Origin: Frigoribacterium faeni
GTDB lineage: Bacteria; Actinomycetota; Actinomycetes; Actinomycetales; Microbacteriaceae
NCBI RefSeq assembly: GCF_007988805.1
Contig: NZ_BJUV01000024.1
Span: 1-42,176, forward strand
Direction of reading: 5' to 3'
Length of the DNA stretch: 42,176 bases
Of the stretch, positions 1-42,176 are shown piece by piece. Position 1 is the first letter of the stretch; each line of letters opens with the position of its first letter. Under the pieces are notes generated by a model. That model did not search any database, was not told where the DNA came from, and worked only from the letters and a program-made list of their open reading frames with translations. Both the position numbers and the translations under genes were made by a program.

Positions 1-925
1 CGACCCGCGCGTCCGGGGCGGCGTCTCGATCGGAGCGGACGAACGCGATGCCGACGAGGATCGCCAGACCGCCCAGGGCCTGGACGAGGGTCAGGGCCTC
101 GCCGAGCAGGAGCCAGGCCCAGAGGGCGGCGGCGGCGACCTCGAGCAGCCCGACGAACGAGGCCAGGCGGGAGCCGAGCATGGCCGTCGCCGTGACGCTG
201 GCGGCGTACGAGACCGCGGTCGCGACGACCCCGACGATCAGGATCGGCAGCCACCACGGCACCGTCGAGCCCCAGAGTTCGACCGGGGCCGCCGAGGCGG
301 CGAAGGGCACGAGGCCCGTCGCGCCCAGCCCGCCGAGCAGCGCCGCGCCGACGAGGAGTCCCGAGCAGGCGAGCGCGACGGGAGGCAGGCCCCGGGCCGG
401 ACGGGCGGCGATGACGAAGAAGGCGGCGCAGCCGACCATCGCGACCGCGGCGAAGGCCAGTCCGACGACGTCGAGGCCGCCTCCGCCGTCGGGCCGGACG
501 ACCAGGACCAGGCCGAGGGCCGCGACGGCCGCTCCGACGAGCACCCTCGCGCCCGGGCGTCGCCGGGTCACGGCCCAGGCGACGGCGACGAGGAGGAGCG
601 GCGCCATGTACTCGATGAGGATCGCGGTGCCGACGGGGATGCGGCGCACCGCGGCGAAGTAGAAGACCTGCGTGCCGCCGACGCCGATGGCGGCCATGCC
701 GAGGATGCGCCACCGAGCCGTCCAGACGGTGTGGAAGCGCCCCCGGAGGGTCACGAGGGCGAACGGGGCGAGCACGAGGCCGCCGACGAGGGCGCGGAGC
801 GTGACGGCGGCGGCGGGGCTCCAGCCGCCCTCGAGCAGCGGTTTGACGAGCGCCCCGGAGATGCCGAACGAGGTGGCGGCGACGAGCGCCACGAGGAGGC
901 CTGCGGTGGGGGAGCGGTCGGTCAT
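1..925 (-). CDS. EamA/DMT-family membrane transporter (3' part cut by window edge)
   Basis: Read on the minus strand from ATG at 925 the frame stays open to the left edge, so the C-terminus is missing. The protein begins MTDRSPTAGLLVALVAATSF and then alternates hydrophobic helices with short charged loops, about ten helices in two halves. The EamA pattern is visible: the first helix with SFGISGALVKPLL, later FYFAAVRRIPVGTAILIEYM and, near the C-terminus, LGSRLASFVGLLEVAAAALW. EamA/RhaT carriers are inner-membrane drug/metabolite exporters; the substrate cannot be read from sequence. AGAAGG lies 7-12 bases before the ATG as a ribosome site. It is divergent from the CGNR regulator at 998, the usual partner of such exporters, with an inverted repeat between the two genes. 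Confidence 0.9.
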   Translation of the reverse strand, partial: MTDRSPTAGLLVALVAATSFGISGALVKPLLEGGWSPAAAVTLRALVGGLVLAPFALVTLRGRFHTVWTARWRILGMAAIGVGGTQVFYFAAVRRIPVGTAILIEYMAPLLLVAVAWAVTRRRPGARVLVGAAVAALGLVLVVRPDGGGGLDVVGLAFAAVAMVGCAAFFVIAARPARGLPPVALACSGLLVGAALLGGLGATGLVPFAASAAPVELWGSTVPWWLPILIVGVVATAVSYAASVTATAMLGSRLASFVGLLEVAAAALWAWLLLGEALTLVQALGGLAILVGIAFVRSDRDAAPDARV

Positions 926-935
926 GGCCAGCCTT

Positions 936-970
936 CTGTCAGGAGTGAGGGGGTGTCGTGGTCCTGACAG
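936..970. promoter_or_regulatory. Perfect inverted repeat in the EamA/CGNR divergent promoter, candidate operator
   Basis: CTGTCAGGA (936-944) and its exact complement TCCTGACAG (962-970) are separated by 17 bases in the 72-bp gap between two divergent genes. The spacing of centres (26 bp) would place both half-sites on one DNA face for a dimer. The neighbouring CGNR protein is the obvious candidate binder. This is an inference from position and symmetry. Confidence 0.55.
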
Positions 971-997
971 TAGAGTGGTCGAGAATAAGGAGTCAAC

Positions 998-1549
998 TTG
1001 CATTTCGCCCCTGACACGAACGATGTCCTCGCCTTCGACGTCGCGCTGCTCAACACGGTGTCGACCGCATCGCGCTCGGGCACCGACGAGCTCGCCACGG
1101 TGAGCCAGCTCGCCGACCTGCTGGCCGGGAGCGGCTTCTCGGGACGCATCGACCACGACGAGCAGGAGCTGCGGGAGGTGCACGAGACCCGCGCCGACCT
1201 CCGGCGGGTCTGGTCGCTCGACCGGGACGACATGGTGGTCGAGCTGAACGGCTGGCTGGCGACGACCGGGGCGACGCCGCGGCTCGTCCGGCACGATCGG
1301 CTGGACTGGCATGTCCACGCCACCCCCGACGACGCGCCGCTCGCGGTGCGCATCCGGGTGGAGGCGGCGCTGGCGCTCGTCGACGTGGTGCGGTCGGACG
1401 AGACCGGGCGGCTGCGGGTGTGCGAGGCGGACGACTGCGACGGCGTCCTGGCCGACCTGTCGCGCAACGGCTCGAAGCGCTTCTGCAGCGTCCGCTGCGG
1501 CAACCGCGTCAACATGATCGCGTTCCGTGCCCGCTCGGCCGGCGGCTGA
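998..1549 (+). CDS. CGNR zinc-finger / ABATE-domain transcriptional regulator
   Basis: 183 aa. The N-terminal about 130 residues resemble the ABATE (putative stress-induced regulator) domain, and the C-terminus is a CGNR zinc finger: four cysteines C142, C147, C163 and C167, with the name-giving CGNR at 167-170 followed by VNMIAFRAR. The start is TTG at 998, chosen because AAGGAG (987-992) sits 5 bases upstream and because it gives the typical N-terminus. It is divergent from the EamA exporter. These regulators are commonly paired with a transporter, so local control of the exporter and autoregulation through the inverted repeat at 936-970 are likely. The ligand is unknown. Confidence 0.88.
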   Translation: MHFAPDTNDVLAFDVALLNTVSTASRSGTDELATVSQLADLLAGSGFSGRIDHDEQELREVHETRADLRRVWSLDRDDMVVELNGWLATTGATPRLVRHDRLDWHVHATPDDAPLAVRIRVEAALALVDVVRSDETGRLRVCEADDCDGVLADLSRNGSKRFCSVRCGNRVNMIAFRARSAGG

Positions 1550-1651
1550 CGTCGTCTCGTGGGGCTCGGCCGTCGCTCCACGCCGGCGGCACCGGTGAGG
1601 GGACGCTTCGATGACCCCGGACGCGGGGTGCCTGACCGACGATCTCTCGCG

Positions 1652-1657
1652 TAGCGT
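1652..1657 (+). promoter_or_regulatory. -10 box TAGCGT for the phosphatase gene, leaderless start
   Basis: TAGCGT ends 7 bases before GTG 1665. This spacing recurs before many genes in the window and fits transcripts that begin at the start codon. It argues against the longer frame beginning at ATG 1611. Confidence 0.45.
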
Positions 1658-1664
1658 GATGGGG

Positions 1665-2867
1665 GTGCGCGAGATGATGACAGACCGTTCGGATGCGCGA
1701 GAGCGCCTGCGGCTCGCGGCGCTCGATGACCTGGGGATCATGGGCACCGGTGCCGAGGAGCGGTTCGACCGGATAACACGGATGGCGAAGCAGCTCTTCG
1801 GGGTGCCCATCGCGGAGATCAACTTCATCGATCAAGATCACCAGTTCACGAAGTCGCCGCAGGCACCGGGCGGGTCGCCGTTCGGGCCTCGGGAGGACTC
1901 GTTCTGCGACGTCGTCGTCCAGCAGCCCGACATCATCGTGGTGCCCGATGCCCTCGACGACACCCGGTTCGCTCACCGGGGCACCGTCACGGGGGCACCT
2001 CACATCCGCTTCTACGCGGGTCGCCCTCTGAGCGTGTCGGACGGGGCCCGAGTGGGGACGATCTGCCTCGTCGACACGGCGCCTCGAGACCTCTCCGCCG
2101 ACGAGCAGGAGCTCCTCGACGAGCTCGGTGCGTGGGTCGAACGCGAGCTGCGCCATGTGCACGCCGCCGATCACGCCCGTCGCACGCAGCAGCAGCTGCT
2201 CCCCGCACCGAGCACGCACAGCGACGGCTTCACCGTCGCGGGCTTCACGCGGCCGCATTCCGAGGTCGCGGGCGACTACTTCGCCTTCACCTCCTCGCCC
2301 GGGCGGATCGATCTGACCCTGGCCGACGTGATGGGCAAGGGGTACTCCGCCGCGATCATCGCCGCGACCGTCCGATCCGCCTTCCAGGCTCGGCCCGGCT
2401 GGGAGCCGGCGGCGGCCGTCGCCGCGGTCAACGAGCAGCTGCTGGCCGATCTCTCGGCGACCGGGACCTTCGCCACTCTGTTCCACGCGGACCTGGACAC
2501 CCGGACCGGTCTGCTCCGGTACGCCGATGCCGGCCACGGCCTCTCGGTCATCATCCGCGCCGACGGGACCCATGAGCAGCTGACCTCGGCGGACCTTCCG
2601 ATCGGGATCGCCGAAGGCAACGGCTGGCAGGCGCACGAGGCCACGCTCGCGCCCGGGGAGATCCTGTTCTCCTGCTCCGACGGGGCGCTCGATCTGTACG
2701 ACGGCACGCTCGACGCTCTCGACGAGATGGCGGCTCTCGTCCGAGGAGCCGTCGACGACACGAGCCTGTTCGCGGAGCTGTCCGAGGTCATCGCCGCAGG
2801 CCGCCCCGAGGACGATGTGACGATGCTGGTCATCCGACGTGACGAGAAGAAAGCGATGGTTCCGTGA
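1665..2867 (+). CDS. GAF-domain PP2C/SpoIIE-type protein phosphatase (RsbU-like)
   Basis: 400 aa from GTG 1665. Residues about 27-167 form a GAF-type sensor: the run LGIMGTGAEERFDRITRMAK followed by FGVPIAEINFIDQDHQ is typical of sensory GAF domains fused to phosphatases. Residues about 190-395 form the SpoIIE/PP2C domain with metal-binding aspartates in VAGDYF (203-206 GDYF), LADVMGKG, CSDGALD and PEDDVTML. This family dephosphorylates anti-anti-sigma factors (SpoIIAA/RsbV type) in partner-switching stress control; no sigma, RsbV or RsbW gene is in the window. Starts at ATG 1611 (with GAGGGG upstream), ATG 1659 or ATG 1674 are possible; 1665 is preferred because of the -10 box at 1652. It is translationally coupled to the BLUF gene (TGATG overlap), so the sensed signal may include light. 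Confidence 0.85.
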   Translation: MREMMTDRSDARERLRLAALDDLGIMGTGAEERFDRITRMAKQLFGVPIAEINFIDQDHQFTKSPQAPGGSPFGPREDSFCDVVVQQPDIIVVPDALDDTRFAHRGTVTGAPHIRFYAGRPLSVSDGARVGTICLVDTAPRDLSADEQELLDELGAWVERELRHVHAADHARRTQQQLLPAPSTHSDGFTVAGFTRPHSEVAGDYFAFTSSPGRIDLTLADVMGKGYSAAIIAATVRSAFQARPGWEPAAAVAAVNEQLLADLSATGTFATLFHADLDTRTGLLRYADAGHGLSVIIRADGTHEQLTSADLPIGIAEGNGWQAHEATLAPGEILFSCSDGALDLYDGTLDALDEMAALVRGAVDDTSLFAELSEVIAAGRPEDDVTMLVIRRDEKKAMVP

Positions 2868-3283
2868 TGCTGTCCCTGACCTACATCAGCACGGCATCCG
2901 TGCCGTTCGAACCGCCGGAGATGACGGCCCTCCTCCGGCAGAGCCGCGAGAACAACGAGCGCCGTGGCCTGACCGGGATGCTGTTGTTCAAAGAGGGTCG
3001 CTTCATGCAGGTTCTCGAGGGGCCCGATGAGGTCGTGCGCGAGAGGTACGACGTGATCGCCGCCGACCCGCGGCACACGGACGTCAGAACGCTGCTCGAC
3101 GAGTCCATCGAGGAGCGCCGATTCCCGCAGTGGTCCATGGGCCTGCCCGGCCCCGCCGACGACGAGCTGCGCCGAGCGCCCGGGTACGACTCGTTCTTCG
3201 AGACGCCCGCCCGGCGTCGCCACAGCTGGGAGGACCCGTCCCGCGCCCAGCTCCTCCTCGACTGGTTCCGGCGCAGGGCGTAG
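2867..3283 (+). CDS. BLUF-domain blue-light photoreceptor protein
   Basis: 138 aa, a stand-alone BLUF domain. All flavin-pocket residues are present with canonical spacing: Y6 in LTYISTA, N30 in ENNERRGLTG, Q48 in GRFMQVLEG, W89 and M91 in FPQWSMG. The Tyr-Asn-Gln-Trp-Met spacing (+24, +42, +83, +85) equals that of AppA. BLUF domains bind FAD and switch the Tyr-Gln hydrogen bond on blue light. The ATG overlaps the phosphatase stop by one base (TGATG); a GTG three bases earlier gives a 4-base overlap. About 45 residues after the core are a short C-terminal cap without an output domain, so signalling must be through a partner, most simply the co-translated phosphatase. Confidence 0.92.
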   Translation: MLSLTYISTASVPFEPPEMTALLRQSRENNERRGLTGMLLFKEGRFMQVLEGPDEVVRERYDVIAADPRHTDVRTLLDESIEERRFPQWSMGLPGPADDELRRAPGYDSFFETPARRRHSWEDPSRAQLLLDWFRRRA

Positions 3284-3710
3284 GCCGCGGCCGCCCGCAC
3301 AGTGTCCCGCCGTCCGGTCCGACGTGCGGCGTTACGGAGCCGCTGGAGCCCGAGCACGCTGCAGACTGGCTGGATCGGACTGTCGACTCAGCCGATCAGC
3401 CTCATCGCGACCCCATCTGTGTCTCGCAACCGACGTTCCTGACAACAACTGTCGACGACGGTTGCGACACGTGGTTATGAGACACGCCGTTCCCCGCCAC
3501 TGCCGAGCTGGACGCTGGACAATCACGAGTCTCTCGAGACGTCTTGCAACCGTGAGCTTGTGAGACAGCGGTTCCAGCGCGTCTGCGACGCTTGCTCGGT
3601 GGTCTGCGGTGCTGCCCGACACGCAAGGCTCGCCGAATGGCTGGGGGGAGTGGCGGATGAGCATCAGGCTTCAGCTTGTAGTGAGGCTGCCGCGCATGGA
3701 GAGTGGTGAC
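3284..3710. other. 427-bp gene-free stretch with inverted and direct repeats
   Basis: No convincing coding frame. It holds TCGCAACCG (3424-3432) with exact complement CGGTTGCGA (3459-3467), TGTCTC at 3420-3425 and GAGACA at 3479-3484 and 3562-3567, each GAGACA followed a few bases later by GTTCC. Base composition is less GC-rich than the flanking genes. This may be the scar of a mobile element or recombinase sites. Confidence 0.5.
3420..3572. repeat. Cluster of TGTCTC/GAGACA and CGCAACCG inverted repeats
   Basis: Nine-base arms TCGCAACCG / CGGTTGCGA enclose 26 bases. TGTCTCGCAACC (3420-3431) faces GGTTATGAGACA (3473-3484), and a third related block, TTGTGAGACAGCGGTTCC, ends at 3573. CTTGCAACCG at 3543-3552 is a further partial copy. 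The set resembles multi-subsite recombination regions but no known site is recognised. Confidence 0.4.
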
Positions 3711-4058
3711 ATGGATAGTCGAGTTGATGCCCGCGAAGATCGGACGATCGGCATGGGCAAAGTTGTCGCCCTGCTCGCTGCTGTTGCTCTTGTGACGATC
3801 GTGGCGCTTGCGTGGCTCTGGATCGCTCCAGCGTCGATGCCGACTTCTATGGGCGGTGACGTCAGCCTCTCGTCTGTGGACAATCGACGCGCTCTCGCTG
3901 TAGCTGGCATGGTTTCGGTCGCAGGGCTGGGTATCGTCGCGTCGACAGTATGCGGATTCGTGTCCGACAAACGACGTCTGGTCCTTCGTACGGGGATCCT
4001 GCTCATTCTCGTTGCAGGGGCGGGGTTCGGTATTGCGGCCATCGGCCACGGTGTCTGA
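3711..4058 (+). CDS. Small hypothetical membrane protein
   Basis: 115 aa from ATG 3711, which has GGAGAG (3698-3703) 7 bases upstream; an ATG at 3696 and an in-frame start at 3609 are less likely. Three hydrophobic segments are visible: about 17-39 (KVVALLAAVALVTIVALAWL), 60-82 (LAVAGMVSVAGLGIVASTVC) and 91-111 (TGILLILVAGAGFGIAAIG). The soluble parts are short. No family is recognised. The gene is convergent with the serine protease, sharing the hairpin at 4070-4093. Codon use is less GC-biased than the first 3 kb, fitting the accessory character of the region. Confidence 0.55.
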   Translation: MDSRVDAREDRTIGMGKVVALLAAVALVTIVALAWLWIAPASMPTSMGGDVSLSSVDNRRALAVAGMVSVAGLGIVASTVCGFVSDKRRLVLRTGILLILVAGAGFGIAAIGHGV

Positions 4059-4069
4059 CTAAGAGAAGT

Positions 4070-4093
4070 GGGGCGCACTTCGGGGTGCGCCCC
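4070..4093. terminator. Hairpin terminator between convergent genes
   Basis: GGGGCGCAC (4070-4078), loop TTCGGG, GTGCGCCCC (4085-4093): a perfect 9-bp stem with a stable loop. It lies 12 bases after one stop and 27 bases from the other, so it can serve both strands. No long T-run follows. Confidence 0.75.
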
Positions 4094-4119
4094 TCTCGAG
4101 GTTGTTCAGGCCACGATGG

Positions 4120-5493
4120 TCAGTTTGATGAGATCAACATGACGAAGTTGGACTGGGCGTTCATAAACCTTGCGACTGGGGCGAACATGACGAATTTGCT
4201 GCAGAGGCGGAAGTCCGTGTCGCTTCGCTGATAGCCGGGGTCACCTGTGCAGCTCGTGCTGCCACCAGTGATGCCACTGTTGATCCCGACCCCGTAGGCC
4301 CCCAGCGTGCCGTCGGCTCGCTGCACAATGCCGAAAACGGGTCCGCCGCTGTCGCCGTTACCCACAGCGGGCTGGCCTTGGATCTGCGTGGTTGTGGCAA
4401 TCCAGTAGCACTGGAAGCCGGCGTAGCAGATGTAGGAGCTTGCGCTGGTGACCTCGTTGCCGCACACGAGGCCTGAGAAGGCGCCGCTGTAGCACAGTCG
4501 GTCACCGACGACAGTGTTGGCGTACCCGCGGATGGGTATGCCCGTCGTGGAGTCATTGTTGTTCGTCGTGTAGACGTATGGGTAGACGGCGGAGGCGGTA
4601 CTGCCAAGGAAGACTTCGAGGTCACTTCCCCCGGCGGCTTGGCCGGTCGTCAGGCCGACGTTGATCGGTGCCGTGCCCTGACCTGACGTGCCCCAGGTCC
4701 ACATCGAGTTCAGTGCTTTTCCGCAGTGATCCGCGGAGAGGTTGCCGTAGGTCGTGTCCTGAGCCCGCCGCACCGGCCAGCCCGTTGAGCATGCCGAGCC
4801 TTGACCCGCAAAGTAGCCACCGGTGATCATGGGGGAGGAGTTGCGAACCCGCGTAGTGGGCACGCTCTCGTCGACCTGTTCGAAGGTCACCTCGAGGCCG
4901 TCGACTTCAGAAGGCAGCGGTGCTGCCCTGCGTGCCTGGGTGGGTAGCTCTGTGACGCCCACCGTGAGGCGTGAACCGTCCGATGAAGGCGTCACGCTGA
5001 CCACGTCGCCGAGGCCCTGCGGAGAAGTAGCCAGCGTGGCGACGAAGTTCTCCACGGTCGATTCAAGTTGGGACTTGGTGACGGCTGCGGGGATGTAGTC
5101 GATTTTCTGGTCGGCAGGGAACAGCCCTGTTGCGTCTGCCGCGGCTGCTACCGCTTCGATGTCGTGGGTGAAGATGCTGAGGCCGGCGTCGTCGTGGTTC
5201 CACTTGAATTCAAGAATCTCGTTGTCGAGGCTCGAATGGGAAAGTACAGAGATTGCCTCGCGCGTCTCCTCTGGGATGGGACTTCCACCCCCTGCCGGCA
5301 TCTCGGTCAGGGTCGTAAGACCCTCTGGGGCACCAGGCATCTCCGCTACGTTCGCGGTCGACTCGGCTGCCTCATCTGCTGAGGCCATGCTGACCGGCAG
5401 CATGACGCCTGCCGCGACTCCGGCGCTGAGGCAAAGTGCGCCGAGACGCCTTCCCCTCCGCTTTCCTTGCTTCTTTGCCGTGCTGTTTCTCAT
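4120..5493 (-). CDS. Secreted S1-family (chymotrypsin-fold) serine protease
   Basis: 457 aa. A basic N-terminus (KKQGKRRGRRLG) and hydrophobic stretch end in SMASA-D at about 39, a Sec signal peptide with possible signal peptidase I site. Residues about 45-220 are a pro-region. The catalytic domain runs from about 222: H256 in LSADHCG, D291 in GGSDLEVF, S382 in GNGDSGGPVF, a complete triad. Cysteine pairs in CSTGW/DHC, CYSG/VCG and CYAGFQC suggest disulfides, as in secreted alpha-lytic-like and Streptomyces proteases. AGGAGA precedes the ATG by 4 bases. Single gene, convergent with the small membrane protein. The coding strand is noticeably less GC-rich than core genes here, and a recombinase remnant lies just upstream, which together suggest acquisition. 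Confidence 0.9.
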   Translation of the reverse strand: MRNSTAKKQGKRRGRRLGALCLSAGVAAGVMLPVSMASADEAAESTANVAEMPGAPEGLTTLTEMPAGGGSPIPEETREAISVLSHSSLDNEILEFKWNHDDAGLSIFTHDIEAVAAAADATGLFPADQKIDYIPAAVTKSQLESTVENFVATLATSPQGLGDVVSVTPSSDGSRLTVGVTELPTQARRAAPLPSEVDGLEVTFEQVDESVPTTRVRNSSPMITGGYFAGQGSACSTGWPVRRAQDTTYGNLSADHCGKALNSMWTWGTSGQGTAPINVGLTTGQAAGGSDLEVFLGSTASAVYPYVYTTNNNDSTTGIPIRGYANTVVGDRLCYSGAFSGLVCGNEVTSASSYICYAGFQCYWIATTTQIQGQPAVGNGDSGGPVFGIVQRADGTLGAYGVGINSGITGGSTSCTGDPGYQRSDTDFRLCSKFVMFAPVARFMNAQSNFVMLISSN

Positions 5494-5637
5494 GCGGTCT
5501 CCTCATCTTCGTGGTGGGCGCTGCATGAGGGAGCTGACTACCACAAAGACCGAGCTGGTCAGGTCTGGCGTCGTGGCCTGTTTGCTTCCCCCACTTGGAG
5601 GGTGCCGGACCCCGTAAACAAACAGAACGGTTTGGTT

Positions 5638-5663
5638 CTATGTGTTACATAGCTGTTACATAG
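5638..5663. repeat. Short palindrome with 10-bp direct repeat before the recombinase remnant
   Basis: TGTTACATAG occurs at 5643-5652 and 5654-5663, an 11-bp period. The first copy also forms the palindrome CTATGT-GTT-ACATAG (5638-5652). This A+T-rich block is exactly where homology to the recombinase stops, so it may mark the breakpoint or belong to the protease promoter region. Confidence 0.5.
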
Positions 5664-5668
5664 TTTTG

Positions 5669-6165
5669 ACGCCCCAAGCTGATCGCACGTGCGTGTTGAC
5701 CACGGTCTCTCGGGAACGACTCGAGCCCGGCCGGGGCTTCGTGAGGCGCTGGCCGCGTGCCGGGCCGGCGACGTGCTTGTCGTCACGAAGCTCGACCGCC
5801 TCGCGCGTTCACTCCGGGACGCGACGGACATCGCGGATGAGCTGACGGAGAAGGGTGTCGCTCTGAACCTTGGGGGAGCGGTCTACGACCCTACTGACCC
5901 CGTCGGCCGACTGCTGTTCAACGTCCTCGGCATGGTCGCCGAGTTCGAGGCCGACCTGATCCGTGCGCGAACCAGGGAAGGCATGGCGATCGCGAAGGCC
6001 GCCGGCAAGCTTCGCGGCCGCAAGCCCAAGCTCACCGCCTCGCAGGAGAAGCACCTCGTGCAGCTGCACCGAACCGGCGCCCACACTACGAGCGAGATCG
6101 CTGAGCTTTTCGGGGTCGCCCGCTCGACCGTCTACCGCGCGATCCAGCGAGCGGAGCAGGCCTAG
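5669..6165 (+). pseudogene. Serine recombinase (resolvase/invertase) remnant, N-terminus lost and frameshifted
   Basis: The 159-residue readable part (from GTG 5689) matches the second half of the resolvase catalytic domain: VDHGLSGTTRARPGLREAL, LVVTKLDRLARSL, LGGAVYDPTDPVGRLLFNVL, EFEADLIRARTREGM, then a helix-turn-helix (TTSEIAELFGVARSTVYRAI). Intact relatives start about 40 residues earlier with the motif YARVSTxxQ that carries the nucleophilic serine; it is absent. In the adjacent frame, codons 5675-5694 read QADRTCV, which is what should precede VDHG, so a 2-base GT gain at about 5690-5695 (TGCGTGTTGAC for an expected TGCGTTGAC) has shifted the frame. Upstream of about 5665 no homology remains. 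It cannot catalyse recombination as it stands; the DNA-binding part could still be made. Confidence 0.82.
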
Positions 6166-6259
6166 ATGTCCACCCAAGAGCTAGCACGACCTCGCCGAGA
6201 ACGACGCAAGAACGAGACCCAGCTCCCCTCAACACCCTCGATCCGCGTCGATCGTGCTG

Positions 6260-7282
6260 TCAATCGTCTTGGCTGTGTGCTGGCGAGTCAGGACTAGGAG
6301 CGGCGTAAGTTGCGTTTGCAACTCGGCCACCACTGCGGCGGGGTAATAGCCCCTCGCTCCAACCCGTGAGGTGGCCAGCCATCGCGTCGAGCGCCTGATA
6401 TGCCTCAAAGAGGCTCGACCCAATAACCGGGTACTTGTCACCGTGCTTTAGGGCCGCGAGATCGAGCTCGCGCTGCAAGAGCTCGAGCTCGGGCCGTGTG
6501 TCGAACTTCCCCATGGCCTCATGGAGAAGAAAATGCACCATCCCGCGAGTGATCGGGCGTCCTGATTCCGGGTGCCTTGACTCGTCTTCACGTTCCGGGA
6601 GGCGAATGTACAGCTCGCGCCAAATAACTGCGAATGGTGTGAACTTTGGCGAATCAGGGATCGCGGTGTAGTCACCGTGCTTGATGCGCCAGCGTCGTCT
6701 CCAGCTCGACTTCTGGGGTCGCTTGGTACGTCCAGCGACGCTCACGAAGCCGCGGAGGGCCAGTTGTTTTTTCGGCGCTTCTTCCAGGAGTCGAGGAATG
6801 ACGCTCCAGTAGTCGAGAAGGAACGTTACGCGTCCATAGGACTCCAACCGCACCACTGAGTCCATAACCGCCCGGTCGGGACCGAACGTATCCTCGGTCT
6901 CGAACATCCTCGGCGTCAGCGTATGCCGGCGCTTGCCATGACCGCTGATTGCGAGGCCAGGGGAGTAGATAGTGACGGGGACCCGGCCGGGGTTTTCGAC
7001 TACGAGCTGGGCCAGCTCCAGAGCGCGGCCCCGCGTAACACTCGCCACGCCGTGTTCTTCCGTGAAGGAGAAGCGGCCCGTACGCATGGTTGCGACCATG
7101 AACTCCGGCTCAAGTACGGCGACGTTCAGGTAGACCTTGACTCGGCCGCCATCGAGGAAGTGCTTCGTTACTTGCCAACCCAGCGCGACCATGGCGATCC
7201 CAAAGCTCAAGAGGGAGACGAACAGCGCCCACGTAGCGGTCGGCAAGCCGAATAGTTCTGGAGCGGGAGGCGTCAGGGGCAC
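6260..7282 (-). CDS. Hypothetical protein with one N-terminal membrane helix
   Basis: 340 aa from GTG 7282, which has GGGAG 9 bases upstream; a longer frame to 7357 lacks such a site. After VPLTPPAPELFGLPTATW comes one hydrophobic helix (about 15-37, ALFVSLLSFGIAMVALGWQV), then a soluble domain of about 300 residues, probably cytoplasmic because the following residues are basic. The first part has a beta-rich look (VKVYLNVAVLEPEFMV, LAQLVVENPGRVPVTIYSPG) like single-helix proteins of unknown function found in many genomes near defence or mobile genes. The C-terminus contains LFEAYQALDAMAGHLTGW. No family or catalytic motif is recognised. Composition is less GC-rich than core genes and the gene stands alone. 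Confidence 0.65.
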   Translation of the reverse strand: MPLTPPAPELFGLPTATWALFVSLLSFGIAMVALGWQVTKHFLDGGRVKVYLNVAVLEPEFMVATMRTGRFSFTEEHGVASVTRGRALELAQLVVENPGRVPVTIYSPGLAISGHGKRRHTLTPRMFETEDTFGPDRAVMDSVVRLESYGRVTFLLDYWSVIPRLLEEAPKKQLALRGFVSVAGRTKRPQKSSWRRRWRIKHGDYTAIPDSPKFTPFAVIWRELYIRLPEREDESRHPESGRPITRGMVHFLLHEAMGKFDTRPELELLQRELDLAALKHGDKYPVIGSSLFEAYQALDAMAGHLTGWSEGLLPRRSGGRVANATYAAPSPDSPAHSQDD

Positions 7283-7590
7283 GCCCTGATACTCCCATCT
7301 CGTTCGACCAATGTGTCCGCAGTGAGGATGCGCTTCGTGCCTTAGGCGCCGCCACAAGACGCCTCACGACCAATTGGCGAGTTCACGGCTGTCTTCTCGG
7401 TGGTTGGTGTCTCCTCCTGTCGTCATGAAGGACTTCCCCTTCCCGGCGCCGCCCCGGAGACGACTGCCGCGAGCCCATCGCGCGCACGTAAATCGCTCCG
7501 CAAGCGCCCGATAGCCGATCCTCAACTGGTCACGCGTTCAAGGCGAGGAGACTTGAGTCTGACGTTGTGTGAGGCTTTACGGTCTCGGCT
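7283..7590. other. 308-bp divergent gap with one copy of the 26-bp repeat
   Basis: Between two divergent genes. It holds repeat copy A (7506-7531) and the -10 box TACGGT (7578-7583) placed 7 bases before the DUF2268 ATG. Short open frames here have no ribosome site or recognisable product; one ends with TAG inside the repeat and may be a gene remnant. Confidence 0.5.
7506..7531. repeat. 26-bp near-palindromic repeat, copy A
   Basis: Begins GCCCGATAGCCGATC and ends ACTGGTC. It matches copy F (13019-13044) at 23 of 26 positions. No intact gene ends in this copy, although TAG lies at repeat positions 7-9 as in the other copies. Confidence 0.8.
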
Positions 7591-8478
7591 ATGACGATCA
7601 CGGTCCTTGACACGTCCCGCGGTATGGCCGAGCTGCTGGCGACGCCCGCCCCGAAGCAGGCCGACGTGCTCCGCGAGATGCTCGCGCCCATGGCGGGGAT
7701 GTTCCGCTGGTTTCCCGTCGATGTCGACCTGGTGGCCATGCACACGGCGAGTTTCGGCTTCTCCCTCGATGCCCCGCCGGTCGAGATCCGCTGGGCGCTG
7801 GACCAGCTCCGTGCCGCTGATGCGTGGCAGCGGATCGAACGGGCGCTGAACGAGGCCCTCGAGATGCAGTCGCTCACGGTTCCAGGCCTCGAGGTTCCCG
7901 ACGTGACGGTCCTGCTGATGGTGGGCGATGCTAGCGACGACTATTTCGTCGGTCCCGCGCGCGGCTTCAGCGGCAACGGGAGCGTGCCCGGTTTCATCAC
8001 GCTGACACTGTGGCCGACAGCGGAAAACCTCGATCGTTTAGAAGCGGCCGCCGTTCACGAACTGCACCACAACCTGCGGTACTCCCCAGGAGGCGTCGTC
8101 TGGGACCCGGTGACTGTCCGGGTCGGTGAGCAGATCGTGTCCGAGGGCCTCGCCGACGCGTTCGCGCGCCAGCTCTACGGTGAGGTCGGCTACACGCCTC
8201 TAGGGCGGCCCCATCTCGACGATGATGGGGTCCTGCGTCGCGTCGTCGAGGGTCTCAATGTGACCGGGATGCAGGAGTTCGTCGCGTGGGTCCACGGCGA
8301 CACAGCAGCGCAGAGGTTCGGGGCGACGCCGGTGGGCCTGCCGACGGGGGCCGGTTACGCCGTCGGCAACCGCATCGTCGACGCCTATCTCGTATCGACG
8401 AGGACCACGGCTGCTGATGCGTTGCACGTACCGGCGAGCACGATCATCGAGATCGGAGTCGCGCGATTGATCGGCTGA
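7591..8478 (+). CDS. DUF2268-family putative zinc-dependent protease
   Basis: 295 aa. Residues about 100-290 match the DUF2268 pattern: zinc motif H156-E157-L-H-H160 in AAAVHELHHNLRYS and a likely third ligand E185 in SEGLADAFARQLYG. No signal peptide or membrane segment, so cytoplasmic. The ATG is 7 bases after a -10-like TACGGT, consistent with a leaderless transcript. It is convergent with a MerR-TipAS regulator (30-bp gap); DUF2268 proteins and MerR-type effector-binding regulators often occur together, suggesting a linked role, but the physiological substrate is unknown. Start choice is supported by the promoter spacing and by MTITVLDTSRGM being a usual N-terminus. Confidence 0.85.
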   Translation: MTITVLDTSRGMAELLATPAPKQADVLREMLAPMAGMFRWFPVDVDLVAMHTASFGFSLDAPPVEIRWALDQLRAADAWQRIERALNEALEMQSLTVPGLEVPDVTVLLMVGDASDDYFVGPARGFSGNGSVPGFITLTLWPTAENLDRLEAAAVHELHHNLRYSPGGVVWDPVTVRVGEQIVSEGLADAFARQLYGEVGYTPLGRPHLDDDGVLRRVVEGLNVTGMQEFVAWVHGDTAAQRFGATPVGLPTGAGYAVGNRIVDAYLVSTRTTAADALHVPASTIIEIGVARLIG

Positions 8479-8508
8479 GGAGCACACGAGGACAGCGAGG
8501 TGCCAAGA

Positions 8509-9312
8509 TCACTCCCACCGCGCCTCGTCGGGCTCCACTCCGTGCTGGCGCGCGGCCTCCTCGGCAGCCAGCCGGAGCCACGCGCCGAGGCCCTGCTGAA
8601 TGCCCTCGTGGTACTCGACGAACCCGGGCTCGTCGGTGAACCGTCTCGTGATGAGCACGTGCATCGACGGGCTGCAGGTGAAGTACCCGCTCATGGCGGA
8701 CCGGTGACGCTCCGCGGCCTGCACGCCAGCCGGGCTCCGTGGATCGACGCCGGCCCGCATAGCCTCGGCCGCTGCTCCCGTCGCTTCCGTCACGGCCAGG
8801 GTCACGGCATGCCAGTCCTCCGCAGTGCGATCGGCGGACCGCTCGGCCCATTCTTCCCACTGGGGTGAGTCACCCCATAGGGCTCGCGCCTCGGCGGTCC
8901 TGCTCGGATCCCACCCGCTCCCGAGCGCGTGGGCTCGTTCGTTCGCGTCGACTAGGGGGCCGTGCTCGTCCGCGACGAGGAGGCGATCGAGACCAGCAGC
9001 GGCCTCCCGGAGTTCGTCGGCCCTTGAGATCACGGAGGCTCGGTGCAGCTCAAGCCGTCGGCGTCGGCCGTCAGAGTCCCCGTCCAGCAAGGCTCTGACG
9101 TCGTCCAAGGTCATGCCCAGCTGCCGGTATCGCTGCACACGACGGACCCTGTCAACGTCCAACGGAAGATAAACGCGATACCCGGCTGCTGTCCGACCTG
9201 AGGCACTCGCGATGCCCTCCGCATCCCAGTGATGCAAGGTGCGGACAGTGAGACCAGTCGCCTTAGACACCGCCCCGACGAGCTCGCCGATTCTCGCGTC
9301 CTCAGATTTCAT
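8509..9312 (-). CDS. MerR-family transcriptional regulator with TipAS-like domain
   Basis: 267 aa from ATG 9312; a TTG at 9336 is possible. Residues about 7-75 are the MerR winged helix: VSKATGLTVRTLHHWDAEGI, GYRVYLPLDVDRVRRVQRYR, LGMTLDDVRALLDGD. A coiled dimerisation helix follows (about 82-115). The C-terminal half (about 120-260) is the TipAS ligand domain, with WEEWAERSADRTAEDWHAVT and MHVLITRRFTDEPGFVEYHE. TipAS-type regulators bind peptide antibiotics or other ligands and activate transporters or resistance genes. Here the nearest partners are the convergent DUF2268 gene and the RidA gene upstream; neither is an obvious transporter. Lacking a clear ribosome site. Confidence 0.9.
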   Translation of the reverse strand: MKSEDARIGELVGAVSKATGLTVRTLHHWDAEGIASASGRTAAGYRVYLPLDVDRVRRVQRYRQLGMTLDDVRALLDGDSDGRRRRLELHRASVISRADELREAAAGLDRLLVADEHGPLVDANERAHALGSGWDPSRTAEARALWGDSPQWEEWAERSADRTAEDWHAVTLAVTEATGAAAEAMRAGVDPRSPAGVQAAERHRSAMSGYFTCSPSMHVLITRRFTDEPGFVEYHEGIQQGLGAWLRLAAEEAARQHGVEPDEARWE

Positions 9313-9407
9313 GCGAACAGGCTCGCACGGACTCAAGTGGGCGGGCGAACAGAGAACGTAGGGGACATCCTGAGCCGCCTTACCTGCGATGCCATTCTGT
9401 CGAGGCA

Positions 9408-9433
9408 GCCCGGTAGGGGATTGGCTACCGGGC
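9408..9433. repeat. 26-bp palindromic repeat, copy B (perfect arms)
   Basis: GCCCGGTAG (9408-9416) and CTACCGGGC (9425-9433) are exact complements around GGGATTGG. It lies downstream of the RidA gene and upstream of the MerR gene. An unassigned forward frame ends with the TAG at 9414-9416, the same place in the repeat where real genes end in copies D and G. Confidence 0.85.
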
Positions 9434-9564
9434 GTATCGAGGCAGAGACCTGCCAGTGGTCGCCCCGCGCGTTAGCCCGGACGTCGGGGTCTAGGCCGCC
9501 GTCATGTTTTCTTCGGACAGGAAGGCAGTCGGCATCGTCGAGAAGTCGTCGTGGTCGCTGCTCA

Positions 9565-9969
9565 TCAGCGCGGTGATCGGGCCGCGATCGGCTCGATCTC
9601 CACGAGCTGCCCCGGGTAGCCAAGCACCGGAACGCCTTGCAGGGTCACGGGGACCTCGTGATCTCCGAAGTGCTCCCGCACGACCACCCAAGCGGCGCCC
9701 AACTGCTCCGGTTCGGTGGCGACTACCAACACGCGAAGGAAGGCGACATCCTCGAGCCCAACGCGGCAGCGACTCAACACCTCATCCATGTTTGCGAGGG
9801 CCTGTCGAGTCTGTGCGGCTATGTCATCGCGCGCGACAACTAGGCCGTTCCGATCGAGCGGACAAGCACCGGAGAGGAAAATGACTTCTTGGTCAGCGGG
9901 GACGATCGCCGCGTCGGCGTACTCGGCGTGATTGAGCAGGGGCGAACGGATCAGACGCACATTGGTCAT
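9565..9969 (-). CDS. RidA/YjgF/UK114-family protein
   Basis: 134 aa, full length for the family. Seen: ADAAIVPADQEVIFLSGACP near the start, QTRQALANMDEVLSRCRVGL in the middle helix, VAFLRVLVVATEPEQLGAAW and the C-terminal VTLQGVPVLGYPGQLVEIEP. RidA members are cytoplasmic trimers that hydrolyse reactive enamine/imine intermediates; the family also has members without deaminase activity. The arginine of FLRVLVV is at the position of the catalytic arginine in RidA proper, so deaminase activity is plausible. The ATG at 9969 is 7 bases after TATCGT (9977-9982 on the complement), a leaderless arrangement. Single gene flanked by repeat copies B and C. Confidence 0.88.
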   Translation of the reverse strand: MTNVRLIRSPLLNHAEYADAAIVPADQEVIFLSGACPLDRNGLVVARDDIAAQTRQALANMDEVLSRCRVGLEDVAFLRVLVVATEPEQLGAAWVVVREHFGDHEVPVTLQGVPVLGYPGQLVEIEPIAARSPR

Positions 9970-10106
9970 GGCTCCGACGATACCTACGCCCGAACCGCCT
10001 GATGCAGGGCAGGCCGCTCAGGAGGCCAGACGGCCGACTCATAACCCGGCCCGTCCGAAACACCCTCCTGAACCGACTGGCTTTCCGGACCAGCGACTGA
10101 ATTGGC

Positions 10107-10132
10107 GCCCGATAGTCGATGGTCTAGCGCGC
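10107..10132. repeat. 26-bp repeat, copy C (most diverged)
   Basis: GCCCGATAGTCGATGG then TCTAGCGCGC. The left half keeps the family sequence; the right half has drifted. It is located between the RidA gene start and a small forward gene. Confidence 0.65.
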
Positions 10133-10160
10133 CGTACGAGATGCCTGGCAGGGTCGCGCC

Positions 10161-10379
10161 ATGACTACTGGACGTCGTGGCTTGTCGCTGGCGTCGCGTG
10201 TGCCGTGTCTTCTGGCGTACGCGAGTGACGTTGACTTGGTCAGCGGCTGCGTGGAGGGCGAGGGAAGCATCGGTGAGGTCAGGGGGCTGACCTTTGTCGT
10301 CCTTCCCGACGGTGCACCCGTTCCCGACGATGTTGACCGGGTCTGGGACAACGTCTTCGTGCGCAAGCAATCCCAATAG
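10161..10379 (+). CDS. Small hypothetical protein ending inside a repeat
   Basis: 72 aa from ATG 10161 to TAG 10377-10379. No signal peptide; the middle is acidic (EGEGSIGEV, PDDVDRVWDNV). No family recognised. The ribosome site is weak (GGCAGGGT about 9 bases upstream). What supports it as a gene is that its stop codon falls at positions 7-9 of repeat copy D, exactly as in the gene at 13562-13738. A chance frame cannot be excluded. Confidence 0.42.
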   Translation: MTTGRRGLSLASRVPCLLAYASDVDLVSGCVEGEGSIGEVRGLTFVVLPDGAPVPDDVDRVWDNVFVRKQSQ

Positions 10380-10396
10380 GGGATTGGATATCGGGA
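10371..10396. repeat. 26-bp near-palindromic repeat, copy D, containing a stop codon
   Basis: TCCCAATAGGGGATTGG then ATATCGGGA. TAG at 10377-10379 is the stop of the forward gene, and the lipoprotein gene on the other strand ends 24 bases further. Position between two convergent gene ends would also suit a bidirectional terminator. Confidence 0.82.
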
Positions 10397-10419
10397 ATCA
10401 TCGCTCTGAGTTTCCGTGT

Positions 10420-10935
10420 CTAGGGCTTCATGGCCACTTGGCGGTAGGCGCTGTAAAGGGTGTCGACGTAGTCGGGGCACTCGGCCGAGCTGCCCCGCGT
10501 GTGACCCTCGGGGTTCGCCGTGAGGGTCATGCAAGCGACGAGGGCGCGTGTGTCCGAGCCGAACAGTCCGACACTGCCGGTGCTCTGATCAGCTATGAGG
10601 AAGGACACCGACACGACCCCCTGCTCGTCGGTGCTCACGTCGTAGACGACGCTCGTGGGAGGGCCGAGGGGAGAGTCGCTGGCCGGTTCGGCGCCGTCGA
10701 GCGCGAGGTCCGTGTACAGCTCGCCCGCTCGTATTCGCTGCTCGGTCGAGTCTCCGGTGGGGTCGTCGCCGATGTACTCCAGGTAGCTCCGCACCTGTTC
10801 CGCACGCTCTTCGATCTTGCCCTTGACGGTGTGATCGACCGAAGCGGCGCAACTCGTGCACGCTGCGGCAAGCACGAGGGTCACGGCGCCGGCGCCGGCC
10901 ATGCGGACAGCTGACCTGGGGACGAATCGGCTCAT
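10420..10935 (-). CDS. Putative secreted lipoprotein of unknown function
   Basis: 171 aa. Residues 1-25 have a basic start (MSRFVPRSAVR) and a hydrophobic core (MAGAGAVTLVLAAAC) ending at a cysteine at about 26, a lipoprotein-type signal though the lipobox (AAAC) is not ideal; two further cysteines follow closely (TSCAAS). The mature part has an amphipathic helix (KIEERAEQVRSYLEYIGDD) and then beta-rich sequence (TSVVYDVSTDEQGVVSVSFL). Late cysteines in LVACMTL and SAECPDY may pair. No domain recognised. Similar small lipoproteins of unknown role occur twice more in this region. Upstream there is no strong ribosome site. Confidence 0.65.
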   Translation of the reverse strand: MSRFVPRSAVRMAGAGAVTLVLAAACTSCAASVDHTVKGKIEERAEQVRSYLEYIGDDPTGDSTEQRIRAGELYTDLALDGAEPASDSPLGPPTSVVYDVSTDEQGVVSVSFLIADQSTGSVGLFGSDTRALVACMTLTANPEGHTRGSSAECPDYVDTLYSAYRQVAMKP

Positions 10936-11184
10936 GAGTCATCACCGTGGACCACCGACCGGACTCGGTCAACGTGACGTGACTGCGGCCCGACCACCTC
11001 TCGTCGGCACCGTCATTCGCGGACTAGGGACGGAAGACACCGTCAGCTACGGAGCGAGCGTTGATCGGCGGCCCCATGGAGCTCGATCGAAGGGCTGCGC
11101 AAAGGTGCACGTGAGACGAGGGGTTGACGCGAGCACGCGTGCGATCGGCTTGACGTGAGTCGACAGGCGGGAGAGTGTGGAGCC

Positions 11185-11385
11185 ATGGACTCCGATGACG
11201 GCCGAAGCGTGAGGCGTTCAGTATCGCTGTTCTTGTTGATCATCGCGTCGCTCGTGGCCATCGCTGCGGTGACGCTCCTCGTTCTGGATGCGTCACGAAC
11301 GGGCATGTACTTCACGTTGGCCGGCGCCTTGATCACGGTCTATCTCAACGCCCGAAACCTGAAGCGGGGCCAGGCTACCCGGTAG
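11185..11385 (+). CDS. Small two-helix membrane protein
   Basis: 66 aa from ATG 11185, preceded by GGGAGAG and GGAG. Two hydrophobic helices: about 13-35 (VSLFLLIIASLVAIAAVTLL) and 41-57 (GMYFTLAGALITVYLN), with a basic tail (NARNLKRGQATR). Topology with a cytoplasmic C-terminus is likely. No family recognised. A longer start at 11155 adds ten residues without better support. No 26-bp repeat lies at its 3' end. Confidence 0.55.
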   Translation: MDSDDGRSVRRSVSLFLLIIASLVAIAAVTLLVLDASRTGMYFTLAGALITVYLNARNLKRGQATR

Positions 11386-11563
11386 ACGATGGCTTATCGA
11401 GATGGGCCTCTGCGATGTAGGACCTCGCGGCCGAAAGCTGCCGACGCCCCCGCGCAAAGAGGATGCCCGCGCCGTTCCTGAAGTCGGTCGCCCAGGTAAG
11501 AAGGGCGTTGAGGTCTTCCTCTTGCATCGGAAGTCGGCCTCGCGGGCTTGGTCGAAACCGGTA

Positions 11564-11971
11564 CTAGTCGGGGCGTCCGTTCTGGGGTTCGTCAGTCGGG
11601 ACCAGGACATCTCCGACCAGGACATCTGTGTTGCAGTCGAAGGGGCCGGCGGTGGCAGGGCGCGAGATCTGCCACCAGCGCCGGTCGAAGCGTTCACACA
11701 CGACGCTGGTGATGTCGCCGGCGACGGCGACGTATTCAAGGGTGCCGTCCGGGTTTTTCGTGAGTGTCCCGGCCGCACCTTCTCGCTCACCTAGATCGAC
11801 GATGGGCCCCGTCGTCGGGGTCGATGTAGGAAGCGCATCAGTCGCAATCGACGGTGTTCCTGGACTCGAGGACGTAGCAGGCGGTGGTACTGCATTGCTC
11901 GTGCACGAAGCGGATGCGAGCACGAGGGCCGCGGCGAGTACGGGCGTCACGAGCCAGGGACGAACCTTCAT
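11564..11971 (-). CDS. Putative secreted lipoprotein of unknown function
   Basis: 135 aa from ATG 11971, chosen because it begins a clean signal sequence (MKVRPWLVTPVLAAALVLAS) ending at the cysteine of ASASCTSN, and because TATTCT (complement of 11978-11983) lies 6 bases upstream, giving a leaderless start. Residues about 24-60 are a Ser/Thr/Pro linker typical of surface lipoproteins. The remaining about 75 residues include GTLTKNPDGTLEYVAVAGDI and a cysteine pair (VVCERFDRRWW, FDCNTDV). No family recognised. Confidence 0.65.
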   Translation of the reverse strand: MKVRPWLVTPVLAAALVLASASCTSNAVPPPATSSSPGTPSIATDALPTSTPTTGPIVDLGEREGAAGTLTKNPDGTLEYVAVAGDITSVVCERFDRRWWQISRPATAGPFDCNTDVLVGDVLVPTDEPQNGRPD

Positions 11972-11977
11972 CTGATG

Positions 11978-11983
11978 AGAATA
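11978..11983 (-). promoter_or_regulatory. -10 box TATTCT for the lipoprotein gene
   Basis: TATTCT on the minus strand ends 6 bases before ATG 11971, implying a leaderless transcript. No convincing -35 box is seen. Confidence 0.5.
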
Positions 11984-12097
11984 AGTCACTCCAGGTCGTT
12001 GGAGAGCTCCCGGCACGCAACGGCGCCGAGCATCCGGTGGCGGCCAGAGGTCAGCCACTGACCATGCAACCTCTTCGTCTAAGAGCGTCCGGGTGCG

Positions 12098-12123
12098 TCC
12101 CGATAGCCGATCGCTGACCGGTC
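12098..12123. repeat. 26-bp repeat, copy E, overlapping a second palindrome
   Basis: TCCCGATAGCCGATCGCTGA then CCGGTC. The right half is rebuilt as a perfect 14-bp palindrome GCTGACCGGTCAGC (12113-12126). The TGA stop of the membrane protein on the minus strand (12122-12124) falls in it. Confidence 0.8.
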
Positions 12124-12952
12124 AGCGGTCGTGATCTCGTCGAAGGCCGTCGATCACGGTTGCCGTGTCGTCGGCTGCGAAACGCAGCTCCGTCACACGG
12201 TGGGCCGTGGAGCGGGGCGAGGCGTTCAGGCGAACCGAGGCCGGTGCGCTGAGGGTGACCGCGATGTTGCATCCGGCGAGGGTCGCTATGCGCGCGGTCG
12301 TCCCCTCGACTGCCGGCGTCGTCGTCGTCCCGTCACGATGCACGCGGGCCGAGGCGATGTCCTTGCGGGGCACCGTCGCGACCACGTGGCGGCCAGTGCG
12401 GATGACGAGGTCGGTCTCGGTCAGGTAATGCGGGTGCTGCCACCTGACCGCCACGAAACCGAGTAACAAGACGACACCGTAGACACTCAGCGCCGTCAGC
12501 GCTGTGGCGAGAGCCGGGTACGGGAGAACGAGATGGAGCACGGTGATCTCGACGCCGCTCGCCACGACGAAGGCCGCCGGGAGAACCGCCGTCCCGCTCT
12601 TCGCAGGCACAGGCAGCGCGCCGACCGGAACTGTCGGAGGTCGTCGCTGCACCACCCACGCCAGTGCTCGAAGCGCCGCGACCTCGTGTCCGATGGCACG
12701 CGCGACGGGAGCAGGCGGGAGCGCTCGAGCGATCCGCTGCCAGCCAGCCCGGACGGGTTCACTCCGGCGGCGGAGGATGAGCCCGGTCACGAGCAACGTC
12801 ATCCACAGAAGATCGAGCTCGAGCAGGAGCAGCACGAAACTGACCTCGCCGTGCCCCGTCGACCTCGCCGCGATCACGGACGCCGCCGTCATGGCCATCA
12901 GGATGAGTCCGCACCTGGCGGCTCGACCACCCGTGACAGCTGCTCCTTGCAT
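12122..12952 (-). CDS. Hypothetical membrane protein with four helices and a C-terminal PH-like region
   Basis: 276 aa. Helices at about 12-30 (CGLILMAMTAASVIAA), 37-60 (VSFVLLLLELDLLWMTLLVT), 122-141 (AVLPAAFVVASGVEITVLHL) and 147-168 (ALATALTALSVYGVVLLLGF). From about 175 the sequence YLTETDLVIRTGRHVVATVP resembles the beta-strands of bacterial PH-like (DUF2244/DUF304-type) domains that follow a helix pair, then KDIASARVHRD. Function unknown. The ATG is 6 bases after TAGTCT (complement of 12959-12964): leaderless. Its stop codon lies in repeat copy E. Confidence 0.72.
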   Translation of the reverse strand: MQGAAVTGGRAARCGLILMAMTAASVIAARSTGHGEVSFVLLLLELDLLWMTLLVTGLILRRRSEPVRAGWQRIARALPPAPVARAIGHEVAALRALAWVVQRRPPTVPVGALPVPAKSGTAVLPAAFVVASGVEITVLHLVLPYPALATALTALSVYGVVLLLGFVAVRWQHPHYLTETDLVIRTGRHVVATVPRKDIASARVHRDGTTTTPAVEGTTARIATLAGCNIAVTLSAPASVRLNASPRSTAHRVTELRFAADDTATVIDGLRRDHDR

Positions 12953-12958
12953 GCCATC

Positions 12959-12964
12959 AGACTA
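12959..12964 (-). promoter_or_regulatory. -10 box TAGTCT for the four-helix membrane protein
   Basis: TAGTCT on the minus strand, 6 bases before ATG 12952, matching the leaderless pattern of neighbouring genes. Confidence 0.5.
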
Positions 12965-13018
12965 GGAAGCAAGACACCGTGGCGCATCCCCAGCACGAGC
13001 TAGATCTCCCCGAAAAGT

Positions 13019-13044
13019 GCCCGATAGCCGATCGGCTACTGGTC
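13019..13044. repeat. 26-bp repeat, copy F, containing a stop codon
   Basis: GCCCGATAGCCGATCGGC then TACTGGTC. The inner 14 bp TAGCCGATCGGCTA (13025-13038) are a perfect palindrome. The TAG stop of the minus-strand gene (13036-13038) is at positions 7-9 of the repeat read in that gene's direction. Confidence 0.88.
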
Positions 13045-13476
13045 GTCGGGGTCCGGGTAAGAACCGAGATCGATCGTCGCTCGTTTGCCCTCGTTGTCTG
13101 TGGCAGTGATGTCGAGCGAGGCACTTCCGTCTGGGGTGGAAGTGGTCAAGAACACCAAGGTGCTGAGTTGGTCGGTCGTTGTGACGGTGACGTCGGCGGG
13201 GTCGATCGTCCCGAAGGTGTTCGCGATGGTGCGGACGTCAGACATCGTGTATTCGAATCCCGGTGTCACGTAGCGGCAGACGTCATGAGTGTCCGACGCG
13301 TCCCTGGAGGCCGAGATCAACGCCCTCAGGGCTGCTTCGGAGGTGTGGACCCCGCGGCCGCAACTCTTCGACTGAACGGCGACGATGGTGGCGCCGACGA
13401 GGACCACCGAACCTGCCAGTGCTGCCCAACGAAGGCCCGCGCGTAGAGCCGGGGAAACGGTATCCGCAGGGTTCAT
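13036..13476 (-). CDS. Hypothetical membrane-anchored/secreted small protein
   Basis: 146 aa from ATG 13476. A basic-hydrophobic N-terminus (RAGLRWAALAGSVVLVGATI, about 12-31) anchors it; the rest is outside. The mature part contains SEAALRALISASRDASDTHD, VCRYVTPGFEYTMSDVRTIA and a beta-rich end (VTVTTTDQLSTLVFLTTST; ASLDITATDNEGKRATIDL). Cysteines at SKSCGR and DVCRY may pair. The fold recalls small NTF2-like lipoproteins but I cannot assign it. TACGTT (complement of 13484-13489) is 7 bases upstream: leaderless. The stop codon lies inside repeat copy F. It is divergent from the small membrane protein at 13562. Confidence 0.65.
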   Translation of the reverse strand: MNPADTVSPALRAGLRWAALAGSVVLVGATIVAVQSKSCGRGVHTSEAALRALISASRDASDTHDVCRYVTPGFEYTMSDVRTIANTFGTIDPADVTVTTTDQLSTLVFLTTSTPDGSASLDITATDNEGKRATIDLGSYPDPDDQ

Positions 13477-13483
13477 GGTGATG

Positions 13484-13555
13484 AACGTAGCGGTATGCCT
13501 GCCCTGTCTCGTTAGGCCATCCTCGACCGGCACCGTAGTTTCGGATGGTTAGCCT
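13484..13555. promoter_or_regulatory. Divergent leaderless promoters
   Basis: TACGTT on the minus strand (13489-13484) ends 7 bases before ATG 13476; TAGCCT on the plus strand (13550-13555) ends 6 bases before ATG 13562. Both genes would be transcribed from their start codons. Confidence 0.5.
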
Positions 13556-13561
13556 TGATTG

Positions 13562-13738
13562 ATGATGTCTCAGCTCAGTCAGCTTGCCGGGCTCACCGCC
13601 GGTCTCTCGATCCTGACCTCGTTCCTGGTGGTCATCGTCTTGGCGTTGGGCGCATACGCCCTCGTCCTCACGATCAGAGTTCTTCGATCGCGACTCGAGC
13701 AGGACGGCTCGATGCAGAGCGGTGACGATTCCCGATAG
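13562..13738 (+). CDS. Very small single-helix membrane protein ending inside a repeat
   Basis: 58 aa from ATG 13562 (a second ATG follows at once). Residues about 10-40 form a long hydrophobic helix (GLTAGLSILTSFLVVIVLAL followed by GAYALVLTI), then a basic segment (RVLRSRLEQ) and a polar tail ending DDSR. Single-pass, cytoplasmic basic side. TAGCCT at 13550-13555 is 6 bases before the ATG. TAG 13736-13738 sits at positions 7-9 of repeat copy G, the same place as in copies D and F. No family recognised. The codons GTG GTC ATC GTC show normal GC-rich third positions, supporting coding. Confidence 0.6.
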   Translation: MMSQLSQLAGLTAGLSILTSFLVVIVLALGAYALVLTIRVLRSRLEQDGSMQSGDDSR

Positions 13739-13755
13739 GGGATCGCCGTGCGGGA
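13730..13755. repeat. 26-bp repeat, copy G, containing a stop codon
   Basis: TCCCGATAGGGGATCG then CCGTGCGGGA. It matches copy D at 20 of 26 positions and keeps the terminal TCCC/GGGA complement. It is the right-most copy; the NmrA-type gene of the next block ends 12 bases further. Confidence 0.8.
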
Positions 13756-13766
13756 CGGCAGGTGAC

Positions 13767-14633
13767 CTAGTGGGTGGTCGTGATGGGCTGCGCGGCGAGC
13801 AGGTCGCGGACGGAGCGTGGCTCGCGACCGAGGATCTCGCCCAGCAGGGGGTCGGTGCCGGCGAAGAACCCGCCGGCGGCGGCGTGGTACATGTCGAGCA
13901 TGAAGCGTGCCATGAACTCCGGCTGCCCCGACGACACCTGCTGCGCGACCCAGTCGTCGTCGCCGAGCACCACGGTCTCGACCGGTCGCCCCGCGACGTC
14001 GGCAGCGATCGCTGCGACGTCCGCGAACGTGGGAGCCGCGGGTGCGGTCAGGGTCGTCGGCCCGTCGTAGTCGCCGTCCGAGAGCAGGATGCGCGCGGCA
14101 GCCTCGGCCGCATCTTCGCGAGCCGTCCACGACACAGGCCCGTCGGCAGGCACCGTGATGACGCCCGTCGTGCTCCAGTCTCCGAGGAACCAGGTCAGGC
14201 TGTGCGCGTAGAAGCCATTGCGGAGCGAGGTCCAGGGCAGTCCCGACTCGGCGAGGAGATGCTCGGTCGCTTCGTGGTCGCGACCCGGCCCGAAGGGCGT
14301 GTCCCGGGCCGCCCCTTGGTGGCTCGTGTAGAGGACGCGGCCGACGCCCGCCTCCACCGCGGCCTCGACCGCGTTGCGGTGGAGCGCGACGGCGTCGGCC
14401 TGCGGGTCGCTCGCCGAGACGAGGAGGAGCTGATCGGCTTCCGCGAAGGCGGCAGGCAGGGACGCGCGATCGGCGTAATCGCCGGTCCGCACCTCGACTC
14501 CTCGGCTCGCGAATGTGGCGGCCTTCGCGGCGTCGCGGGCGACGATGGCGATCTCGGACGCCGGAAGGGTCTTGAGGAGGTGGTCGACGGTGGAACCGTT
14601 GAGGGCGCCGGTAGCGCCGGTGACGATGATCAT
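13767..14633 (-). CDS. NAD(P)H-binding NmrA/SDR-family oxidoreductase (YtfG-like)
   Basis: 288 aa. The N-terminal Rossmann motif is VTGATGALNGSTVDHLL (residues 4-20) with IAIVARDAAKA binding the phosphate side; RVLYTSHQGAARDTPFGPG and SGLPWTSLRNGFYAHSLTWF match the quinone oxidoreductase-2/NmrA-like branch. It lacks the classical YxxxK pair, usual for this branch. Likely a cytoplasmic NADPH-dependent quinone or redox-sensing reductase. GAGAGG lies 8 bases before the ATG. It is divergent from a TetR regulator over an inverted repeat, so it is probably the regulated target. The minus-strand promoter TTGCTA, 18 bases, TAACAT overlaps the repeat. Confidence 0.88.
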   Translation of the reverse strand: MIIVTGATGALNGSTVDHLLKTLPASEIAIVARDAAKAATFASRGVEVRTGDYADRASLPAAFAEADQLLLVSASDPQADAVALHRNAVEAAVEAGVGRVLYTSHQGAARDTPFGPGRDHEATEHLLAESGLPWTSLRNGFYAHSLTWFLGDWSTTGVITVPADGPVSWTAREDAAEAAARILLSDGDYDGPTTLTAPAAPTFADVAAIAADVAGRPVETVVLGDDDWVAQQVSSGQPEFMARFMLDMYHAAAGGFFAGTDPLLGEILGREPRSVRDLLAAQPITTTH

Positions 14634-14683
14634 AGGAAGGGCCTCTCGTTGGAACGTGGATGGGATATCTGCGGAACTCGAAA

Positions 14684-14728
14684 GATGTTATCGCTGGTAT
14701 CACGCTGATAGCAAGAGGTGGCTATCGT
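14684..14728. promoter_or_regulatory. Divergent promoter with TetR-type inverted repeat
   Basis: GATAGC (14707-14712) and GCTATC (14721-14726) are exact complements. The left arm is part of the minus-strand -35 (TTGCTA) of the oxidoreductase; the right arm overlaps the plus-strand -10 TATCGT (14723-14728) of the TetR gene, which ends 7 bases before GTG 14736. A further GTATCACGC half-like site lies at 14697-14705. Binding here would block both promoters, as usual for TetR autoregulation. Confidence 0.6.
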
Positions 14729-14735
14729 TGATCTC

Positions 14736-15458
14736 GTGACTGATCCGACCGTTCCCGCCGACACCCGGACGCGCATCGTCGAGGTCGCAGCCCGGTTCCT
14801 CCGGGAGGAGGGCCCTGGGGCTGTCACGACGCGAGGCGTCGCCCAGGCCGCCGGTGTCCAGGCCCCCGCGATCTACCGGCTCTTCGGCGACAAGGACGGA
14901 CTGCTCGAGGCTGTCGCCGAGCACGTCATGTCGTCTTTCGTCGCGGCCAAGGCGTCGACCGTGGCCGCCGCCGCCGAGGCTGACCTCGACCCCGTGGAGG
15001 AGCTCGGCGACGGGTGGCGTCGTCAGATCGAGTTCGGGCTCGAGAACCCGGCTCTCTTCGCCCTCCTCAGCGACCCGCGTCGTGTCGCGGGCTCGCCCGC
15101 TGCCCGCCTGGGCGTGGAGGTCCTGGCGGCTCGAGTCCGCCGGGTCGCCGCCGCCGGGCGCCTCGCCGTGCCGGAGGTACGAGCGGTTGGGCTCATCCAG
15201 GCGGGGGGCGTGGGCGTCGTCACGACGATCCTCGCCACTCCTCCCGCCGAGCGCGATCCCGGACTGGCAGATGCCGTGTTCGAGGGCGTCCTGGCCCAGA
15301 TCCTGACGGACGCCCCCGCGGCGGCCCGGTCAGGTCACGTGGCCGCAGCCGTCGCGTTCCGCGCCGTCGCTCCCGATCTCGAACAGCTGAGCGGCGCCGA
15401 GCGACGCCTCCTCAGGGAATGGCTCGACCGGATCATCTCCGAGCCGCCCGCCCGCTAG
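14736..15458 (+). CDS. TetR/AcrR-family transcriptional regulator
   Basis: 240 aa from GTG 14736, chosen because the upstream -10 box is 7 bases away; GTG 14718 is possible but would put coding sequence in the operator. The DNA-binding domain (about 8-55) is clear: TRTRIVEVAARFLREEGPGA, TTRGVAQAAGVQAPAIYRLF, GDKDGLLEAVAEHVM. The C-terminal all-alpha domain (about 75-235) holds the ligand pocket and dimer face. Divergent from the NmrA-type reductase, which it probably represses. The gene ends EPPAR-TAG; the same reading frame continues directly into a GAF-ANTAR coding region. Confidence 0.9.
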   Translation: MTDPTVPADTRTRIVEVAARFLREEGPGAVTTRGVAQAAGVQAPAIYRLFGDKDGLLEAVAEHVMSSFVAAKASTVAAAAEADLDPVEELGDGWRRQIEFGLENPALFALLSDPRRVAGSPAARLGVEVLAARVRRVAAAGRLAVPEVRAVGLIQAGGVGVVTTILATPPAERDPGLADAVFEGVLAQILTDAPAAARSGHVAAAVAFRAVAPDLEQLSGAERRLLREWLDRIISEPPAR

Positions 15459-16235
15459 GGGGCCGCCCAGCGGACAGGACAGCTCGTCGACGCGTTCGTC
15501 GCCGTCGCCGACAGCCTCGTCCGCGACTACGACCTCATCGATCTGCTGCAGTCCCTCGTCGACCGGTCCATCGGCCTGTTCGACGCCTCGGCCGCCGGCA
15601 TCGTCCTCACGAGCGCGTCCGACGGGTACGAGGTCGTGGCGTCGACGAGCGAGAGGAGCCAGTTCGTCGGCCTCATGCAGCTGCGCGCCGACGAGGGCCC
15701 CTGCGTGGAGGCCATCACGACCGGACGCGTCGTGTCGGTCGAGTCGCCCGGCGAGATCCGCTCCCGCTGGCCCCTGTTCGCCTCCGCTTCGGAGGGCCTC
15801 GGATTCGTCGCCGTCCACGCCATCCCCCTCCGTCTGCGCGATGAGACGATCGGCTCGCTGAACCTCTTCCGCGACCGTCAGGGTCCGATGAACGACGACG
15901 ACGCGGTGGCCGCCCAGGCGCTGGCGGATGTGGCGACGATCAGCATCCTGCAGGAGCGGACCGTCTCCGACCTGTCCGTCACGCAGCAGCAGCTGCAGCG
16001 GGCTCTCGACAGCAGGGTGCTCATCGAGCAGGCCAAGGGCGTCGTCGCCCACACCCACGACCTCGACATGGAGACCGCCTACCGGCTCATCCGGCACCGT
16101 GCGCGGACCACCCAGACGAAGATCGCCGAACTCGCCCGCTCGATCGTCGAGGACGGTCTCAGGCTCGAGCTCACCGAGCCGCCGCAGGCTGGCAGAACGC
16201 CGACCGGGCGGCGGCCGCACGTGTCCGAGGGCTAA
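15459..16235 (+). CDS. GAF-ANTAR antitermination regulator coding region without a normal start codon
   Basis: From the codon after the TetR stop (15456-15458), in the same frame, 258 codons encode an N-terminal GAF domain (QLVDAFVAVADSLVRDYDLI, IDLLQSLVDRSIGLFDASAA, RADEGPCVEAITTGRVVSVE, FVAVHAIPLRLRDETIGSLN) and a C-terminal ANTAR domain (LQRALDSRVLIEQAKGVVAH, TAYRLIRHRARTTQTKIAEL). ANTAR domains bind RNA hairpins and prevent termination. Relatives normally start just before the QLVDAF segment, but no ATG, GTG or TTG lies in frame between 15459 and 15635; the first is GTG 15636, which would delete about 59 residues of the GAF core. So either a rare start codon, readthrough of TAG, a mutated start, or a truncated product is used. 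The reading of the domain is certain; the start is not. Confidence 0.82.
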   Translation, partial: GAAQRTGQLVDAFVAVADSLVRDYDLIDLLQSLVDRSIGLFDASAAGIVLTSASDGYEVVASTSERSQFVGLMQLRADEGPCVEAITTGRVVSVESPGEIRSRWPLFASASEGLGFVAVHAIPLRLRDETIGSLNLFRDRQGPMNDDDAVAAQALADVATISILQERTVSDLSVTQQQLQRALDSRVLIEQAKGVVAHTHDLDMETAYRLIRHRARTTQTKIAELARSIVEDGLRLELTEPPQAGRTPTGRRPHVSEG

Positions 16236-16386
16236 CCTCGAGGACAGCGCCCCAAGACCCAGGCCGTGATCTCATCGTGTGCTCCGCATCCTGCGGCACC
16301 ACCATCGCAGCCACGTCGTCGTCGGCGACTCGTCATCGACGCCGTCCGTCACGTCGGCTGCCCATCGCGAGCCGGAGGCGGCCACC

Positions 16387-17520
16387 ATGACGAACTCGAC
16401 GACCACCCCGTCACCTCGACGCGATCCCGGAGCGGGCCACGCGCCTCCTGGGTTCCGCCCCACCGTCCCCGGCACGCCGACCGCCCCGGTCAGCACCTAT
16501 TCCACCCTCCTGACCCAGGTGCGGGAGGCCGGTCTCCTGCGGAGGCGGACGGGCTACTACCTCGTCGCGTTCGGCCTGGTGACGCTGTGCCTCGCGGCAG
16601 CCGTGACCGGGTCGGTCCTGCTCGGCGACAGCTGGCTGCAGCTGCTCGTCGCCGCGGCCCTGGGGATCGTGTTCACCCAGTACGCCTTCCTCGCCCACGA
16701 GACCGCGCACAAGCAGGTCTTCGCCTCGGGCCGGGTCAGCGAGCACGTCGGCCGGGTGCTCGCGGCCGGGGTGGTCGGGATGTCGTACGCCTGGTGGATG
16801 AGCAAGCACACCCGGCACCACGGCAACCCGAACACGGTCGGCAAGGATCCCGACATCGCCCCCGACGTCATCGTCTTCCGCGAGGCGGACGCCGTCGGCA
16901 GGACCGGCCTGTCGCGCTGGTTCGCCCTGAGGCAGGGGTACGCCTTCTTCCCGATCCTGCTGCTCGAGGGGGTCAACCTGCACGTGACCTCGTATCGGAC
17001 TCTGATCGGCCGGGCGCGGGTCGAGAAGAGGTGGCTCGAGATCGCGCTCATCTCCGTCCGGCTCGTCGTCTACCTCGGGCTGGTGTTCTGGGCGCTGGAC
17101 CCCGGCATGGCCCTCGCGTTCGTCGCCGTGCAGCTCGGCGTCTTCGGCCTGTACATGGGAGCCTCGTTCGCCCCCAATCACAAGGGGATGACGCTGATCC
17201 CCGAGGGGGCGCGGGTGGACTTCCTCTCGAAGCAGGTGCTCACCTCCCGCAACGTCGGGAGCAGCCCCTTCATGAACGTGGCCCTGGGCGGGCTGAACTT
17301 CCAGATCGAGCACCACCTCTTCCCGAGCATGGCCCGACCCCACCTCCGCCGAGCGAGCGCACTGGTCAGAGCGCACTGCGCCGAGAACGGCATCCCCTAC
17401 ACGGAGACCACGCTCTGGCAGTCGTACGGCATCGTCATCCGGTATCTGAACAGAGTCGGGCTGGCCGCGGGCGGCGACCCCTTCGACTGCCCGGCTGCGA
17501 CCCGGCTGCGACCCCGCTGA
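16387..17520 (+). CDS. Membrane fatty-acid desaturase
   Basis: 377 aa from ATG 16387 with GGAGG about 8 bases upstream. All three histidine boxes of the integral-membrane desaturases are present: H104-ETA-H108, H141-TR-H144-H145 and Q306-IE-H309-H310, giving the eight-histidine di-iron site with HHLFPSM after the last. Four or more hydrophobic helices surround them (about 57-80, 84-103, 221-240, 244-262). The FAPNHKGM and LTSRNV segments are typical of the linoleoyl-CoA/DesA3-like acyl desaturases. It inserts double bonds into membrane acyl chains, probably for fluidity in the cold. No dedicated redox partner or regulator is adjacent; the gene stands alone after the GAF-ANTAR region. Confidence 0.93.
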   Translation: MTNSTTTPSPRRDPGAGHAPPGFRPTVPGTPTAPVSTYSTLLTQVREAGLLRRRTGYYLVAFGLVTLCLAAAVTGSVLLGDSWLQLLVAAALGIVFTQYAFLAHETAHKQVFASGRVSEHVGRVLAAGVVGMSYAWWMSKHTRHHGNPNTVGKDPDIAPDVIVFREADAVGRTGLSRWFALRQGYAFFPILLLEGVNLHVTSYRTLIGRARVEKRWLEIALISVRLVVYLGLVFWALDPGMALAFVAVQLGVFGLYMGASFAPNHKGMTLIPEGARVDFLSKQVLTSRNVGSSPFMNVALGGLNFQIEHHLFPSMARPHLRRASALVRAHCAENGIPYTETTLWQSYGIVIRYLNRVGLAAGGDPFDCPAATRLRPR

Positions 17521-17765
17521 CGCATCGACTCCGTCACGACCAGGGAAGTCGCTGACCGTGCATCCTCGGGTGCGCCCTGTCTGGTGGGCTGCTGGTTTGC
17601 GTGCATGACCTGGCCTGTCGTGCATATCTCGCGTGCGCTCGATCACGACGTCGCCAGCGTGTCCAGAGTCGCCGGGAACCCGGAGAACCTCCCTTCGTGG
17701 GCGCATGTCGCAGGCGGACTTCGAGTCCTGGATGACTCCCGCGGGCTGCCTCGTAGTCTCGACGC

Positions 17766-18359
17766 ATGAGCTCATTCACGTGGCCAGGGTCCGCCCAGCA
17801 CGACGCCGCGCCGGTGGCCGTCCTCCTTCCCGGTACGGGTTACACGGTCAAGGCCCCGTTGCTCTACTGGTCCGCCACCCTGCTCTGCCGACAGGGGTGG
17901 CATGTTCAGGCGGTCGAATGGGATGCGGATCGACCGGAGGGCGACGACGTGCAGGCCTCCGTCGAACGTGAGGTGGAGCGGGCCGGCGAGGCCGCGGGTG
18001 GCCGCATCGATCTCGTCGTCGCGAAGTCGTTCGGGACCCTCGGCCTCCCGTGGGCGATCGCGCACGGTGTTCCCGGGGTGTGGCTGACGCCGGTCCTCAC
18101 GGAGGCGGTCATCCTGGGCGCTCTGGCCGCCGCCTCCTCGGCTCATCTCGCCGTCGGTGGCGGTCGGGACGCTCTGTGGGCACCTGCGACGCACCTCCAT
18201 TCGGACGCGATCGTCCACACGGTGGACGGGGCCGATCACAGCTTGCTCACGGACGACTGGCGGGGTTCGATGGAGCTGCATCGTGAGCTCCACCAGGCCA
18301 TCGCGGAGCATGCGCAGCGTGTTCGTCAGAGGATCCCCCGGTGGTCCGATCGGCGGTAG
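17766..18359 (+). CDS. Small alpha/beta-hydrolase
   Basis: 197 aa. The hydrolase core is visible: PVAVLLPGTGYTVKAPLLYW (oxyanion region), nucleophile S88 in VVAKSFGT, acid D135 in GGGRDALW and H158 in DGADHSLL. Short members like this act on small esters or have no known substrate. No signal peptide: cytoplasmic. TAGTCT (17754-17759) is 6 bases before the ATG, a leaderless start. The nucleophile elbow is AKSFG rather than GxSxG, so activity is not assured. Single gene. Confidence 0.8.
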   Translation: MSSFTWPGSAQHDAAPVAVLLPGTGYTVKAPLLYWSATLLCRQGWHVQAVEWDADRPEGDDVQASVEREVERAGEAAGGRIDLVVAKSFGTLGLPWAIAHGVPGVWLTPVLTEAVILGALAAASSAHLAVGGGRDALWAPATHLHSDAIVHTVDGADHSLLTDDWRGSMELHRELHQAIAEHAQRVRQRIPRWSDRR

Positions 18360-18393
18360 TTCGCGGCACTCCGCAGCGCCCTAGGGTGGCCGG

Positions 18394-18858
18394 GTGACCG
18401 ACACGCTCGACGATCTGCTCTCCGCGGATCCGCACCGCATCTGGCAGGCATCCTGGGAGATCATCACGACGCGCGACATCGTGCTCCTCGAGGACCTCCG
18501 TGCCGCGCTCCCGACGATCCGGCGGGCGACGGCGGACGTCGAGCTCGGCGGGATGATCCGGCCTAACCGCGACGCCCTCGATCACGCCCTCCGGAAGGTG
18601 CGGGACTACCGCAGCTGGCGATGCTGGTGCGACGACTATCCGAGACTCCTCGCCTTCTCCCCCGACCGGGAGGAGGAGCGCGGGCATGCCAGGGTCCTCC
18701 GTCGAGACCTCTCCGGGTGGCCGGCGACCTACGAGTGCGCATGCGCCGTCTGCGGCAGACGGTTCGGCGTCGAGGAGGGCGAGCACCATGCGCTCTGGTG
18801 GAGATGGAGGGCCAGCCGGACTCCGAGGCCCGCTTCATCATCCTCGGGACGACCGTGA
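18394..18858 (+). CDS. Conserved hypothetical protein with two cysteine pairs (immunity-protein-like)
   Basis: 154 aa from GTG 18394, 6 bases after TAGGGT (18382-18387), a leaderless start. The N-terminus (LLSADPHRIWQASWEIITTR, then a hydrophobic segment and DVELGGMIRPNRDALDHALR) resembles widely scattered small proteins of unknown function that I have the impression often lie near polymorphic toxins. Two cysteine pairs follow (CWCDDY about 72-77, CACAVC about 116-121) and the conserved end EGEHHALWWRWRA; this layout could bind a metal. The last about 15 residues (after WWRWRA) are low-complexity and may be a non-conserved extension. No toxin gene is adjacent, so an immunity role is only a guess. 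Confidence 0.6.
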   Translation: MTDTLDDLLSADPHRIWQASWEIITTRDIVLLEDLRAALPTIRRATADVELGGMIRPNRDALDHALRKVRDYRSWRCWCDDYPRLLAFSPDREEERGHARVLRRDLSGWPATYECACAVCGRRFGVEEGEHHALWWRWRASRTPRPASSSSGRP

Positions 18859-19033
18859 CGTCGAACGGCGCCGGCGGAGAAGCCCGAGTGGAGCTTCACC
18901 GCGACCGTGTGAGCCCCGCCCGTGAGGCCGCGGGTGGCGATCGCGGGCAGGACGCCCACGGGAAGACCCGTGCGTGCTCCGAGGTGCACGTGCGGCTGCC
19001 GCTGATAGATCCGTGTGCCTCGGCGAGAGACAT

Positions 19034-19050
19034 GTGTACGTGCGTACACT
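19034..19050. promoter_or_regulatory. Palindrome over the -10 box of the DUF1349 gene
   Basis: GTGTACG-TG-CGTACAC (19034-19049) is a perfect 7-bp-arm inverted repeat. The right arm contains the -10 box TACACT (19045-19050), 7 bases before ATG 19058. A repressor bound here would block initiation. The binder is unknown; no regulator gene is adjacent. Confidence 0.55.
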
Positions 19051-19057
19051 CGCCGTC

Positions 19058-19645
19058 ATGATCGACATCGACTGGAGCACCGGCACCTGGACGACGCCTC
19101 CCGCCCGCGTGGACGTCGCCGACGACGGCATGCAGGTCACCGCCGTCGAGGGCAGCGACGCCTGGCGCACCACCTCCTACGGGTTCGTCCACGACACGGA
19201 GCACGCGCTGCTCGCCCCGTTCGGTCAGGACACGGCGGTGGAGGTCTCGTTCCGCCTCGACTTCACCGAGCAGTTCGACCAGGCGGGTGTCTTCGTCAAG
19301 GTCGACGACGCGACGTGGATCAAGACCGGAGTCGAACGCAGCGACGGTGTGGACAGCCTCGGGGCCGTGGTGACCCGAGGCATGTCGGACTGGTCGCTGT
19401 CGCCCGTCCCCGACTGGCACGGGCGGGTCGTGACCGTCCGCGCCAGCCGCTCCGGCGATGCCCTGACCGTGCGTGCCCGCGTCGACGACGAGCCGTGGCG
19501 GCTGGTGCGGGTGGCGCCTCTCGACCCCGACGCCGAGGTCGCCGCCGGACCGATGTGCTGCAGCCCGTCCCGCGGCGACCTCACCGTGCGCTTCACCTCG
19601 TGGCGCACCGGCCCGGCCGACGAGGGTCTGCACCCCGACGGCTGA
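19058..19645 (+). CDS. DUF1349-family (concanavalin A-like) protein
   Basis: 195 aa from ATG 19058. The whole protein matches the DUF1349 beta-sandwich: DIDWSTGTWTTPP, AWRTTSYGFVHDTEHALLAP, FTEQFDQAGVFVKVDDATWI, DWSLSPVPDWHGRVVTVRAS, AAGPMCCSPSRGDLTVRFTS. Yeast Ree1 (regulation of enolase) gave the family its name; bacterial members are cytoplasmic and of unknown biochemical role, possibly sugar binding by analogy with the fold. The start is supported by the -10 box in the palindrome 19034-19049. Single gene. Confidence 0.85.
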   Translation: MIDIDWSTGTWTTPPARVDVADDGMQVTAVEGSDAWRTTSYGFVHDTEHALLAPFGQDTAVEVSFRLDFTEQFDQAGVFVKVDDATWIKTGVERSDGVDSLGAVVTRGMSDWSLSPVPDWHGRVVTVRASRSGDALTVRARVDDEPWRLVRVAPLDPDAEVAAGPMCCSPSRGDLTVRFTSWRTGPADEGLHPDG

Positions 19646-19765
19646 CGTGCGGTCGACAGCTCCCTCCTCCCCGGGTTCGCCGCGTCCTGCAGGCGGCCGA
19701 GGTGGGAGTCCTGGACGCCGAGCCGGAAGCCGGCCGTCGTCAGGCGCCCGCCGGGGGCCGAGCCG

Positions 19766-20746
19766 TCAGGGCGTCGGCTCGAGGAGGCGCCTGGTCCAGT
19801 CGCGCAGGGCGGCGACCGCCCTGCGCGACAGCGTCGCCTCCGGCAGCATGCTCGTCGAGCCATGGAACGCCCCCGGCCACACGTGCAGCTCCGCCTGGAC
19901 TCCGGCGGCCCAGAGCGCGCCGGCGTAGGCGACGGTCTCGTCGCGGAACACCTCGGCGCTGCCGCAGTCGACGTAGGCGGGCGGCAGGCCGGCCAGGTCG
20001 GTCGCGCGGCCCGGTGCGGCGTAGATGGAGACGTCGTCACCGCCGCGCCGATCGCCGAGGTAGGCGTCCCAGCCGAAGCCGGTCATCTCCCGGTCGGCGA
20101 CGCCGACGCCGTCGAACTGCCGCGCGGAGAGGGTCGCGTCGCGATCGTCGAGCATGGGGCTCACGAGCACCTGCCCGATCACGGCCGGGCCCTGCCGGTC
20201 GCGGGCGAGGAGCGCGGTCCCGGCCGCGAGGCCCGCACCGGCGCTCTGGCCCACGACGACGACGCGCCCGGGGTCGATGCCCAGCTCGGCGGCGTGCTCC
20301 GCGGTCCAGACGAGACCCGCGTAGCAGTCCTCGACGGGGTACGGGTCGGGGTGCTCGGGGGCGAGACGGTAGTCGGGGCTGACGAGGACGACGTCGTGCA
20401 CGAGCAGCCACTCGTCGTAGGAGTCGAGGTTGCCGAGGTGATGGCCGAACATCATGCCGCCGCCGTGGATCGCGTAGGCGCAGGCAGCCGACCCCATGCG
20501 GCCGATGCGCTGGACGACGGCTAGGGCGATCGGGTCGCCGAGGTGCCCGGGCACGGTGATGCTGCGCCTCTCGAGGCCGCGGGCGCGCAGTCCCTCGTCG
20601 AGCTGCGCCTCCGTCATGTCCAGCTGACGCATGCGCGGCAGCATCTCGGCCGTGAGGCGGAACCGGCCGCGGGCGTCCATGGCCTCGAGGAAGGGCGCGA
20701 GCTCGGGGTCGAACGGCGGGCGGGGGATGGGCGTGGCGTCAGGCAT
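19766..20746 (-). CDS. HSL-type alpha/beta-hydrolase (esterase)
   Basis: 326 aa. HGGG (94-97) oxyanion motif, nucleophile S168 in GQSAGAG, acid probably E265 in GSAEVFRDE, H295 in GAFHGS: the full set for the hormone-sensitive-lipase (family IV) esterases. The N-terminus lacks a signal peptide, so it acts in the cytoplasm on short acyl esters. GGAG lies 7 bases before the ATG. The start overlaps the end of the MFS gene by 8 bases, so the two are translationally coupled. Together they may handle one compound: export plus hydrolysis. Confidence 0.9.
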   Translation of the reverse strand: MPDATPIPRPPFDPELAPFLEAMDARGRFRLTAEMLPRMRQLDMTEAQLDEGLRARGLERRSITVPGHLGDPIALAVVQRIGRMGSAACAYAIHGGGMMFGHHLGNLDSYDEWLLVHDVVLVSPDYRLAPEHPDPYPVEDCYAGLVWTAEHAAELGIDPGRVVVVGQSAGAGLAAGTALLARDRQGPAVIGQVLVSPMLDDRDATLSARQFDGVGVADREMTGFGWDAYLGDRRGGDDVSIYAAPGRATDLAGLPPAYVDCGSAEVFRDETVAYAGALWAAGVQAELHVWPGAFHGSTSMLPEATLSRRAVAALRDWTRRLLEPTP

Positions 20747-22283
20747 GGGAGGTCTCCTCGGCGAGGGCGGTGAGGGCGGTGAGGGCGATGGTCGGGGTGG
20801 CCACGGTGGTGGGGTCGCTCGGGGGCGTCGCGGGCGGCGAGCTCCGGCCGCGGACGATGCCGGCCACGACGAGCACGGCGGCGACGGCGGCGAGCCCGAG
20901 CCCGGAGCCGCCGAGGGCGTCCTGGAACGCCGCGAGGCGGGGCGCCGTCCAGGTCGCCGTGGTGATGCCGCCCGTGACCGACGCGGCCACGACGGTCCCG
21001 GCCGCGACCACCGCCACGGCGCCGGCGAGCTCGCTCGCCGTGTCGACGAGCGCGGCGCCGACGGAGGTGCGGTCCGCGGGCAGTCCCGTCAGCACCGAGG
21101 TGCCGGCGACCACGCCGACCACGCGCATCCCGGCGGCGACGAGCACGAGCGCGACGAGCACCCACGCGTATCCGTGACGGCCGAGGGCGCCGAACACGGC
21201 GAGGCCCGCGACGACCGCGGCGGCGCTGATCCAGGCGGCCCGGCCGAGGCCGACGCGCTGCACGAACGGTCCCACGAGTCGGCCCCCGGCGAGCAGCACG
21301 ACGACCTGCGGCAGCGTCCCCACGGCGGCCAGCACCGGCGGCCAGCCCCAGGCGAACTGCAGTTGCAGCGTCACGAGGTACGACAGGCCGGCGACGGCGA
21401 GGCCCGAGGCCGCCTTGACCAGGAGTCCGCTCGACACGAGCGGCCGGGCGAGCAGGGGCAGGTCGATGAGCGGGTGCGCCGCCGTGCGCTGCCGCACCAC
21501 GAACCCGACCCCGCAGGCGACGACGATCACGACGCCGAGCCACCCCCACGCGGAGGCGCGGTGGGCCCCCACGAGGACGGTCGGGATCACGAGCGCCCCG
21601 GCCACGGCCGCGGTGCCGAGCAGGCCCCCGACCACGTCGACCGGGTCGCGCCGGAGGTCCGCGGGCTCGTCGCGGGCGACGCCGAGCCGGATGCCGACCA
21701 GGGCGAGCAGCGCGATCGGCACGTCGGCCAGCAGCAGCACCTGCCACGGTGCGACGGCGAGCACGAATCCGCCGACCGTCGGCCCGACGGCGAGCCCGAC
21801 GAGCCCGGCGGTCGAGATGACGGTGAGCGCTCTCACGCGGAGCCCCTCGTCGTCGAACAGTCGGAACGCCAGCGCCATCGACCCGGGCGTTGTCATCGCC
21901 GCGGCGACGCCCATCAGCACCCGGACGGCGATGAGCTGCTCGGTCGTCGTGACCGCGGCGGTGGCGAGACCCGCCGCCGCGAGCAGCACGAGCCCGACCA
22001 GCATGACCCGGCGGCGGCCGATGCGGTCGGCGACGGCGCCGAAGAGCAGCATGAGGCCGCCGAAGGCGACCGAGTAGGCCCCCGACACCCACTGCAGGCC
22101 GGTCGTCGACGAGCCCAGGTCACGGCCGATCGTCGGCAGCGCGACGTTCAGCACCGAGCCGTCGAGCATCTCGAACAGGAACACCGCCGACAGTCCGGCG
22201 AGGGCGACCCACGCGTCGGACAGCCGAGGAGGCGCGTCACCGGCCGACAGGCGACCGGCGGAGAGAGAGGGGCTGGGGGACAC
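20739..22283 (-). CDS. MFS transporter, DHA2 (EmrB/QacA-like) drug-exporter type
   Basis: 514 aa from GTG 22283 with AAGGAG 9 bases upstream. About 14 hydrophobic helices. Seen: motif with D in FLFEMLDGSVLNVALPTIGR (helix 1), WVSGAYSVAFGGLML (helix 2) and the MFS motif A GAVADRIGRRRV between helices 2 and 3. The 14-helix set is that of proton-driven multidrug exporters. It forms an operon with the esterase downstream. The promoter TTGATC-17-TAGGGT lies at 22407-22379 within an inverted repeat. Confidence 0.92.
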   Translation of the reverse strand: MSPSPSLSAGRLSAGDAPPRLSDAWVALAGLSAVFLFEMLDGSVLNVALPTIGRDLGSSTTGLQWVSGAYSVAFGGLMLLFGAVADRIGRRRVMLVGLVLLAAAGLATAAVTTTEQLIAVRVLMGVAAAMTTPGSMALAFRLFDDEGLRVRALTVISTAGLVGLAVGPTVGGFVLAVAPWQVLLLADVPIALLALVGIRLGVARDEPADLRRDPVDVVGGLLGTAAVAGALVIPTVLVGAHRASAWGWLGVVIVVACGVGFVVRQRTAAHPLIDLPLLARPLVSSGLLVKAASGLAVAGLSYLVTLQLQFAWGWPPVLAAVGTLPQVVVLLAGGRLVGPFVQRVGLGRAAWISAAAVVAGLAVFGALGRHGYAWVLVALVLVAAGMRVVGVVAGTSVLTGLPADRTSVGAALVDTASELAGAVAVVAAGTVVAASVTGGITTATWTAPRLAAFQDALGGSGLGLAAVAAVLVVAGIVRGRSSPPATPPSDPTTVATPTIALTALTALAEETSHA

Positions 22284-22369
22284 GATGGCGCACTCCTTCG
22301 AGGGAAGAAGTGGCGACTCGTTCGATGCCGCGTGCGGGTGCGCCGCGGACCGCGACGCCTTTTACCTCA

Positions 22370-22407
22370 GTGGTCGAGACCCTACACGGACCACCGCCGA
22401 TGATCAA
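22370..22407 (-). promoter_or_regulatory. Promoter of the MFS-esterase operon with overlapping inverted repeat
   Basis: Minus strand: -35 TTGATC (22407-22402), 17-base spacer, -10 TAGGGT (22384-22379). GTGGTC (22370-22375) and GACCAC (22389-22394) are exact complements flanking the -10, a candidate operator. The transcript would have a leader of about 90 bases. Confidence 0.55.
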
Positions 22408-22472
22408 CGTCCCCGGTCCGGCCGCTCGTCCCGCCGTCTAGATTGGGCCGGGCGCAGACGGAAGGAAGCACG

Positions 22473-24374
22473 ATGAGCATGGAAGGCGCGGCCTGGAGCT
22501 CGCTGTACAAGATCTCCAGCGCCAGAGACGGCGAGCACGGCTTCTCCCGCGAGTCCGTGAGGCGGATCCTGACCTTCGCGGTGCCCTATCGGTCCAAGCT
22601 GCTGATCTTCATCGCCCTCTCCGTCGGGGGAGCGTTCCTGGCCGTCGCGACGCCGGTGCTCGCCGGTCGGGTGGTCGACGTCATCGTCGCCCGGGGCGAC
22701 GAGGCCACGATCGTCCGGCTCGCCGTCCTCATCGCCGTCGTGGCCGTGGCCGACGCCGGGGTGTCGCTCGTGACGCGCTGGTACTCGGCACGGATCGGCG
22801 AGGGCGTGATCCTCGATCTCCGCACCGCCGTCTTCGACCACGTGCAGAAGATGCCGATCGCGTTCTTCACCCGCACCCGGACGGGCGCCCTCGTCAGCCG
22901 TCTCAACAACGACGTGATCGGGGCCCAGCAGGCCTTCAGCGGCACCCTGTCGGGCGTCGTCACCAACGTCGTGGCCCTGGTCCTCACCCTGATCGTCATG
23001 CTCAGCACGTCCTGGCTCGTGACGGTCCTCGCCGTCGTCATGCTGCCGATCTTCCTGGTGCCCGCGCGGCGCATGGGCAGCCGTCTCGCTGCGCTGCGCC
23101 GGGAGGCCGCCGACCACAACTCCGCGATGAGCACGCAGATGACCGAGCGCTTCTCCGCGCCCGGCGCGACCCTCGTCAAGCTGTTCGGCCGCCCCGACGA
23201 GGAGTCGGACGAGTTCCGCGTGCGCGCCGCCCGTGTCCGCGACATCGGCGTCCGGACCGCGCTGCTGCAGTTCGTCTTCGTCACCGCGCTGACGCTCGTC
23301 TCCGCCCTCGCCCTCGCGCTCGTGTACGGTCTCGGCGGCGCCCTCGCGCTCGGAGGCAGGCTCGACACCGGGGACGTCGTCACCCTGGCGCTCCTCCTCA
23401 CCCGCCTCTACGTCCCGTTGACCGGTCTCGCGAACGCGCGGGTGGAGATCATGAGCGCGGTGGTCAGCTTCGAGCGCGTCTTCGAGGTGCTGGACCTCGA
23501 GCCGCTCATCCGCGAGAAGCCCGACGCCGCCTCCGTCCCCGAGGGGCCGGTGAGCGTCGAGTTCGACGACGTCCGCTTCGCCTACCCGTCCGCCGACAAG
23601 GTGTCCCTCGCCTCCCTCGAGGAGGTCTCCACCCTGGACACCCGCGGCGGCGAGGAGGTGCTGCACGGCGTGTCCTTCAGGATCGAGCCGGGGCAGACCG
23701 TCGCCCTGGTCGGCACGTCCGGTGCCGGCAAGTCCACGATCGCGCAGCTGCTCTCGCGCCTGTACGACGTCGACGGCGGTGCCGTGCGCCTCGCGGGCGC
23801 CGACGTGCGCGACGTGACCTTCGCCTCCATGCGGCACACCCTCGGCATGGTGACGCAGGACGGCCACCTGTTCCACGAGACCATCCTCAGCAACCTGCGG
23901 CTGGCGAGGCCGGAGGCGTCCGAGGACGAGGTGTGGGACGCCGTCCGCCGTGCGCGGCTCGAGCCGCTCATCCGGTCCCTGCCGGACCAGCTGGACACCA
24001 TGGTGGGAGAGCGCGGTTACCGGCTGTCCGGGGGTGAGCGCCAACGGATGACCATCGCGCGGCTCCTGCTCGCCCAGCCGCGCGTCGTCATCCTCGACGA
24101 GGCGACGGCGGCGCTGGACTCGACGTCCGAGGCCGCCGTGCAGGCGGCGCTCAGCGAGGCGCTGGAGGGACGGACGGCGATGGTGATCGCGCACCGCCTC
24201 TCCACCATCCGCAGCGCGGACCTGATCCTCGTGGTCGAGGACGGCTCGATCTCGGAGCGCGGAACGCACGAGGAGCTGCTGGCCCTGGGCGGGCGGTACG
24301 AGGAGCTGCACCGGACGCAGTTCGCCGTCGAGAAGAACGTCGCGGCCGACGAGGAACCGGCGAGCGGTCCCTAG
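22473..24374 (+). CDS. ABC exporter, fused permease and ATPase (half-transporter)
   Basis: 633 aa from ATG 22473 with GGAAGGAAG 5 bases upstream. Residues about 40-335 are the six-helix exporter permease (YRSKLLIFIALSVGGAFLAV, LVSRLNNDVIGAQQ coupling region, VTLALLLTRLYVPLTGLANA). The ATPase follows: Walker A GTSGAGKST (414-422), signature LSGGE (518-522), Walker B VVILDEATAAL (538-548) and switch histidine H574 in IAHRLST. It probably works as a homodimer exporting lipids or drugs from the inner membrane. -10 TAGATT at 22439-22444. It is divergent from the MFS-esterase operon; the substrate is unknown. Confidence 0.94.
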   Translation: MSMEGAAWSSLYKISSARDGEHGFSRESVRRILTFAVPYRSKLLIFIALSVGGAFLAVATPVLAGRVVDVIVARGDEATIVRLAVLIAVVAVADAGVSLVTRWYSARIGEGVILDLRTAVFDHVQKMPIAFFTRTRTGALVSRLNNDVIGAQQAFSGTLSGVVTNVVALVLTLIVMLSTSWLVTVLAVVMLPIFLVPARRMGSRLAALRREAADHNSAMSTQMTERFSAPGATLVKLFGRPDEESDEFRVRAARVRDIGVRTALLQFVFVTALTLVSALALALVYGLGGALALGGRLDTGDVVTLALLLTRLYVPLTGLANARVEIMSAVVSFERVFEVLDLEPLIREKPDAASVPEGPVSVEFDDVRFAYPSADKVSLASLEEVSTLDTRGGEEVLHGVSFRIEPGQTVALVGTSGAGKSTIAQLLSRLYDVDGGAVRLAGADVRDVTFASMRHTLGMVTQDGHLFHETILSNLRLARPEASEDEVWDAVRRARLEPLIRSLPDQLDTMVGERGYRLSGGERQRMTIARLLLAQPRVVILDEATAALDSTSEAAVQAALSEALEGRTAMVIAHRLSTIRSADLILVVEDGSISERGTHEELLALGGRYEELHRTQFAVEKNVAADEEPASGP

Positions 24375-24409
24375 CTCCTCTGCCGGCGCCCCCTCCTATG
24401 CTCGGACCC

Positions 24410-25015
24410 ATGACGAGCGAGGTGCGGGACGCGTACGCGGCACGCGCCGTCGAGTACGGAGAGCATCTCGGGTCGATGGCCGCCGTGCACCCCTCCGACC
24501 GGCAGCTGGTCGACGACTGGGCCGACGGGCTCGACGGCGAGATCGTCGACGCGGGCTGCGGGCCGGGTCACTGGACGCATCACCTGACCACGCGCGGCCT
24601 CGCCTGCCGGGGCGTCGACCAGGTGAGCGGATTCGTCGACCTGGCCCGCGCCTCCTACCCGGGCGTCCGGTTCGAGGTCGGCGACCTCGACGCCCTCGAG
24701 GCGGCGCCGGCCTCGGTCGGCGGCGTGCTCGCCTGGTATTCGCTCATCCACCACGAGCCGGACGCGATCCAGCGGCCGCTGGCCGAGTTCGCCCGCGTGC
24801 TGCGACCCGGCGGCGGACTGCTGCTCGGGTTCTTCGACGGGCCGATGGTCGAGCCGTTCGACCACGCCGTCACGCGCGCCCACCGCTGGCCGATCGACCG
24901 CATGGCCGAGGAGGCGCGGGTCGCCGGATTCGAGATCGTCGAGACCCGCAGGCGCACCGGTGTCGGGCATCGTCCGCACGCCGCGATCGTCGCCCGCCGG
25001 CTCGAGGGCGGCTGA
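24410..25015 (+). CDS. Class I SAM-dependent methyltransferase
   Basis: 201 aa from ATG 24410, which follows TATGCT (24397-24402) by 7 bases (leaderless). SAM-binding motif I is EIVDAGCGPGHWTHHL (about 44-59), followed by GVDQVSGFVDLARASYPGVR (motif with acidic D for ribose) and the VLRPGGGLLLGFFDG post-motif. Methyltransferase-11/25 type, small-molecule methyltransferase with unknown acceptor. It ends 33 bases before the aminopeptidase on the other strand, with a hairpin between. Confidence 0.88.
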   Translation: MTSEVRDAYAARAVEYGEHLGSMAAVHPSDRQLVDDWADGLDGEIVDAGCGPGHWTHHLTTRGLACRGVDQVSGFVDLARASYPGVRFEVGDLDALEAAPASVGGVLAWYSLIHHEPDAIQRPLAEFARVLRPGGGLLLGFFDGPMVEPFDHAVTRAHRWPIDRMAEEARVAGFEIVETRRRTGVGHRPHAAIVARRLEGG

Positions 25016-25035
25016 CCCGTCGAGCTCGGCGGGTC
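25014..25035. terminator. Hairpin between convergent genes
   Basis: GACCCG (25014-25019) and CGGGTC (25030-25035) pair around a 10-base loop that contains the palindrome CGAGCTCG. Located between two convergent stops (25015, 25049). Confidence 0.5.
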
Positions 25036-25048
25036 GTCGCAGGAGAGG

Positions 25049-25831
25049 TCAGCGCGCCGAGTCCGTCGGCAGCGTCATGATCTCCGCGCCGGTCTCGGTG
25101 ATCGCGATCGTGTGCTCGCTGTGGGCGGTGCGGCAGCCCGTCACGCTGCGGAGCGTCCAGCCGTCGGGGTCGGTGACCAGCTCGGCCGTGTCGGCCATGA
25201 TCCACGGCTCCAGTGCGAGCAGCAGCCCCGGGCGGAGCTTGTAGCCGCGGCCCGCGCGGCCGGTGTTCGAGATGTGCGGGTCCTGGTGCATGGTCGAGCC
25301 GATGCCGTGCCCGCCGAACTCGACGTTGATCGGGTACCCGGCCTCGGACAGCACCGTGCCGATCGCCGACGACAGATCGCCGATGCGCGCGCCGGGGCCG
25401 GCGGCCGCGATGCCGGCGGCGAGAGCTCGCTCGGTCGTCTCGATCATGGCGAGGCTCTCGGGCGGCGCGGTCTCGCCGACCACGAAGCTGATCGCCGAGT
25501 CCGCCGCCACGCCGTCGAGCACGACCGCGAGGTCGAGCGTCAGCAGATCGCCCTCGGCCAGGGCGTGGTCGTGGGGGAGGCCGTGCAGGACGGCGTCGTT
25601 GACGGCCGTGCAGATGTAATGGCCGAACGGCCCGCGGCCGAACGACGGCGCGTAGTCGACGTAGCAGGAGACGGCGCCGGCATCGAGGATCATCTCGCGC
25701 GCCCACCGGTCGAGCTCGAGCAGGTTCGTGCCGACGCGGGCTCGACCTCTGAGGCTCTGCAGGATGTCGGCGACCAGAGCGCCGGTCTTGCGGGCACGGA
25801 CCAGTTCGGCGGGGGTCAGGATCTCGATCAC
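25049..25831 (-). CDS. map: Methionine aminopeptidase, type I
   Basis: 260 aa. The five metal ligands are present: D100 (LTLDLAVV), D111 (AADSAISF), H175 (GGHGIGSTMH), E208 (LALEPW), E239 (SEHTIAI); H83 (VLHGLP) is the substrate histidine. It removes the initiator methionine from nascent proteins in the cytosol. No N-terminal zinc-finger extension, type Ia length. GTG start, 7 bases after TATAGT (complement of 25839-25844): leaderless. Not in the ribosomal-protein cluster where the main map often lies, so it may be a second copy. Divergent from a small XRE regulator. Confidence 0.93.
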   Translation of the reverse strand: MIEILTPAELVRARKTGALVADILQSLRGRARVGTNLLELDRWAREMILDAGAVSCYVDYAPSFGRGPFGHYICTAVNDAVLHGLPHDHALAEGDLLTLDLAVVLDGVAADSAISFVVGETAPPESLAMIETTERALAAGIAAAGPGARIGDLSSAIGTVLSEAGYPINVEFGGHGIGSTMHQDPHISNTGRAGRGYKLRPGLLLALEPWIMADTAELVTDPDGWTLRSVTGCRTAHSEHTIAITETGAEIMTLPTDSAR

Positions 25832-25838
25832 GGCGATA

Positions 25839-25872
25839 ACTATACCGCTGAGGGTCTCGGGGGCGCTACGAT
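25839..25872. promoter_or_regulatory. Divergent leaderless promoters of map and the XRE regulator
   Basis: TATAGT on the minus strand (25844-25839) is 7 bases before GTG 25831; TACGAT on the plus strand (25867-25872) is 6 bases before ATG 25879. The two -10 boxes are only 22 bases apart, so the -35 regions overlap each other's core and the promoters probably interfere. Confidence 0.55.
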
Positions 25873-25878
25873 CGGCGC

Positions 25879-26169
25879 ATGGTCCGACTGCCGCTCACCC
25901 CCGCCGAGGTCGAGCGCGGCCGCCGACTCGGCGCGCTGCTGCGGCGAGCGCGCGGCGACCGCCCGATGCTCGACACGGCTCTGGCCGCCGGGGTCTCGCC
26001 CGAGACGCTCCGCAAGATCGAGACCGGGCGCATCGCGACCCCCGCGTTCTCGACGGTGGCGGCGATCGCCGACGTCGTGGGCGTCTCCCTCGACGCCGTG
26101 TGGGCCGAGGTCAGCAGGGCGGACCCCGCTCGCGGGTCGGTCGGCGTCCGCGGGATCGCGGCGTCGTAG
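25879..26169 (+). CDS. XRE-family helix-turn-helix regulator, small
   Basis: 96 aa, essentially only the DNA-binding domain. The HTH is LDTALAAGVSPETLRKIETG (about 31-50) with following helix RIATPAFSTVAAIADVVGVS LDAVW. No ligand domain; the C-terminal 15 residues are flexible. Cro/C1-type regulator of unknown target; divergent from map with overlapping promoters, so it may control itself or map. Start fixed by the -10 box TACGAT 6 bases upstream. Confidence 0.88.
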   Translation: MVRLPLTPAEVERGRRLGALLRRARGDRPMLDTALAAGVSPETLRKIETGRIATPAFSTVAAIADVVGVSLDAVWAEVSRADPARGSVGVRGIAAS

Positions 26170-26246
26170 GGGCTCCTCCGCGGTCGGGCGAGGGACCTGT
26201 GGGGCTCGACCCGCGCCTCCTCGGTGGCCTCCTGACGTCCATCGTG

Positions 26247-26271
26247 TAAGAATCTGCGTATGGATGCAGAT
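26247..26271 (+). promoter_or_regulatory. kmtR-cdf promoter and SmtB/ArsR-type operator
   Basis: ATCTGC (26252-26257) and GCAGAT (26266-26271) are exact complements around 8 bases that include the ATG start (26260). The -10-like TAAGAAT (26247-26253) overlaps the left arm. ArsR-family sensors bind such imperfect 12-2-12-like repeats when metal-free. Binding here would block transcription start directly. Confidence 0.65.
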
Positions 26272-26646
26272 AAGCAGGTGTGCGGGCGATACCCGGACAG
26301 CCAGTACGTCGAGCTCGCCGTCGAGATCTTCGGCATGCTCGCCGACGCGACCCGGGTGCGGATCATCCTCGCTCTGCGCGACGACGAGCTGTCGGTGAAC
26401 CACCTGGCGGACATCCTCGACAAGACCCCGGCCTCGGTCTCGCAGCACCTCGCCAAGCTCCGCCTCGCGCGCATCGTCTCGACCCGTCAGGACGGCACCC
26501 GCGTGTTCTACCGGCTCGCCGACGAGCACGCCAGTCAGCTCGTCAGCGCCGCGATCTTCCAGGCGGAGCACAGCCTCGGCGGGTCGCCGCGGCACCACCA
26601 CGCGGTCGACCCCGGCGACACGGTCGACGGGCGGGGTGGGGTGTGA
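26260..26646 (+). CDS. kmtR: ArsR/SmtB-family nickel/cobalt sensor, KmtR-like repressor
   Basis: 128 aa. Winged helix: VEIFGMLADATRVRIILALR, LSVNHLADILDKTPASVSQH, LAKLRLARIVSTRQDGTRVF. The C-terminal part matches mycobacterial KmtR, whose metal ligands are His88, Glu101, His102, His110 and His111: here H90 (LADEH), E103-H104 (FQAEH), H112-H113 (SPRHHH). The canonical alpha-5 site of SmtB/CzrA is incomplete (Q at the first late histidine), so the KmtR-type site is the better assignment. It should repress until Ni(II) or Co(II) binds. The ATG lies inside its own operator, 6 bases after the -10 box; the stop overlaps the transporter start by 4 bases (GTGA). Confidence 0.82.
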   Translation: MDADKQVCGRYPDSQYVELAVEIFGMLADATRVRIILALRDDELSVNHLADILDKTPASVSQHLAKLRLARIVSTRQDGTRVFYRLADEHASQLVSAAIFQAEHSLGGSPRHHHAVDPGDTVDGRGGV

Positions 26647-27695
26647 GCGGCCGGCGGCGACCGGGCGGGGCCGGTGGGCACTCGGACCCCGAGGAGCACG
26701 CGCACGACCACCACGACCACGTTCACACGCACCCCGGCGGGCTGAAGGGGTTCCTCCACGGCCTCCTCGTTCCGCACACGCACGACGCGGCCGACTCGAT
26801 CGACGACGCCCTCGAGTCGAGCGTGCAGGGGGTCCGAGCGTTGAGGATCAGCCTGCTGATCCTGCTCGGGACGACGATCCTGCAGTTCGCGGTGTTCCTC
26901 GCGAGCGGCTCGGTGGCCCTGCTGGCGGACACCGTGCACAACTTCGCCGACGCGCTGACGGCGGTGCCGCTGTGGATCGCGTTCGTCCTCGGCCGACGCG
27001 TCGCCACGCGTCGCTACACCTACGGCTTCGGGCGTGCCGAGGACTTGGCCGGGCTCGTCATCGTCCTGGTCGTCGCGCTGTCGGCGGTCGTCGCGGCGTG
27101 GGAGTCCGTCGGCCGGCTGCTCCGGCCGCAGGTCCTCGACAACCTCTGGCTGGTCGCCCTGGCCGGCCTGATCGGCTTCGTGGGCAACGAGATCGTCGCC
27201 GTCTACCGCATCCGGGTCGGTCGACGGATCGGCTCGGCCGCGCTCGTGGCCGACGGCGTCCACGCTCGGCTCGACGGATTCACCTCGCTCGCGGTCGTGC
27301 TCGGCGCCGTCGGGGCCCTGCTGGGGTTCCCGCTGGCCGACCCGATCGTGGGGATCGTCATCTCCGCGGCGATCGTCGTCCTGCTCTGGGGCACCGTCCG
27401 CAGCATCGGACGGCGCCTGATGGACGGCATCGACCCCGGGCTCGCCGATCGGGCCCGGCAGGCGCTCGACGAGACGCCGGGGGTCCTGGCCGTGCCGCGC
27501 CTCCAGCTCCGCTGGGTGGGCCACCGGCTGCAGGGAGCAGCGGTCGTCGAGGTCGCCGACGCTCCCGTGTCCGTCGTCCAGCGCACCCTGGAGCTCGCCG
27601 AGCGCAACGTCGGGCGGGCCGTGCCGCACCTGGACGAGCTGGCCATCCGCCCGGTGGCCTCGCCTGCGGTCGGTGAGCCGCGCCTCCTCGGCTGA
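26643..27695 (+). CDS. Cation diffusion facilitator (CDF) efflux transporter
   Basis: 350 aa from GTG 26643, coupled to the kmtR stop. N-terminal 35 residues are histidine-rich (HSDPEEHAHDHHDHVHTHP), a metal-collecting tail. The six-helix CDF membrane part follows, with D-x-x-x-H-x3-D type site in LLADTVHNFADALTAV (helix 2) and LVADGVHARLDGFTSL (helix 5), the H-D/D-pair metal site. The C-terminal about 80 residues are the cytoplasmic regulatory domain. Proton-coupled export of divalent metals, by context Ni/Co (or Zn), as for Rv2025c next to kmtR in M. tuberculosis. Ends with the motif CGCGCCTCCT just before the stop. Confidence 0.9.
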   Translation: MSGRRRPGGAGGHSDPEEHAHDHHDHVHTHPGGLKGFLHGLLVPHTHDAADSIDDALESSVQGVRALRISLLILLGTTILQFAVFLASGSVALLADTVHNFADALTAVPLWIAFVLGRRVATRRYTYGFGRAEDLAGLVIVLVVALSAVVAAWESVGRLLRPQVLDNLWLVALAGLIGFVGNEIVAVYRIRVGRRIGSAALVADGVHARLDGFTSLAVVLGAVGALLGFPLADPIVGIVISAAIVVLLWGTVRSIGRRLMDGIDPGLADRARQALDETPGVLAVPRLQLRWVGHRLQGAAVVEVADAPVSVVQRTLELAERNVGRAVPHLDELAIRPVASPAVGEPRLLG

Positions 27696-27710
27696 TCGTC
27701 GCGGAGCCGG

Positions 27711-27753
27711 GCCGCCGCGTGCCGCCGTGTGCCGCCGCGGGCCGCCGCGTGCC
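27711..27753. repeat. Four tandem 10-bp repeats (GCCGCCGNGN)
   Basis: GCCGCCGCGT, GCCGCCGTGT, GCCGCCGCGG, GCCGCCGCGT, then GCC: period 10, starting 15 bases after the CDF stop. No coding frame is expected here. A replication-slippage type repeat; 10-bp period matches the helical turn. Confidence 0.75.
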
Positions 27754-27925
27754 GGACCCGACCTCGTGCGCGGACCGAACCCGACGGATGAGGGTGCTGA
27801 CAGCCCCGAGAACCCCGTTCCGACGGCGTGTCGCGACCGGGGTGTCGCGAAGTGCCCATGATGGCAGGGGAGGGGCGCTCGACGGCGCCTCATCCGCCGC
27901 GCCATTCGAAGGAGAACCGCACCGC

Positions 27926-29623
27926 ATGACGGACACCACCGCCACCTCGACCACCCCCGCCGCCGACCCGGCCGGCACGAGCGACCGGGACTGGTGGCGT
28001 CAGGCCGCCGTCTACCAGGTCTATCCGCGCAGCTTCGCCGACATCGACGGCGACGGCCTGGGCGACATCGCCGGGGTGACGTCCCGGGTGCCGTACCTGT
28101 CGGCGCTCGGGGTCGACGCGATCTGGCTGAGCCCGTTCTACCCGTCCGAGCTCGCCGACGGCGGCTACGACGTCGCCGACTACCGCGACGTCGACCCGAA
28201 GCTCGGCACCCTGGCCGACTTCGACGCGCTCGTCGCGGCGGCGCACGGGGCGGGGCTCAAGATCATCGTCGACATCGTGCCGAACCACACCTCCGACCAG
28301 CACGTCTGGTTCCAGGAGGCGCTCGCCGCCGAGCCCGGCAGTCCCGCCCGGTCGCGCTACATCTTCCGCGACGGCCTCGGCGACGACGGCGACGTGCCCC
28401 CGTCGACCTGGGAGTCGAACTTCGGCGGCAGCGCCTGGACCCGCCTGACCCGGCCCGACGGCACGCCCGAGCAGTGGTACCTGCACCTGTTCGCCCCCGA
28501 GCAGCCCGACCTCGACTGGAGCCACCCCGAGGTCCGCGAGGACTTCCACACCACCCTGCGGTTCTGGTCGGACCGCGGGGTCGACGGGTTCCGCGTCGAC
28601 GTCGCCCACGGCCTGGCGAAGGACCTCGCGGAGCCGCTGCGCGACGCCAACCCGCGCGAGTTCGGTCTGCCGATCGACGGCAGCGACCCGCTCTACGACC
28701 GCGACGAGGTGCACACCATCTTCGAGGGCTGGCGCCGGGTCTTCGACGAGTACGACCCGCCCCGCACGGCGGTCGCCGAGGCCTGGGTCGCCCGCGAGCG
28801 GGTCTCGCTCTACGCGCGGCCGACCGAGCTCGGGCAGGCCTTCAACTTCGAGCTGACCCGGGCCGAGTTCGACGGGCCGGCCTTCCGCACGATCGTCGAG
28901 TCGAACCTCGAGCTCGCCGCGCAGAGCGGCGCGTCGAGCACCTGGGTGCTGTCGAACCACGACGTGGTGCGCCACCCGACGCGCTATGGTCTGCCGGCCA
29001 CGACGGACGGCGACGCGTTCCTCCTCTCCGGCGGCACCGAGCCCGCCCTCGACGAGGCCACGGGCCTGCGCCGCGCCCGTGCCGCCTCGCTGTTCATGCT
29101 CGCGCTGCCCGGGTCGGCCTACGTCTACCAGGGTGAGGAGCTCGGTCTCTTCGAGGTCGCCGACATCCCCGCCGACCAGCTGCAGGACCCGGTCTGGATC
29201 CGCACCGAGCACGCCCGCAAGGGCCGCGACGGCTGCCGGGTGCCCATCCCGTGGGACACCTCGTCGCCGGCCTTCGGCTTCGGCGAGCACGTCGCGCATC
29301 TGCCCCAGCCCGCCTGGTTCGCCGACTCCGCCGTCTCGGTCGAGGACGGCGACCCGGCCTCGACCCTCACCCTCTACCGCGAGGCCCTGTCGCTCCGGCA
29401 CCGTCTGCAGCGGGGCGAGGAGCTCGCCTGGACCGACTCCGAGTCGGCCGACGTCGTGCACTTCGCCCGCCACGACGGCTGGCACGTGGTGACGAACTTC
29501 GGCACCGCGCCCGTCGCTCTGCCGGCCGGCGACGTGCTGCTCGCGAGCGGTCCGCTCGAGTCCGACGCGTCGGGAGCCCCCGTGCTGCCGGGCGAGACGA
29601 CGGTCTGGCTGAGCACGGACTGA
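27926..29623 (+). CDS. GH13 alpha-glucosidase / oligo-1,6-glucosidase
   Basis: 565 aa from ATG 27926 with AAGGAGA about 9 bases upstream. The (beta/alpha)8 domain shows region I DIVPNHTSD, region II GFRVDVAHG with nucleophile D225, region III AVAEAWV with acid E285 and region IV LSNHDVVRH with D346. QVYPRSFADIDGDGLGDIAG near the N-terminus is typical of the oligo-1,6-glucosidase/alpha-glucosidase subfamily rather than of secreted amylases; no signal peptide, so it hydrolyses imported maltodextrin or isomaltose-type sugars in the cytosol. A C-terminal beta domain follows (about 490-565). No ABC sugar transporter or LacI regulator is adjacent. Confidence 0.93.
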   Translation: MTDTTATSTTPAADPAGTSDRDWWRQAAVYQVYPRSFADIDGDGLGDIAGVTSRVPYLSALGVDAIWLSPFYPSELADGGYDVADYRDVDPKLGTLADFDALVAAAHGAGLKIIVDIVPNHTSDQHVWFQEALAAEPGSPARSRYIFRDGLGDDGDVPPSTWESNFGGSAWTRLTRPDGTPEQWYLHLFAPEQPDLDWSHPEVREDFHTTLRFWSDRGVDGFRVDVAHGLAKDLAEPLRDANPREFGLPIDGSDPLYDRDEVHTIFEGWRRVFDEYDPPRTAVAEAWVARERVSLYARPTELGQAFNFELTRAEFDGPAFRTIVESNLELAAQSGASSTWVLSNHDVVRHPTRYGLPATTDGDAFLLSGGTEPALDEATGLRRARAASLFMLALPGSAYVYQGEELGLFEVADIPADQLQDPVWIRTEHARKGRDGCRVPIPWDTSSPAFGFGEHVAHLPQPAWFADSAVSVEDGDPASTLTLYREALSLRHRLQRGEELAWTDSESADVVHFARHDGWHVVTNFGTAPVALPAGDVLLASGPLESDASGAPVLPGETTVWLSTD

Positions 29624-29637
29624 CCATGGCGAGCCGA

Positions 29638-29676
29638 GGAGGCGCGGGTCGGCCGAGCAGGACGACCCGCGCCTCC
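29638..29676. terminator. Terminator hairpin with perfect 14-bp stem
   Basis: GGAGGCGCGGGTCG (29638-29651), 11-base loop, CGACCCGCGCCTCC (29663-29676). It begins 15 bases after the glucosidase stop and insulates the dehydrogenase promoter. The stem carries the decamer AGGAGGCGCG found at many other places in the window. Confidence 0.8.
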
Positions 29677-29721
29677 CGCGTCACCGGTCCCGGCCCGCGG
29701 GGCCGTGGTTAGGGTGGATCG

Positions 29722-30696
29722 ATGACCGACCTCGCCGTGAGCATCCTGCCCGTCACCCCCGCCGACGACGGATCCGGCGGGGGAGGTGCCGCCGGATGGG
29801 GCGTCGCCCCGGCGCGGCGCGCGCTCGACGAGACCGGCGCCCGCGAGGTCGAGCTCGGCGACGAGACCCGGATGATCGTCGTCGGCGGCCGGGTCGACCA
29901 GGACGAGCTGCGCCGGGCGATCGACGAGCACCCGGCGGTCGCCGTCGTGCAGCTGCCGAGCGCCGGCGTCGACGCCTACGTCGAGACCATGCGCGCGACC
30001 CGTCGCGACGGCCTCGTCTTCACCAGCGCCAAGGGCGCCTACAGCGCACCGGTGGCCGAGCACGCGCTGGCCCTCACGCTGGCGACGCTCCGGTCGCTGC
30101 AGATCCGGGCCCGCGCCTTCTCGTGGGAGGAGCGTCAGCGCGGGATCACGCTGAACGGCTCCCGCGTGCTGATCGTGGGAGCGGGCGGCATCGGCACCGA
30201 GCTGCTGCGACTGCTGCAGCCGTTCGACGCCGAGGTGACGATGGTCGTGCGCACCGCGCGCGAGGTCGAGGGGGCCGCCCGCACGGTCACGACCGACCGG
30301 CTCGACGAGGTGCTGCCGGACGCCGACGTCGTCGTGATCGCGGCCGCCCTGACCGAGGGCACGACGAGCCTGATCGGCGCCGACCAGCTGGCGGCCATGA
30401 AGGAGACCGCGGTGCTGGTCAACATCGCCCGCGGTCCGCTGGTCGACACCGACGCGCTCGTCGCCGCGCTCGCCGACGGCTCGATCGGCGCGGCGGGGCT
30501 CGACGTCGTCGACCCCGAGCCGCTGCCCGACGGCCACCCGCTGTGGAGTGAGCCGCGCGCCCTCCTCACGCCGCACCAGGCGAACACGAACGACATGACC
30601 GAGCCGCTGTTCCAGGAGCGCGTGCGAGCGAACATCGAGGCGCTCGCGTCCGGCGGCGAGCCCGTCGGCGTGGTCGACGTCGACGCCGGCTACTAG
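29722..30696 (+). CDS. D-isomer-specific 2-hydroxyacid dehydrogenase
   Basis: 324 aa. NAD motif VLIVGAGGIGTELLRLL (about 149-165), catalytic R237 (NIARGPL), E266 (VVDPEPLPDGHPLW) and H285 (LLTPHQANTN), the full triad. It reduces 2-oxo acids or oxidises D-2-hydroxy acids (glyoxylate/hydroxypyruvate-like) with NAD(P)H in the cytosol. The substrate is not readable. Start 6 bases after TAGGGT (29710-29715): leaderless. Single gene. Confidence 0.9.
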   Translation: MTDLAVSILPVTPADDGSGGGGAAGWGVAPARRALDETGAREVELGDETRMIVVGGRVDQDELRRAIDEHPAVAVVQLPSAGVDAYVETMRATRRDGLVFTSAKGAYSAPVAEHALALTLATLRSLQIRARAFSWEERQRGITLNGSRVLIVGAGGIGTELLRLLQPFDAEVTMVVRTAREVEGAARTVTTDRLDEVLPDADVVVIAAALTEGTTSLIGADQLAAMKETAVLVNIARGPLVDTDALVAALADGSIGAAGLDVVDPEPLPDGHPLWSEPRALLTPHQANTNDMTEPLFQERVRANIEALASGGEPVGVVDVDAGY

Positions 30697-30782
30697 GCCG
30701 GGTCGTCGCCGTCGCCGTCGCCGTCTCCGCCGGGGTGCGGGAGCCGGGGGCGTCCGCAGGGGCGCGGCGTACGGTCGGGCCC

Positions 30783-31391
30783 ATGAGCCGCCGAGCACCG
30801 TCCGACCGTTTCGAGGGACGCATCGCCGGAGTCGGCACCGCGTCGGGCACGCGCATCGTCGTCGGCATGTGGCAGCGGTCGCCCCTGGGGCGCTTCACCG
30901 ACGTGATGGTCGAGGACCCCGCCGGCCACCGCCTCCTGCTGGCCCCCTCGGCGGAGGTCGCGGACTACGTGTCGGCGACCTACTCGTTCGACGAGGTGCG
31001 CGTGGTCGACGTCGAGACGAGGCGCGTCGACGGCGGCCTCGCGGTGCGCGCGGGGGATCTGTCGGTCCGGCTCGTCGTCGGCCGCATCTCGCCGCTCGGG
31101 ATGCTCCTGCGCGTCGTGCCCGCCCGCGTCGCGACGGCGCCCGCGTGGCTCCGGATCATCGACCCGATCGCGCGCGTGCTCGTGCCCGGCGCCCGGACGG
31201 CGGGGTCGGCGGGCGGCGGCAGACGCGAGTACTACGGCGTGACCCTGGTGCGCGACGTGGTCGCGATCGAGGCGTCCGACGGCGGGCGCGACCTCGGACG
31301 GCTCGCCCCGCTGAGCCCGCCGGTCCGGTTCGGCTTCGGCTCGGCGCCGGCCCGGCCGAGCCTGGTCGACGTCGTCACCACGATCCGCTGA
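30783..31391 (+). CDS. Conserved hypothetical protein
   Basis: 202 aa from ATG 30783, 7 bases after TACGGT (30770-30775). No signal peptide or strong membrane segment, though PLGMLLRVVPARVATAPAWL is hydrophobic. Sequence is balanced, beta-rich at first (GRIAGVGTASGTRIVVGMWQ, FTDVMVEDPAGHRLLLAPSA) with a conserved-looking end (YYGVTLVRDVVAIEASDGGR). The size and pattern recall lineage-restricted actinobacterial proteins of unknown function. A perfect hairpin 15 bases after the stop ends its transcript. Confidence 0.72.
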   Translation: MSRRAPSDRFEGRIAGVGTASGTRIVVGMWQRSPLGRFTDVMVEDPAGHRLLLAPSAEVADYVSATYSFDEVRVVDVETRRVDGGLAVRAGDLSVRLVVGRISPLGMLLRVVPARVATAPAWLRIIDPIARVLVPGARTAGSAGGGRREYYGVTLVRDVVAIEASDGGRDLGRLAPLSPPVRFGFGSAPARPSLVDVVTTIR

Positions 31392-31406
31392 GGCCGGGAT
31401 CACCCG

Positions 31407-31430
31407 CCGGGTGAGCGTCCGCTCACCCGG
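31407..31430. terminator. 24-bp near-perfect palindrome after the hypothetical gene
   Basis: CCGGGTGAGCG (31407-31417), TC, CGCTCACCCGG (31420-31430). Strong stem right after a stop at 31391. It could also be an operator for the polysaccharide locus, since it lies about 35 bases before its promoter. Confidence 0.6.
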
Positions 31431-31463
31431 GACGGGAGGATCCCATGAACCCCGAACGCGGCG

Positions 31464-31492
31464 TTGTCCGTCGAACGGCCATGAGATAGCTT
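31464..31492 (+). promoter_or_regulatory. Promoter of the exopolysaccharide operon
   Basis: -35 TTGTCC (31464-31469), 17-base spacer, -10 TAGCTT (31487-31492). It is the best bipartite promoter in the window and is about 115 bases before the flippase ATG. A 14-codon frame with a good ribosome site (31445-31489) overlaps it but would be upstream of the transcription start. Confidence 0.6.
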
Positions 31493-31610
31493 CGGACTCC
31501 GACGCTCGACTCGGCTCGCTTACCCCTCGGACCGGTCGACGCGGCCGACGCGATCCCCGACGCGTCCGGCTGCCCGCGTCCAGGACCCGAACCTGACAGG
31601 ACATCACGCC

Positions 31611-33437
31611 ATGCGGCCAGCCCCGCCCGAGAGACCCGACGACGACGCCCGCGCGCCCGACCAGCGCACCTCGTCGCCCCGCCACGCCGCCGAGCCGTGG
31701 ACCGACGACGACCCCGCCCGGCCGGATCGGCCCCTGCTCGTCACGTCCGACGCCGACCTGGCGTGGAACCCCGAGGCGACGGGTGCGTTCGCGATGCCCG
31801 CGCTCGCACCCCAGACGCTCGGCGCGTCGGTGCACCTGCCGCAGCCCGAGGCCGAGGCGAAGGCCGAGGAGGCGCGGGCCGAGGCCCGGGGCGCGGTCGC
31901 CTCGACCTCCGGCGGGGACGGCGCGGGTGATTCCGCGACGAGCGGGTCGAGCACCGAGGCGGCTCCCGACCAGTCCCGGCTGTTCGGCCGCGGCCTGCTC
32001 TACGTCGTCATCTGGTCGCTGCAGCTCGTCGTCGGCACGGTCGTGTCGCCCGTGCTCGCGCACCTGCTCGGCGTCACCGAGTTCGGCGCCTTCTCGTCGG
32101 CCCAGGCCGTGTACCAGGTGCTGGCCGTGCTGGCGCTGCTCGGCCTCGACCAGGCGCTCGTGCTGCAGCACGCCGAGGACGGCAAGGCGCGGAACGCGCG
32201 CGGACTGGTGACCGTCGGGCTGGTCGTGTCGTTCGTCGCAACCGGGGCGGCCCTGCTGACCGTGCCGCTCTGGGCCGAGCCGCTCGGGTTCGGCAGCGAG
32301 CACGACCTCGTGCTGGTCGTCATGCTCTGGGCCGCGCCCTCGGCGGCGGTGCAGGTGATGCTCGCCCTGCTGCTCGCCGAGGACCGGTTCCGGGCCTTCG
32401 CGACGACGAGCATCGTGTCGGCCGTCGGCGGCCAGGCGATCGGGCTCACCCTGCTGCTCACGCTCGGCGGGGGCGCCCTGACCTACGCCTGGGGCAGCGT
32501 CATCAGCCAGACCCTCGCGATGCTCATCGGGCTCGTGTTCACGAGGCCGCTGATCTCGGGGCTGGTCAACGGGGCCGTCACCAAGCGGGCCCTGTCGTTC
32601 GGCGTGCCCCTCGCCCTCGCGAGCCTCGCCTACTTCGTGCTGAACGCCGGCGACCGGATCGTGCTGCAGCGCCTGATGGGCCCGGACGCCGTCGGGCAGT
32701 ACCAGGTGGCGTACGTCGTCGGCTCGTCGGTGATCCTGCTGCTGTCGTTCACCAACAACGCCTGGGCGCCGCACTTCGCGAAGATGCGCGACGAGGCGGC
32801 CCGGTTCGCGCTGGCCATGCAGGCGCGCGACGAGATCTACCGGCTGCTCAACCCGATCATCATCGCGCTGACGCTGGTCTCGCCGCTGGCGATGCCGATC
32901 CTCGTGCCGGCCAGCTTCGACCCGGTCAGCCTCACGATCGTCGTCTACGTCGTGGCCCTCACCGCCTATCCGGCCACCGCCGGAGGGGCGAGCGGCCGCC
33001 TGCTCACGATCGAGCGCCGGGCGAAGACCCTCGGCGTGATCACCGGCATCGCCGCGATCGTCAACGTCGGGCTCAACCTCGTCTTCGTGCCGTGGCTCGG
33101 GATCCTCGGCGCCGCCGTGGCGACCGTCATCGCCTACTCGGTGCTCTCGGCCCTCCAGCTCGTGGCCCTGCCCAAGCGCGTGCCGTGGCGCGGCTCGTCG
33201 GCCGTGCTGCTCTGGACGGTGCTGGCGAGCGTCGTGTTCGCGGGCGCGACGACGGCCCTGCCCCAGACCCTCGAGTGGAACATCGGCCGCGTCGTCGTCG
33301 CGCTCGCCTGCCTGCCGTGGTTCTTCCGCCGCCTCGCGGCCGCCCGGCGCCCACCCGCGGTCGTCGACGCGGAACCCGACGTCCCCCTCCATCCCGCCAC
33401 CCCCTCGCGACCGACCCACGATCAGGAGACCCCATGA
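31611..33437 (+). CDS. Polysaccharide flippase, Wzx/RfbX-like (MOP family)
   Basis: 608 aa. The first about 120 residues are a low-complexity Asp/Ala/Glu/Pro-rich cytoplasmic tail, unusual for the family. Then 12-14 hydrophobic helices follow, beginning LFGRGLLYVVIWSLQLVVGT (about 124-143), with the polysaccharide-synthesis pattern SPVLAHLLGVTEFGAFSSAQ and the C-terminal half QRLMGPDAVGQYQVAYVVGS. It flips a lipid-linked glycan unit across the inner membrane. GACAGGAC is 8-15 bases before the ATG. Coupled by a 4-base overlap (ATGA) to the glycosyltransferase, so it is the first gene of the operon. Confidence 0.88.
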   Translation: MRPAPPERPDDDARAPDQRTSSPRHAAEPWTDDDPARPDRPLLVTSDADLAWNPEATGAFAMPALAPQTLGASVHLPQPEAEAKAEEARAEARGAVASTSGGDGAGDSATSGSSTEAAPDQSRLFGRGLLYVVIWSLQLVVGTVVSPVLAHLLGVTEFGAFSSAQAVYQVLAVLALLGLDQALVLQHAEDGKARNARGLVTVGLVVSFVATGAALLTVPLWAEPLGFGSEHDLVLVVMLWAAPSAAVQVMLALLLAEDRFRAFATTSIVSAVGGQAIGLTLLLTLGGGALTYAWGSVISQTLAMLIGLVFTRPLISGLVNGAVTKRALSFGVPLALASLAYFVLNAGDRIVLQRLMGPDAVGQYQVAYVVGSSVILLLSFTNNAWAPHFAKMRDEAARFALAMQARDEIYRLLNPIIIALTLVSPLAMPILVPASFDPVSLTIVVYVVALTAYPATAGGASGRLLTIERRAKTLGVITGIAAIVNVGLNLVFVPWLGILGAAVATVIAYSVLSALQLVALPKRVPWRGSSAVLLWTVLASVVFAGATTALPQTLEWNIGRVVVALACLPWFFRRLAAARRPPAVVDAEPDVPLHPATPSRPTHDQETP

Positions 33438-34798
33438 CCCGCCGCCGAACCCCGGTCGCGGAACCGGCCCCCCGTCGCGTCGTCGTCGTCGACCTCGCCG
33501 AGCCCCTGCCCGACCTCGTCGCCGACGCGCAGTACGACTCGGCCATGGTCATCGGCACCTGGCACGGTCGCCCGGTGGGCGTCGCCGACGTGCATCTCTC
33601 CGCCGAGGCGGACGGCACGCGGGCCGCTCTCACGCCACTCACCGACCTCCGCGAGGACGCCGCCCGGGAGGAGTCCGCGCGACCGGCGCGACTGCCCGAC
33701 GACGCGCTGCCCCCGGTCACGGTGGTCGTCTCGACGATCGTCGGGCGACGCGAGGACCTCGAGCTGATGCTCGACGGCTTCGCCGCGATCGACTACCCCG
33801 ACGTCGAGTTCCTGATCGTCGACAACCGTCCGGTCGTCCCCGCCGACGACGTCCTGCCGGGCCTCGTCGCCGGGCGCGACCGGGTGCGGGCCATCCACGA
33901 GCCCCGCAAGGGCATCTCGGCCGGCCGCAACGCCGGCGTCGCCGCCGCCCGCGGCGAGGTGATCGTCTTCACCGACGACGACGTCCGGGTCGAGCCCGAC
34001 TGGCTGCGCGAGCTCGCCCAGCGGTACGTCGACGATCCGACGCTCGACGCCGTCACCGGTCTCATCCTCCCCGCCGAGCTCGACACGGCCGCGCAGATCT
34101 GGTTCGAGCGCTACTACGGCGGGTTCAGCGGCGAGCGCACCTGGCGTCCGCTCGTGCTCGAGCCCGAGCGTCGAGCCCCGCGTCTCGTGCGCGGTGCCCG
34201 CATCACGGTCTCCGACGCCGGACGCGCGGTCAAGCGGTTCGCCGTCTACGGGGTGGGCGCCTACGGCGCCGGCGCCAACATGTCCTTCCGCAGGACGGCC
34301 CTCGAACGGATCGGCGGGTTCGACCTGGCCCTCGGCACGGGCACGCCCGCGCGCGGCGGCGAGGACCTCGCCGCACTGATCGGCGTCCTGTGGACCGGGG
34401 GCCGCATCGGCTACGAGCCGGCCGCGGTCGTGCACCACCGGCACCGCCGGGGCACCGATGAGCTCCTGCACCAGCTGCGGGGCAACGGCCTGGGGTTCAC
34501 GGCGATGCTGACCTCGCTCGTGCTCGGCGATCGACGCCATCTGGCGGGGCTCGCCTGGCAGCTGCCGCTGGCCGTCCAGGCGATGGCCGCCCAGAGTCTC
34601 TCCCGGATCGGAGGAGGCGCGGCGGACGCCGCCGAGACGCGTCCCGCCGGTCTCGAGGACGAGTACCCGCGGTCGCTCGTGCTCAACGAGCTGCGCGACT
34701 ACCCGAAGGGGCCGCTCGCCTACCTGCGGAGCCGGCGCCTCGCGAGGCGGATGGACGCCCGCGCGACGAGCGGTGCGGGGGCGGCGAGGGGACGATGA
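33434..34798 (+). CDS. Family 2 glycosyltransferase
   Basis: 454 aa. An N-terminal about 90-residue extension precedes the GT-A core: VTVVVSTIVGRREDLELMLD (about 96), FLIVDNRPVV, AGRNAGVAAARGEVIVFTDD with the metal-binding DDD at about 178-180, and the acceptor region AYGAGANMSFRRTALERIGG. Nucleotide-sugar-dependent transferase acting at the cytoplasmic face on a lipid-linked acceptor. Overlaps the flippase and the next glycosyltransferase by 4 bases each (ATGA), so the three genes are one translationally coupled unit. Confidence 0.9.
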   Translation: MTRRRTPVAEPAPRRVVVVDLAEPLPDLVADAQYDSAMVIGTWHGRPVGVADVHLSAEADGTRAALTPLTDLREDAAREESARPARLPDDALPPVTVVVSTIVGRREDLELMLDGFAAIDYPDVEFLIVDNRPVVPADDVLPGLVAGRDRVRAIHEPRKGISAGRNAGVAAARGEVIVFTDDDVRVEPDWLRELAQRYVDDPTLDAVTGLILPAELDTAAQIWFERYYGGFSGERTWRPLVLEPERRAPRLVRGARITVSDAGRAVKRFAVYGVGAYGAGANMSFRRTALERIGGFDLALGTGTPARGGEDLAALIGVLWTGGRIGYEPAAVVHHRHRRGTDELLHQLRGNGLGFTAMLTSLVLGDRRHLAGLAWQLPLAVQAMAAQSLSRIGGGAADAAETRPAGLEDEYPRSLVLNELRDYPKGPLAYLRSRRLARRMDARATSGAGAARGR

Positions 34799-36045
34799 CC
34801 GCGCCTCCTCGGCGACCGTCGGTCCCGTCGCGTCCGGGCCGCGTGCGCGCGCCGGCCCTCACGGTGCTGACGACGGCCGAGCGTCTGCGTCCGGTCGGCG
34901 GCATCGAGCTCTGCATGCTGCAGGACACCCGGAGCCTCGTGGCCCGGGGGCATCGGGTCGAGGTGCTGTTCCACGACGACGGCGTCCACCGGGACGAGTA
35001 CGAGCGGCTCGGCGTCGACCTGCACGGCCCGTACCCGTTCGACTTCAGCACCGGGCGCGCGGTGACCGACCTGCGCCGGTTCGTGCCGTCGCTCGTCCGG
35101 TCGCGGCGCCTCCGGGCCGACGTGCTGTGGCTCAACCGGCCCGAGCAGATCGTCTGGGCCCAGCTCGCCTCGCGGTGGGCCGGCATCCCCGTGGTCTGCC
35201 ACCTGCACCACGCCCCCAACTACGAGCGCACGCGCCTCGTGATGACCGGCGTCGCGCACTTCGTCGCGGTCTCGGAGTACATGAAGGCCCTCTGGGTCGA
35301 GGCGGGCGTCGACGCCGACCGGATCACCGTGGTGCACAACGCCGTGCCCTTCGACGAGTACCCGGCAGGAGGCGCGGCGGAGCTGGAGCGGGCCCGTCGC
35401 GATCTCGGGCTCGGCATCGCCCCCGGCGCCCGCGTGGTGCTCAGCTACGGTCGCCTCTCGGCCGAGAAGGGCGTGGTGACGCTGATCGAGGCGTGGCGCT
35501 CGCTGGCGCTGCCGCCCGAGCGGGGCGTCCTCGTGCTGGCCGGACCGACCCCCGTCGACCCGGAGGTCGCCGCGGCCCTGGCGACGCTGCCCGAGGGGAG
35601 CCACCGGCTCCTCGACGCGCGTCGCGACGTCGTGCCGCTGCTGCACGCGGCCGATCTGGTGGTCATGGCGTCGCAGCTGCCGGAGGCCTTCGGGCGGGTG
35701 CTGATCGAGGGCATGTCCACCGCCCGCCCGGTCGTCGGAACGGCCGTCGGGGGTGTGCCCGAGGTGCTCTCCGGCGAATTCGCACGGCTGCTCGTGCGGC
35801 CCGGCCACGCCGGGGAGCTCGCCGAGCGCATCGGCTCCGTGCTCGACTGGCGCACGGACGACCCCGGGCTCGGCGAGCGCTGCCGCCGCTCGGTCGAGCA
35901 GCGGTTCCCGTACGACGAGCACGTCGACGCCCTCGAGGCCGTGCTGCTCGCCCACCGCCGCCGCCGCAGCCGCAGCCGCGCAGGCCGCCGCCCGCAGGGG
36001 GCCCGGGCCGGGCAGGGCGGTCGCCGCGCCGGTCAGCCCTCGTAG
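34795..36045 (+). CDS. Family 4 glycosyltransferase
   Basis: 416 aa. GT-B fold: N-domain with VGGIELCMLQDTRSLVARGH (about 33-52), C-domain with VVLSYGRLSAEKGVVTLIEA (about 212-231) and the nucleotide-binding E-x7-E motif in QLPEAFGRVLIEGMSTARPV (E299 and E307 by count). The acceptor is probably the growing lipid-linked oligosaccharide. Coupled to the GT2 gene by a 4-base overlap. Its last 13 bases overlap the 3' end of the GH16 gene on the other strand. The C-terminus is arginine-rich (RRRRSRSRAGRRPQ), perhaps for membrane contact. Confidence 0.9.
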   Translation: MTAPPRRPSVPSRPGRVRAPALTVLTTAERLRPVGGIELCMLQDTRSLVARGHRVEVLFHDDGVHRDEYERLGVDLHGPYPFDFSTGRAVTDLRRFVPSLVRSRRLRADVLWLNRPEQIVWAQLASRWAGIPVVCHLHHAPNYERTRLVMTGVAHFVAVSEYMKALWVEAGVDADRITVVHNAVPFDEYPAGGAAELERARRDLGLGIAPGARVVLSYGRLSAEKGVVTLIEAWRSLALPPERGVLVLAGPTPVDPEVAAALATLPEGSHRLLDARRDVVPLLHAADLVVMASQLPEAFGRVLIEGMSTARPVVGTAVGGVPEVLSGEFARLLVRPGHAGELAERIGSVLDWRTDDPGLGERCRRSVEQRFPYDEHVDALEAVLLAHRRRRSRSRAGRRPQGARAGQGGRRAGQPS

Positions 36046-37037
36046 CGGTAGATCGTCGCCCAGTCGACCTGCACGGCGCCCTCGGCGCCGTCGGGCGGCG
36101 TGGTCTTCGTCGTCTCGATCTGCATCACCCAGTGCAGCTTGGCGGTGGGGATGTCGTGGCTGGTCGTGCCGATCGTGACCCCGTCGATCGAGAACGCGAT
36201 CTCGTCGGGGGTCCAGTCGATCGTGTAGGTGTGCCAGTCCGTGAACGGCACGGCGGTGCGTCGCGCGAACGAGTTCTCGGACGGGTTCCCCGGAGTGTGG
36301 TTGTAGGCCCGCACGTTCTTGTCGAGGTGCCCCTCGGGGAAGTCCACCTCGCCGTCGTTCCAGTCGTTGTCGTCGCTCCACAGCAGGAACGCGGCCGAGT
36401 AGCCCGGCACCGGGTCGGCCCGGAGCCGGACGCTGTACCGGCCGTAGGTCTGCCCGCCCCAGAGCCCGTCGACCAGCGGCACCACGGCCGACGAGGTGAC
36501 CTCGTCGCCGTGAGTCGAGACGCCGAGCGACAGGACCCCGTCGGCGGCCGAGACGGCGCTCGCCCGGTACGTGCCGACGTCGGCCGTGTCGGTGAAGCCG
36601 TCGTAGGCCAGCCACGAGTCGGAGTACGGGCCGGGGAACCCGCCCTGCTCGACGGACTCGTCGAAGTCGTCGACGAAGATCTGGGACCAGCCCGGGAGGT
36701 CGCCCCGCGGGGCCGCCTCGCCGCTCGGCGACGCGGCGTCGGCGGCGGTCGGCGTGCGGGAGTCGCCGGTGGCCTCGGTGATCGAGGGGGTGGCCGTCGC
36801 CGTGCCGTCGACCGCGTCGTCGGCGGACGAGCCGCTCGCGTCGTCGGTCGACGGGTCGGCCGCGGCGTCGTCGGGGGTGGCCGTCACGGTGCTCCAGGGG
36901 GTGATCGCGTCGGAGTCCTCGCCGAGGACCACCATCGGGACGCCCACGACGGCGACCGCCATCACGGCGCCGGCGACCGCGACGACTCTCGATCGCCGTC
37001 GACGAGAGCGCGCGGGAGACCTCTCGTGGAACGGCAC
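36033..37037 (-). CDS. Membrane-anchored or secreted GH16-family glycanase
   Basis: 334 aa from GTG 37037 (GAAGGA 9 bases upstream). Basic N-terminus (RSRRRRSR) and one helix (about 18-38) anchor or export it. Residues about 40-112 are a Ser/Thr/Asp/Ala-rich linker. The GH16 beta-jelly-roll follows, with the catalytic signature E230-V-D232-F-P-E235; E230 is the nucleophile and E235 the acid/base. GH16 enzymes cut or transfer beta-1,3/1,4 glucans and galactans; in exopolysaccharide loci they control chain length. The only gene in the locus on the opposite strand, convergent with the GT4 gene. Confidence 0.9.
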   Translation of the reverse strand: MPFHERSPARSRRRRSRVVAVAGAVMAVAVVGVPMVVLGEDSDAITPWSTVTATPDDAAADPSTDDASGSSADDAVDGTATATPSITEATGDSRTPTAADAASPSGEAAPRGDLPGWSQIFVDDFDESVEQGGFPGPYSDSWLAYDGFTDTADVGTYRASAVSAADGVLSLGVSTHGDEVTSSAVVPLVDGLWGGQTYGRYSVRLRADPVPGYSAAFLLWSDDNDWNDGEVDFPEGHLDKNVRAYNHTPGNPSENSFARRTAVPFTDWHTYTIDWTPDEIAFSIDGVTIGTTSHDIPTAKLHWVMQIETTKTTPPDGAEGAVQVDWATIYRYEG

Positions 37038-37448
37038 GGCGTCGGATCCTTCGGGTGCGGAGTCGTCGCGGCTCGGGGGTCGGGTGGCACCCGTCGCTTC
37101 TCGACGATCGAACGATCATCGCTCGCGAACCGTGTCCGGTCAAGGGGGCTCCGGGCCACGGGCGACGACCCCCGATCGAGGGGCACCCGTCGTGCGGGGC
37201 GGGGACACCCCGATCTTCACCCGCATCGAGGGTCTCCCCGCCGTATCGCCGGGAGGGGTGGGCAGGTTACCCTGTGATGACCTGCCGTGCTCGCATCCCG
37301 AGGGTGCGGCGGACACCCGAACCACGCCGACCCGAACTCGGCGCTCTGACACCCCGCCGACGGGCGGACCCCCACCCAGGGTCCGACACCCCCCTGTCGG
37401 TCGAGCGCGCCGCCCGTCCAGGCCGGCGGCTACCCCTGGAGATCACTC
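37038..37448. other. 411-bp divergent regulatory region with a hairpin-flanked -10 box
   Basis: No coding frame of note. GGCAGGT (37261-37267) and ACCTGCC (37280-37286) are exact complements around TACCCTGTGATG, whose TACCCT could be a -10 box. CCCCGATC occurs at 37167-37174 and 37209-37216. The GH16 start codon and the membrane-protein start codon bound the gap. Confidence 0.5.
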
Positions 37449-39782
37449 GTGACCCGAGCTGACTCTGCCCTGACGAGCGCGCGCCCCGACAGCGCGATCC
37501 CCGACCTCGTGAGCCGCAGCGAACCCACCCTCGTGCCGACGCGCGACGCCTACACCGTGATGTCGCCCGCGTGGCGCCTCGCGGCCGCCGGCCTCGTCTG
37601 GCTGACACTCCTCGTGATCGGCCTGGGCTTCGCCACCCAGGCCTCGATCCTGCGCGAAGCGGCCGTGCCCGTCTTCCTGCTCCTCGAGCTGGGCATCGCG
37701 CCGACCCTGCTGGCCGCACCGATGCGCGCCTCCCGCTTCACCCTGGTGGCCGTCGTCACGAGTCTCGCCTCGACCGTGCTGATCGGCTCGGCGATGTCGC
37801 GGACGCACGTCTGGCAGCCCGCCGAGCTGATGACCACCGTCACCATGGTGACGATCGTGCTGCTGACGACCGCCACGGTGCGGGAGGCCATGACCCTCGG
37901 TCTCGACCGCGCGGCCCGCCTCGATGCGGCGGCGCGGTCGTCGGCCACGGTCGATCAGGTCGAGGGATCCGCCGACCCGGACGCCGAGGAGGCGCGGCTC
38001 GTCGCCCTGCGCCGCCGGCCCTGGGTGCCGATCGCCACGGCCGTCGGGCTGGTGCTCGTGATCGCGTCGTCGCTGCTCGTCCGCAGCGACCCCACGCCCG
38101 GGGGGCTCGTCTCGCTGGAGGGACCCGGCTGGTTCGTCGGCATGGCCCTGCTCGTCGCGGCGGCCGCGTTCGCCCTGGCGACCCACCGCAGCCCCGCGCT
38201 GCCGCTGACGGTGCTGAGCGGGGTCGTCGTGCTGTCGCAGGCGATCGTCTACGGCACCCCCACCATGGTCAGCGCCGCACGCCACGTCGGGATCATCGAC
38301 TCGATCCGCGTCAACGGGGGAGTCACGCTCGGGCAGGACATCTTCCAGTCGTGGGCGGGCCTGTTCTCGGGCGTCGCGTGGGTCGCCGACGTCGCCGGAA
38401 TCCGCGACGTCATGGTGATCGCCACCTGGTGGCCGGTCATGATCACGCCGATGATCGCGATCGCGGCGACCGTCCTCGCCCGGAGATTCCTCGCGCACGA
38501 CGGGCGCGCATGGTTCGCCGGCTCGCTCTTCGCCCTCACGCTGACCCTCAACACCATCTACTTCTCGCCGCAGTCGCTCGGCATCGTGCTCGCCCTCTGC
38601 ATCCTGGCGCTGGCGCTCGGCGCCGGACGCCCGTCGGGCCCGACGTCGTTCGCGGCGACGAGTCGGGCGGCGGCTCCGGGCGAGCTGATCGCGGACGGCG
38701 ACCCGGCCCACTCGGCCAGGCCCCGCGCCTCCGGAGTCGTCGGCTGGTGGCGCCTCGGCGCGATCCTCGCCCTCGGCTGCACCCTCGCCATCACGCACCA
38801 GATCTCGCCGTACCTGACCACGGCCGCCCTCGGCGTCTTCGTGGTCTTCCGCCTCGTGCGCCCGTGGTGGACCCCGGTGCTCGTCGTGGGGCCGGCCCTC
38901 CTCTGGGCGGCCGCGAACCGGTCCGTGCTCGGGACGTTCATCACGCCCGCCGCGGCCGGCAACGTCCTCGACAACGCGGCCCCGCCGGTGCACGACGGGG
39001 CGACCCTGGCGAAACCGCTCGTCAACACGCTCGCGTTCGGTCTGCCCGCGGCCGTGCTGGTCCTCGTCGGCGTCGCCGCCCTCGCGGCGTTCCTCGTGCA
39101 CCGCAAGGGGCGGCAGCAGTGGGCCCTCGTCCTGGCGGCCGCCAGCCCGGTGAGCCTCATCGTGGCGACGAACTACGGCGCCGAGGGGATCTTCCGCGTC
39201 ACCCTGTTCGCGGCGCCGTGGCTGTGCATCCTGGCGGCGATGCTGCCGTGGCCGCAGCGCCTCACCCGCCGTGCGACGACCACCGCCGTCGCGGCCGTGC
39301 TCGTCGTGGTCGTCGGGGTCAACGTCTACGGGAACACCGCCCTCGACTGGAACCGCGTGGCCAGCGCCGACACCACGCGCGCCACGCTCGCCTTCGAGAC
39401 GGAGGCTCCGGCCGGGTCGGCCCTGCTCGTCCCGGGCAACGGCAACGCGACGCCGGGCGCCCGCACGGCGAAGTACTCCGAGCTGCAGTACGTGCCGCGC
39501 GACTCGCTCGGCGGCTACGCCGACACCGGGCCCGGCTACGACGCCGAGGCCGACGAGCGCGAGCTCACCCGCGAGTTCGCCCTCGGGTGGGAGGCCACCG
39601 ACTACTACGTGATCGTCTCGGACGTGCTCGGCGCCTACGACGAGCGCTACGGGTTCCAGAGCTACGCCGACTACGAACGACTCGGACGCGCCTTCGCCGG
39701 CGACGTCCGGTGGCAGGTGGTCTACACCAGCCCCACGGCCACGCTCTACCGTCTCACCGACCCCGCCGCCGTCCGTGGCTGA
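37449..39782 (+). CDS. Large multi-spanning membrane protein of the exopolysaccharide locus
   Basis: 777 aa from GTG 37449, GGAG 7 bases upstream. About 14 hydrophobic segments between residues 40 and about 630, e.g. LAAAGLVWLTLLVIGLGFAT, WVPIATAVGLVLVIASSLLV, IYFSPQSLGIVLALCILALA, LGAILALGCTLAITHQISPY. The last about 130 residues are an extracytoplasmic soluble tail (YVPRDSLGGYADTGPGYDAE, LGAYDERYGFQSYADYERLG). The form is that of GT-C transferases or O-antigen polymerase-like proteins, but I see no diagnostic motif. By position it may be the polymerase or the glycan-transfer protein. Start overlaps nothing; the end overlaps the PIG-L gene by 8 bases. Confidence 0.75.
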   Translation: MTRADSALTSARPDSAIPDLVSRSEPTLVPTRDAYTVMSPAWRLAAAGLVWLTLLVIGLGFATQASILREAAVPVFLLLELGIAPTLLAAPMRASRFTLVAVVTSLASTVLIGSAMSRTHVWQPAELMTTVTMVTIVLLTTATVREAMTLGLDRAARLDAAARSSATVDQVEGSADPDAEEARLVALRRRPWVPIATAVGLVLVIASSLLVRSDPTPGGLVSLEGPGWFVGMALLVAAAAFALATHRSPALPLTVLSGVVVLSQAIVYGTPTMVSAARHVGIIDSIRVNGGVTLGQDIFQSWAGLFSGVAWVADVAGIRDVMVIATWWPVMITPMIAIAATVLARRFLAHDGRAWFAGSLFALTLTLNTIYFSPQSLGIVLALCILALALGAGRPSGPTSFAATSRAAAPGELIADGDPAHSARPRASGVVGWWRLGAILALGCTLAITHQISPYLTTAALGVFVVFRLVRPWWTPVLVVGPALLWAAANRSVLGTFITPAAAGNVLDNAAPPVHDGATLAKPLVNTLAFGLPAAVLVLVGVAALAAFLVHRKGRQQWALVLAAASPVSLIVATNYGAEGIFRVTLFAAPWLCILAAMLPWPQRLTRRATTTAVAAVLVVVVGVNVYGNTALDWNRVASADTTRATLAFETEAPAGSALLVPGNGNATPGARTAKYSELQYVPRDSLGGYADTGPGYDAEADERELTREFALGWEATDYYVIVSDVLGAYDERYGFQSYADYERLGRAFAGDVRWQVVYTSPTATLYRLTDPAAVRG

Positions 39783-41643
39783 GCGTCGTCGCCGCAGCGG
39801 GCGAGGGATATCCGCTGCACTCGCCGCCGTCGCGCTCGTCGTGGCCCTCGTCCCGTCGGTCGCCACGGCGCGGCCGGCGACGGCCGACACCGCCCATTCC
39901 GCGCCCCAGCCCGCGTCCTCCCTGACGCCGTCGGGCTGCACGGCGGGCACCACCCTGAACGTCGTCGCCCACCAGGACGACGACGTGCTGTTCCAGAGCG
40001 CGACGCTGGTCGCCGACCTGCGCGCCGGGCGCTGCGTGACCACGGTCTACGTCACCGCCGGCGACGGGGGCCACCCCGCCGCCTACTGGCAGGAGCGCGA
40101 GCTCGGTCCCCGGGCGGCCTACGCCGGGATCCTCGGCCTGGCCGACGTCTGGACGACGTCGACGGTCGAGGTCGGCGGTCACGTCGTCGCGGTCGCCCGG
40201 CTCGACGCCGACCCGCGGGTGCAGCTCGTCTCGCTGCGCCTGCCCGACGGCGGCACCGACGGTATGGGGTTTCCCCTGACCGGCGACACGAGCCTGCTCG
40301 AGCTCTCCACGGGCGAGATCGACTCGCTCGCCGCCGTGGACGGCACGGCGACCTACACGCTGGCGTCGCTGTCGTCGACCCTCGACGCCCTGATGGCGGC
40401 CGTGCAGCCGACGAACATCAACACGCTCGACCACGTCGGGGCGATCGACGACGGCGACCACCCCGACCACCACGTGGTCGGCGCACTCGTCGACGCCGCC
40501 CAGCAGCGGTACACCACCCCGCACGGCTTCGCGGGCTACCAGGGGTACGGGATCCGCGACCGGCCCTCGAACCTCACCATGGCGCAGATCACCGACAAGT
40601 CGCAGGCGTTCTTCCGCTACGCCGAGCACGACCCCGCGACCTGCGGGGGCTGGGACGCCTGCTGGAACAAGCCCGAGTACGACTGGCTGAGCCGCCAGTA
40701 CGCCGTCGGCACCCCCACCACGACCGCGCCCCCCGCGGCGACGCCCGTCGACCCGCACGCGCCGCTGTCGGCCTTCGACGTCACGGGCGGCGCGACCGTC
40801 ACGGCGAGTTCGGAGAACACGGCGGACGGCCAGACCGCGGCCAAGGCGGTCGACGGGGTCGCCGACGGCTACCCCGGCGACCACCGGGCCGAGTGGGCGA
40901 CCGTCGGCGGCCGCTCGGGGAGCTGGCTGTCGCTCGCCTGGCCGACCGCTCGGACGATCGACCAGGTGGTGCTGCACGACCGGCCCAACGGCGACGACCG
41001 CGTCACCGGCGCGACCCTCGTGTTCTCGGACGGGTCGACGGTGGCCGTCCCGGCGCTCCCGGACGATGGATCCGCCGCCACGGTGACGTTCCCGGCCCGC
41101 GCCTCCTCGTCGCTGCGGATCACGGTCACGTCGACCTCCGGCACGACGCGCAACGTCGGTCTCGCCGAGCTGGTCGTCCGGTCGCCGTCGGCCGCGCCGA
41201 CCTCGACGCCCGCGCCGACCCGGACGGACGTCACCGCCGGCGCCGTCGCCACCGCCAGCTGGGACAATCCGGCCGACGGCCAGACGGCCGCGAAGGCGAT
41301 CGACGGCGTGGCCGACGGCTACCCGGGGAACGCCGCGAACGAGTGGGTGGCCCCGTGGGGTCGCACCGGCGTCGCGCTCACGCTCACCTGGTCGACGGCG
41401 AAGGCGATGGACACGGTCGTGCTGCACGACCGACCGAACCTCAGCGACGGCATCACCGGCGGCACCCTGACGTTCTCGGACGGCAGCACCGTGACGGTGC
41501 CCGCTCTCGACGACGCAGGAGGCGCGACGACGGTGAGCTTCCCGTCGCGGGTCGCGTCGTCGGTCACCTTCACCACGACGTCGGTGAGCGCCAGCACCGT
41601 CAACGTCGGCCTCGCCGAGATGCGGGTGCTCGTCACGGGCTGA
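39775..41643 (+). CDS. Secreted PIG-L-family deacetylase with two C-terminal repeat domains
   Basis: 622 aa from GTG 39775. Signal-like N-terminus (basic RRRRSGR, helix 11-30, ATARPATA) indicates export. Residues about 60-310 are the PIG-L (LmbE) domain: AHQDDD (65-70, normally AHPDD) and H229-P-D-H-H233, the zinc ligands. Residues about 335-475 and 482-622 are two tandem repeats of a beta-sandwich domain (the shared cores are VTASSENTADGQTAAKAVDG and ATASWDNPADGQTAAKAIDG), of the discoidin/DUF7402-like type, probably carbohydrate-binding. It probably removes N-acetyl groups from the polysaccharide outside the cell. The P-to-Q change in AHQDD is at a residue that is not a ligand. Confidence 0.88.
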   Translation: MAERRRRSGRGISAALAAVALVVALVPSVATARPATADTAHSAPQPASSLTPSGCTAGTTLNVVAHQDDDVLFQSATLVADLRAGRCVTTVYVTAGDGGHPAAYWQERELGPRAAYAGILGLADVWTTSTVEVGGHVVAVARLDADPRVQLVSLRLPDGGTDGMGFPLTGDTSLLELSTGEIDSLAAVDGTATYTLASLSSTLDALMAAVQPTNINTLDHVGAIDDGDHPDHHVVGALVDAAQQRYTTPHGFAGYQGYGIRDRPSNLTMAQITDKSQAFFRYAEHDPATCGGWDACWNKPEYDWLSRQYAVGTPTTTAPPAATPVDPHAPLSAFDVTGGATVTASSENTADGQTAAKAVDGVADGYPGDHRAEWATVGGRSGSWLSLAWPTARTIDQVVLHDRPNGDDRVTGATLVFSDGSTVAVPALPDDGSAATVTFPARASSSLRITVTSTSGTTRNVGLAELVVRSPSAAPTSTPAPTRTDVTAGAVATASWDNPADGQTAAKAIDGVADGYPGNAANEWVAPWGRTGVALTLTWSTAKAMDTVVLHDRPNLSDGITGGTLTFSDGSTVTVPALDDAGGATTVSFPSRVASSVTFTTTSVSASTVNVGLAEMRVLVTG

Positions 41644-41677
41644 TCCCGCGACCGGGCGCCGCCCGGCGCCGACCGGA

Positions 41678-41716
41678 CGACGGACGCCCTCCCCGTGGAG
41701 GCGGAGGGCGTCGTCG
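41678..41716. terminator. Bidirectional terminator hairpin
   Basis: CGACG-G-ACGCCCTCC (41678-41692, one bulged G) pairs with GGAGGGCGT-CGTCG (41703-41716). It lies between the PIG-L stop (41643) and the PRC-barrel stop (41742), which converge. Confidence 0.75.
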
Positions 41717-41741
41717 GACCGGCCGGAGCCGGTGGGCCGGG

Positions 41742-42095
41742 CTAGCGGCGGCCGAGGCGGCGTTCGCCCGTGGAGCCGAGCGCGTACTGGAGGCCGTAGT
41801 GCTCGAAGACGGCGGGTTCGCGCGACGCCTCGAGCTCGCCGTCGGTGTCGATCGAGGGCGCGTCCTTGACGATCTTCTTGTCGAACTGCACCTTGAGGTG
41901 CTTGGGGGCGACGACGGCGCCCTGGAGGGGCACGAAGACGAGCTTCTTGCCCATCAGCCCGGTCTGCACGGTGGCGAACGCGGGGGTGTCGGTCGACGTG
42001 TCGAAGTAGACGCTCTCGAGCGTGCCGACCTTGTCGCCGTTCGGGTCGACGACGGCCAGGCCGATCCAGTCGCGCAGGTTCTCGGCTTCGAACAT
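41742..42095 (-). CDS. PRC-barrel domain protein
   Basis: 117 aa from ATG 42095 with AGAGAGG about 8 bases upstream. Residues about 5-80 form the PRC barrel: LRDWIGLAVVDPNGDKVGTL, VYFDTSTDTPAFATVQTGLM, KKLVFVPLQGAVVAPKHLKV. The rest is a short polar tail (ASREPAVFEHYGLQYALGST). PRC barrels bind partners in RNA processing (RimM) or photosynthesis; stand-alone actinobacterial members are often stress-linked but uncharacterised. A longer frame to 42158 lacks a ribosome site. It is convergent with the exopolysaccharide operon. Confidence 0.88.
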   Translation of the reverse strand: MFEAENLRDWIGLAVVDPNGDKVGTLESVYFDTSTDTPAFATVQTGLMGKKLVFVPLQGAVVAPKHLKVQFDKKIVKDAPSIDTDGELEASREPAVFEHYGLQYALGSTGERRLGRR

Positions 42096-42176
42096 GGCAT
42101 GCCTCTCTGTCGACGCGGTCAGGGCCGGGCGCGACCCCTCCGACGCTAGTCGGCCCACCCGCCCCCCGCCCCCCCC

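Follow-up and report, generated by a model that had tools for sequence, protein, structure and literature searches.

The array and its repeats

The window analysed here, a stretch of 42,176 nucleotides from Frigoribacterium faeni (assembly GCF_007988805.1, contig NZ_BJUV01000024.1, positions 1 to 42,176), carries a row of small genes interspersed with near-palindromic 26-bp repeats. At the head of the row lies the gene of a small serine recombinase (5686..6165, plus strand), truncated at its N-terminus and 97-98% identical to residues 29/31-188 of an intact copy that the genome carries on contig C26. As residues 1-30 or so are missing, the catalytic serine among them, any recombinase activity at this locus would need an intact copy elsewhere, for example that on C26.

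The repeats, which we read as crossover sites, and the cassettes between them are all given on the plus strand. Site 1 (7506..7531), recovered like sites 3, 6 and 9 by pattern and matrix searches, opens cassette 1 (7519..9420), with a DUF2268 zinc protease (7591-8478, plus) and a MerR/TipAS regulator (8509-9336, minus). Site 2 (9408..9433), recovered like sites 4 and 7 by 26-mer and matrix scans, is followed by cassette 2 (9421..10119), with a RidA/L-PSP protein (9565-9969, minus); the extents of these two cassettes are taken from the site centres. Beyond site 3 (10107..10132), cassette 3 (10120..10383) holds a 72-aa open reading frame (10161-10379, plus), identified by translation and passed over by the gene caller, whose TAG stop lies inside site 4 (10371..10396). 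Cassette 4 (10384..11389) encodes a small secreted-like protein (10420-10935, minus) and a small membrane-like protein that ends in the next site (11385, plus). A look-alike of the secreted-like protein was spotted by eye on contig C26. Site 5 (11377..11402), the left half of which is part of a cassette end common to locus L092, precedes cassette 5 (11390..12110), with one small protein gene (11564-11971, minus; start picked by eye). Site 6 (12098..12123) leads into cassette 6 (12111..13031), with a membrane-like protein (12122-12952, minus), and site 7 (13019..13044) into cassette 7 (13032..13519), which encodes a small protein (13036-13476, minus; start picked by eye) and matches locus L110 from site to site (87.6%). 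Site 8 (13507..13532), detected by matrix scan and locus comparison, begins cassette 8 (13520..13742), whose 58-aa membrane-like peptide (13562-13738, plus) sits in a block common in its entirety to L079, L091 and L092; a relative present in L079 is absent from L246. After site 9 (13730..13755), cassette 9 (13743..15462) combines an NmrA-like oxidoreductase (13767-14633, minus) with a TetR regulator (14736-15458, plus) and recurs as the same site-bounded block in L184 and L185. The far end of the array is a degenerate site (15450..15475) centred on a homology boundary, and chromosome-like DNA begins again at about 15480. No locus was found in which the two flanks of the window's array meet at an empty site; array-less relatives exist for the right flank only (L179, L180).

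A first-pass annotation had placed seven copies of the repeat at 7506, 9408, 10107, 10371, 12098, 13019 and 13730, and all seven are there. The 26-mer pattern it proposed fits none of them exactly, the mismatches being 5, 1, 5, 2, 4, 2 and 4 in that order. Scanned at ≤3 mismatches, this 26-mer recovers three of the seven places in the window (9408, 10371 and 13019; none in 100 shuffles) and three more places in the genome outside it. The left half of the repeat (CCCGATAG..GAT) is strongly conserved and the right half is loose; a left-half search and a weight matrix are more sensitive than the full 26-mer, and three copies had been overlooked, at 11377, 13507 and, in degenerate form, 15450. At a score of at least 15 the matrix, whose training set overlaps in part with the loci later counted, finds nine sites in the window, all within 7506..13730. 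The statement that all copies lie in one stretch is thus correct for the window and wrong for the genome, where contig C26 bears a second array. The expected orientation asymmetry is absent in 23 of 144 array sites.

Stop codons and terminators

The same annotation held that the repeats supply stop codons, with TAG at repeat positions 7-9. This is the case for the plus-strand genes ending at 10379, 11385, 13738 and 15458 and not for the gene ending at 13036, a minus-strand gene whose stop occupies the mirror position in the repeat. A stop codon within the repeat would follow from the fact that cassettes end at a crossover site, and genes are able to end there because TAG belongs to the conserved half-site. 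Palindromes that stand at some gene ends and provide stop codons might also be read as intrinsic terminators or REP-like elements that form gene ends and act as hotspots of homologous recombination. We regard this reading as extremely improbable. A terminator scan of 7000-16000 (9 kb) yields 2 calls, compared with 2.5 in shuffled sequence, and neither coincides with a copy; across 144 sites, the two halves of a repeat pair no better than halves re-paired from different sites; and the half-site TAG ends only 24 of the 162 called cassette genes. The suggestion of a terminator family is therefore unsupported. No Rfam family matched in the window at gathering thresholds.

Homology breaks at the central AT

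BLAST comparison of 33 Frigoribacterium loci yielded 519 HSPs, excluding those shorter than 120 bp and those longer than 3 kb at ≥99.5% identity. Of 1002 HSP ends, 322 fall ≤20 bp from a site centre, as opposed to 11 for random points; for 55 HSPs, both ends fall this close. When 174 site pairs were chosen for homology on one side only, identity dropped from 0.91 to 0.26 at the central AT. After removal of a 97-bp family, 104 pairs remain; differences are seen at position 10 in 64 of them, and at positions 13 and 14 in 6 and 4, respectively. A recombination hotspot of the REP kind is at odds with such breaks, which occur at one dinucleotide with homology beyond the 26 bp absent.

The cleanest single case comes from one pair of genomes and is a 465-bp site-to-site cassette that is present in locus L244 and absent from the near-identical L243, with flanks 99.7% and 99.8% identical; the L243 junction consists of the outer halves of two sites fused at AT. 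A less clean case is a 223-bp cassette present in L079 and absent from L246 (flanks 99.9% and 83.5%). In 13 of 24 insertion/deletion-type differences, at least one end lies away from a site centre. From the breaks at AT and the one-block difference between L244 and L243, these alignments demonstrate that the repeats serve as crossover sites of mobile gene cassettes, blocks of which are gained, lost and found in different neighbourhoods, with the central AT as the exchange point. The first-pass notion that the repeat is a mobile or recombinogenic element dispersed together with small genes is borne out by this block-wise gain and loss.

Could the array instead be a DNA-inversion switch of the shufflon or Min type, flipping pieces rather than capturing genes? 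Genes do occur in both orientations, the symmetry of the AT overlap makes inversion chemically possible, and the best solved-structure matches of the recombinase are DNA invertases (4m6f and 3uj3). We nonetheless consider a switch very unlikely, as a shared cassette faces the same way with respect to the array in 99 of 104 pairs (a partly circular count, array direction being taken from site asymmetry), near-identical stretches differ by gain or loss and not by inversion, and cargo varies among genomes.

Curtobacterium locus L118 contains a block, bounded by two site centres, whose start falls inside a fragment of a recombinase gene. An AT with a matching half-site after it marks this start, which looks as though a cassette originated when a fortuitous site within the gene underwent exchange. 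The block common to L118 and L235 of Frigoribacterium was rejected as a plain shared cassette: its left part is the recombinase-gene fragment, and L235 has a site at one end only.

A serine recombinase heads the arrays

Which enzyme would perform this exchange? A small, 189-aa serine recombinase of the resolvase/invertase type heads the arrays and is present in 16/16 Frigoribacterium genomes. Its domains above cut-off are Resolvase (PF00239) and HTH_7 (PF02796); it aligns to 4m6f across the STxxQ and KLDRLxRS stretches, and its NCBIfam matches, XisF and Mpi, are both far under their cut-offs. Among 15 copies, residue identity is 97.4% and fourfold-site identity 63.8%, which implies strong selection. 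Around the gene in 21 loci, 123 sites lie downstream and 5 upstream, and in 18 of these loci a head site is found about 143 bp upstream. Inspection by eye showed direct repeats of CCCGCAAAAATGCCCGGTGA upstream of the gene. The centre of the head site is GT in 20/20 scored Frigoribacterium head sites (45/56 overall), whereas cassette sites have AT, and for this reason the head site may not be the entry site. A second breakpoint, after the recombinase stop codon, was considered and rejected: synonymous sites differ widely, so that homology fades past the stop because constraint is lost, and the head-site boundary is accordingly weaker evidence than the cassette boundaries.

A 2-bp exchange is the signature of serine recombinases, and the exchange point of the arrays therefore points to an enzyme of this class. 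We conclude that the 26-mers are very probably double-stranded crossover sites of a cassette system whose predicted enzyme is the 189-aa serine recombinase. The serine recombinase could alternatively be a passenger, with cassettes moved by a different enzyme, for instance a tyrosine recombinase of the Xer or integron kind. To our knowledge, the cassette systems otherwise known, integrons and Xer-type modules, are both based on tyrosine recombinases, and two array-bearing genomes of another genus are without an intact relative of our enzyme (no Resolvase match in G031, a fragment only in G379). This alternative is improbable, however. Tyrosine recombinases exchange 6-8 bp, compared with about 2 bp here; none of the four PF00589 matches in the organism's own genome, the sole genome scanned, lies on the array contigs C24, C26 and C14; and the same palindrome recurs at about 145 bp upstream of the serine recombinase across many genera.

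Distribution

Frigoribacterium is an environmental genus associated with plants. Arrays are present in 16/16 Frigoribacterium genomes examined, and 941 kb of chosen loci contain 463 distinct sites, versus 7 in reversed sequences. In ten loci of the Arthrobacter group the sites lie upstream of the recombinase. Their placement in Curtobacterium is mixed: mainly downstream in L118, L121 and L123, mainly upstream in L117, L124, L125 and plasmid D35. The exchange test outside Frigoribacterium had few homologous pairs to draw on (3 from 111 sites and 1 from 52 sites). A sequence-only model matched at E≤1 in 312 of 394 genomes of the class, with no more than 19 candidates scored per genome, and yields no class-wide distribution. 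When 88 cassette proteins were scanned for defence genes, 8 families turned up, each represented once, and the fold of the 97-bp mini-cassette shows little covariation (3/19 pairs).

A model for cassette exchange

Based on these observations, we propose a model in which an AT dinucleotide flanked by two recombinase half-sites makes up each site, and a cassette spans the DNA between successive ATs; most cassettes hold 0-2 small genes, which may face either way. The array-head serine recombinase would make a double-strand cut at AT, staggered by 2 bp, and swap half-sites. Exchange between two neighbouring sites would excise the cassette as a circle, whose single site could then recombine with another site, resulting in insertion. 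As the genes point both ways, cassettes presumably bring their own promoters.

The likeness to integrons is considerable: an exchangeable array of small cassettes located beside the gene for a recombinase, a single site for each cassette, a kept orientation and the possibility of stop codons within the site. Integron arrays without an integrase are also known. The array behaves like an integron, yet it stands apart in enzyme class, in site core and in its unpaired site halves. IntI is a tyrosine integrase and here a serine recombinase is found; the folded, single-stranded attC has paired arms, whereas the complementarity of the halves in our 144 sites equals that of re-paired halves; and genes here point both ways. 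The attC/attI core is defined as GTTRRRY, with crossover after the first base (PMC8876359), whereas the repeat here is a near-palindrome of 26 bp that exchanges at AT. The first-pass judgement that the repeat is not an integron attC consequently holds, on site composition, exchange at AT, the missing GTTRRRY core and the unpaired arms.

With pdif modules of Acinetobacter (XerC/XerD), the arrays share short sites that bound small mobile gene modules; the two arms of a Xer site are unlike each other and are separated by a 6-bp spacer, and the arrays differ in having two like half-sites and a 2-bp exchange. The small serine resolvases and their res sites (Tn3/gamma-delta, Sin, beta) offer the Resolvase and HTH_7 domains and a palindromic crossover site with a 2-bp stagger, which in our case comes from comparative mapping. 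They use copies of one res site, whereas hundreds of crossover-only sites bound varied cargo here, and, unlike in Tn3-family transposons, Tn3 transposase (PF01526) was found in 0/16 genomes. Small serine invertases (Gin, Hin, Min, Mpi) provide the closest solved structures. Their sites are about 26 bp long, and Min and Mpi have several, a further likeness; they invert fixed segments, whereas here cargo blocks are gained or lost, mostly in one orientation. The conserved region upstream of the recombinase, with a site and direct half-site-like repeats, shows a possible resemblance to Sin site II as described in PMC2428073.

We think it likely that the arrays are a functional analogue of integrons, with an independent origin based on a small serine recombinase. 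They would form a capture platform found throughout Frigoribacterium, stockpiling cassettes through 2-bp double-strand exchange, with several arrays per genome; relatives would occur on both plasmids and chromosomes in other actinobacteria, among them Curtobacterium and Arthrobacter. No title or abstract opening among those listed by full-text literature searches describes serine-recombinase cassette arrays; the scope left out preprints and most subscription papers, and novelty is not proven. If the model is correct, it would represent a second, unrelated solution to cassette capture, on plain 26-bp double-stranded sites. The sites would then serve as a marker to find many unannotated cassettes, and the system as a compact tool for building DNA arrays. 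It would also account for the assortment of small accessory genes in these actinobacteria, and it makes testable the question of how an enzyme family of strict resolution and inversion came to manage an exchangeable stock of genes.

Crossover at the repeat centre

The window is an entire contig of the Frigoribacterium faeni genome (C24, 42,176 bp), and the seven 26-bp repeats reported in it between 7506 and 13755 by the first-pass annotation do lie at the positions claimed. The consensus proposed for them holds less well: three of the seven copies fit it within three mismatches (none in shuffles) but the other four do not, because the left halves are conserved (CCCGATAGnnGAT) and the right halves are loose. 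A site weight matrix refined on fetched loci brings in further window sites at 11377 and 13507, together with a degenerate copy at 15450. Outside the window, contig C26 of the same genome carries a second array in which almost every copy has the same orientation. Elsewhere in the window, an ORF of 457 aa (4120-5493, minus strand) contains a trypsin-like GDSGGPV motif and has no Pfam match at E<=0.01.

Homology between loci often begins or ends at these sites. When 33 Frigoribacterium loci were compared all against all, leaving out segments below 120 bp and those above 3 kb at >=99.5% identity, 322 of 1002 homologous-segment ends were no more than 20 bp away from a site centre (random points: 11), and as many as 55 segments spanned site centre to site centre. 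From 264 sites, 174 pairs were chosen that are homologous on one side and unrelated on the other; identity is 0.91 versus 0.26, and the switch is located at the central AT. With a frequent 97-bp family (70 of the 174) excluded, 104 pairs are left, in which differing bases number 64 at position 10, 13 at position 12, 6 and 4 at positions 13-14 and 8 at position 15. These alignments show that the blocks between sites move as cassettes and are cut at the repeat centre. According to PMC2428073, resolvases cleave their site I to leave 2-nt 3' overhangs, in agreement with the exchange point mapped here.

Gain or loss of gene-plus-repeat blocks between genomes, a comparison suggested by the first-pass annotation, was indeed found. 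A 465-bp block spanning two site centres and encoding an AHSA1-family protein is present in locus L244 (genome G398) and absent from L243 (G399), the flanks being 99.7% identical over 1549 bp and 99.8% over 4142 bp; at this point L243 has one site, composed of the two outer halves of the L244 sites with an AT joint. Similarly, a 223-bp cassette encoding a relative of a 58-aa peptide of the window distinguishes L079 from L246, although here near-identity is limited to one flank (99.9% over 4408 bp, against 83.5% over 758 bp on the other side). Of 24 insertion/deletion-type rows, 11 had each end no further than 20 bp from a site centre, near-duplicate rows from related genomes included. In the window itself, cassette 13019-13507 is common to L110 as an entire block, and cassette 13507-13730 is found in L079, L091 and L092 too. 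To the right of the region first described, an NmrA-TetR gene pair forms a ninth window cassette: L184 and L185 have this block between sites as well, and the homology stops at the midpoint of the degenerate copy at 15450. Its relatives in L183 (88% identity) and L186 (79%), which have no boundary site of score >=13, may represent the source of such a cassette. In a 16-kb stretch of L179, a single site (13515-13540) accompanies a gene related to one in a window cassette (74% identity over 257 bp), and no other site reaches score 13.

A serine recombinase at the array head

Which enzyme could act at these sites? The protein at the array head (189 aa, Resolvase and HTH_7 domains) belongs by sequence to the small serine recombinases; its nearest solved structures are DNA invertases (4m6f, 3uj3), followed by gamma-delta resolvase. 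It occurs in 16/16 Frigoribacterium genomes, none of which has a Tn3 transposase. Across 21 recombinase loci, 123 sites lie in 186,927 bp downstream of the gene versus 5 in 200,062 bp upstream (head site excluded), with at least one downstream site at 19 loci. Fifteen copies share 97.4% of residues and 63.8% of fourfold-degenerate sites, which points to strong selection for function. The window copy begins at residue 29-31 and has no catalytic serine; the C26 copy is intact. Next to the intact C26 array head, and to a gene that by eye is dnaB-like, there are decayed fragments of further Resolvase-family genes (C26:25257-25743).

A copy of the palindrome, the head site, stands about 143 bp upstream of the recombinase start codon (for example C26:22648-22673) and recurs ahead of several relatives down to about 72% identity. 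The conserved stretch after it contains two direct half-site-like repeats; regulatory site II of Sin resolvase likewise has head-to-tail motifs, as described in PMC2428073. The centre of the head site is mostly GT (20/20 scored in Frigoribacterium, 45/56 overall), not the AT of cassette sites. As recombination of GT with AT should give a mismatch, the role of the head site may be in regulation or resolution instead of entry. The two centres can be read either as two crossover-site classes for one enzyme or as the sign of a regulatory site.

Array structure and cargo

The 21 recombinase-headed arrays comprise 144 sites and 123 site-to-site stretches (median 620 bp). A simple gene caller found no gene in 34 stretches, one in 56 and more in 33, although the longest may contain missed sites or chromosomal DNA; 78 genes point in the array direction and 84 in the opposite one. 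The stop codon lies at the half-site TAG in 10 forward and 14 reverse genes. Among the 144 sites, halves of one site show no excess complementarity over halves of different sites, as expected where the two halves come from different cassettes but not for a hairpin. Sites follow the recombinase direction in 121/144 cases (matrix trained on other arrays), and shared cassettes keep their orientation in 99/104 pairs, a partly circular figure as array direction was taken from site asymmetry. Since AT is self-complementary, the kept orientation must have another origin. A Pfam scan of 88 cassette proteins placed at most three in any family, with cargo including GNAT acetyltransferases, oxidoreductases, HAD hydrolases, regulators and one aminoglycoside/hydroxyurea-kinase-like protein. 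Many arrays share a well-conserved mini-cassette of 97 bp in which no ORF was called (17 listed, for instance L082:13415-13537, L093:9097-9219, L094:14176-14395 and C26:19864-19986), and 10/123 stretches measure 96-97 bp. Its second site often has reversed asymmetry, and in L094 alone it forms a tandem pair.

Distribution and relation to known systems

Sites are present in 16/16 Frigoribacterium genomes, with 476 at score >=14 in 55 loci picked around site hits or recombinases; after removal of locus overlaps, 463 remain in 941,405 bp, versus 7 when these sequences are reversed. As an exact pattern, KCCCGATAGnnGATCG is found in 10/10 Frigoribacterium genomes drawn and in 24/388 others of the family, mostly singly, while its control pattern occurs once across all 398. 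Two genomes of another genus (G031 and G379; L086-L088) bear dense arrays of the same site without an intact recombinase relative. In Arthrobacter-group loci the recombinase gene has its sites on the upstream side. Curtobacterium is mixed, with downstream sites at some loci and upstream sites at others, among them plasmid D35 of MCBD17_035. Recombinase and sites occur together on plasmids of Frigoribacterium sp. NBH87 (L229, NZ_CP043651.1) and Curtobacterium sp. MCBD17_035 (L230, NZ_CP126280.1). Plasmids are a possible vehicle between species.

How new cassettes arise may be glimpsed in Curtobacterium, where a block between two site centres (L118:12353-12980) opens with a recombinase-gene fragment, the 3' third, which starts at an intragenic AT with a fitting half-site behind it. 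The matching Frigoribacterium sequence (L235:911-1534, 88% over 629 bp) is simply where an intact recombinase gene ends, together with the DNA that follows. The block looks like a newborn cassette, possibly the product of exchange at a site present by chance.

The cassette system works like an integron, but is not one by the definition in PMC8876359, differing in the class of its enzyme and in both the core and the structure of its sites. The earlier view that the repeat is not an integron attC stands. C24, C26 and C14, another contig of the genome, contain no tyrosine recombinase, the four in the genome all being elsewhere. A full-text literature search, with preprints outside its scope, found no published report of such a serine-recombinase cassette system. 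What appears to be new is the use of small serine recombinases to delimit many exchangeable cassettes.
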